From positions 1-31,946 of the IMG/VR virus record IMGVR_UViG_3300032288_001072: DNA of 31,946 bases; one strand, given 5' to 3'. The notes below the pieces were generated by a model. It saw only the letters and a program-made list of their open reading frames with translations. It searched no databases and had not been told where the DNA came from. Position numbers and translations under genes: made by a program. The DNA is from a virus. Below are positions 1 through 31,946 of this stretch, in pieces (positions within the stretch are counted from its first letter, which is position 1; each line of letters opens with the position of its first letter).

Positions 1-177
1 AAAGTTATTTCAGCAATTAAAGTATTATCCGACCTGACAGGCAAAAGCTCTGACGGTATGGAAGAACTTAAGAAGTCTGAAATTTTACAAATGTTGCAAA
101 CCTTGCCTCAGGCGGGGGGTGCTACACCTGAGGGCAAAGCAATGGCTGCTGCGCCAGCAGTTCCCGGCATGATGTAA
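1..177 (+). CDS. C-terminal end of probable portal protein (partial)
   Basis: The reading frame is open from the first base and ends at TAA 175-177, giving the last 58 residues of a larger protein. The tail has a helical, charged part (around 'GMEELKKSEILQMLQTL') followed by a low-complexity Ala/Gly/Pro end finishing 'AVPGMM'. Such flexible tails are common in podovirus portal proteins. Identity is inferred mainly from position: the next genes are a small protein, a scaffold-like protein and the major capsid protein, and terL lies at the other window edge, so portal is the expected gene here. No diagnostic portal motif is contained in this fragment, so another head protein cannot be excluded. 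Confidence 0.5.
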   Translation, partial: KVISAIKVLSDLTGKSSDGMEELKKSEILQMLQTLPQAGGATPEGKAMAAAPAVPGMM

Positions 178-197
178 TAATTTTTGGAGAAATCACT

Positions 198-380
198 ATG
201 GATTTGTTTAAACCCCGTGGTGCTGCTGCACCTCGCAACCCAACTGACAACACTCAGCAAAATGGTCAGATCGTCAACACACCTCGCTTCTCGCAAATGG
301 GTGGTTTGAAGAACGCCGCTGCAACTGGTGTTAAAAATCGCATGATGGTTGAAAAACCCGGCGGTAAGCGCATTATCTGA
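198..380 (+). CDS. Small conserved-looking phage protein between portal and scaffold
   Basis: This encodes 60 residues starting at an ATG preceded by TTTGGAGAAATC, a good ribosome binding site. The protein is basic and polar, with Ala/Asn/Gly-rich stretches ('KPRGAAAPRNPTDN') and a basic end ('GGKRII'). It has no membrane segment or cysteine. I do not recognise a named family. Its place between the portal end and the scaffold-like gene suggests a minor head or assembly role, but that is inference from position only. Confidence 0.7.
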   Translation: MDLFKPRGAAAPRNPTDNTQQNGQIVNTPRFSQMGGLKNAAATGVKNRMMVEKPGGKRII

Positions 381-415
381 TGCGCTTTTTTATTGTTTAT
401 TAAAGGGGATAACCT

Positions 416-946
416 ATGTCACTTGAAGACCTTAGCTATGAAGCCCGTGATGAACTGGCTCTTTTGGCCCGTCAACTTGCTGAGAATCCAAAAACTCGCA
501 AAGCTTTTTTACGTTTAACAAAAGAAGCCAAACCGGATATGCCGATTCCTGAACTTGAAATTGAGGATTCAACCAATTTCGCTGTTCAGAAAGCAAATGA
601 CCGAGTTGCTCACCTTGAAGCAAGACTCCAGCAAAGAGATGCGATGGAGGAATTGAACAAGCGCCGCAGCAGACTAAAAGAAAAAGGCTTGGTTGATAGC
701 GACGAGCAGATTGAAGAAGTGGAGAAAATGATGCTGGAAAAAGGCATTACTAACCACGAAGTTGCTGCTGATTACTGGAAATACATGAATCAATCCGCTG
801 CACCAACACCAACTGGATATAATCCGTCTGCGATTAACAAGTTTGACTTGTCAGCATACTGGAAGAATCCGGTTCAAGGTGCGCGTAATGAGGCAGCAAA
901 AGCATTATCGGAGTTACGGCGCAATCCTAAACCGTTAGGGTTGTAA
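416..946 (+). CDS. Probable scaffolding protein
   Basis: This 176-residue protein starts at an ATG after AAAGGGGATAACCT, a strong ribosome binding site. It is highly charged and mostly helical. Residues ~55-110 form a probable coiled coil ('RVAHLEARLQQRDAMEELNK'), and the C-terminal end is basic ('ALSELRRNPKPLGL'). Scaffolding proteins of short-tailed phages are typically small, helical and charged, end in a basic helix that binds coat protein, and lie immediately upstream of the coat gene, as here. The assignment rests on these features and order. There is no single diagnostic motif, so a capsid-assembly chaperone of another sort is possible. Confidence 0.6.
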   Translation: MSLEDLSYEARDELALLARQLAENPKTRKAFLRLTKEAKPDMPIPELEIEDSTNFAVQKANDRVAHLEARLQQRDAMEELNKRRSRLKEKGLVDSDEQIEEVEKMMLEKGITNHEVAADYWKYMNQSAAPTPTGYNPSAINKFDLSAYWKNPVQGARNEAAKALSELRRNPKPLGL

Positions 947-982
947 TTTAAGTAGGGGATGTTTTTAGATCGGAGATAGATT

Positions 983-1984
983 ATGCCTATTGGTGGCGGC
1001 ATTCTTCCGGCTTCGGGTTCCACTCAATTTACTGAGTTGACCTACGTTACCCGTAGGGCATTTATCCCGAAGCTGGTAGTACAACTTTATAATTCGACAC
1101 CGCTCATGGCGGCACTGATTGCTAACAGTCAGTCTGCTTCTGGTGGTGTTTCCTCTGTAACTGTACCTGTTCAGGGTTCTCAGTTCGTAAACGCTCAATG
1201 GTCAGACTACAGCGGCTCGTTCGCTCAGCCTTCTGTCCAACAGGGTGCTTACAACGCTGAATTCAACTTGAAGCTGATGATTGCGCCAGTACCGTTCCTC
1301 GGTATGGAAGGCGCAGTTCAGCAAGATGCAGCCGTTATTCCTCTGATCGAAGCGCGTATGAATGACGCGACTAACGTGATGATGGATGCGATGGCAACAT
1401 CCCTGTACAACAACACGACAAACACTCAGCAGTTCACTGGCTTGCCAGCTGCGGTGTCTGATTCGGGAACTTACGGCAATATTGATCGTTCTACCTATAC
1501 TTGGTGGAAGTCGAAGCAGTATGCTGCTGGTTCTGTAAACCCAACTCGTCAGAACATCCTTCAGTACATTTCCGGTACAGTCAAAAATGGCGCAGAAGTG
1601 CCTACGTTTGGCGTATGCGGCTTTGGTACTTGGACGTTGCTGGCACAAGATTATGTCGGTCAAGAGCAATACGTCTTAACACCGGGTTCCGGTTTTGATG
1701 GCGATGCAAATGGCCCTCAGTCTGGCTTCCGCGCTTTGATGGTTGCTGGCGTTCCTATTTATCCTGATCCGTACTGCCCTGAAGGAACGGTTTACTTCCT
1801 GAACAGCAACTACCTGTCGCTCTATATCCATGAGCAGGGTTCGTTTGTCTTTACAGGTTTTGAATCGACACTTCCTAACTGGCAGATTGGTTATGTTGGT
1901 GCTGTGCTGATGATCGCTGAACTGGTCAACACTAAGCCCAAATCCATGACCAAGGTGACAGGCTATAACTCGCTCACATTGTAA
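983..1984 (+). CDS. Major capsid protein
   Basis: This 333-residue protein is preceded by GATCGGAGATAGATT, with a GGAG site about 8 bases before the ATG. The length and composition (rich in Ala, Gly, Thr, Val, few charges) fit an HK97-fold coat protein. An N-terminal segment ('YVTRRAFIPKLVVQLYNSTP') resembles the N-arm/spine helix region, the middle has 'EARMNDATNVMMDAMATSLY', and the C-terminal part ends in alternating beta-type sequence. It follows the scaffold-like gene and precedes small decoration-like genes, the usual order. It should be the most abundant virion protein. Fold family is inferred, since no strict sequence motif exists. Confidence 0.85.
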   Translation: MPIGGGILPASGSTQFTELTYVTRRAFIPKLVVQLYNSTPLMAALIANSQSASGGVSSVTVPVQGSQFVNAQWSDYSGSFAQPSVQQGAYNAEFNLKLMIAPVPFLGMEGAVQQDAAVIPLIEARMNDATNVMMDAMATSLYNNTTNTQQFTGLPAAVSDSGTYGNIDRSTYTWWKSKQYAAGSVNPTRQNILQYISGTVKNGAEVPTFGVCGFGTWTLLAQDYVGQEQYVLTPGSGFDGDANGPQSGFRALMVAGVPIYPDPYCPEGTVYFLNSNYLSLYIHEQGSFVFTGFESTLPNWQIGYVGAVLMIAELVNTKPKSMTKVTGYNSLTL

Positions 1985-1996
1985 GGAGAAATAGTC

Positions 1997-2320
1997 ATGT
2001 CTAGTAAAATTCTTGTAGCTGGTTCAGCAACTAACGCTGCTGGTGCATTTCTTCAAGTTTATGCCTTGGGTAATGCAACAGCAACTATTCCTGCTGGTGA
2101 TTACTACATTGCTCCAACTGGTAACGTCACTATTGAACTGAATACGAACACTACTGGAAATATCAGTAATGCTTCGTATGCAGTTGTAGTTGCCAATAAT
2201 ACTGGTGGCTACTTTATCTCTGATGGCGTAAACATTCGCGCTAATGTTCTTGCTGGTACACCGACCATTACTCTGTTCCAAGTGAATCAGGGTCAAGCGG
2301 TCAGTGAGACTTACGCATAA
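1997..2320 (+). CDS. Small head protein, possible decoration protein
   Basis: This encodes 107 residues with an ATG after AAGGAGAAATAGTC. The sequence is almost free of charged residues and alternates hydrophobic with Thr/Asn/Gly, typical of a compact beta-sandwich ('GNATATIPAGDYYIAPTGN'). It follows the coat gene by 12 bases and is co-directional with it. Small beta-rich proteins in this place often decorate the capsid, but no family motif is visible and the assignment is positional. Confidence 0.7.
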   Translation: MSSKILVAGSATNAAGAFLQVYALGNATATIPAGDYYIAPTGNVTIELNTNTTGNISNASYAVVVANNTGGYFISDGVNIRANVLAGTPTITLFQVNQGQAVSETYA

Positions 2321-2329
2321 GGAGCCATA

Positions 2330-2740
2330 ATGAATGCTAACCATGTAGGTTCATTGTATCCAGATAGCTTTGGCAATTTTGGTGTTGGTCATGCCGTAAC
2401 CGTTGATGTTGGTTCGGCAGCTAACGCAGTTGCACAAATTGCTATTGTGGGCGCAAGTTCGTACATTGTTCGCAGGATTACGGTTGCTAATGCAAACAAG
2501 TCGATTGCAACTGCAAATGTGACTGTTACCACCTCTAACGATGGTAATGTTTCAAATGCGGTTGCATCGCTGACAACGCTTAGCAACGTAACTAGCACTA
2601 CTAGATTTCAAGATTTAACTCTTGCTGCTGGTGCTGCTACTACTGTTTACACGGCTGGTTCGTTGTTCGTCAACGTACCTGTTGCGGTATCCGGTGGAAC
2701 TTGCGACATTACTGTTTACGGAGATGTAGTAACTCTATGA
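2330..2740 (+). CDS. Small beta-rich virion protein, possible second decoration protein
   Basis: This encodes 136 residues starting at an ATG after TAAGGAGCCATA. It is strongly Ala/Val/Thr/Asn-rich with predicted beta strands ('VTVTTSNDGNVSNAVASLTT') and ends 'TCDITVYGDVVTL'. The composition is close to the preceding 107-residue protein and the two may be a pair of related shell proteins, though I see no clear alignment. Its stop overlaps the next start (ATGA at 2737-2740), implying translational coupling. Confidence 0.7.
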   Translation: MNANHVGSLYPDSFGNFGVGHAVTVDVGSAANAVAQIAIVGASSYIVRRITVANANKSIATANVTVTTSNDGNVSNAVASLTTLSNVTSTTRFQDLTLAAGAATTVYTAGSLFVNVPVAVSGGTCDITVYGDVVTL

Positions 2741-3075
2741 TGACTGTATATGTGACTAACAAGTGGGAAAAAACACTTGTCGATGAATATGCGTATAAAC
2801 CATATACGTTCCCTGTGGACGAATCTGTTGAAGTACCCGTAGAAATTGCCCGTCACATATTTGGTTATGGTTCTGAAAACAAGGAACCTTTTTTGGCTAG
2901 ACTTGGTTTTGCTAAAACAAAGAATGACATTCCTAGCGGGTTGGAAATTCTTGCAAAATTTAGCATTACCGAATCCAAGCCAGTACAGGATCGCTCCCTA
3001 TCCCCGGCGATTGACCAAGTACCCCCACCTATCCCTTTGCGGGGGGTGGGGAGAAAAGTCGAAAAAGCCGCTTAG
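2737..3075 (+). CDS. Hypothetical head/connector protein
   Basis: This encodes 112 residues. The frame stays open upstream to 2701, but the start is placed at the ATG overlapping the previous stop (ATGA), with a second ATG directly after it and GGAG at 2720-2723. The first two thirds are ordinary ('VPVEIARHIFGYGSENKEPF'), with a pattern also seen in small phage proteins located just before adaptor genes. The C-terminal third is Pro/Arg-rich and its DNA is unusually GC-rich, containing a strong hairpin at 3023-3051. No function is recognised, and its position suggests a head-completion role. Confidence 0.65.
   Translation: MMTVYVTNKWEKTLVDEYAYKPYTFPVDESVEVPVEIARHIFGYGSENKEPFLARLGFAKTKNDIPSGLEILAKFSITESKPVQDRSLSPAIDQVPPPIPLRGVGRKVEKAA
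3023..3051 (+). other. GC-rich hairpin inside the end of a CDS
   Basis: CCCCACC (3023-3029) pairs perfectly with GGTGGGG (3045-3051), and inside it CCC (3033-3035) can pair with GGG (3042-3044). It lies about 40 bases before the adaptor gene start and stands out in an AT-leaning genome. There is no T-run after it, so it is not a simple terminator. It may slow ribosomes or protect the mRNA, which is inference. Confidence 0.5.
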
Positions 3076-3088
3076 TTATGGCAATTAA

Positions 3089-3934
3089 ATGGCAACTTTA
3101 TCCGGTTACATCACGGAAGTTCGTAGGCTGCTGCACGATGCCAACGGGAACTTTTACTCTGACTCTGAGCTAACGGACTACATTAATGAAGCCCGTAAGC
3201 AAACAGTTAGGGATACTGGTTGCCTAAGAAAAATACAAATATCACAAACCCCAATGTCGCCCGTAGCTGGTGGTGCAAATCCAGTTATCTGGACTGCTGG
3301 CGCGACTGTTGCTTTAGATGATTACGTATTTTCAAATATCTTCATCTACAAAGTAACTGTAGCTGGTATTTTGGGAGATACAGCTCCGCCTTACCCGGCA
3401 GCAAATTACAACTATCCCCCAACAACACCGTTTACTAACGGAACCGCTACGTTGCAATATGCTGGCAATTGCGAAAAACTAAATTACGTAGCATTCCCTG
3501 ATAGTGTAAATACGATTGATATTCTAAATATCAACCTTTATTGGGGAAATAGTCGTATTCCTTTGCAATATTTGCCTTGGACTCAGTTCAACGCTCAACT
3601 ACGTTATTGGCAAAACTACATAGGTAGGCCAGTAGCGTTCAGTGTTTACGGACAAAAAACAGCATTTATCTCTCCCGTTCCAGATCAGGTTTACACGATT
3701 GAAATGGATACGGTTGTGCTGCCAGTTGATCTTGTTTCGTCTAATGAGGTTGATGTTATTGATGAGCCTTACACTACGCCTGTTGCTTTCTACGCCGCAC
3801 ATAAAGCTAAGTTTAAAGAGCAGAGCTATGGCGAAGCTGAAATATACAAACAGCAATACGTTCAAGAAGTTCGCAGTGTTTTGGCAACAACCATGACACG
3901 GCGCATTCCTAACCCTTATGGCAGTCCATTTTAA
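3089..3934 (+). CDS. Head-tail adaptor protein (P22 gp4-like)
   Basis: This encodes 281 residues. The N-terminus ('YITEVRRLLHDANGNFYSDS', then 'ELTDYINEARKQTVRDTGC') is the helical pattern common to adaptor proteins that dock under the portal. The central part is beta-rich, with Pro/Tyr/Asn loops at ~85-110. Residues ~150-215 hold the typical aromatic stretch 'PWTQFNAQLRYWQNYIGRP' followed by 'AFISPVPDQVYTIEMD', and a helical end follows. In short-tailed phages this protein bridges portal and nozzle. It sits directly before the nozzle gene (3-base gap), supporting the role. The ribosome binding site is weak, so it may depend on coupling to the upstream gene. Confidence 0.7.
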   Translation: MATLSGYITEVRRLLHDANGNFYSDSELTDYINEARKQTVRDTGCLRKIQISQTPMSPVAGGANPVIWTAGATVALDDYVFSNIFIYKVTVAGILGDTAPPYPAANYNYPPTTPFTNGTATLQYAGNCEKLNYVAFPDSVNTIDILNINLYWGNSRIPLQYLPWTQFNAQLRYWQNYIGRPVAFSVYGQKTAFISPVPDQVYTIEMDTVVLPVDLVSSNEVDVIDEPYTTPVAFYAAHKAKFKEQSYGEAEIYKQQYVQEVRSVLATTMTRRIPNPYGSPF

Positions 3935-3936
3935 TT

Positions 3937-5913
3937 ATGGCTGCGGCTGAACAAAAAAAATCATACAAAGTTATTAAGCAATTTCGTGGCGTGAACACGA
4001 AAGCAAACCGTACCGCCTTAGAAGATGGTGAGTTTTCATGGCTAGAAAATGCCATGCCTATTGGTTATGCCAATATTAAGACGGTATCAGGCGAAAGAAA
4101 TACGGCAGTTACGTTTGGGAATGTAACTACAGCATTACTCTCTGCAAACATTAACAATAAAGACTATCAGCTTGCCTTCCAAGAAGACGGTCGTTGCGAA
4201 TATGTTGATGTTGAGACAAATACAAAGGGAAATGTTGCTGTTGCTGGCACATTCTCTAACTCACGCATCAACATAACTCAGTACAAGGACGAGCGTGTTT
4301 TAATTGGTGATCCTAACAATGGCGTTTATAGCTGGGATGGTACTAACCTTGTATCTATCGGTTCAGTCGGATTCATAGGAATTACTAATCGTGGTGCTGG
4401 ATACACGACTACGCCTTCTATCGTTATTTCTGCGCCCAATGAGACAGGTGGAGTACAGGCTCAAGCGGAAGTGATATTGACAGCAAATGCGGTCACTGGC
4501 ATTGCTATTACTGAGGCTGGAACTGGCTACACAACTTCTCCAACAGTTACCATATCTGGTGGCGGGGGAACGAATGCAGCAGCAATTGCTGGTGTTACTA
4601 CGTTTAAGACGGGAACCGTTACTGTTTTTGTTACAAACGGTGGCACTGGCTACACAAATGCGTCTAATACTGTAGTTACCATTAGCGGTGGTGGTGGAAC
4701 TAATGCTGCTGGCACAGCTATTTTGGCTGGTGGTCAGATAAGCCAAGTGATTATGACCAACAATGGTACTGGATACACTAACGCATCCAATATCACTGTA
4801 ACAATCAGCGGTGGTGGAGGCTCAAATGCAGCCGCTAGAGCAATTATTAACAGCAACCCTGTTACTGGTATTCAGACGTTCTCAGGACGCGCTTGGGTAG
4901 CTCAAGGTCGCTCTGTAAACTATTCGGCAGCAGGTTCATATTCTGATTTTGTTAGCTTGTCTTCTGGCGTATTTACGATTACAGACGCAACCCTGCGAAG
5001 CAATATTACTCAATTGCTTTCAGCTAACAACTTCCTGTATATTTTTGGTGAAGACAGCATTAACGTGTTCTCTGACGTTCGGGTAACGGATGCTGGTATT
5101 ACATTATTTACAAATACCAACATTAGCGCCTCTGTAGGATCACGTTTGCAGTACGCCATATTCCCGTATTTCCGTTCTGTGTTGTTTATGAACGAGTATG
5201 GTGTTTATGCGCTGGTTGGCTCTACAACATCCAAGATTTCTGACCCGCTTGACGGAGTATTTCCTAACATAGACTTCACCACAGCAAGAGTTACGGCTGG
5301 TCAGGTATTGTTAAATAACATATTATGTGCCGCATTTAATATAAGATATAACGATTCTGGAACAAACCGTTATGTACAAGCAATATTCTTTGAAAAGAAG
5401 TGGTTTTTTTCTAATCAAAATAATCTTATCCTAGTATCTTCTATTGCTACAGGCGGTAGAATTAAGTTGTTTGGCACAAACGGTAGCAATTTTGTCGAGT
5501 TGTATGGCGATGCTAATGTGCCAGTAAATATTATTTTAGAAACCGCATTGGACGCTATGGGCGATCCTATTCGGGATAAGCAAGCATTAAAGATAGGTAT
5601 TGAGGCCACATTGGGATCAACGCCTACCACCATGAATGCTTATGTAGATTCAGAAGCGGCGCAGTCTCCAGTTATTACGTTTGAGAACAGTGTTGCTTGG
5701 ACGAATTATTTAGGTAATGAAATAGATTGGACAAATAATTTAAGTGTAGTTATTGGCTGGCTAGGTGCTGCTTCTGCTGGTGCTGGCTATTATTTGTATA
5801 AATCTGATGCTGAAATGTGGGGTAAATATTTAGGTATAACCATTAATAGCACATCAACACCTTTTGTTATTAACGGTTTCCAATTTGAACATGAACTAAG
5901 AACGAGGTTCTAA
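3937..5913 (+). CDS. Tail nozzle / DNA-stabilisation protein (P22 gp10-like) with inserted repeat domain
   Basis: This encodes 658 residues. The start ('YKVIKQFRGVNTKANRTALE', then 'GEFSWLENAMPIGYANIKTV') is characteristic of the beta-propeller nozzle that plugs the connector of P22-type phages, and blades continue with 'DPNNGVYSWDGTNL' (~125-138). The propeller is then interrupted by about four ~43-residue repeats (146-310) with the signature G-x-GYT and TISGGGG-x-NAA, after which it resumes at 'GRAWVAQGRSVNYSAAGSYS'. The C-terminal part contains 'SVAWTN' and 'IDWTNNLSVVIGW', a motif also found in the tail fibre at 8724. The protein is longer than plain gp10-type proteins because of the insert, which may project from the nozzle and bind the cell surface (inference). 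Confidence 0.75.
   Translation: MAAAEQKKSYKVIKQFRGVNTKANRTALEDGEFSWLENAMPIGYANIKTVSGERNTAVTFGNVTTALLSANINNKDYQLAFQEDGRCEYVDVETNTKGNVAVAGTFSNSRINITQYKDERVLIGDPNNGVYSWDGTNLVSIGSVGFIGITNRGAGYTTTPSIVISAPNETGGVQAQAEVILTANAVTGIAITEAGTGYTTSPTVTISGGGGTNAAAIAGVTTFKTGTVTVFVTNGGTGYTNASNTVVTISGGGGTNAAGTAILAGGQISQVIMTNNGTGYTNASNITVTISGGGGSNAAARAIINSNPVTGIQTFSGRAWVAQGRSVNYSAAGSYSDFVSLSSGVFTITDATLRSNITQLLSANNFLYIFGEDSINVFSDVRVTDAGITLFTNTNISASVGSRLQYAIFPYFRSVLFMNEYGVYALVGSTTSKISDPLDGVFPNIDFTTARVTAGQVLLNNILCAAFNIRYNDSGTNRYVQAIFFEKKWFFSNQNNLILVSSIATGGRIKLFGTNGSNFVELYGDANVPVNIILETALDAMGDPIRDKQALKIGIEATLGSTPTTMNAYVDSEAAQSPVITFENSVAWTNYLGNEIDWTNNLSVVIGWLGAASAGAGYYLYKSDAEMWGKYLGITINSTSTPFVINGFQFEHELRTRF
4372..4866 (+). 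repeat. Four in-frame protein repeats inserted in the nozzle gene
   Basis: Residues ~146-310 of the nozzle protein consist of four units of about 43 residues sharing G-x-GYT, then P/A-S-x-x-VTIS, GGGG-x-NAA and a short linker. The DNA also repeats, for instance 'ggcactggctacacaa' recurs almost exactly in units 2 and 3. Such GxGYT repeats occur in phage and bacterial surface proteins, and their ligand here is unknown. Confidence 0.8.
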
Positions 5914-5914
5914 A

Positions 5915-6481
5915 ATGCCAGTGCCAAATACTTTTGCGAATGCAACTACATCAATACCGTTATCTCAGCTTGATACAAACTTTGCTACAGCTATCACGCT
6001 TGGTAACACGGCTATCCAACTTGGAAATACTGTTACTACGTTAAATAACATGACGTTAGCTAACGCAACAATTTCCGGTGGAACATCTAACGCAACTTCT
6101 TTTGCCAACGTATCTATTACTAGTGGCAATGTTACAAATGCAACAATGACCAATGGTACATATACCAACTATACGGAAAGCCAAGTAAACATTGGTAACT
6201 CGTCAACTACGCAAACAATCGCGTTGTCTAACGGTACGGTTCAAACAGTAACCTTAACGGCAAACTGTACATTTACTATGCCTTCCGTTGCTCAGGGTAA
6301 GTCTTTCTTGGTGCTGATTAATTCTGGTGCTGGAGGTTTTACCGGAACATTTACAGGTGTTAAATTTCCCGGCAATACTGCCCCTACCATTACAAACACA
6401 GCAAGCCGTATGGATATTATTGCGTTTAGTTCGGATGGTACTAATTGGTACGGAACAGCTTCTCAAAACTACTTTCTATAA
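5915..6481 (+). CDS. Tail fibre-like protein
   Basis: This encodes 188 residues starting one base after the nozzle stop. The N-terminus ('IPLSQLDTNFATAITLGNTA') matches the attachment segment that begins many short phage fibre proteins. A run of short Asn/Thr-rich repeats follows (~40-90, 'SITSGNVTNATMTNGTYTN'), as expected of a trimeric beta-helical shaft. The C-terminal domain (~105-188) is beta-rich and ends 'WYGTASQNYFL'. It probably attaches to the tail and supports receptor binding. Function is inferred from composition and its place among fibre genes. Confidence 0.65.
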   Translation: MPVPNTFANATTSIPLSQLDTNFATAITLGNTAIQLGNTVTTLNNMTLANATISGGTSNATSFANVSITSGNVTNATMTNGTYTNYTESQVNIGNSSTTQTIALSNGTVQTVTLTANCTFTMPSVAQGKSFLVLINSGAGGFTGTFTGVKFPGNTAPTITNTASRMDIIAFSSDGTNWYGTASQNYFL

Positions 6482-6490
6482 GGAGCTTTA

Positions 6491-7411
6491 ATGTTTTCTT
6501 ATACTAAGTTGATGCAAGCAATTGCTGCTGGTGGTGGTGGCGCACCAACATTAGTTAGTTACCTTGTCGTAGCTGGCGGCGGCGGTGGTAGCACAGAATC
6601 TGCTACTGGAAGTGGCGGCGGCGCGGGCGGGTATAGAGAATCAACATTGTCTGTTTCTGCTGGAACTTCTTATACAGTTACCGTTGGTTCTGGCGGTGCA
6701 GGTGGAGCAACTGGTAGCGCAAATCCGGGCGTTAATGGAGGAAATTCCACATTTAGCACTATAACTTCTGCTGGCGGCGGCGGTGGTTCTGGTGCAGGTA
6801 GTGGTGGTTCTGGTTTATCTGGCGGTTCTGGCGGTGGAGGTAGTTACAACTCAGGCCCCGGTGGTGCTGGTAATACCCCATCTACAAGTCCATCACAAGG
6901 TAATAACGGAGGTACAGGTGGGCCACAATCAGGGGCGCACGGAGGCGGTGGCGGGGGCGGTGCAGGTGCAACTGGTGGGGCAGGTTCTTCTACTAATGGT
7001 GGCAATGGTGGTAGCGGAACAGCTTCATCAATTTCAGGTAGTTCCGTAACCTACGCTGGCGGCGGCGGCGGGTCTGCTTTTACATTGCCACAAACAACGC
7101 CAGCAGGTATTGCTGGAACAGGTGGTTCAGGTGGTGGTGGGACAGGTAGTTTAACTGGTGGGTCAGGATCACCATCTAATGTTGCTGGAACAACTGGTTC
7201 AGCTAATACTGGCGGTGGTGGTGGCGGTGGCGGTTATTTTGCTTGGGGTCAACCCGGTCTTGCTGGTGGTTCAGGTGTCGTAATTATTTCTTATCCTTCA
7301 ACTAATACAGATTTGGTATCAATTGGTGGTGGATTGACTTACACAAAAACTACATCTGGTGGGAATACAATTTACAGATTTACTGCTGGTACAGGCAACA
7401 TTTCATGGTGA
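6491..7411 (+). CDS. Glycine-rich tail fibre / receptor-binding protein
   Basis: This encodes 306 residues after TAAGGAGCTTTA. Nearly the whole protein is poly-glycine type. It opens with 'SYLVVAGGGGGS', then 'LSVSAGTSYTVTVGSGGAGG', and continues with many GGGGG, GGSG and GGTG blocks to ~265. It closes with a compact beta segment ('GGLTYTKTTSGGNTIYRFTA'). Glycine-rich domains of this kind form packed polyglycine-II sandwiches, as in the T4-like adhesin gp38, where loops contact the receptor. The neighbouring genes are fibre-like, supporting a host-range role. The repetitive GC-rich DNA is prone to slippage and recombination, a possible route to variation. Confidence 0.7.
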   Translation: MFSYTKLMQAIAAGGGGAPTLVSYLVVAGGGGGSTESATGSGGGAGGYRESTLSVSAGTSYTVTVGSGGAGGATGSANPGVNGGNSTFSTITSAGGGGGSGAGSGGSGLSGGSGGGGSYNSGPGGAGNTPSTSPSQGNNGGTGGPQSGAHGGGGGGGAGATGGAGSSTNGGNGGSGTASSISGSSVTYAGGGGGSAFTLPQTTPAGIAGTGGSGGGGTGSLTGGSGSPSNVAGTTGSANTGGGGGGGGYFAWGQPGLAGGSGVVIISYPSTNTDLVSIGGGLTYTKTTSGGNTIYRFTAGTGNISW

Positions 7412-7414
7412 TTT

Positions 7415-8023
7415 GTGAATATAAATAACTTATTCCCTACTCCGGTTGCGTTCTTTAAGTTTGGTCGTGATCTGACTGAAGCTGAATTAGAGTTCATTAA
7501 AGGTCAGGAGCATTACGCTAACGAAGGTAATACGACTAGCAAAGATCGTAAGATTCTAAAGAATAAAGAACTAACGGAGATTCGTGATTTTATTGAAGAT
7601 TCGATGATGGAATACTTCAAAGCTATTCATGCTCCAAAGTTTGATGTAAGTTTGTATTTAACCCAGAGTTGGGCTAACTATACAGAAGCTGGTCAGTACC
7701 ACCATAAACACGCTCATCCAAATAGCGTCGTATCTGGTGTGTTTTATCCACAGGCTAATAGAGAAGTAGATAAGATTTACTTTTACAAAGATGGCTACGA
7801 GCGAATTAAAGTTCCTGCTGCTGAGTTTAATCCTTATAACTCTGAATCGTGGTGGTTTGAAGTTGGTGCTGGAGATTTGATTCTATTCCCATCGCATCTA
7901 ACGCACATGGTACAGACTAAAGAAGGTGACAATACTCGTATTAGCATAGCTTTTAATACGTTTGTTAAAGGTTATATAGGCTCAGATGAAAGTCTGACAG
8001 GATTGAATTTGAGGGAAGAATAA
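7415..8023 (+). CDS. 2-oxoglutarate/Fe(II) oxygenase-like protein
   Basis: This encodes 202 residues starting at GTG 7415. No earlier ATG exists in frame after the previous stop. The pattern fits the phage 2OG-Fe(II) oxygenase group: 'QSWANYTEAGQYHHKHAHPN' with the HxHPNS motif at 99-104, 'SGVFY' after it, then 'GDLILFPSHLTHMV' with the distal His at ~164 and 'NTRISIAFN' with Arg175 as likely 2-oxoglutarate anchor. Such enzymes hydroxylate protein or nucleic-acid substrates. The substrate here is unknown, but the location between fibre genes suggests modification of a virion or receptor-binding protein (inference). TAATG overlap with the next gene. Confidence 0.75.
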   Translation: MNINNLFPTPVAFFKFGRDLTEAELEFIKGQEHYANEGNTTSKDRKILKNKELTEIRDFIEDSMMEYFKAIHAPKFDVSLYLTQSWANYTEAGQYHHKHAHPNSVVSGVFYPQANREVDKIYFYKDGYERIKVPAAEFNPYNSESWWFEVGAGDLILFPSHLTHMVQTKEGDNTRISIAFNTFVKGYIGSDESLTGLNLREE

Positions 8024-8394
8024 TGGCTCACTACGCATTTCTTGACGAAAACAATATTGTTACTGAGGTCATTGCTGGTAAAGATGAAGGCGAGGATGGT
8101 ATAGATTGGGAAGTTTGGTATGGTGACTTTCGTGGTCAGGTATGCAAACGAACTAGCTATAATACGATAAGCAATACCCATAGTTTAGGTGGTACTCCTT
8201 ATCGTGGAAACTTTGCTGGTATTGGATACACTTATCGCGCAGACATAGATGCGTTTGTACCACCACAACCTTATGCAAGTTGGATATTAAATGCTAATGT
8301 TAAGTGGGAAGCCCCGACTCCTATGCCTACAGACGGCGGTATATATTCGTGGGACGAAGCCACTACTTCATGGATTGAAATTCAGGGGGAATAA
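8023..8394 (+). CDS. Conserved phage hypothetical protein next to fibre genes
   Basis: This encodes 123 residues, overlapping the previous stop (TAATG) and the next start by one base. It opens 'MAHYAFLDENNIVTEVIAGK' and ends with an aromatic, Pro-rich part ('FVPPQPYASWILNANVKWEA'). This layout is familiar from small proteins encoded beside tail genes of aquatic phages, though no activity has been assigned that I know of. Low charge and many aromatics suggest a compact virion-associated or chaperone protein. Confidence 0.75.
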   Translation: MAHYAFLDENNIVTEVIAGKDEGEDGIDWEVWYGDFRGQVCKRTSYNTISNTHSLGGTPYRGNFAGIGYTYRADIDAFVPPQPYASWILNANVKWEAPTPMPTDGGIYSWDEATTSWIEIQGE

Positions 8395-8714
8395 TGGGCA
8401 TCCAAGCATTTACAAAACTTGGTAATACTGTAACATTTACGGCAGATACATCTGCTCCTACGGCTGTACAGGCAGTATCTACAACATTGGGCGGTAATCA
8501 ATACCGTCTTATTAATGCTGGAACGAGCATTGTATTTCTTGGTTATGGTACGGATGCTGCTACTGCTGCTGCTAATGCTGCCAATGTTGCTACATCTTTG
8601 CCTTTGTTAGCTGGTACAGACGAGATTCTAAGTTTTGTGCCTAACGCTTACTTTACTGGTAAAACCGCTAGTGGAACATCTGTAATTTACATTTCTCCGG
8701 GTGACGGTTTATAA
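8394..8714 (+). CDS. Small beta-rich protein, paralogue of the one at 18385
   Basis: This encodes 106 residues in an ATG overlap with the previous gene. The sequence is Ala/Thr-rich and predicted beta-sandwich, with 'LINAGTSIVFLGYGTDAATA' and a C-terminal 'GTSVIYISPGDGL'. The protein at 18385-18726 ends 'GNAIIYVTPGEGL' and carries a comparable middle ('IHNGTAAEVFLRVGTSASDA'), so the two look like diverged copies. Probably a structural decoration or fibre-associated protein. That function is inference. Confidence 0.7.
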   Translation: MGIQAFTKLGNTVTFTADTSAPTAVQAVSTTLGGNQYRLINAGTSIVFLGYGTDAATAAANAANVATSLPLLAGTDEILSFVPNAYFTGKTASGTSVIYISPGDGL

Positions 8715-8723
8715 GGAACAATC

Positions 8724-9770
8724 ATGCTAAAGACGGTTGTAACTTTAGGGGGGGGTGGTGGTAACGGTTCAGGTACGGTTACCCAAGTTAGTACAGGCAC
8801 TGGATTAACTGGTGGCCCAATTACGACCAGCGGTACTATTAGCCTTGCTAACACAGCCGTTACATCAGGTGTGTACGGAACATCAACTGTCGTTCCGCAG
8901 ATTACTGTAGATGCACAAGGCCGTATTACTAGCGTAGCAAACGTAAGCATTGCTTCTGGTGGTGTTGGCACAGTTACAAATGTGGCTACTGGTACAGGTC
9001 TTACTGGTGGCCCAATTACTTCTAACGGCACAATTTCATTAGCTAATACAGCGGTTGTGGCTGCTCCTTATGGCTCTGCATCTCAAGTTGGAACCTTCAC
9101 AGTTGACGCACAAGGCAGACTAACTGCGGCTGCTAACGTAGCTATTAGCATTTCTGTAGCTAACGTATCTGGTGCTGTACCAAATACAGTTAATGTCATT
9201 GCTGGTACAGGCTTATCTGGTGGTGGTAACTTAGCATCTAACGTCACAGTCAGTCTTGCTAATACGGCTGTTACGGCAGGAAACTACGGTAGCACAACTC
9301 AAGTAGCTCAAATTACTATTGACGCACAAGGTCGTATTACAGCGGCAGCTAACGTCACTGTTAGCGGTGGTGGGGGTGGAACAGGAAATATAGTTTCCAA
9401 TGTTGTGACAATAACTGTCGGCAATAATATTTCTTGGACTAACTCAACTAGCGTAGTTTTGTCGTGGATTAACAATTCAAGCAATGTTGTTACGTGGACG
9501 AATACCATATATTCAGTTACTAACAATAATGCAACCATTTTAGTTAATCATCCGTTATCACCGTTTGGCGTTGTCTTGCCTTCAGCTTCAACAGTAGTTG
9601 GTCAGCAATATCAGATTAAGAAGATTGATAGTTCTGCTAATGCAGTAACTGTCAGCACTACGTCCTCACAAACCATTGATGGCAACTTAACATATACGCT
9701 TGCTACGATATACAAGAGCGTTACGTTGCAATCAGACGGTTCTAACTATTATATTTTTGCGGCTGTTTAA
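8724..9770 (+). CDS. Repeat-rich tail fibre protein
   Basis: This encodes 348 residues after TAAGGAACAATC. Three ~60-residue repeats (18-77, 82-143, 154-213) share GTGL(T/S)GG, VSLANTAV, YG and 'DAQGRITAAANV', a module widespread in phage tail fibres. Next come three W-x-N blocks (~236-260: 'ISWTNSTSVVLSWINNSS'), echoing the C-terminus of the nozzle. The last ~85 residues form a beta-rich head ('KKIDSSANAVTVSTTSSQTI') ending 'NYYIFAAV', a known terminal-domain style of fibres. Probable receptor-binding fibre, trimeric by analogy with the family. Confidence 0.8.
   Translation: MLKTVVTLGGGGGNGSGTVTQVSTGTGLTGGPITTSGTISLANTAVTSGVYGTSTVVPQITVDAQGRITSVANVSIASGGVGTVTNVATGTGLTGGPITSNGTISLANTAVVAAPYGSASQVGTFTVDAQGRLTAAANVAISISVANVSGAVPNTVNVIAGTGLSGGGNLASNVTVSLANTAVTAGNYGSTTQVAQITIDAQGRITAAANVTVSGGGGGTGNIVSNVVTITVGNNISWTNSTSVVLSWINNSSNVVTWTNTIYSVTNNNATILVNHPLSPFGVVLPSASTVVGQQYQIKKIDSSANAVTVSTTSSQTIDGNLTYTLATIYKSVTLQSDGSNYYIFAAV
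8775..9362 (+). repeat. Three tandem fibre repeats
   Basis: Three in-frame units of roughly 60 codons are separated by short linkers. Shared DNA tracts include 'actggtggcccaattac' in units 1 and 2 and 'gacgcacaaggtcgtattac' type sequence in all three. Unit number could change by recombination. Confidence 0.8.
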
Positions 9771-9772
9771 AC

Positions 9773-9994
9773 ATGGACGGACAATTTTTATTTAATTTTG
9801 TTGTGGGTATAGCTGCGTTTTTTGGCGGCTGGACGTTGAACAACATTACTAGAATGCTTAATCGTATAGATGACGATATTCGTGAACTGCCTCACGTATA
9901 TTTAAGCAAAGATGATTACAAAACAGACATTGCTGAGATAAAGGGAATGTTAGGCAAGATATTTGACCGCTTAGAGAACAAGGCTGACAAGTGA
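9773..9994 (+). CDS. Small membrane-anchored protein (XhlA/holin-like topology)
   Basis: This encodes 73 residues. An N-terminal hydrophobic segment (~5-24, 'FLFNFVVGIAAFFGGWTLNN') is followed by a charged helix with heptad character ('DIAEIKGMLGKIFDRLENKA'). The layout of one membrane anchor plus a coiled coil resembles small phage proteins annotated as haemolysin XhlA-like or accessory lysis proteins. It lies far from the lysozyme (20553), so a virion or membrane-anchoring role is equally possible. The stop overlaps the next start as GTGA. Confidence 0.7.
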   Translation: MDGQFLFNFVVGIAAFFGGWTLNNITRMLNRIDDDIRELPHVYLSKDDYKTDIAEIKGMLGKIFDRLENKADK

Positions 9995-10341
9995 ATATGG
10001 ATGAATTGAGCATCGTCAAGTATGGCGATGTTGATTCCTTACAAGGGTTCTTGTTTGAGAACGGAATGCAGCATAAGTTATTCCGTGAAGTTTTGATGGA
10101 TGAAGGAAAAACAGTTCCAGCGTTTCCGTTGATGGAAGCAAACCCTGACAATCTGGATGATTGGTTATTGGCGCATCAGGTAGAGCATCAATCGTTTGCT
10201 GGTTATTTAGACTTGAACAATCCTTTTAACTTGCTTGATGTTGATTGGAACAAAGAAGAAGCTTTTTATGATTGGATAGCTAACCACTATTACATTCATG
10301 TTCAGATAGCTGCTGCATTAAATCTGTCGAGTACAGGATAA
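9991..10341 (+). CDS. Hypothetical acidic protein
   Basis: This encodes 116 residues. GTG 9991 is preferred because AAGG at 9980-9983 is correctly spaced and GTGA overlaps the upstream stop. ATG at 9997 is the alternative. The protein is acidic and aromatic ('NPFNLLDVDWNKEEAFYDWI', then 'ANHYYIHVQIAAALNL'), with no membrane segment. I do not recognise a family with known function. It lies between the small membrane protein and the internal virion protein genes and may be structural. Confidence 0.65.
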   Translation: MNMDELSIVKYGDVDSLQGFLFENGMQHKLFREVLMDEGKTVPAFPLMEANPDNLDDWLLAHQVEHQSFAGYLDLNNPFNLLDVDWNKEEAFYDWIANHYYIHVQIAAALNLSSTG

Positions 10342-10344
10342 ATT

Positions 10345-10830
10345 ATGGCTGATCCTCAAGAAACATCAAATTTTAACTCGCAAGAAAATAAAGATGTAAT
10401 GGAGCTTGTTAAAAGAGAATACCAGCCGTCTGAAAAGATGGATGTTATTGATATTTTGAAAAAGTCTGCTGGTTCCAGAGGAGCTGATCCTGTTCAAGTT
10501 AATAATGAATTAGCACACATGGTTAATTCTAGCCCTGATGTTCGAGTTATTAGAACTAATAATTCCTTGTTTATTTATTTTAATCACCGAAATGGTAATG
10601 TAAAAGTTTATTTAGAAACGGCTGATAAACCTAGAGAGTTGATTGATAGCATTAAGCAATTTGGATTGGTTATGAAAAAAATTGGATTTAAAACAGGGCA
10701 GTTTGATGTGCAAAATCCTTTGATTTTAAAAGCCGTAAGAATGGCTGGAATACCAGTTTCCGTTCAATCAACAAATATGATTTCTCCCGATGGTAAAACA
10801 CCCGCAATGTCAGCGGTAATGGAGTTTTAA
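10345..10830 (+). CDS. Hypothetical virion protein, possible acetyltransferase-like fold
   Basis: This encodes 161 residues. The N-terminal part is charged and helical ('ENKDVMELVKREYQPSEKMD'). The middle has alternating strands ('VRVIRTNNSLFIYF', 'NGNVKVYLETADKPRELIDS') and ends with 'VQNPLILKAVRMAGIPVSVQ'. The strand order and the 'NPLILKAVRMAG' helix faintly recall GNAT-type folds found in some phage internal proteins, but no acetyl-CoA motif is visible. It is tightly linked to the following large virion gene. Confidence 0.6.
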   Translation: MADPQETSNFNSQENKDVMELVKREYQPSEKMDVIDILKKSAGSRGADPVQVNNELAHMVNSSPDVRVIRTNNSLFIYFNHRNGNVKVYLETADKPRELIDSIKQFGLVMKKIGFKTGQFDVQNPLILKAVRMAGIPVSVQSTNMISPDGKTPAMSAVMEF

Positions 10831-10831
10831 T

Positions 10832-12493
10832 ATGGGTCATGCCTTTGTAAAACAAATTTATGACGCAATGCAGAAGTCCGCTAATACAGGCGGTATGGAT
10901 GAAAAAACAGCAGCTATTGTTAAAACAATTCCACCACCCCCGCCGCCGCAACCAGACCCTATTGTGTCTGCTGTTTTTACTATTGTTGGAACAATAATAC
11001 TTACTCCTATTCTTGGCCCTCCTTTGGCTGCCGCAACATCTTCTGCCGCTGTAACTGCGGCTAACGGAGGGGATGTAAAACAAATAGCAACTGCTGCCAC
11101 ATTGTCTTATGTAGCAATTAATCCAAATTTAAGCTTGACTCAAAAAATTGCTGCATCTTCTGCTGTTCAATTAGCAAATGGAGCAAAACCAGAAGACGTT
11201 GTTAGAAATGCTGTTGGCACTGTTGCGGCTTATCAAGTTCCTGAAGTATTAAAAAACATTAACAAAGAAATTGCTAGTTTTGCTCCAAACACTGTTCAAG
11301 ATACAGTTAAAAGCGCAATAGTTAATGCTGAAAACCAAGCCGTATTTGCTCTCATAACAAAGCAAGATGTGGCTGCAAATGCCATTGCTGGTGCTGTTGG
11401 TGGAACTGTAGCTGATGTTTCTAAGTATGGATTTGATGATCCAATAGCGCAGAAAGCAATTGGTGAATACGCAAAATATATTTCTTTAGGTGTATTGCCT
11501 CAAGACGCTGCTGCTTTTGCTGCATCTGATTACGCTATTGATCTAGCTGTTGCTGAAAGCAAGAAATCTACGGGAGGTATGCTTCCCACTTCTGCATCAG
11601 CAGGATCAAGAATAGGTTCGTTGTCGGCATCTACAGGCGATATTGATTTAACGGTTCCTTCTGAAATTGCAACAAAGGCACAATTTAGAACAATGCCGGG
11701 CGAAGTTGGCGAAAACATTATTCAATATACAGATAAAGATGGAATTGTTACTTATCAAAAAAGAGTTACTGCTCAAACACCTATAGGTAACAAAATTGGT
11801 TACACAATTGTTTATGATCCTGAGCTAAATAATTTTAGTTATGAGTATCGTACTGGAACAGAAACAATATCTAGTGCAGCGAAACCATCATTAACAACAC
11901 CTGATGCTCCTCAAGTGATTTTGCCTTCTAGACTTGCTGGCGCTCAAACTGGTCAACGGATACAGGGTGAAGATTTTGGTGTGCCAACGGTTAGACAACA
12001 AACTACTCCTTCATCAGTAGAAGAAATGCCTACACTTTCATTGCTTCGTAGGGTAAGAACTGGTCAAGAAACAAGGCAAAATGAAGCTCCGTTACAGGTT
12101 GATGTTTATGGCGGAACAGAAGCAGATGTTTCTCAACGAGAAAGAGCATTACCTCCAACAGAAACAGTTGCTCAACGAGATATACCGGAAACACAAAGAC
12201 TTATTCAACCTTCTGAAACAGAAAGCTCAAGAAGGGTTAATGAGGAAGAAGAACCTGTAGCACAAAGAGAACCATCAAGCTCAATAATTCTTGATTTGAT
12301 TTCTGGTGGTGGAAGACAGGCAACTAGACAGCAACGCACGCCAAATGAAAGACAAGCCGCAAGTATGCAAGCTTTATCACAAGCGTTAAGTGTTGGTGAT
12401 CCGGGTGATGCTTTGTTTGGTAGTGGATTAGGCAGACGCAGGAATGTTTGGAACGTAGAATCCTTGAGACTTAAAGACGAATTGGGTGGCTAA
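10832..12493 (+). CDS. Large internal virion / ejection-type protein
   Basis: This encodes 553 residues. A proline run (~34-41) is followed by a hydrophobic segment able to span a membrane (~43-70, 'VSAVFTIVGTIILTPILG'), then Ala-rich amphipathic helices to ~235. A beta-rich piece comes next (~280-345, 'IIQYTDKDGIVTYQKRVTAQ'), and the C-terminal 200 residues are polar and disordered, rich in Gln, Glu, Thr and Arg. It is first in a set of three or four large proteins downstream of the tail genes, where short-tailed phages encode proteins ejected into the host envelope. That function is inferred from place and composition. Confidence 0.65.
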   Translation: MGHAFVKQIYDAMQKSANTGGMDEKTAAIVKTIPPPPPPQPDPIVSAVFTIVGTIILTPILGPPLAAATSSAAVTAANGGDVKQIATAATLSYVAINPNLSLTQKIAASSAVQLANGAKPEDVVRNAVGTVAAYQVPEVLKNINKEIASFAPNTVQDTVKSAIVNAENQAVFALITKQDVAANAIAGAVGGTVADVSKYGFDDPIAQKAIGEYAKYISLGVLPQDAAAFAASDYAIDLAVAESKKSTGGMLPTSASAGSRIGSLSASTGDIDLTVPSEIATKAQFRTMPGEVGENIIQYTDKDGIVTYQKRVTAQTPIGNKIGYTIVYDPELNNFSYEYRTGTETISSAAKPSLTTPDAPQVILPSRLAGAQTGQRIQGEDFGVPTVRQQTTPSSVEEMPTLSLLRRVRTGQETRQNEAPLQVDVYGGTEADVSQRERALPPTETVAQRDIPETQRLIQPSETESSRRVNEEEEPVAQREPSSSIILDLISGGGRQATRQQRTPNERQAASMQALSQALSVGDPGDALFGSGLGRRRNVWNVESLRLKDELGG

Positions 12494-12494
12494 A

Positions 12495-13637
12495 ATGTCA
12501 AAACAAATTGCTAGACTGTTAAAAACCGATGTTATGGCTGATATAGATATACCAGCTATTGCACAATTTTTACAATCACAAGGAAGGCGCGGCGACACTA
12601 TCCTAGCGCACATCAATGCTAAAGAAGCTGAGATGCTAAAAAAGATGGGTGGCGCAGAAGAACGAAACCCTGTTACTGGATTGCCAGAGTATTTTAGCAT
12701 TGCTGATTACGGCTCTGGTTACGGCGCTGATTACGACCAATCAGTCGCAAGTAATAATCTAAGACTAGCAGACGAAGATATGTTTTATAGTTCACCTCGT
12801 TCTGTAACAAGTGATTACTCCCCAACGCAATATTCTTTTAATCCAGCAATGGAATCACCTATTGATATTGATAGCGCTGCTACTGGAAATGCTGGTCAAT
12901 TTAAAATGAATAGACCTGATAGCAGAGAATTTTTAGATAGGTTTAGTGTACCCGGTCTTCGCATGGATAGGCCTGATGTGCAAGGCGTTCGTGATTTTGG
13001 AGGAAGTGCTTTAGCTCCTGATCTAACTGTTCCAGAAGGTCTTAATATATATTCTAGCCAATCTGCATCAAATGCAAGAGAAATGGCAAATAGGGATTTG
13101 GCTAGAGAAAGAGGTACTCCCGGCATGATGGATCGTGCTTCTGCCGCTACAGGCTTATCTAAAGAAGCTCTTGCTCGTTTAGGTTTGGCTGGATTAGGAA
13201 CCGTTCAGGGAATAATGGCTTCTAGGGAAGCGTCAGAGCAAGGCCGTCAAGCTCGTCGTGAGACAGAAGCATTAGCCCGTCCGTATCAACAGCGTGGTCA
13301 ACAGTTGACTGAGCAAGCGCAAAGCGGTGAGTTGACCGCAGCAGGACAGCAACAACTACAAGCTCTACGTGCTAGGTTGGCACAAGGCGCTGAAGCTAGA
13401 GGTGGTGTAGGCGCTGCACAGGCTGCTGCTCAAGTAGAGGCTTTCCGTCAAAACCTGCTACAAAATCAGTATGATTACGGACAGAAGATTAGCAATATTG
13501 GCGACCAGTTAATGTTAGGCGCTATACGTACAGGTTTAGAAGCTGACCGTTATGCGGCTGGTCTTTCTAATACGTACTTTACTAATATGGCTAGTATTGC
13601 TGCTGGTATGCCTGTTCAATCTGGAGGTGAGCGTTAA
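12495..13637 (+). CDS. Virion-associated protein, possible ejection protein
   Basis: This encodes 380 residues from ATG 12495, one base after the previous stop, with GGGTGGC just upstream. A GTG at 12486 is possible but poorly supported. Residues ~34-65 contain 'DTILAHINAKEAEMLKKMGG' then 'NPVTGLPEYF', a motif recurrent in phage structural proteins near internal virion genes. The middle is disordered. The C-terminal half is helical and Gln/Ala-rich ('EQGRQARRETEALARPYQQR'), likely coiled coil. Co-transcribed with the neighbouring ejection-type genes. Confidence 0.65.
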   Translation: MSKQIARLLKTDVMADIDIPAIAQFLQSQGRRGDTILAHINAKEAEMLKKMGGAEERNPVTGLPEYFSIADYGSGYGADYDQSVASNNLRLADEDMFYSSPRSVTSDYSPTQYSFNPAMESPIDIDSAATGNAGQFKMNRPDSREFLDRFSVPGLRMDRPDVQGVRDFGGSALAPDLTVPEGLNIYSSQSASNAREMANRDLARERGTPGMMDRASAATGLSKEALARLGLAGLGTVQGIMASREASEQGRQARRETEALARPYQQRGQQLTEQAQSGELTAAGQQQLQALRARLAQGAEARGGVGAAQAAAQVEAFRQNLLQNQYDYGQKISNIGDQLMLGAIRTGLEADRYAAGLSNTYFTNMASIAAGMPVQSGGER

Positions 13638-15139
13638 TGGCTACTGCACTAGATTCTGCACTAGGCTTGTCATCCCTGCCAATAACGTCTAGGGTGATGA
13701 GTAAAGCTACAGGCAAAGACCCCGCACAGATTACGGCTGGTGAGATGTTTCCTGCCATGCAAGAGCGTCGAGGTGAAGAACTAAGGATTCGCCAGAGCAT
13801 TGCAGACACAGAATCTCAACTTGCTGGTAAAGAGCAAGAGCAAAAGGTTGCTGGCTTAGAGCAAAAACAATCTTTGCAGCAGGTTCAAGCTACAGAATTA
13901 CGTGATCTGCCTGAACGCACTAATCTAAATCTTGCTAGAGAAGAATTAAATAATGCTGCGTTTGTTCCAACAAAAGAAAACGCACAAGATATAGCTACTA
14001 TATTTAGTCTTGTCGGAATCATTGGCATGGCTATAGGTGGTGGAGCTAAAGACAATGCTTATGCCGCTATGTCTGGCATGAACGGAATGCTGGAAGGTTA
14101 TAAAAGAGGTCGTGCTGACGTTTATAAGCGTGAGCGCGATATGTTTGACAAGAATCTCAAAGCTTTGCAAACAAAGGTTCAAACTCTACAGCAAGAACTA
14201 ACAGAGGCTATTCAGCTTAAACAGCAAGACTTCAAGGCTGGCGAGACTGCTATCGAAATAGCATTAGCTAAGTCTGGTTCTGACCTTCTTGATCTCAAGC
14301 GCAAGAAGAATGGCGATATGGCTGCGTTGGAAACTGTTGTCCAGACAGGCAAGGATGTTGATTCTCTTGTCAAAATGTCTAACGACCAGTCTAAACAAGC
14401 AGAAGATCGTAAGTTTAAAGAAAGAGAATTGCAGCAGCAGGAGCGTTTGCGTCTTGCTCAAATGGCGCAGACAAGAGCGCTTGCTGAACTAAAAGGCACT
14501 ACTGGCGGTATAAAGATGCCAGCCAAGCTGCAAGAGGCTTACATTGCTGACAACCAGCTTCGTGTTGACATTAGTTCTTTGAAGAATCAACTGCAAGACC
14601 CGCAGCTTGTTCAGCAAATTAAACAGTACGGAGTAGAGTCTTTCTTGTCAGAAGAAGGTGGCAAAGCCATTTCTCAAGTAATGCAGCGTCAAATGCCTGA
14701 CAAGTTAGCCAAGTTCTTAACGGAAGTTAGGGATATGCGTAACAACTACTACCTGACTATTTCTGGTAAAGCCGTTACTGGTGGTGAAGCATTGCGTAAC
14801 TACGGAGTTGTGCCGCAGCCCGGTGATTCACAGCAACAGATGCTTAACAAGTTAGACGGTATGGAACGCCGAGTAGGTCAAAAGATTAACGCTATTCGCG
14901 GTCTGTATAACGCTCCAGACATTTCAGGTTCGTTGTCTCCCGGTACGCCAACGATGGTTAATCCTAACGAAAACTATTCAGTTAGAACTAGCGAACAACC
15001 TGCGGCTAGTGGTGGAGCAACCCAACGTCCATCATTTGCAAGTGAAGCGGCGGCTGACGCAGCGTTTGAAATTGGAAATATCCAAGATGGAACGCCAATT
15101 AATGTTGGCGGTAGAAACGCTATTTATAGGGCACGATAA
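13637..15139 (+). CDS. Large helical virion protein, possible ejection protein
   Basis: This encodes 500 residues, overlapping the previous stop (TAATG). Helical, Gln/Glu/Lys-rich coiled-coil segments (~45-105 and ~165-310) flank one hydrophobic glycine-containing segment (~119-136, 'IATIFSLVGIIGMAIGGG') that could insert into a membrane. The last 80 residues are low-complexity. This architecture, and the position between two other large proteins, resembles podovirus internal/ejection proteins. No enzymatic motif is visible. Confidence 0.65.
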   Translation: MATALDSALGLSSLPITSRVMSKATGKDPAQITAGEMFPAMQERRGEELRIRQSIADTESQLAGKEQEQKVAGLEQKQSLQQVQATELRDLPERTNLNLAREELNNAAFVPTKENAQDIATIFSLVGIIGMAIGGGAKDNAYAAMSGMNGMLEGYKRGRADVYKRERDMFDKNLKALQTKVQTLQQELTEAIQLKQQDFKAGETAIEIALAKSGSDLLDLKRKKNGDMAALETVVQTGKDVDSLVKMSNDQSKQAEDRKFKERELQQQERLRLAQMAQTRALAELKGTTGGIKMPAKLQEAYIADNQLRVDISSLKNQLQDPQLVQQIKQYGVESFLSEEGGKAISQVMQRQMPDKLAKFLTEVRDMRNNYYLTISGKAVTGGEALRNYGVVPQPGDSQQQMLNKLDGMERRVGQKINAIRGLYNAPDISGSLSPGTPTMVNPNENYSVRTSEQPAASGGATQRPSFASEAAADAAFEIGNIQDGTPINVGGRNAIYRAR

Positions 15140-17421
15140 TGGCTATCGAATACGAAGACACTCCGCAGCCCGTTCGTGGTCGTATTGAGTACGAAAGCGA
15201 ACCTGCTGCCCCTAAACGCGAACAAGGAATTAGGGATCGTGTTGGGGATATTGTTACGTCCACTGGATTTGGTGCGGCTGCTGGTGCTTTCACTCCAGAA
15301 ATAGCTATGGGTACTGGTCAGTTACTAGAGAAGGTTCCCTATAAGCCTGTACAAATGACTGGTAGAGCTATGAAAGCTGCTGTTCCTAGTTTAACAGGCG
15401 CAAAACAACGTGTTGTAGGCTCACTTGCTGGTGGCTTTAGTGGTGCTACTGGCGAGACTGCTGGTCAAGTAGCTGAGTTAGCTGGCGCTCCTGCCCCTAT
15501 TGCTGAGTCTGCAAGGATATTAGGTAGTCTTGCGCCCATAGAAATACTTACTACTGGTGCTAGAGGCGTATCTGGCTTACTAAGAACAGTATCTCCTACT
15601 GCCGCTAATGCTCGTATGGCATTGCGTAGTGTGATGGATGATGTTGGCGCTGCTAATCTTGCTGGTGCTAAGCGTGAAGAAGTCATGCGGCGCATTAACG
15701 AACTGCGTCAAGCTCCGTTTACTACAGACGCACAGAAAAAGCTTTATGACGTTCTAGCTAAAGATGTACAGACAATGACGGGTGCTGCTTCACAAGAAGC
15801 ACAGGCTTTGGAACGATCAGGAACCCGTGAAGGTTTAGAAGCTCAGCGTAGAGCAAAAGGTTTTGCTGGCTTAAGTGGTGAAGTAACAGAAACAAAAGCA
15901 ACCATCCTTCAACGCGCTAAAGATTCGTTACGTAATCTTGGTGACGCTACACGCGAACTATCAGACGTTGGTAGAACCCTAAGAGATAGGATTGTTGCTA
16001 GGTTTGATGAGCAATCATTGAATAGGTCTAATGCTTACTTAGAGCAAAAAAAAATACGCGATGATGCAGTACGAGCAAAAGAAGACAACGGCATTCTTGT
16101 TAATTCATTGCCTGAATTTAAAACAATGATTAGTGATCTACGCAGCAAGTTGCTGATAGGTCAGGAAGCAAGAAAGCAAACTACTGCTCCTGTTACGGAG
16201 AAGGGATTGCTAAATGCTTACAACAATATCTATGAGGCCGTAAGTGGTCGCAGAGTAATGGCTGGAGTAAATGAACAAGGCAATCCTGTTTATAAGACTT
16301 ACCCAAGTTCGTTTGAAGCTTTGGATGCTGTACGCCGCAAGCTTGGTGATGTTGCGTTTGGTAAAGAAGTTGCTGGCTATGAAGGTTTAACTCGCAAGGT
16401 TGCCGAAGACTATTACATAAAGCTAAGCAACATTCAGTCTAAGTATGCTGGTGAAGCTCAAGATGTTCTGCAAAGAGATTATGAGATTGCTTCTCGCTTG
16501 ATAGACAAGTTCAAAACCAAGGCTGGTGCTAAAGCTACAGCAATGGATCGTATAGATGCAACCAAGTTTGCTACTGATGATAAGTCTTTGCCGGGCACAT
16601 TCTTTAACAGCAGACAGTCTGTTGCTGACGCTATAGAGTTGGTGGGTGATGCGGCTCTGGTTGAACGTCAAGCAGCCGACTTTGTGGCTAAGAACTTAAA
16701 TGGCAAGGATGCTTCTGCTGCTAGAACATGGATTAACAGTAAGCAGAACTCTGACTTTCTAAGCGCGTTGCCTAACGTGCGTAGATCAGCAGAAGCTTAC
16801 ATAACTAACTTAGAACGTGCTGAAGCTAGAGCTGCTGGCGCTTCCAAGGTAGGAGAAAGATTAAAAGCAGAACAAACAATAGCTACCAAAGAGGCGGGAA
16901 AAGCCCCTGAACTTGGCGTTAAAGAAGCTAGGAATGTAACTGAGCAAGCGCAGAAAGAAGCTGACAGGATTCTAGGCACTGCTGAACCTGCCGCCCGTGT
17001 AAGCGAGATTATCTTGTCAGGTGATCGAACTCTGTGGGATCGTATAGCTCCTGCTATTGCTGCTGCCCCCAAGGGCAGAGAGATACTAGGTGAGTCTGTG
17101 CGTCAGGTGCTAGCTGACCGGGCTACTCAGGGTGTATTTGGTGCTATGCGTTTTTATGAAACAAGCTTAAAAGATTCTTTGCTAAGAACTGGTTTGATAG
17201 GTAGGAGAGAAGCGGATCAGATTAGCCGCCAGCTAGATGAAATTGCTAGTGTTTCAATTTCTGAGGCTGAGAAGTTGACGTTTATGGGTAGATTAATTAA
17301 AAATGCAATTGTTGGTTATGCTGTTCCTAGAGCTGGAACTGGAACAGTCAACAGTATCGGGGATGCAATAAACCAGCGTGGTCAAATTAACTCTGCTGCG
17401 CCCAACTTAGGAGCAAGATAA
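15139..17421 (+). CDS. Largest internal virion / ejection-type protein
   Basis: This encodes 760 residues in a TAATG overlap with the previous gene. The N-terminus carries two copies of an (I/R)-x-EYE motif ('AIEYEDTPQPVRGRIEYESE'), a pattern I associate with the start of large phage internal proteins. Residues ~30-130 are Gly/Ala-rich and weakly hydrophobic, and the rest is long alpha-helical, Ala/Arg/Glu-rich sequence without cysteine. No lytic transglycosylase motif is seen, unlike T7 gp16. It probably forms part of the ejected DNA-translocation apparatus (inference). Confidence 0.65.
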   Translation: MAIEYEDTPQPVRGRIEYESEPAAPKREQGIRDRVGDIVTSTGFGAAAGAFTPEIAMGTGQLLEKVPYKPVQMTGRAMKAAVPSLTGAKQRVVGSLAGGFSGATGETAGQVAELAGAPAPIAESARILGSLAPIEILTTGARGVSGLLRTVSPTAANARMALRSVMDDVGAANLAGAKREEVMRRINELRQAPFTTDAQKKLYDVLAKDVQTMTGAASQEAQALERSGTREGLEAQRRAKGFAGLSGEVTETKATILQRAKDSLRNLGDATRELSDVGRTLRDRIVARFDEQSLNRSNAYLEQKKIRDDAVRAKEDNGILVNSLPEFKTMISDLRSKLLIGQEARKQTTAPVTEKGLLNAYNNIYEAVSGRRVMAGVNEQGNPVYKTYPSSFEALDAVRRKLGDVAFGKEVAGYEGLTRKVAEDYYIKLSNIQSKYAGEAQDVLQRDYEIASRLIDKFKTKAGAKATAMDRIDATKFATDDKSLPGTFFNSRQSVADAIELVGDAALVERQAADFVAKNLNGKDASAARTWINSKQNSDFLSALPNVRRSAEAYITNLERAEARAAGASKVGERLKAEQTIATKEAGKAPELGVKEARNVTEQAQKEADRILGTAEPAARVSEIILSGDRTLWDRIAPAIAAAPKGREILGESVRQVLADRATQGVFGAMRFYETSLKDSLLRTGLIGRREADQISRQLDEIASVSISEAEKLTFMGRLIKNAIVGYAVPRAGTGTVNSIGDAINQRGQINSAAPNLGAR

Positions 17422-17591
17422 TGATGTACGGTAAAGATTACTCAAAGCAGGAAATGCGTAAGATGGAAGAAGATACTCGTCGTGCTGGCGAGAATGAGGT
17501 TCGTGGCTCTGCTGAGGCTCAGAAGAATCTAGGACGCACTCTCAAGCCATCTATGCCGCAGCGTATGGGCAACCGTAAGATGAAGCGCTAG
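17421..17591 (+). CDS. Small basic phage protein
   Basis: This encodes 56 residues starting 'MMYGKDYSKQEMRKMEEDTR' and ending basic ('GNRKMKR'). The first ATG overlaps the previous stop, with GGAGC at 17410-17414. It is helical and highly charged with no hydrophobic core, and the family is unknown to me. It is the first of a set of tiny co-directional genes. Confidence 0.65.
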   Translation: MMYGKDYSKQEMRKMEEDTRRAGENEVRGSAEAQKNLGRTLKPSMPQRMGNRKMKR

Positions 17592-17600
17592 GAGACTGCT

Positions 17601-17750
17601 ATGCCAATGATTAAAGGTTTCAGTCAGAAGTCTATGAGCAAGAACATTTCAAAAGAGATGAAGCGCGGCAAGCCTCAAAAGCAAGCCGTTGCTATTGCTT
17701 ATAGCGTTGCACGTAAAGCAAAGAAAGAAACTAGAGGCCGTATGCGATGA
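17601..17750 (+). CDS. Small basic phage protein
   Basis: This encodes 49 residues with a clear GGAGACTGCT ribosome site before the ATG. It contains 'KEMKRGKPQKQAVAIAYSVA', a pattern repeatedly seen in tiny basic proteins of aquatic phages, where function is unknown. Lys/Arg content suggests nucleic-acid or capsid contact. ATGA overlap with the next gene. Confidence 0.7.
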   Translation: MPMIKGFSQKSMSKNISKEMKRGKPQKQAVAIAYSVARKAKKETRGRMR

Positions 17751-17950
17751 GCAGGAAAAAGGATAAGGGGATAAATCCTGAACTTGAAGAAGCAATTAGT
17801 AAGTCTTTGAAAGAAGTGATGGCAGACACTACCGCCAGCATTACTGAAAAGATGAAAGTTATAGACCGCGCTTTGAAGCTGGAAGCTATTAAATTAAAGC
17901 TAACAGATGACGAGTGGGGAAGTGGGTTTGCAACTGATGAAGATGAGTAG
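17747..17950 (+). CDS. Small helical acidic protein
   Basis: This encodes 67 residues, overlapping the previous stop (ATGA). It is helical and charged ('LEEAISKSLKEVMADTTASI', 'KVIDRALKLEAIKLKL') with an acidic end ('GFATDEDE'). It resembles small conserved phage proteins of unknown role. A DNA-binding or packaging accessory role is conceivable but unsupported. Confidence 0.65.
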   Translation: MSRKKDKGINPELEEAISKSLKEVMADTTASITEKMKVIDRALKLEAIKLKLTDDEWGSGFATDEDE

Positions 17951-17985
17951 TATTATCCGAATACCATTGTTATAAGGGGATATTC

Positions 17986-18201
17986 ATGGATGCTACTTCT
18001 ATTATCAGAATCGCACTTACTGTATTGGCTGGCAGGTTAATAGTATTTTTGGCTTTAGGCATGGTTTGCGGTATGACTTCGTGGGCGATGTGGGGGCCGC
18101 AATGGGAAAGATTGGTTGCGCTATGTATCTTTTCCATATTTACCTTTTTGGTTTTGCGTAAAGACAGGAGTTTAAACGATGAAAAAGTATCAAACGAATA
18201 A
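17986..18201 (+). CDS. Small two-segment membrane protein, holin candidate
   Basis: This encodes 71 residues after ATAAGGGGATATTC, a strong ribosome site. Two hydrophobic segments (~7-32 and ~43-58, 'LVALCIFSIFTFLVLRK') are separated by a short loop with Trp/Pro, and the C-terminal tail is charged. This topology fits class II holins. The stronger three-segment holin candidate at 19565 lies nearer the lysozyme, so this may be an accessory or antiholin-type protein. Overlaps the next gene by 23 bases. Confidence 0.6.
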   Translation: MDATSIIRIALTVLAGRLIVFLALGMVCGMTSWAMWGPQWERLVALCIFSIFTFLVLRKDRSLNDEKVSNE

Positions 18202-18385
18202 CCAGCAAGTCGGTACAGCGATGCGTCCTCAGTTGCCTTCCGATATGAGTGCTAACGGTGATCCGTACTACAAGTCTGGAACTCTACCTAAAGGCGGCTT
18301 TCAATCTATGTGGTGTTTCAGCGGTTCTAGTGATCGCAAGAACAGTCCTACTGATATGGTGAAAGGCCAGAAAAAGGTTTATTGA
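18179..18385 (+). CDS. Hypothetical small protein
   Basis: This encodes 68 residues starting inside the end of the previous gene, with AGGAG at 18166-18170 as a probable ribosome site. It is polar and glycine-rich ('KSGTLPKGGFQSMWCFSGSS') and basic at the end ('VKGQKKVY'). No known family is evident. Its stop overlaps the next ATG (TGATG). Confidence 0.6.
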   Translation: MKKYQTNNQQVGTAMRPQLPSDMSANGDPYYKSGTLPKGGFQSMWCFSGSSDRKNSPTDMVKGQKKVY

Positions 18386-18726
18386 TGGCTAATAACATAC
18401 CGTTTCAGGTTAAAGGAAAAACTACCCGGATCAACCTGACTACTTCTGCAAACACAGTAGCGATACTGGCTGACAATCCAAGCAACCAGTTGCGAATCCA
18501 TAATGGAACTGCCGCAGAAGTATTTCTGCGCGTAGGTACAAGCGCATCGGATGCAGCCGTTATTCCTGTTGCTGGTACACCTGCTTATGGTTTTGTTTTG
18601 CACAACAATGGCACAGTCATTATCACTACGCCAGCACAAGCCAGTGAAGGAAACACTTGTTTTGTATCTGGCATTGTTGCTTCTGGAAACGCGATCATCT
18701 ACGTTACTCCGGGCGAGGGGCTGTAA
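18385..18726 (+). CDS. Small beta-rich protein, paralogue of the one at 8394
   Basis: This encodes 113 residues from ATG 18385 (a TTG at 18382 is less likely). AAAAAGG lies seven bases upstream. It is beta-rich with few charges ('QLRIHNGTAAEVFLRVGTSA') and ends 'NAIIYVTPGEGL', closely matching the end of the 106-residue protein at 8394 ('SVIYISPGDGL'). Probably a second small structural or fibre-associated protein. Its location beside lysis genes, far from its copy, is unusual. Confidence 0.7.
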   Translation: MANNIPFQVKGKTTRINLTTSANTVAILADNPSNQLRIHNGTAAEVFLRVGTSASDAAVIPVAGTPAYGFVLHNNGTVIITTPAQASEGNTCFVSGIVASGNAIIYVTPGEGL

Positions 18727-19437
18727 ATTGACCCGCTTACCCTCCTTGCCGCCGCCAACACCGCAATCGCTTTGGCGAAAAAGGCGTGTCAACTTTATAA
18801 AGACATTAAGGGAACGGCAGGAGAAGTAAAGGAAGTGTTGGATGATCTCAAGCTGCAATTTAGCAAGATACAAAATCCAACTCCAGCGCAAAAAATGCAG
18901 TACAACGCCGAAGTTCAGCGTGTTCAAGAAATAGCTAAAGCTGATCCGCATGATGTGTACACGGAAATTGGCAACCAGCTTGGTGCGTTAATGGATGCTT
19001 ACGATGCAATAAGCAAAGCATTCATTAAAGAAGAAGTAAGCGCTAAGTCTGTGTACAAGGGTGATGAATCAATAGCCCGTAGAGCATTGAAGCGTATTTT
19101 GATACAAGCTAGATTAGATGCGATGCTTGTAGAAATACGAGAGATGATGGTGTATCAAGCGCCTAAAGAATTAGGTTCGCTATGGAATAAGTTTGAAGAA
19201 ATGTGGGGTAGGATTGTTGCTGAGCAAGAGATTGCTCTTGTTGCTGAGCGCAGACAAGCTGAGTTAGCAAAATGGCGACTGGCAAATATAAAAAGAAAAA
19301 TCAAGGAACAGACAGCGCTAATTATCGCGGTGCTGTTCATAATGTTGTGGTTCCTATGGCTAATGATAATGATAAGGATGAGCGCGACATACCGTGGTCT
19401 TTACTCATCGCCGTGGTGGTCTTGTGTTTTGTGCTAG
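18727..19437 (+). CDS. Conserved phage helical membrane protein, probable ATT start
   Basis: The frame opens directly after the previous stop with ATT GAC CCG CTT, preceded by GAGGGGCTGTAA, an ideal ribosome site for ATT 18727. The first conventional start is TTG 18772, with no ribosome site. The ATT start gives 236 residues opening 'DPLTLLAAANTAIALAKKAC' after the initiator, matching my recollection that relatives begin MDPL. The body is helical and charged ('YTEIGNQLGALMDAYDAISK'), and a strongly hydrophobic segment (~196-215, 'TALIIAVLFIMLWFLWLMIM') lies near the end. The last 166 bases overlap the next gene in another frame. Unknown function, probably membrane-associated and near lysis. 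Confidence 0.65.
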   Translation: MDPLTLLAAANTAIALAKKACQLYKDIKGTAGEVKEVLDDLKLQFSKIQNPTPAQKMQYNAEVQRVQEIAKADPHDVYTEIGNQLGALMDAYDAISKAFIKEEVSAKSVYKGDESIARRALKRILIQARLDAMLVEIREMMVYQAPKELGSLWNKFEEMWGRIVAEQEIALVAERRQAELAKWRLANIKRKIKEQTALIIAVLFIMLWFLWLMIMIRMSATYRGLYSSPWWSCVLC

Positions 19438-19565
19438 TGATTGCTCTCCCGGTTATGGGAATCATGTACATGGACATGAACAACGCAACAATCGCAGCGA
19501 TGGAAGAAATAAAGAAGATGCGCGAACTAAGAGCAAAGATATTAACTCAGATGCAGGGTGAATAA
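19272..19565 (+). CDS. Membrane protein with periplasmic-type coiled coil, lysis accessory candidate
   Basis: This encodes 97 residues. A basic, polar N-terminus is followed by one strong membrane segment (~42-66, 'WSLLIAVVVLCFVLVIALPV') and a charged helix ('NNATIAAMEEIKKMRELRAK'). The topology resembles inner-membrane spanins or coiled-coil lysis accessory proteins. The start lies 166 bases inside the previous gene. ATG 19356 is a shorter alternative giving 69 residues. Neither has a strong ribosome site. The stop overlaps the holin start (TAATG). Confidence 0.65.
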   Translation: MATGKYKKKNQGTDSANYRGAVHNVVVPMANDNDKDERDIPWSLLIAVVVLCFVLVIALPVMGIMYMDMNNATIAAMEEIKKMRELRAKILTQMQGE

Positions 19566-20080
19566 TGCTTACAATCTTTTCAACATTAGTGTCGTTCTTA
19601 ATGGGTGGCCTACCCAAAATACTTGATCTGTTTCAGGATCGCGCAGATAAATCTCACGAACTAAAGCTGGCTCAGATGCAGACAGAGCGCGAGATGCAAC
19701 TAGCTGCCGCAGGATACGCAGCCCAACAGCAAATAGAAGCTATTAAGCTTGATGAGATAAAGACTCAGACAGCATCGGATGAGAGGCAAGCCTTAATAGG
19801 CGCACAACAATCTGAGATGCAAGCTATCTACGCCCACGATACAAGCCTAAACGAAGGTACAAGTCAGTGGATGAAAGACTTACGCGCTAGTGTCAGGCCA
19901 GTAATTACTTATGGGTTCTTCTTCTTACTGGTAGGTATTGATGGTGTGCTGGCATACAAAGGATTGACTAGCGGCGTTGACTTTAATGCGTTGGCTGACC
20001 AGTTATGGGATAACGAGACTCAAGCGTTGTTCGCTGCTATAATAAGCTTCCATTTTGGAGGTAGGGCATTTGGAAAATGA
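19565..20080 (+). CDS. Holin (three-segment GTA/HP1-like type)
   Basis: This encodes 171 residues. The N-terminus is hydrophobic/amphipathic ('STLVSFLMGGLPKILDLF') and a long charged helix follows (~28-100, 'REMQLAAAGYAAQQQIEAIK'). Next comes 'RASVRPVITYGFFFLLVGID' with a clear membrane segment (~112-130), then a second C-terminal hydrophobic segment (~150-165) ending 'FHFGGRAFGK'. The RPVITY and FGGRAFGK elements are typical of the three-segment holin family found with lysozymes. It should form lesions that release the cytoplasmic lysozyme. The next two genes are an intervening endonuclease and that lysozyme, each with ATGA overlaps. Confidence 0.75.
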   Translation: MLTIFSTLVSFLMGGLPKILDLFQDRADKSHELKLAQMQTEREMQLAAAGYAAQQQIEAIKLDEIKTQTASDERQALIGAQQSEMQAIYAHDTSLNEGTSQWMKDLRASVRPVITYGFFFLLVGIDGVLAYKGLTSGVDFNALADQLWDNETQALFAAIISFHFGGRAFGK

Positions 20081-20556
20081 CAATCGGACTATATGCAGTA
20101 GTAAACAAAAACACAGGTCAAACTTACATTGGAAGTAGTAAACATGTTGAGTTAAGGCTTATTCACCAAAAGTCTTTTTTAAAGACGGGGCATCCGTGCA
20201 TGATTGCTGCACTTAAAAGAATGCCCATAAACATAGATGATTTTGATTTTAAAATAGTTGCGGAAACAAAAACTATTGAAGAAGCCAGAGAATTAGAAAC
20301 AGCTTTTTTAGAGTGTTTTTGGGGAGATTGGCTATACAACAAAGCTGTACACGCTAACGGCTCTAAAGGGGTTAAGCGTGATTACGACACGTACTCAGCC
20401 GGGGCTAAAAAACAATGGAGCGATCCAAAGCAAAGAGCTAAAAAAATGGCAGCTATGAGAGGTAAGCGCGAAATAGTTGAGTGCCCTTATTGCGGCAAAG
20501 AAGGTGGCGGCGGAAATATGCGTAGGTATCACTTTGAAAAATGTAAATCAAAATGA
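20077..20556 (+). CDS. GIY-YIG homing endonuclease (freestanding)
   Basis: This encodes 159 residues. The N-terminal catalytic domain shows 'GLYAVVN' (4-10) and 'TYIGSS' (16-21), with Arg27 and Glu74 in 'ELETAFLE' as probable catalytic residues and 'YNKA' at 87-90. The C-terminal part has a DNA-binding zinc finger, 'CPYCGKEGGGGNMRRYHFEK' with ligands C136, C139, H152 and C156, as in phage Seg-type enzymes. It sits between holin and lysozyme and overlaps both by four bases, so it has been inserted without breaking the lysis operon. Freestanding homing enzymes cut related phages lacking the gene and spread by recombination. Confidence 0.9.
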   Translation: MTIGLYAVVNKNTGQTYIGSSKHVELRLIHQKSFLKTGHPCMIAALKRMPINIDDFDFKIVAETKTIEEARELETAFLECFWGDWLYNKAVHANGSKGVKRDYDTYSAGAKKQWSDPKQRAKKMAAMRGKREIVECPYCGKEGGGGNMRRYHFEKCKSK

Positions 20557-21032
20557 TAAGCCCCAAGGCTCTAAAGATGATCTCGCATCACGAAGGTGTG
20601 AGAACTAAGCCTTATCGTTGTCCAGCAAAGCTTTGGACTATCGGAGTAGGCCATGTCATTGATCCTAACCACGGTAAATTAAAGATTGAAGACAGAGTGG
20701 GGCTGCCATGTCCTGAAGGTTGGAACCGCACATTCACAATGGAAGAAGTCAATGCCATACTTGCAAAAGACCTTGAGAGGTTTGAACGAGGAGTTCTTAA
20801 ATATTGCCCTGCTGCTGGCAGTAAGCAAGGCTGGCTGGATGCTTTGGTTAGCTTCAGTTTCAATGTAGGTTTGGGAACATTACAGCGCAGTACATTACGC
20901 CAGAGGTTCAATCGTGGTGACTATAATGGTGCGGCAGAGGAGTTTCTGAAGTACACAAAAGCTGGTGGCAAAGTCCTTAAAGGATTAGTTAATCGTAGGA
21001 ATGATGAACGCGCATTATTTATGGCGGGGTAG
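20553..21032 (+). CDS. Endolysin, T4-type lysozyme (GH24)
   Basis: This encodes 159 residues, the usual size. The catalytic pattern is E-x8-C-x5-T: Glu14 in 'SHHEGVRTKPYRCPAKLWTI', Cys23 in place of the T4 Asp, and Thr29, followed by 'GVGHVID'. A Cys at the second position is an accepted variant of this family. Later, 'QGWLDALVSFSFNVGLG' and 'GLVNRRNDERALFM' match the conserved second lobe. It cleaves the beta-1,4 bond between N-acetylmuramic acid and N-acetylglucosamine. No signal peptide or signal-anchor is present, so release depends on a holin, consistent with the neighbouring holin gene. Confidence 0.93.
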   Translation: MISPKALKMISHHEGVRTKPYRCPAKLWTIGVGHVIDPNHGKLKIEDRVGLPCPEGWNRTFTMEEVNAILAKDLERFERGVLKYCPAAGSKQGWLDALVSFSFNVGLGTLQRSTLRQRFNRGDYNGAAEEFLKYTKAGGKVLKGLVNRRNDERALFMAG

Positions 21033-21034
21033 AA

Positions 21035-21295
21035 ATGGCTAAGAATCCTAGTTTAGCTGTAGGGCGCGGTGAGAAGCTTCCAGCAAGCAAAGGCGCTGGC
21101 CTGACTGCCAAGGGTAGAGCTAAATACAATCGTGAGACAGGAAGCGATCTGAAGGCTCCTGTTACCACTAGCAAGCCTAGCAAGTCTGAAGCTGGTAGAC
21201 GGGCATCTTTCTGTGCAAGGATGGGTGGGATTGTTAAGACAGCAAAAAATTCTGAACGTGCTAGAGCATCTATGAGGAGATGGAAATGCCGATGA
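21035..21295 (+). CDS. Small basic conserved phage protein
   Basis: This encodes 86 residues starting two bases after the lysozyme stop. The N-terminus 'AKNPSLAVGRGEKLPASKGA' and the later 'GLTAKGRAKYNRETGSDLKA' and 'SFCARMGG' are strongly conserved elements of a family of unknown function common in aquatic phages (I believe DUF6321). It is basic and Ser/Lys-rich and ends 'ASMRRWKCR'. It may bind nucleic acid or head proteins, but no role is established to my knowledge. Confidence 0.8.
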   Translation: MAKNPSLAVGRGEKLPASKGAGLTAKGRAKYNRETGSDLKAPVTTSKPSKSEAGRRASFCARMGGIVKTAKNSERARASMRRWKCR

Positions 21296-21447
21296 AACCC
21301 GGACTGTATGCCAACATCAATGCCAAACGTGAGCGTATAAAAGCAGGTAGCGGTGAGAGAATGAGAAAGCCGGGAAGCAAAGGCGCTCCCACGGCTCAAT
21401 CATTTATTCGCTCCGCGAAAACAGCCAGTAGAAAAAGCAAGCGGTAA
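21286..21447 (+). CDS. Small basic phage protein, last gene of the rightward block
   Basis: This encodes 53 residues from ATG 21286, with AGGAGA at 21275-21280. An in-frame ATG at 21292 is the alternative. Sequence 'PGLYANINAKRERIKAGSGE' then 'MRKPGSKGAPTAQSF' matches a recurrent tiny phage protein of unknown function. It is strongly basic. Its end overlaps a probable leftward membrane peptide gene by 44 bases, with no terminator visible between the convergent blocks. Confidence 0.75.
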   Translation: MPMKPGLYANINAKRERIKAGSGERMRKPGSKGAPTAQSFIRSAKTASRKSKR

Positions 21448-21514
21448 GTATCAAACAAATACCAGCGCCTACTAATAAGCCAGCAACAAACGTAATGATG
21501 GAGAATGTTTCCAT
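21404..21514 (-). CDS. 36-residue single-span membrane peptide
   Basis: Reading leftward from ATG at 21514-21512 to TAA at 21404 gives 36 residues: one long hydrophobic helix (~5-32, 'FSIITFVAGLLVGAGICLIL') and a short polar end 'SRSE'. The start follows the stop of the HTH gene by two bases, suggesting translational coupling, as no strong ribosome site is present. It overlaps the rightward gene end on the other strand. Such mini-proteins are easily missed. Reality is supported by the coupling and composition but not proven. Confidence 0.5.
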   Translation of the reverse strand: METFSIITFVAGLLVGAGICLILTACFFYWLFSRSE

Positions 21515-21516
21515 AG

Positions 21517-21756
21517 TTACGGCTGCGCTAAGAGGCTGCGTATTTCGGCAACTGGCATACCTAACTTCTCATGAATAACGAGAATGTGACCAGCACTGAT
21601 CTTCTTTTTGCCATGACGATACCTGCTTATGTCTGGCTTGCTTATCTTTTTATCAAAGAATTCATAAAGCCTTGCATCATTCTTTAGGCTTTTTGTTTCC
21701 ATGATGTAATCGAACAAAGCAAAGTCTGGTCTTTGTATGTATTTTTCTTCAGTCAT
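21517..21756 (-). CDS. Small Cro/XRE-like helix-turn-helix protein
   Basis: This encodes 79 residues. The central 'LYEFFDKKISKPDISRYRHG' and following 'KKKISAGHILVIHEKLGMPV' fit the lambda-repressor-like HTH pattern, with recognition helix around 'KPDISRYRHG' (residues ~40-49). It ends 'AEIRSLLAQP'. The size equals Cro-type regulators, but it lies near the end of the leftward block rather than beside a divergent promoter, so its target could be remote. An ATG follows AAGGAGACAGC on the minus strand. Confidence 0.7.
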   Translation of the reverse strand: MTEEKYIQRPDFALFDYIMETKSLKNDARLYEFFDKKISKPDISRYRHGKKKISAGHILVIHEKLGMPVAEIRSLLAQP

Positions 21757-21765
21757 GCTGTCTCC

Positions 21766-22503
21766 TTATGGTGCTGGAATAAGTTTTCCATCAAATGCGT
21801 AGGTTCCTATATGCGTCAAACCTACCCACGGTGCTGCATATATCTCACCACCGTTATCTCTCCATGTCTTACAGAAGTGATAGTCCTCTGACAGCAAGCG
21901 CTTAGTCTCTGGCTCTATGCTCTCTGTAAAGTATTGGCTAATCTGTTCTGCCCCTATATTTCCAGACAGATCAGTAACGTCATTGACGTACCAAGGAACG
22001 ATAGGCTTTAGCTTTTCAAACACTTCACGCTTAATCAGCATGAATCCTGTGCCGCCATTCCAAATTTCCACTGGCTCATTTACTGGAACCGTAGCCTCAC
22101 CTACATAGTTCTTTAGATTCACTACGAAAGAACCTGTGTGGTACTTCAAATGACTGTCAGGCACACCAGACTCTATTGCCTTGCGTACTCCTGCCCAATT
22201 AACTTCTTTCTTGGGGTAGATACCGCAAATAACATCTTTGTCTGACTCAATCATTTGCAAGAAGTCAGCAGGGTTGAACTGAATGTCTGCATCTATGAAC
22301 ATCAAATGTGTTGCGTCTGACTTCATAAAGCCATGCGCTAGAGCATTCCTGCCGCGAGTAATCAAACTCTCGTTGAACATAAATGACATCATGCTCTGTA
22401 TGTTGTTGTCTCTTAGAAGGTTATTCAGTTGCAGCAAGCTTTGCGCGTAAAAACCGTAGCATTGGCCTCCGTACATCGGGCTGGCTATAAATATTTTTTT
22501 CAT
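21766..22503 (-). CDS. Glycosyltransferase, family 2-like (GT-A fold)
   Basis: This encodes 245 residues from ATG 22503, which overlaps the upstream stop (ATGA). An in-frame start seven codons earlier is less likely. It opens 'MKKIFIASPMYGGQCYGFYA' and has 'ITRGRNALAHGFMKSDATHL', then 'MFIDADIQF' with a D-x-D (residues 71-73) for metal and nucleotide-sugar binding. Further on are 'NGGTGFMLIKREVFEKL' and a late 'SEDYHFCKTWRDNGGEIYAA' with the acceptor-region acidic residue. It probably transfers a sugar to DNA bases, host surface glycan or a virion protein. The donor and acceptor are unknown. Its early-type location suggests action inside the infected cell. Confidence 0.85.
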   Translation of the reverse strand: MKKIFIASPMYGGQCYGFYAQSLLQLNNLLRDNNIQSMMSFMFNESLITRGRNALAHGFMKSDATHLMFIDADIQFNPADFLQMIESDKDVICGIYPKKEVNWAGVRKAIESGVPDSHLKYHTGSFVVNLKNYVGEATVPVNEPVEIWNGGTGFMLIKREVFEKLKPIVPWYVNDVTDLSGNIGAEQISQYFTESIEPETKRLLSEDYHFCKTWRDNGGEIYAAPWVGLTHIGTYAFDGKLIPAP

Positions 22504-22706
22504 TTGTTCATCCTGTAAAACCATTTGTCTGCTCTGCGCTGACAGTCAATGCTGTAACCGTTAGCTCTGAGTTCTGAAATAATGCTATTGACAGCACACA
22601 CTCCCGCCTTCTGGATAATATCTAGCGTTGTGTATTCCCCTCCCCGCTCCAAAAGATTTGCGACTTTCTGTAATCGTTCAGACTTATCAAAATTTGCAGC
22701 ATTCAC
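22500..22706 (-). CDS. Winged helix-turn-helix protein
   Basis: This encodes 68 residues. 'ERLQKVANLLERGGEYTTLD' then 'IIQKAGVCAVNSIISELRAN' form helices 1-3 of a winged HTH, and 'GYSIDCQRRADKWFYRM' forms the wing. This is the small phage HTH_39-like type that often accompanies recombination genes. It probably binds DNA, and no target is visible. ATGA overlaps exist with both neighbours, placing it firmly within the operon. Confidence 0.8.
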   Translation of the reverse strand: MNAANFDKSERLQKVANLLERGGEYTTLDIIQKAGVCAVNSIISELRANGYSIDCQRRADKWFYRMNK

Positions 22707-23023
22707 GATATATCCTCCACTCTAATGACGTATCTGCCTTTACTGTTCTTGCGCCAGCCATGTACATGAATCTTTATTCCAGCATCTCTGACAAGCGCAA
22801 CCGTGGTCGATTCTTGAATCTTCTTTATGCGGTTAGCAACAGCAGAAGCCGTTACCTGTACCGCCAGAACTTCATCCTTACGTATAGCGAGAATGTCGCA
22901 CCACCCCCACAAGTCTTTCCTTTGTTTGGTAAAAGAATTCCACTTCTCTACAATCTCGCAGTGGTAGCCTTGCTCTCTTAAATACTCAAGACTTCGTTGT
23001 GTGGGTGAGCGACTAGCAGCCAT
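22703..23023 (-). CDS. PD-(D/E)XK-like nuclease (VRR-NUC/resolvase-like)
   Basis: This encodes 106 residues. The pattern 'RKDLWGWCDILAIRKDEVLA' then 'VQVTASAVANRIKKI' matches the core of small phage restriction-like/VRR-NUC folds. Asp43 is the likely metal ligand and the (E/Q)xT position is occupied by Q in 'VQVT'. It ends 'IHVHGWRKNSKGRYVIRVED', the final strand pair. Such proteins resolve branched DNA or act as endonucleases. Gln in place of Glu may alter activity. It lies just after the HNH gene and ends in an ATGA overlap with the HTH gene. Confidence 0.65.
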   Translation of the reverse strand: MAASRSPTQRSLEYLREQGYHCEIVEKWNSFTKQRKDLWGWCDILAIRKDEVLAVQVTASAVANRIKKIQESTTVALVRDAGIKIHVHGWRKNSKGRYVIRVEDIS

Positions 23024-23025
23024 AA

Positions 23026-23499
23026 TTATTTGTAGATTGGTTCATTTTGACTATGCCATTCTTTATGACACTTCTTGCACAACTCTCTAATATCCAATGG
23101 TTTTGTATAGTCATCATGATGAGCCTCTACTAATTTATTACTTCCACAAACAGAACAAATTTTTTTAACAATCAATCTGCCGTCACGTATAGCGTTACCA
23201 ACGATTACTTGTGCAGCTCTAGCCATTGGGAACTTTTCAATATATTTCTTATGCGCTTTAGCATGAGCCTCTTTTCCTTTAGGACTTTGTGAATACTGCT
23301 TTCTTGCTTGAATCCTATGAGGTAAGTTTGCCCTTTGTTTGTCATATTCCTTTATCTTTTCTATGTTTTCATTCCTGTGTTTTTTAATACGGGACTTAAC
23401 ACATTCTTTGCACTTGTTTAAATATCCATCAAGCATTGCTTTATGAACATAAAATTCTGATAAAGTTTTGTCCTGTTTGCACTCGCTACAAGTTTTCAT
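23026..23499 (-). CDS. HNH homing endonuclease (freestanding)
   Basis: This encodes 157 residues. The N-terminal zinc ribbon has C4, C7, C30 and C33 ('MKTCSECKQDKTLSEFYVHK'). A basic helical linker (~35-95) follows, and the C-terminal HNH domain reads 'ICSVCGSNKLVEAHHDDYTK' with C115/C118 and H127-H128-D129, then 'LCKKCHKEWHS' with C141/C144 and His149. It interrupts the otherwise overlapping operon, with a 45-base gap upstream and a two-base gap downstream. It has its own GGAGG ribosome site, whose edge and start codon lie in a 9-bp hairpin (23498-23531), a style of control known for T4 homing endonucleases. Likely a recent insertion. Confidence 0.9.
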   Translation of the reverse strand: MKTCSECKQDKTLSEFYVHKAMLDGYLNKCKECVKSRIKKHRNENIEKIKEYDKQRANLPHRIQARKQYSQSPKGKEAHAKAHKKYIEKFPMARAAQVIVGNAIRDGRLIVKKICSVCGSNKLVEAHHDDYTKPLDIRELCKKCHKEWHSQNEPIYK

Positions 23500-23531
23500 A
23501 GTTACCCTCCTATAATTAGAAAGGTAACTAT
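23498..23531 (-). promoter_or_regulatory. Hairpin covering the HNH start codon
   Basis: On the minus strand ATAGTTACC (23531-23523) pairs perfectly with GGTAACTAT (23506-23498) across a 16-base loop that includes most of the GGAGG. The last two stem bases are the A and T of the start codon (23499-23497). In long read-through mRNA the start would be masked, while a transcript starting inside the loop would be free. This is a predicted translational switch, and expression timing is not shown. Confidence 0.65.
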
Positions 23532-23544
23532 ATCATATACCATT

Positions 23545-23823
23545 CTAGAATGGGATTTGATCATCGTGTGGGCTGTACTCTCTTACTGTGCTGCCCTCAG
23601 TAGGTTTCTTGTAGCTAGGATCAGGAACAAAGTTATCTTGCGCTAAAGATATAAGCTCACCTACTGGAGTAGGTTTACGCCAACCTGCAAGCTTGACCCA
23701 CTCACCTTCTTTAATGTCTCTGTCAGCAGTAAAGCCACCTTTAAGGTGAGGTTGTGTATCTGTCTTGCGCTTGTCGTTCGTAAACAGAACGCCCTTACCC
23801 GGTCTTTCATTATGGTTCTTCAT
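23545..23823 (-). CDS. Small DNA-metabolism protein with SSB-like acidic C-terminus
   Basis: This encodes 92 residues. It opens 'KNHNERPGKGVLFTNDKRKT' then 'DTQPHLKGGFTADRDI', the start of a small phage/plasmid family (DUF736-like pattern with a KGVLF motif), and continues 'GEWVKLAGWRKPTPVGELIS'. The end is 'HDDQIPF', very like the DDxIPF acidic tip by which bacterial SSB recruits repair proteins. It overlaps the RecT-like gene (ATGA). It may be a compact ssDNA-binding or SSB-mimicking recombination partner. No OB-fold is proven. Confidence 0.6.
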   Translation of the reverse strand: MKNHNERPGKGVLFTNDKRKTDTQPHLKGGFTADRDIKEGEWVKLAGWRKPTPVGELISLAQDNFVPDPSYKKPTEGSTVREYSPHDDQIPF

Positions 23824-24629
23824 ACTTCCTCCAACGAATTAGCAGCCGCCATTACTTTCATTTTGGTAGGCGCATCTAGTTTGTCTATTACTTCACCGTT
23901 TGCATCTTTAAGCATCTTTAGCTTTTCGCGTTTGGTATCACTGCTAAGCTTTTGGCTTGCCTTTATTTTGTGAACCATGTCGTGAAAGGAAATCTCCCAT
24001 TCTGCTAAATCCGTAGATTCGCTGAACGGCTCCTGTATCCCCGGCACGTAGAGAGGCAAAAAAGTCTCACCTTCTTTTTTCTCTTTGGCCTTTTTTATTT
24101 CCTCAACCACCACTTCCGCTTTCCCCATGTCAACTTCCTGAGTTTGCTTCTGCGGCTCCATGTCCTGAACTTCCTCTGGCGTGTAAACACCTGCGACACA
24201 GCCGGGATATACGGATCGGATACCTTCTGAGATGCAACGCGCTCTGAGCATAGCTCTAGGATATTTGTGCCATCCACTACCCGGTTTAACCAGCCCGATA
24301 TTCTTCCCCATCTCGATAGTCCAAGTGACAGACAAAGACCCACCAGCGGGATGACTAAAAACACCAGTAACGCAATCATCTGTGTATTCCTTCCACTCCA
24401 CCTTCCCACCCGCTTGCTGGAACCTAGCCATCATTGCGTCTGCTTTCAACGCTGGCCTACCTTGGATAACGTGATAGTCACGCGCAGCAGCGGCAGGGTG
24501 AGAACCTTCTGCCTGTGCTATCAACATCAACGCCATAGCTTCCTGTTCTGTCTTGACGTTAAACAATCCAGACTTTGCTATAACTACTGCCATCTTTTCT
24601 ATGTCTTGGTACGGAACTAAGTTACTCAT
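23820..24629 (-). CDS. RecT-like single-strand annealing protein
   Basis: This encodes 269 residues after AAGGGGATGAG. The conserved N-terminal domain runs 'QDIEKMAVVIAKSGLFNVKT', 'AMALMLIAQAEGSHPAAAAR', 'DYHVIQGRPALKADAMMARF', then 'WHKYPRAMLRARCISEGIRS' and 'VYPGCVAGVYTPEEV' (~7-154). The C-terminal ~100 residues are charged and probably flexible. This family is encoded with YqaJ-type exonucleases in many phages and is generally annotated as a RecT-type recombinase that anneals complementary single strands. The exonuclease gene lies ten bases upstream, completing a Red-like pair. The exact superfamily (RecT versus a relative) is my judgement. Confidence 0.7.
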   Translation of the reverse strand: MSNLVPYQDIEKMAVVIAKSGLFNVKTEQEAMALMLIAQAEGSHPAAAARDYHVIQGRPALKADAMMARFQQAGGKVEWKEYTDDCVTGVFSHPAGGSLSVTWTIEMGKNIGLVKPGSGWHKYPRAMLRARCISEGIRSVYPGCVAGVYTPEEVQDMEPQKQTQEVDMGKAEVVVEEIKKAKEKKEGETFLPLYVPGIQEPFSESTDLAEWEISFHDMVHKIKASQKLSSDTKREKLKMLKDANGEVIDKLDAPTKMKVMAAANSLEEV

Positions 24630-24638
24630 CTCATCCCC

Positions 24639-25544
24639 TTATTTAAGTAAGAACCTACGTGAACCATTTACTTCAACTACAAACTTTTGATAAACGTCTG
24701 GCATAGCCTGTTTAAACAAATCGCTTGAGAACTTCATAGATGCTTTAGAGTTACGCCATGTGACAAGCGTCTTTCCATCCACGCTAACGAGCGAACCCTT
24801 CGTACCCATATATTCCCTAATCGCAACCTCAACCTTCTCCGCTTCGGTTTCAAGAAGTTTGATTCGTGCCTTGTATTCACTAAGCACAACGCAAGCCTGT
24901 TCAACCGCACCTGTTGCAGTTGCGACTTCCTCACTTGAAGTAGGCCAGATAAGCTTGGTTGATTCAACATCACTAGCCTGTGGCTCGGCATTCGATACAA
25001 CAATGCCCCAAAACTTTGCCATCTCTTTGACAAGCTCATCCTTCATTTCCTGAGTAATGTTGAAGTGGAATGTTCTGAACTTTTGTCCACCAAACAAGAC
25101 CGCAAGATAAATCTCATCCACGTTATGACAGGCAGCTTCGTGTATGAGTTGCGCCATATCAGCAGCAGGAACCATGTTTGTTTCTTCGTCGAACTTAGAC
25201 ATAACGCCCATGTTGTAGTTCTTGCATTCAACGAGTATTCGTCCATCTGCACTGATGTAGTCAAAATGAGATTTAAGCCACGCTTCAGTCTTATGCGAAA
25301 GAACATAGTCAGCGTCCTTGAGTTCTATCTTGTGCTTGTCTTGGAACAGTCTGGCAATGGTTGGCTCCATCACCTTACCCATTTGTACTTCTTCCACCTC
25401 AGATAAGTCAGGCGGCTCCTTCTTTCCCTGCTTAACCAAGATTGCATCAGCAGCCCGACCGTTAGCTGCTAGTCTGGAATCACCTGACCACCATGCTGCA
25501 TTACGTACCTCTGGTGCAAAATCATCTGTGTTTACGCTTGTCAT
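24639..25544 (-). CDS. YqaJ-type viral exonuclease
   Basis: This encodes 301 residues. The PD-(D/E)XK core is visible: 'MGKVMEPTIARLFQDKHKIE' with Glu60, 'SHFDYISADGRILVECKNYN' with Asp95 and E107-C-K109, and an aligned Gln132 in 'DMAQLIHEAACHNVDEIYLA'. The remaining third is helical, with a charged coiled region ('ARIKLLETEAEKVEVAIREY'). The size and order before the annealing protein match the lambda Exo/Bet arrangement. It should digest 5' ends to provide 3' single strands for annealing in recombination or concatemer formation. Confidence 0.85.
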   Translation of the reverse strand: MTSVNTDDFAPEVRNAAWWSGDSRLAANGRAADAILVKQGKKEPPDLSEVEEVQMGKVMEPTIARLFQDKHKIELKDADYVLSHKTEAWLKSHFDYISADGRILVECKNYNMGVMSKFDEETNMVPAADMAQLIHEAACHNVDEIYLAVLFGGQKFRTFHFNITQEMKDELVKEMAKFWGIVVSNAEPQASDVESTKLIWPTSSEEVATATGAVEQACVVLSEYKARIKLLETEAEKVEVAIREYMGTKGSLVSVDGKTLVTWRNSKASMKFSSDLFKQAMPDVYQKFVVEVNGSRRFLLK

Positions 25545-26098
25545 GTATTTTTCTCCTTTAGTTTGGCTTCGATGTCATGGGCATAATCTAAAGTATTAAA
25601 AAAATAGTTCGTAACGCGTTTTTCTGCCATCAATTCATATTCATCATCCGTCAGCCCTACCCATTCGCGCTGTGGCGGGGTCGAAAGTAGTGTTAGTGCA
25701 TGGCGTAGTTGAGTTGCAAGCCACTCAGAAAACTCTTTTGCTAAAACTTCTGGTTCATGTTCAAGCACATCATTGATTTGAAATGTTTGAACTCCGATTG
25801 AAAAGAAAATGTGATTATGTGCAATCCACACATCCCACGCCACCGGCTCCGGTTCAAGCTGCCGATGCTTACGCCAAAATCTCTGAAGCACTGCTTTTTC
25901 AGTTGGGCAACCATCATCTTCAATGCAAGGCATATCGCATTGTTCTCGCTCCGGTTCAGGTTCTCTTAGTCTGGCGCGTAAGGTTTCGATTGCTTGTGTT
26001 GCTAAACCCCATGCTTGGTCGTCTAATCTTCCTGTAGCTCTAGAGTTCTTCAACGCATCTAGTACTTGCTGCGCTTCTTCGTGTGTTAAGTTAATCAT
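25541..26098 (-). CDS. Mosaic phage protein of unknown function
   Basis: This encodes 185 residues, with ATGA overlaps on both sides. The N-terminal helical module 'LTHEEAQQVLDALKNSRATG' with 'AIETLRARLREPEPEREQ' recurs in many small phage proteins. A His/Trp-rich middle follows, then 'REWVGLTDDEYELMAEKRVT' and the end 'DIEAKLKEKNT'. The closing module is shared with the adjacent gene (26095-26298), indicating reuse of cassettes. No enzymatic motif is visible, and the role in DNA metabolism is only suggested by neighbours. Confidence 0.65.
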   Translation of the reverse strand: MINLTHEEAQQVLDALKNSRATGRLDDQAWGLATQAIETLRARLREPEPEREQCDMPCIEDDGCPTEKAVLQRFWRKHRQLEPEPVAWDVWIAHNHIFFSIGVQTFQINDVLEHEPEVLAKEFSEWLATQLRHALTLLSTPPQREWVGLTDDEYELMAEKRVTNYFFNTLDYAHDIEAKLKEKNT

Positions 26099-26298
26099 GT
26101 GTTCTTCTCCTTCAAGAAGTCAGCTACTGCACGTAGCACACCCCTACCTAACTCGCCTTGCCCTAACTCTTCGGTGTAGAACTCTAACTCTTCGTCCGTT
26201 AGCCCAACCCATTCCTTATCTGTAGTTTGTATAAGCTTTTCAGACGAACGTATTGCAGGTAGAGGGGTTGTAGTTAATCCAAATTCACGGTCAGTCAT
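26095..26298 (-). CDS. Small protein sharing a C-terminal module with its neighbour
   Basis: This encodes 67 residues from ATG 26298, placed after AAGGTGGCAGG. A longer frame to 26340 lacks support. The second half reads 'EWVGLTDEELEFYTEELGQG' and ends 'ADFLKEKNT', matching the end of the 185-residue protein downstream. It overlaps the upstream gene by eight bases. Function unknown. Confidence 0.6.
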   Translation of the reverse strand: MTDREFGLTTTPLPAIRSSEKLIQTTDKEWVGLTDEELEFYTEELGQGELGRGVLRAVADFLKEKNT

Positions 26299-26488
26299 CC
26301 TGCCACCTTGCGCGAATAGCTGCGTCAAACATTGCTTCAAACTGCTGCGCTACAAATAAAGCATCATCGTCATTTAAATCATCAAGTTTGATTTCTCTAC
26401 CTGAACTTGTCTGAACAAAATCAGACTCTTTAGGCAAATGGTTATTCCTAAACCAAGTGATATACGCTTTAGCGTCTTCTGGTGTCAT
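26291..26488 (-). CDS. Hypothetical small acidic protein
   Basis: This encodes 65 residues beginning 'TPEDAKAYITWFRNNHLPKE' and ending 'FDAAIRARWQDD'. It is acidic and helical with a Gln/Asp-rich middle ('LDDLNDDDALFVAQQFEAMF'). ATGA overlap with the upstream gene and 8-base overlap with the downstream gene. AGGGGAG precedes the start on the minus strand. No family recognised. Confidence 0.65.
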   Translation of the reverse strand: MTPEDAKAYITWFRNNHLPKESDFVQTSSGREIKLDDLNDDDALFVAQQFEAMFDAAIRARWQDD

Positions 26489-26694
26489 TGCAAATCTCCC
26501 CTAACAGTTGGTTGCAGTATGTGATCGGCAATCTCTTGTCTATCCACACCTGTCATATCTAATATCGTTGACAGTAGTATTAGAGTGGCTGCTCCCCATC
26601 CTGCTAGGTCATTACCGAATTCATCCTCCAGTACCGCTGTAAGCCTCTCTATGGCGCGATTAACGTCATCTTCGTCATAAGGTAGGGGCTTCAC
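26485..26694 (-). CDS. Hypothetical small protein, GTG start
   Basis: This encodes 69 residues from GTG 26694, chosen because AGGAGG (26701-26706) sits six bases upstream. The alternative TTG at 26709 would place the ribosome site inside the gene. The protein begins 'KPLPYDEDDVNRAIERLTAV' after the initiator and contains a hydrophobic helix ('WGAATLILLSTILDMTG'). The first 20 bases overlap the upstream gene. Function unknown. Confidence 0.65.
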   Translation of the reverse strand: MKPLPYDEDDVNRAIERLTAVLEDEFGNDLAGWGAATLILLSTILDMTGVDRQEIADHILQPTVRGDLQ

Positions 26695-26953
26695 GCATAG
26701 CCTCCTCAAGCTCTTTTAAACGCTCTTGTCGGTCGCTCTCTGCTTCTCTGTTTAGAACGAAAAGGGTAGCTTTATCGCCGCAGTGGTCTGGCAGTTGTGT
26801 GCGTCTCTCTGCGTGACAGTAAGGGTATTCAGCGTTACCAGTAACTAAATCAATACTGGTTAGCTTGGGGTGTATGCAGCGGTCACGTTGACCGTGAGGT
26901 GTACCGTAGAAAGTGCAATCAACACACACTTTAATGTCTTTCAAATATGTCAT
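26675..26953 (-). CDS. Cysteine-containing small protein, probable zinc binder
   Basis: This encodes 92 residues after AGGGAGATTAGGAA. Cysteines occur as C10-x2-C13, then 'CIHPKLTSIDLVTGNAEYPY' and 'CHAERRTQLPDHCG', the pattern of a small metal-binding knuckle found in several phage proteins with a 'CxHP...TG...C...R' layout. The C-terminal third is charged helix ('EAESDRQERLKELEEAMREA'). A DNA-binding or regulatory role is possible, but none is known to me. Confidence 0.7.
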   Translation of the reverse strand: MTYLKDIKVCVDCTFYGTPHGQRDRCIHPKLTSIDLVTGNAEYPYCHAERRTQLPDHCGDKATLFVLNREAESDRQERLKELEEAMREAPTL

Positions 26954-26982
26954 TTCCTAATCTCCCTTTAGGGTTGTCTAAT

Positions 26983-27132
26983 TTAGTAGCAGTTGGTTGT
27001 GCAGTTGTTACCGTAGCAGCAGGTACTACAATTTACGCAACGTCCTGTCTGGTCGCAATAGGTGTGATACGTGCATGAGGCGTATACAAATGGGGCAGTA
27101 ATAGCCAGCCACAAAGCGAATAGATACTTCAT
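26983..27132 (-). CDS. Exported cysteine-rich mini-protein
   Basis: This encodes 49 residues from ATG 27132, chosen for AGGAGG at 27137-27142. A frame extending to 27174 lacks support. Residues 1-18 form a classical signal peptide ('KYLFALWLAITAPFVYA') with V-Y-A before the likely cleavage. The mature ~31 residues hold eight cysteines ('TYHTYCDQTGRCVNCSTCCY') and end 'NNCTTNCY'. Such a peptide would fold by disulfides or metal in the periplasm. A lipobox reading is weak (YASC). It borders the putative origin region. Role unknown: envelope effect, superinfection exclusion or toxin-like action are only guesses. Confidence 0.7.
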   Translation of the reverse strand: MKYLFALWLAITAPFVYASCTYHTYCDQTGRCVNCSTCCYGNNCTTNCY

Positions 27133-27192
27133 AAATCCTCCTAGTTGTAATTTAAAAAGATACTGCAAACGCAATGTAATTGATTATCAGAT

Positions 27193-27218
27193 TATTGTCT
27201 ATGAATAATAATTATGGG
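27193..27218. repeat. Operator-like repeat, copy 1
   Basis: This 26-base sequence, TATTGTCTATGAATAATA plus ATTATGGG, matches the copy at 29548-29573 at 22 of 26 positions. The TATTGT...AATA core is a partial dyad. It covers the proposed -10 of a leftward promoter (27205-27210), as a repressor site would. Confidence 0.5.
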
Positions 27219-27232
27219 TTTGTAGATAGCAA
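27205..27232 (-). promoter_or_regulatory. Possible leftward promoter before the recombination operon
   Basis: On the minus strand TTGCTA (27232-27227) and TATTAT (27210-27205) are separated by 16 bases, a modest sigma-70-like match. It would start transcription about 70 bases before the cysteine-rich gene and serve the genes down to 21404. Confidence 0.35.
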
Positions 27233-27247
27233 TAGGGACTATCTATC

Positions 27248-27267
27248 TGTGGATAACCTGTGGATAA
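27248..27267 (+). other. Two adjacent DnaA boxes
   Basis: TGTGGATAA occurs at 27248-27256 and 27259-27267, each a perfect complement of the strong consensus TTATCCACA. The 11-base period places both on one face of the helix, favouring cooperative DnaA binding. Confidence 0.75.
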
Positions 27268-27307
27268 CTTTATCTGGCATGGTTCTTGATATATATAAAG
27301 TCTATGA

Positions 27308-27331
27308 ATAGTTCTTTATACAAAGAACTAT
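27308..27331. repeat. 10-bp perfect inverted repeat
   Basis: ATAGTTCTTT and AAAGAACTAT flank a four-base loop (ATAC). It lies beside the DnaA boxes in the gene-free gap. There is no T-run on either strand, so a protein-binding or origin-structure role is more likely than termination. Confidence 0.7.
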
Positions 27332-27395
27332 CGACTATTTTCTTTATCTCAATAGAAAAACATATAATAGGTGCTTAAAAATTAAGCAGTAACAT

Positions 27396-27611
27396 TTACT
27401 TAACTCTTTTAGGCTTCGGTGTTTTGAATCCCATAGCTCTGAACTTGGCTCTCAGGTCAGTACCTGCCGCTGATGTGTAAGCAAAGTTTTGATCTAGGAT
27501 TGACGTTGCTTTCGGGGTTTGGGTTTTGCTAAATCTTTTGGGTCTCGCGCTTGGCTGCGCGTCCGGTTGTGCCAGCGGAGTGACAGCGTAGAGTTTCTTA
27601 GGAGTGGACAT
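27396..27611 (-). CDS. Hypothetical small basic protein
   Basis: This encodes 71 residues from ATG 27611, chosen because CTCCGGAGGAACT gives a strong ribosome site. The open frame to 27749 runs through non-coding leader. It is proline-rich and basic ('QPSARPKRFSKTQTPKATSI') and ends 'RAKFRAMGFKTPKPKRVK'. It probably binds nucleic acid or is disordered, and the family is unknown. It lies immediately upstream (in the leftward sense) of the putative origin. Confidence 0.6.
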   Translation of the reverse strand: MSTPKKLYAVTPLAQPDAQPSARPKRFSKTQTPKATSILDQNFAYTSAAGTDLRAKFRAMGFKTPKPKRVK

Positions 27612-27634
27612 AGTTCCTCCGGAGTAGGGTTTAA

Positions 27635-27652
27635 ACGCGCATACGGGCGCGT
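27635..27652. other. GC-rich hairpin in the leader of the 27396-27611 gene
   Basis: ACGCGC (27635-27640) pairs with GCGCGT (27647-27652) around six bases. It lies about 24 bases before the leftward start. In leftward mRNA it is followed by only TTT, so it is a weak terminator at best and more likely a leader structure or attenuator. Confidence 0.4.
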
Positions 27653-27718
27653 GGGGCTGAAAATTCAGGCATGGGAATGGAAAGATACCATCCCACCCTG
27701 AAAACGCCTTGTAAGGGC

Positions 27719-27937
27719 TTATACGAAAGATTGCATAACTGCCGCACAATTCAATAATTCATCCTGCTTATCTACAAAATAATGCTTTTCGTCAACCGGA
27801 CAATGGTTAGACAACATTCTGAAAGCGGTAGCACCTTCGATAAGTGCATCAATAATCCGCTGATAATCTATTGTTTCATCGATAATTAAATCAGTATGTT
27901 CACTTGATACGATAATGCTTTCTTTAAGTTTGCCCAT
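27719..27937 (-). CDS. Hypothetical small protein
   Basis: This encodes 72 residues after ATAGGGGATTGTT. It begins 'GKLKESIIVSSEHTDLIIDE' and contains 'TIDYQRIIDALIEGATAFRM'. The protein is acidic, mixed helix and strand, with two cysteines and no membrane segment. No family recognised. It stands alone between a terminator (27980-28010) and the leader hairpin at 27635. Confidence 0.6.
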   Translation of the reverse strand: MGKLKESIIVSSEHTDLIIDETIDYQRIIDALIEGATAFRMLSNHCPVDEKHYFVDKQDELLNCAAVMQSFV

Positions 27938-27979
27938 AACAATCCCCTATAAATTGATTCTAAGCCCCTTCAGGGCGAT

Positions 27980-28010
27980 AAAAAAGGGTTGCCAGTACAT
28001 AGACAACCCT
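27980..28010 (-). terminator. Rho-independent terminator, leftward
   Basis: On the minus strand AGGGTTG (28010-28004) pairs with CAACCCT (27991-27985) across a 12-base loop and runs into six Ts. It lies just after the stop of the 28028 gene, so it should end or attenuate the transcript coming from ardC. Confidence 0.75.
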
Positions 28011-28027
28011 AAGCAGATTAAACGTCT

Positions 28028-28273
28028 CTAAACTGGTTTAAATTGATTGCAATGAATTGATTGATCCAGAATAACGTCACCTTCAGATGTAAATGCTTGA
28101 ATGTAAACTTCGTTATTTTCTAAAGTTAATCGAATATAACCGCCAAGATTTTCAGGGTTTTTTGCGTCATCAAAGTTAATCAATATGTATTGACTATCAC
28201 CATTATCGTGAGTATCTAATGACGGAATTAAGCCGGATTGTTGTTTGAATACTTCAATTGGTTCGTAAATCAT
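28028..28273 (-). CDS. Hypothetical small acidic protein
   Basis: This encodes 81 residues after TTAGGGGATTAGATA. It begins 'IYEPIEVFKQQSGLIPSLDT'. The middle is beta-rich ('GGYIRLTLENNEVYIQAFTS') and acidic. No recognised domain. Its start context (GGGGATTAGATAATG) closely matches that of ardC. It is followed by a terminator. Confidence 0.65.
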   Translation of the reverse strand: MIYEPIEVFKQQSGLIPSLDTHDNGDSQYILINFDDAKNPENLGGYIRLTLENNEVYIQAFTSEGDVILDQSIHCNQFKPV

Positions 28274-28299
28274 TATCTAATCCCCTAAAGTGTAGGAAA

Positions 28300-28318
28300 T
28301 AGGGGGGAAATCCCCCTA
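28300..28318. other. Strong hairpin between ardC and the next gene
   Basis: TAGGGGG (28300-28306) pairs with CCCCCTA (28312-28318) around five bases. In leftward mRNA it is followed by TTTCC, a poor T-run, so it is probably a partial terminator or an mRNA stability element after ardC. Confidence 0.5.
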
Positions 28319-28324
28319 CTTTGT

Positions 28325-29203
28325 TTATGCTGCTAGTAATTCATCCTCGACTAGTTCCTGCTTATCAGTGCCACAAGCTAACAAGAAATCACTGGCTTGC
28401 TGAGCTAATGCACTAGCTTTAAATATTGCTCTTGAATCTGCTTTCAAGCATTTAAGCCAGTGGTCTATATATCCGGCATGCCGCAAGTCACCTTTGATAC
28501 CTATTTGTTGACACATAAAAGCAGCGCCTAATTCAGCGACTAATTCTTCGAAAGCATAGTCACTGTTACCGAACCTGCCTTTACTTAGATCACGGTCGCA
28601 ACGCGTTTTCTCACTTGTCCAGTGTGTTAGTTCGTGAAAGAAAGTCGCGTAATAATGTTCGGTGCTTTGGAAGGTATTCAGAGCTGGCATGCGGATAGAA
28701 TCTATTGAGGGGATATAACAAGCAGTGTCACCCCCGATAGAATACTTTGCTGCAGTGGCAATGATTCTGCTTTCACAAGCTTCAATTTTTTGGTTATCTG
28801 ATACCGGAATATCTTCGCTAGGTATTATGTCAATACCGTCGATTTGCTCTACGTTGAAAACATAGGAAACCTTAGCGAATTGATAAAACTTATCTTCGCC
28901 TGATTGCTCTGCTTTCTTGTCTTTAGCTTGTGACCAGTAGACAATTTTTGTTGACTTTTCACCCTTACGAACTCTACCGCCTAGTTCATTCCATTGTTTC
29001 AAGCTTGCCCATGCCGGATTGTTATAACCTTTGATGCCACTAACCATTGCTGTAATAAATCTGTTAATGCCACGATAAGGTTTTCCACTAACTACATTCT
29101 TATCTGCACTAGCAGGAGCATGCCACGGCTTTACCCACGGAGTTGCGCCTTTTTCTAGTTCGCTAATGATTGAATCTGTAATTTCTTGATATATAGTCGT
29201 CAT
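28325..29203 (-). CDS. ardC: ArdC-like antirestriction protein
   Basis: This encodes 292 residues. The N-terminal ssDNA-binding-type domain (~1-125) shows 'YQEITDSIISELEKGATPWV', 'KPWHAP', 'GKPYRGINRFITA' and 'WASLKQWNELGGRVRKGEKS'. The C-terminal zincin-type domain has 'YYATFFHELTHWTSEKTRCD' with H190-E-x2-H194, and 'YAFEELVAELGAAFMC' with the probable third metal ligand Glu220 or Glu224. This two-domain layout and length match plasmid ArdC, which protects incoming DNA from restriction. It is the second gene from the early leftward promoter, fitting expression soon after entry. The start follows ACGGAGATTAGACA. Confidence 0.9.
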   Translation of the reverse strand: MTTIYQEITDSIISELEKGATPWVKPWHAPASADKNVVSGKPYRGINRFITAMVSGIKGYNNPAWASLKQWNELGGRVRKGEKSTKIVYWSQAKDKKAEQSGEDKFYQFAKVSYVFNVEQIDGIDIIPSEDIPVSDNQKIEACESRIIATAAKYSIGGDTACYIPSIDSIRMPALNTFQSTEHYYATFFHELTHWTSEKTRCDRDLSKGRFGNSDYAFEELVAELGAAFMCQQIGIKGDLRHAGYIDHWLKCLKADSRAIFKASALAQQASDFLLACGTDKQELVEDELLAA

Positions 29204-29237
29204 TGTCTAATCTCCGTATGTTGTCGGAATTACTTGT

Positions 29238-29447
29238 TTATGCTGCTAACTTGAAGTTATCTAATTTTTCCGTCAATTGCTCTTGAGTGTAAATTTTATT
29301 AATCCGCTTACCATTACCGAAAGAGTGAGTAACAGAGAATTTACCGTCTTTGCGTATGTTGTTAACTGTAATAACTTGACCTGATAATCTACCGTCTTTC
29401 TCTTGATTGAATTCACCGTAAACTTGTTTAAATATCATTGCTCTCAT
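29238..29447 (-). CDS. Hypothetical small basic protein, first gene of the leftward block
   Basis: This encodes 69 residues after TTAGGGGAAACAAA. It begins 'RAMIFKQVYGEFNQEKDGRL', is beta-rich in the middle ('SGQVITVNNIRKDGKFSVTH') and ends 'LTEKLDNFKLAA'. It is basic and soluble, with no known family. Being first after the proposed early promoter, it may act very early, for example against host defence or transcription (inference). Confidence 0.65.
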   Translation of the reverse strand: MRAMIFKQVYGEFNQEKDGRLSGQVITVNNIRKDGKFSVTHSFGNGKRINKIYTQEQLTEKLDNFKLAA

Positions 29448-29491
29448 TTTGTTTCCCCTAAGTAGTTAATAAATTGTTGTTGCTAGGTATT

Positions 29492-29519
29492 ATTATATAT
29501 AGGTTATAGGATTATGCAA
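29492..29519 (-). promoter_or_regulatory. Probable early leftward promoter
   Basis: On the minus strand TTGCAT (29519-29514), a 16-base spacer and a perfect TATAAT (29497-29492) form a sigma-70-like promoter. Transcription would start near 29485, about 38 bases before the first leftward gene. Confidence 0.45.
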
Positions 29520-29547
29520 TAGATTATCTTCATTGTATTTAACAATC

Positions 29548-29573
29548 TATTGTCTATAAACAATAGTTATAGG
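29548..29573. repeat. Operator-like repeat, copy 2
   Basis: TATTGTCTATAAACAATA plus GTTATAGG matches copy 1 (27193-27218) at 22 of 26 positions. Here the dyad is better: CTATTGT (29547-29553) and ACAATAG (29560-29566) are a perfect 7-bp inverted repeat. It lies about 30 bases upstream of the proposed early promoter. Confidence 0.55.
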
Positions 29574-29660
29574 CTATATATATCTATATAATATATATAG
29601 AAGGGTTTATATAATTATTATATAAGTTGTTTAATATAAATATATAGCAGTTGGTAATTG
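29574..29660. other. Extremely AT-rich segment between divergent blocks
   Basis: The segment is almost all A and T with many TATATA steps and the short G-containing break AGAAGGG. No frame is open. It could hold overlapping promoters for both directions or an unwinding element. Nothing more specific is visible. Confidence 0.5.
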
Positions 29661-29666
29661 TGCAAT

Positions 29667-30244
29667 GGGGGAAAGAGAACAAGAGGCGTCCTACCATCCC
29701 CCCTAGGGGATTATCGAAAAGGGTAAAGGGTTTGGTTCCCTTCCCTACCGATAGCCTTGTGGATAGTGCTTAGAATCGTTTTAATCAGTATCTAAAATGG
29801 GAAAGGGTTGTGCCTGTTAGCGTTTAACCTTGTGCTTGTCTTTCTGGCTATGTCGATGGGTCTTGACCTTGATTGTTGCGTGCCCTATCCCGCTCCCTCC
29901 CCAAAGAAATTTACTGTTTTTCGTGGTTCTGGTATTCTTTCTTTCGTTCCGCTTAGAAGCATTGTGCTGTACCCGGGGTTAGTGGCTGTAACCACTAGCC
30001 TCAACACGCATGAGGATTGAGCTTGGGCTGCGATCACAGCCTGATGGGATAGTGGAATCATAAGTATTGCGCACACTTCTTATGACAGCTATTGAGATAC
30101 CAGTCCTCAGTCGTGTTGGTTAAGTTTCTAGTGGTAGCTGTTTAACTTTACAGTTATAGTGTTCTTGATTTTCCTTCTGTGTTGACTATGCCTCCCCTCG
30201 CTTGGCTAGTCATTTAGCCCCGTCCGTGTGATGGGGTTTTTTTT
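29667..30244 (+). ncRNA. Candidate structured non-coding RNA region
   Basis: There is no credible gene for ~600 bases, but there is a succession of strong hairpins. They are 29667-29702 (GGGGGA/TCCCCC), 29712-29753 (three-tier: TATCG/CGATA, AGGG/CCCT, AAGGG/CCCTT), 29977-30000 (9 pairs including one G-U), 30026-30041 (GGCTG/CAGCC), 30058-30085 (TCATAAG/CTTATGA), 30136-30155 and 30183-30212 (TGACTA/TAGTCA plus GCC/GGC). A rho-independent terminator at 30218-30244 ends the series. The 5' end and promoter are not defined, and the AT-rich segment just upstream could provide one. Family unknown. A long untranslated leader or origin structure is an alternative. Confidence 0.5.
30218..30244 (+). terminator. 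Rho-independent terminator, rightward
   Basis: CCCCGTC (30218-30224) pairs with GATGGGG (30230-30236), one G-U pair, loop of five, followed by eight Ts. It ends rightward transcription only 41 bases before the first late-side gene, so that gene needs its own promoter, read-through or antitermination. Confidence 0.88.
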
Positions 30245-30285
30245 CGTCTGTATGTAGTATATGATTATGGCTAGGAGGTATTGAT

Positions 30286-30519
30286 ATGGATAGAGGTGTA
30301 GATATGGGAGTTATTATTGATGATGCTGTTCCTATGCCGGGGGCTAGGGTGGTAAGACGGTATCCGTATGCAGAGATGGGGGTTGGGCAGAGCTTTTATG
30401 TAGAGGGTGTGCAGATGCAAGTGGTGCTAAATGGTAATTGGAGGGCGGGTAAGAAGTTGAACATGAAGTTTATTGCTCGCCGTGAGGGTGATGGCATACG
30501 TGTATGGAGGTCAGAATGA
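30286..30519 (+). CDS. Hypothetical small protein, first gene of the rightward block
   Basis: This encodes 77 residues after CTAGGAGGTATTGAT, a strong ribosome site. 'VRRYPYAEMGVGQSFYVEGV' followed by 'KLNMKFIARREGDGIRVWRS' is a pattern seen in small phage and prophage proteins of unknown role. Basic, soluble, beta-rich. TATGAT at 30260-30265 could be the -10 of a promoter, but no good -35 is visible. ATGA overlap with the next gene. Confidence 0.7.
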   Translation: MDRGVDMGVIIDDAVPMPGARVVRRYPYAEMGVGQSFYVEGVQMQVVLNGNWRAGKKLNMKFIARREGDGIRVWRSE

Positions 30520-30734
30520 GTAACGTCATAGAGTTGCATGAAGACTATGTGGATATGGAAGCAGATGACTACTGGCAACAGGTTCGTCGTATGAACCATG
30601 CTGAGCTGGTGATGGAGTTGCGTAGGCAGCAAGCCCGTTCTGCTGGCCTGTTGGCAGAATGCCTATCTGAGTTGTCGAGAATGAAGAAGGTGCTAAATGG
30701 AGAACTCTACGCAGCAGAGCGATACGCAGGATAA
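30516..30734 (+). CDS. Hypothetical small helical protein
   Basis: This encodes 72 residues from ATG 30516, chosen for GGAGG at 30506-30510 and the ATGA overlap with the preceding stop. It is acidic at the start ('LHEDYVDMEADDYWQQVRRM') and helical afterward ('AELVMELRRQQARSAGLLAE'). No family recognised. It overlaps the next gene by 38 bases. Confidence 0.65.
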   Translation: MSNVIELHEDYVDMEADDYWQQVRRMNHAELVMELRRQQARSAGLLAECLSELSRMKKVLNGELYAAERYAG

Positions 30735-31032
30735 GTACAAGGAGGAGCTATTGCTCTCCAGACGTATCTTGAAAAATGAGATGAACAGAGCAATAAAGGC
30801 TATCAAACCTGCGGAGAAGATAGAGTTAGTACGTGGGTGGAGAGAAGTGTACAGACCGGAGATAGTGGACGAGCTTCTGCGTGTTGCTAAAGACAAAGAG
30901 GCAAGGCTACGTATTGCCAACTGGAATCTGGATAATTTTGAGGGGGGTAGAATTGGAAAATCCGTCAGTAGCAGTAGTAACAATAACGTCAAACCGCAAA
31001 GAGTTAAAGAGAACTATACAAAGTATAAATGA
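30697..31032 (+). CDS. Possible terminase small subunit
   Basis: This encodes 111 residues after AAGAAGGTGCTAA. It is strongly helical and charged ('KNEMNRAIKAIKPAEKIELV', 'YRPEIVDELLRVAKDKEARL') with a low-complexity Ser/Asn tail (~92-98). Small size, helices and position one gene upstream of terL are compatible with TerS, but no clear HTH is visible and the glycosyltransferase gene intervenes. The last 80 bases overlap that gene in another frame. Confidence 0.4.
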   Translation: MENSTQQSDTQDKYKEELLLSRRILKNEMNRAIKAIKPAEKIELVRGWREVYRPEIVDELLRVAKDKEARLRIANWNLDNFEGGRIGKSVSSSSNNNVKPQRVKENYTKYK

Positions 31033-31675
31033 GCAGACCTACCCTTGTTCTCATTACCTTTTTACTGATGGCATTATTAGCTTTGAAGATTACTTAGAGT
31101 TAGCTAAGACGCACCGTTCTGACAAGCGCTTTGTGTCGTATTGGGATAGGCGTACAGGCAATAACGGAAATCACTTAATAGCGGCTTGTGCTAGCTTAGT
31201 AACAGAAGACATTATGATGGTCTTGGCTGATGATGATTGGTACAAGCCTAATCACGTTGAAAGCCTTGTCAACATTATCAAAGAAGGCAACGATTGGGCA
31301 TACAGCTTTCGCTCTATCTACGACAAGGAGGAGAACTTTTTGTTTGATGACTTGTGTGAGTCGTTAGGCGAGGAACATTGGGCGTGGAATGAAGTAGGAC
31401 ATCATTTTGCTGAAACAGGCTCGGTTGCTATGAAGACGGAATGTTATAGAAACTTAGCCAACATCTATAACTTTAAAGAGTGGGGAACCGATAGAATCTT
31501 TTATCAAAACGCAAAACAACTCTATCCTAAGTTTAAAGGAAGCAAACAACACACAGTCTGTTTTCGTCTGGGTGGTAACCCCGGCTCAGTAAGCAAAGAG
31601 TTTTTAGAATACGGCAATGAATTCATTATGAATAAATACAATGGACAATTGCCTTGGGTAACAAATGAAATTTAA
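30953..31675 (+). CDS. Glycosyltransferase, family 2-like (GT-A fold)
   Basis: This encodes 240 residues from TTG 30953, chosen because GAGGGGGGTAGAA lies directly upstream and the protein then opens 'ENPSVAVVTITSNRKELKRT', the normal GT-A start strand. 'TIQSINEQTYPCSHYLFTDG' continues the nucleotide-binding fold, and 'IMMVLADDDWYKPNHVESLV' carries the D-D-D (93-95) metal/donor motif. 'EWGTDRIFYQNAKQL' may be the acceptor-side acidic region. Target unknown: DNA, host glycan or virion. It lies between a possible TerS and TerL, overlapping both, an unusual site for such a gene. Confidence 0.85.
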   Translation: MENPSVAVVTITSNRKELKRTIQSINEQTYPCSHYLFTDGIISFEDYLELAKTHRSDKRFVSYWDRRTGNNGNHLIAACASLVTEDIMMVLADDDWYKPNHVESLVNIIKEGNDWAYSFRSIYDKEENFLFDDLCESLGEEHWAWNEVGHHFAETGSVAMKTECYRNLANIYNFKEWGTDRIFYQNAKQLYPKFKGSKQHTVCFRLGGNPGSVSKEFLEYGNEFIMNKYNGQLPWVTNEI

Positions 31676-31946
31676 TCTTAATCAATTCTACAAGTTCTGC
31701 GCTCAACTAAAGATTGAGACAAAAGAACAAGGCTTGCGAAACCTAGATGATTTGCTAGGTACGCAAACCTACGTGATGGAAGAAATAGCGAATGGCTTGA
31801 AAGATAACATCCACTTCTTCGTTATCTTGAAAGGCCGACAACTCGGCATCACTACTATTTCTCTGGCCCTAGACCTTTACTGGCACTACATAAACAATGG
31901 ACTTAATGGAACACTGGTCACAGATACTGAAGAAAACCGAGACATG
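31665..31946 (+). CDS. terL: Terminase large subunit, N-terminal part (partial)
   Basis: The ATG overlaps the previous gene by 11 bases and the frame is open to the window end, giving 94 residues. 'NIHFFVILKGRQLGITTISL' (48-67) is the ATPase Walker A region of phage terminases, here in the GRQLGITT variant, where the usual GK(S/T) lysine is replaced and Lys56 precedes the loop. 'LVTDTEENRDM' leads toward the next strand. TerL pumps DNA into the prohead using ATP and cuts concatemers. The nuclease domain lies beyond the window. Confidence 0.88.
   Translation, partial: MKFNLNQFYKFCAQLKIETKEQGLRNLDDLLGTQTYVMEEIANGLKDNIHFFVILKGRQLGITTISLALDLYWHYINNGLNGTLVTDTEENRDM

Follow-up and report, generated by a model that had tools for sequence, protein, structure and literature searches.

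A putative phage small-RNA gene and the exchangeable hairpin module that it carries

The window, meaning the whole stretch of DNA analysed here (IMG/VR virus record IMGVR_UViG_3300032288_001072, 31,946 nt), contains near its right end an interval (29667-30244) that raises the question of which kind of element occupies it. A sequence-only reading had described about 600 bases without a credible gene, carrying six or seven strong stem-loops and ending in a textbook rightward terminator, and had proposed an independently transcribed, large ornate RNA resembling GOLLD or ROOL or representing a new class.

Gene context and extent of RNA structure

The interval separates leftward from rightward genes. 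On its left are an ArdC-type anti-restriction protein recognised by Pfam (28325-29203, leftward) and a small gene, the last leftward one, which starts at 29447. On its right, small rightward genes begin at 30286, followed by terL, which starts at 31665 and shows 85% identity to an annotated terminase large subunit. A glycosyl transferase family 2 gene (30881-31675; Pfam PF00535, E 1.9e-8) is located directly upstream of terL, and RecE- and RecT-like genes are also encoded in the window. Neither strand has a long ORF from 29447 to 30286, which bears out the earlier statements that the interval holds no credible gene and that no rightward gene lies upstream of the terminator. An AT-rich spacer (29492-29641, no strand assigned), part of a block conserved in blastn comparisons with relatives, sets the left half of the interval apart from the leftward genes and probably contains the promoters of these genes. 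Beyond the terminator, the plus strand carries a candidate second promoter -10 element (TATATGAT) together with the Shine-Dalgarno sequence of the rightward genes (30258-30278). A similar sequence is found 3' of the terminator in relatives; no good -35 element was found for this candidate, which may serve the rightward genes.

The left half (29642-29915, no strand assigned) is an element of near-constant length (268-278 nt in 23 sequences) that features G-run motifs and is closed by a conserved C-rich stretch, followed by AAAGAAATTT. Its folding in the window is at the level of shuffled sequences (z -0.35), and the group behaves alike, with a mean z of -0.34 and a reverse-strand mean of -0.48 (n = 23 sequences); RNAalifold detects almost no common pairs among the same 23 sequences. 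The strong stem-loops read in this half are thus not borne out. A protein-coding role was also rejected because no frame stays open across relatives. The left half is probably a DNA control element rather than an RNA structure, and might comprise binding sites, an origin or a packaging site.

The right half (29945-30244), in contrast, is structured, with a minimum free energy of -101.4 where shuffled sequences give -84.1 (z -3.26), and it carries the signal of the whole 611 nt (z -2.3). Since the excess folding is confined to this half, the structured portion amounts to about 300 nt rather than 600, and the stem-loop series and the independently terminated structured RNA of the earlier proposal hold for 29945-30244 only. 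The parts described for the right half are a predicted promoter (29910-29938), a framed hairpin of 119 nt (30001-30119) and a core RNA of 78 nt (30167-30244).

Core RNA, predicted promoter and variation among relatives

The core RNA (plus strand) is the constant component of the locus and consists of the unpaired stretch GATTTTCCTTCTGTGT, a hairpin (30183-30212) and an intrinsic terminator (30216-30244). Its unpaired 5' stretch is near-invariant (GAUUUUCCUUCUGUG), and the window contains no second 11-nt complement of it besides the locus itself. The terminator, likewise on the plus strand, agrees with the earlier description, having a stem of nine pairs including G-U, five of them G-C (30216-30238), and eight Ts that run to 30244. 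Segment 30168-30244 folds with a z of -5.14. Across 19 distinct relatives, 93.6% of the core pair cells are standard versus 80.3% after shuffling, and the covariation score is 0.510 versus 0.262; these values were reached by none of 500 shuffles, and slid controls are 37-44% paired. Compensatory changes affect both the hairpin stem and the terminator stem, so that the covariation sought in the stems is indeed found by this shuffle test. The core is therefore a conserved, covarying structure that ends in an intrinsic terminator, as in terminated phage small RNAs (sRNAs), and is regarded as a new member of this ordinary kind. In four relatives (L002, L003, L004 and L005), a gene of about 200 codons has been inserted after the terminator, ahead of the first of the rightward genes.

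The predicted promoter (29910-29938, plus strand) comprises TTTACT, a 17-nt spacer and TATTCT preceded by TGG. This extended -10 element (TGG TATTCT) corresponds to TCTGGTATTCT at 29928-29938, and a transcript start is predicted near 29945. The pattern TCTGnTAnTCT is present at the promoter position in nearly all relatives and occurs twice in the whole window, versus 0.25 occurrences expected by chance; the -35 element varies in spacing and is not conserved. In some relatives, an HNH-endonuclease-like frame, recognised by eye, is situated at AAATTT just 5' of the promoter position (L013:1235-1660, L039, L005 and L090), and the insertion of such a gene at the promoter end shows that mobile elements target this locus.

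Relatives gathered by terL and ArdC searches amount to 111 loci, some of which share a contig. Comparison of the interval with these by blastn reveals two conserved blocks (29492-29944 and approximately 30160-30245), and the stretch between them is absent, replaced or extended among relatives. In 21 relatives, only 6-18 nt separate the promoter from GATTTTCCTTCTGTG and the core, so that an RNA of about 80 nt is predicted. The window and six other loci have a promoter-to-core distance of 73-459 nt that is filled by hairpin modules. The size and ornate look of the interval are thus attributable to a discrete module that has been gained, lost and multiplied in relatives.

The hairpin module and its tRNA-shaped partner

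The framed hairpin module of the window (30001-30119, plus strand) is built from two frame strands (30002-30019 and 30101-30118) that enclose a cargo of 81 nt (30020-30100). The frame, CAACACG-CA-TGAGGATTG / CAGTCCTCA-GT-CGTGTTG with an internal loop CA/GT, places 30002-30118 in the module class. The segment 29988-30120 folds with a z of -2.63, and 95% of cells of the window frame type are paired versus 80% after shuffling, in a test that used only instances found without the free bases of the frame. On the 5' side, an accessory hairpin is predicted on the plus strand (29975-30001; GGGGTTAGTGG-loop-CCACTAGCC(T)C); its folding alone is not significant (z -1.14), and variants of it occur in L083, L009 and L013. 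On the 3' side, a repeat-like spacer can be read from the sequences (30122-30158, plus strand; AGTTTCTAGTGG...TTTAACTTTACAGT), and similar spacers adjoin modules in L002, L007, L009 and L194. The cargo family recurs in two further contigs, L217, which has one weak protein match to the window, and L437, which has none. Its inner hairpin is also present at position 13389 of L435, a contig with no protein in common with the window, where five tRNA genes (12833-13666) surround this copy. Directly 3' of the window module, the tRNA-shaped partner described below is absent, GTGTTGG being followed by TTAAGTTTC..., and no complementary CCAAC strand is located between the module and the core. The window module is regarded as an allele of an element widespread in phages, in which a covarying frame holds exchangeable structured cargo.

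Beyond this phage group, the pattern of the module 3' strand gives at least 120 matches in viral contigs. The 123 distinct units fall into 85 cargo clusters, and a single cargo family can be joined to different downstream partners, three each for clusters X9 and X6. Only 33 of 116 module-bearing loci share any protein with the window (E 1e-5). The element lies between Q and the holin gene in lambdoid phages (L317) and just 3' of tR' in phage lambda, forms an array adjoining tRNA-Asn and tRNA-Thr in a P1-like plasmid (L314), and has further copies beside tRNA-Arg and tRNA-Ile. Of 5,426 complete E. coli genomes, 1,929 contain a match to a lambdoid copy of 391 nt, and most of the matches among those listed have no annotated feature beneath them. 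A query with the lambdoid frame hit 457 phage records; at the permissive limit used, many of these matches were short and partial. A search of the open-access literature found no description of the module, and an older or paywalled one is possible; 'boundary sequences' annotated on both sides of a copy in phage CUS-3 suggest that parts of it may have been noticed. The module, found neither in Rfam nor in the open-access literature, is apparently undescribed, so that the earlier suggestion of a new class applies to the module and not to the interval as a whole.

The tRNA-shaped partner is recognisable in 74 of the 123 units. Loci for the frame test were collected by the downstream partner motif only (AATGCGnAGnCTGATnCGC) to avoid bias, which gave 128 unique instances, 105 of them with a T-arm-like hairpin. 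The strand after this hairpin is complementary to the 7 nt that precede the motif, at all seven positions in 91 of the 105, and the paired instances include dozens of different acceptor-stem sequences. In 48 distinct rows, 91.7% of the acceptor cells are paired versus 61.7% after shuffling, and the stem mismatches comprise 28 G-T versus 5 A-C on this strand, indicating that selection acts on RNA of this strand. The partner accordingly combines a covarying 7-bp acceptor stem with D-arm-like and 5-bp T-arm-like hairpins whose loops are complementary, the T-arm abutting the acceptor directly. Upstream pairing is also specific, in that 51 of 128 instances prefer their own hairpin strand over all of about 25 swapped ones, and the mean duplex energy is -21.6 with the own strand versus -15.7 with swapped strands, the stem sequences being unrelated. 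As the middle strand is common to the hairpin and the tRNA-shaped partner, both cannot form in full. Elements of this shape with a hypervariable insert and a competing hairpin on the 5' side occur at L314:1430-2350, L313:1270-1660, L317:1440-1650 and L440:900-1060, in a P1-like plasmid, lambdoid prophages and lambda; they are unannotated there and either adjoin tRNA genes or lie between Q and the holin gene.

Several candidates were set aside during this survey. A boxA-like reading of the GCTCTTT in the E. coli frame was abandoned, since in other frames this sequence is substituted and the pairing restored by compensatory changes; genome matches L303, L304, L306 and L309 are likely chance matches in coding sequence; and the M3 RNA of phi80 is an annotated homologue of lambda oop, the Q-S gap of phi80 being without a module. 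Sampling of a D-arm-like pattern gave 2 of 274 genomes in the class to which the Polynucleobacter genome belongs versus 1 of 296 in a control phylum, and hence no useful distribution signal. Among other RNAs encountered, Rfam RT-15 RNA (167 bits) is present at L333:8777-8959, on a contig that also has a tRNA-shaped element elsewhere. Permuted tmRNA is matched below threshold (28-29 bits, where gathering requires 47) upstream of the element at L311:1222-1345 and L312:1170-1310, in the phages Bas80 and STGO-35-1.

Possible functions and comparison with known systems

The explanation favoured here, with moderate confidence, is that the locus is a stand-alone phage sRNA gene with an inserted, exchangeable RNA module. 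This is supported by the core covariation, the kept promoter, the promoter-to-core distances and the unstructured left half; by the frame covariation, the recombined cargo families, the occurrence of cargo in unrelated contigs and the RecE/RecT-like genes; and by the promoter-like repeat of the pattern just 3' of the terminator, available to the rightward genes. The extended -10 promoter would start a transcript that ends at 30244. The core, whose unpaired stretch, hairpin and terminator form an arrangement typical of base-pairing regulatory sRNAs, could then pair in trans through its 5' stretch, and in the window the framed and accessory hairpins between promoter and core would extend an RNA of about 80 nt to one of about 300 nt. 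The frame is constant and selected at the RNA level; the cargo is swapped between unrelated phages. Judging from the shuffled combinations of cargo and partner, homologous recombination at the frames is the probable means of this exchange. A role for the cargo as a decoy, as a ligand or in processing is speculative. For the locus itself, a trans-acting phage sRNA is the best candidate function, followed by a late-operon attenuator.

The attenuator, which we consider unlikely, would have 29910-29938 as the late promoter and the RNA to 30244 as a leader, with regulated read-through of the terminator (antitermination) switching on the packaging and structural genes. The pR'-tR' region of lambda with its 6S RNA is a late-gene antitermination leader of this type. 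The order of promoter, terminator and rightward operon fits an attenuated leader equally, and the unit does stand directly before packaging genes. In MW202825, a distant circular relative, the element has a similar C-rich end, after which come a promoter-like TTATACT and, directly, rightward genes, and lambda modules of the same class lie just 3' of tR'. However, the unit is kept in L002-L005, where another gene sits 3' of the terminator, and a possible separate promoter follows the terminator. The failure to recognise an antiterminator among the window proteins scanned, which covered part of the small ORFs, is weak evidence in the same direction.

It has also been considered that the module acts as DNA, its inverted repeats being recombination or insertion sites comparable to boundary sequences or MITE-like elements and its RNA structure a by-product. 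Gain and loss as blocks, placement between genes, shuffling and the 'boundary sequence' features on both sides of the CUS-3 copy are in keeping with this. It is nevertheless improbable, as pairing is preserved in stems of widely differing sequence, something for which short homology sites have no need, the excess of G-T over A-C mismatches is that expected for RNA, and the partner has tRNA proportions. A single large ornate RNA of about 580-600 nt, GOLLD/ROOL-like or of a new large class, would suit the length, the terminator and the phage context but is very improbable given that the left half shows neither excess folding nor common structure across 23 sequences, the lack of an Rfam match and a size that varies by whole modules.

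Tentatively, phages of Proteobacteria may share a modular RNA system in which a conserved hairpin frame and a tRNA-shaped partner compete for one common strand, both with hypervariable exchangeable cargo, beside tRNA genes or late operons, the window carrying a single-hairpin allele within an sRNA gene. Such a system could provide decoys or ligands that diversify, directed for instance against tRNA-cutting host nucleases, or could act as a switch in late-mRNA processing; a molecule under changing selection, as in evasion of defence, would be expected to show just this combination of a fixed tRNA-shaped frame and hypervariable cargo. The module is abundant yet resides in annotation-free gaps, and its presence in lambda and P1-like plasmids makes its function testable in textbook laboratory phages. 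The window locus offers a well-delimited putative sRNA gene from a phage group that is common in aquatic settings, and the gain and loss of modules between close relatives amount to a natural experiment on module function.

Comparison with known RNAs places the locus apart from the large phage classes. At the gathering threshold, Rfam gives no match in the window and nothing relevant in relatives, GOLLD and ROOL are without a match in 13 relatives, and a permissive scan of 29450-30320 finds neither up to E 10; together with the unstructured left half, this leaves the proposed likeness to them unsupported. Assembly into homo-oligomeric cages is a further trait of the two classes. GOLLD and ROOL are likewise phage-borne structured RNAs of unknown function, often near tRNA islands (PMC12286853), as are many copies of the module class near tRNAs, but each has one conserved fold of 600-800 nt, whereas the window RNA is short and modular. 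The weak matches at 30185-30245 to RF02278 (Betaproteobacteria toxic small RNA; 26 bits, gathering 50) and RF02837 (anti-hemB; 23.3 bits, gathering 49.5) likely reflect shared shape only, that is, a hairpin plus terminator of similar size.

The boundary sequences (bsq) of lambdoid phages such as CUS-3 resemble the module in being conserved, non-coding and located in the same Q-S gap; the two bsq features of CUS-3 flank the element rather than cover it, and these sequences have been proposed as recombination linkers, not RNA (PMC3029335).

The lambda late leader (pR', 6S RNA and tR') resembles the predicted layout of the window locus, with a promoter, a short RNA and an intrinsic terminator directly before late genes. 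Similarity of the promoter or terminator sequences is not seen, and a Q-like protein is not recognised in the window; a module of the same frame class follows right after tR' in lambda, whereas in the window it lies between promoter and terminator. The partner of many units is tRNA-like in its 7-bp acceptor stem and its D-arm-like and T-arm-like hairpins. It differs from tRNA in having a variable insert in place of the anticodon arm and is not recognised as tRNA by ARAGORN or Rfam; in L315, the hairpin strand is instead the starting point of a genuine tRNA-Arg.
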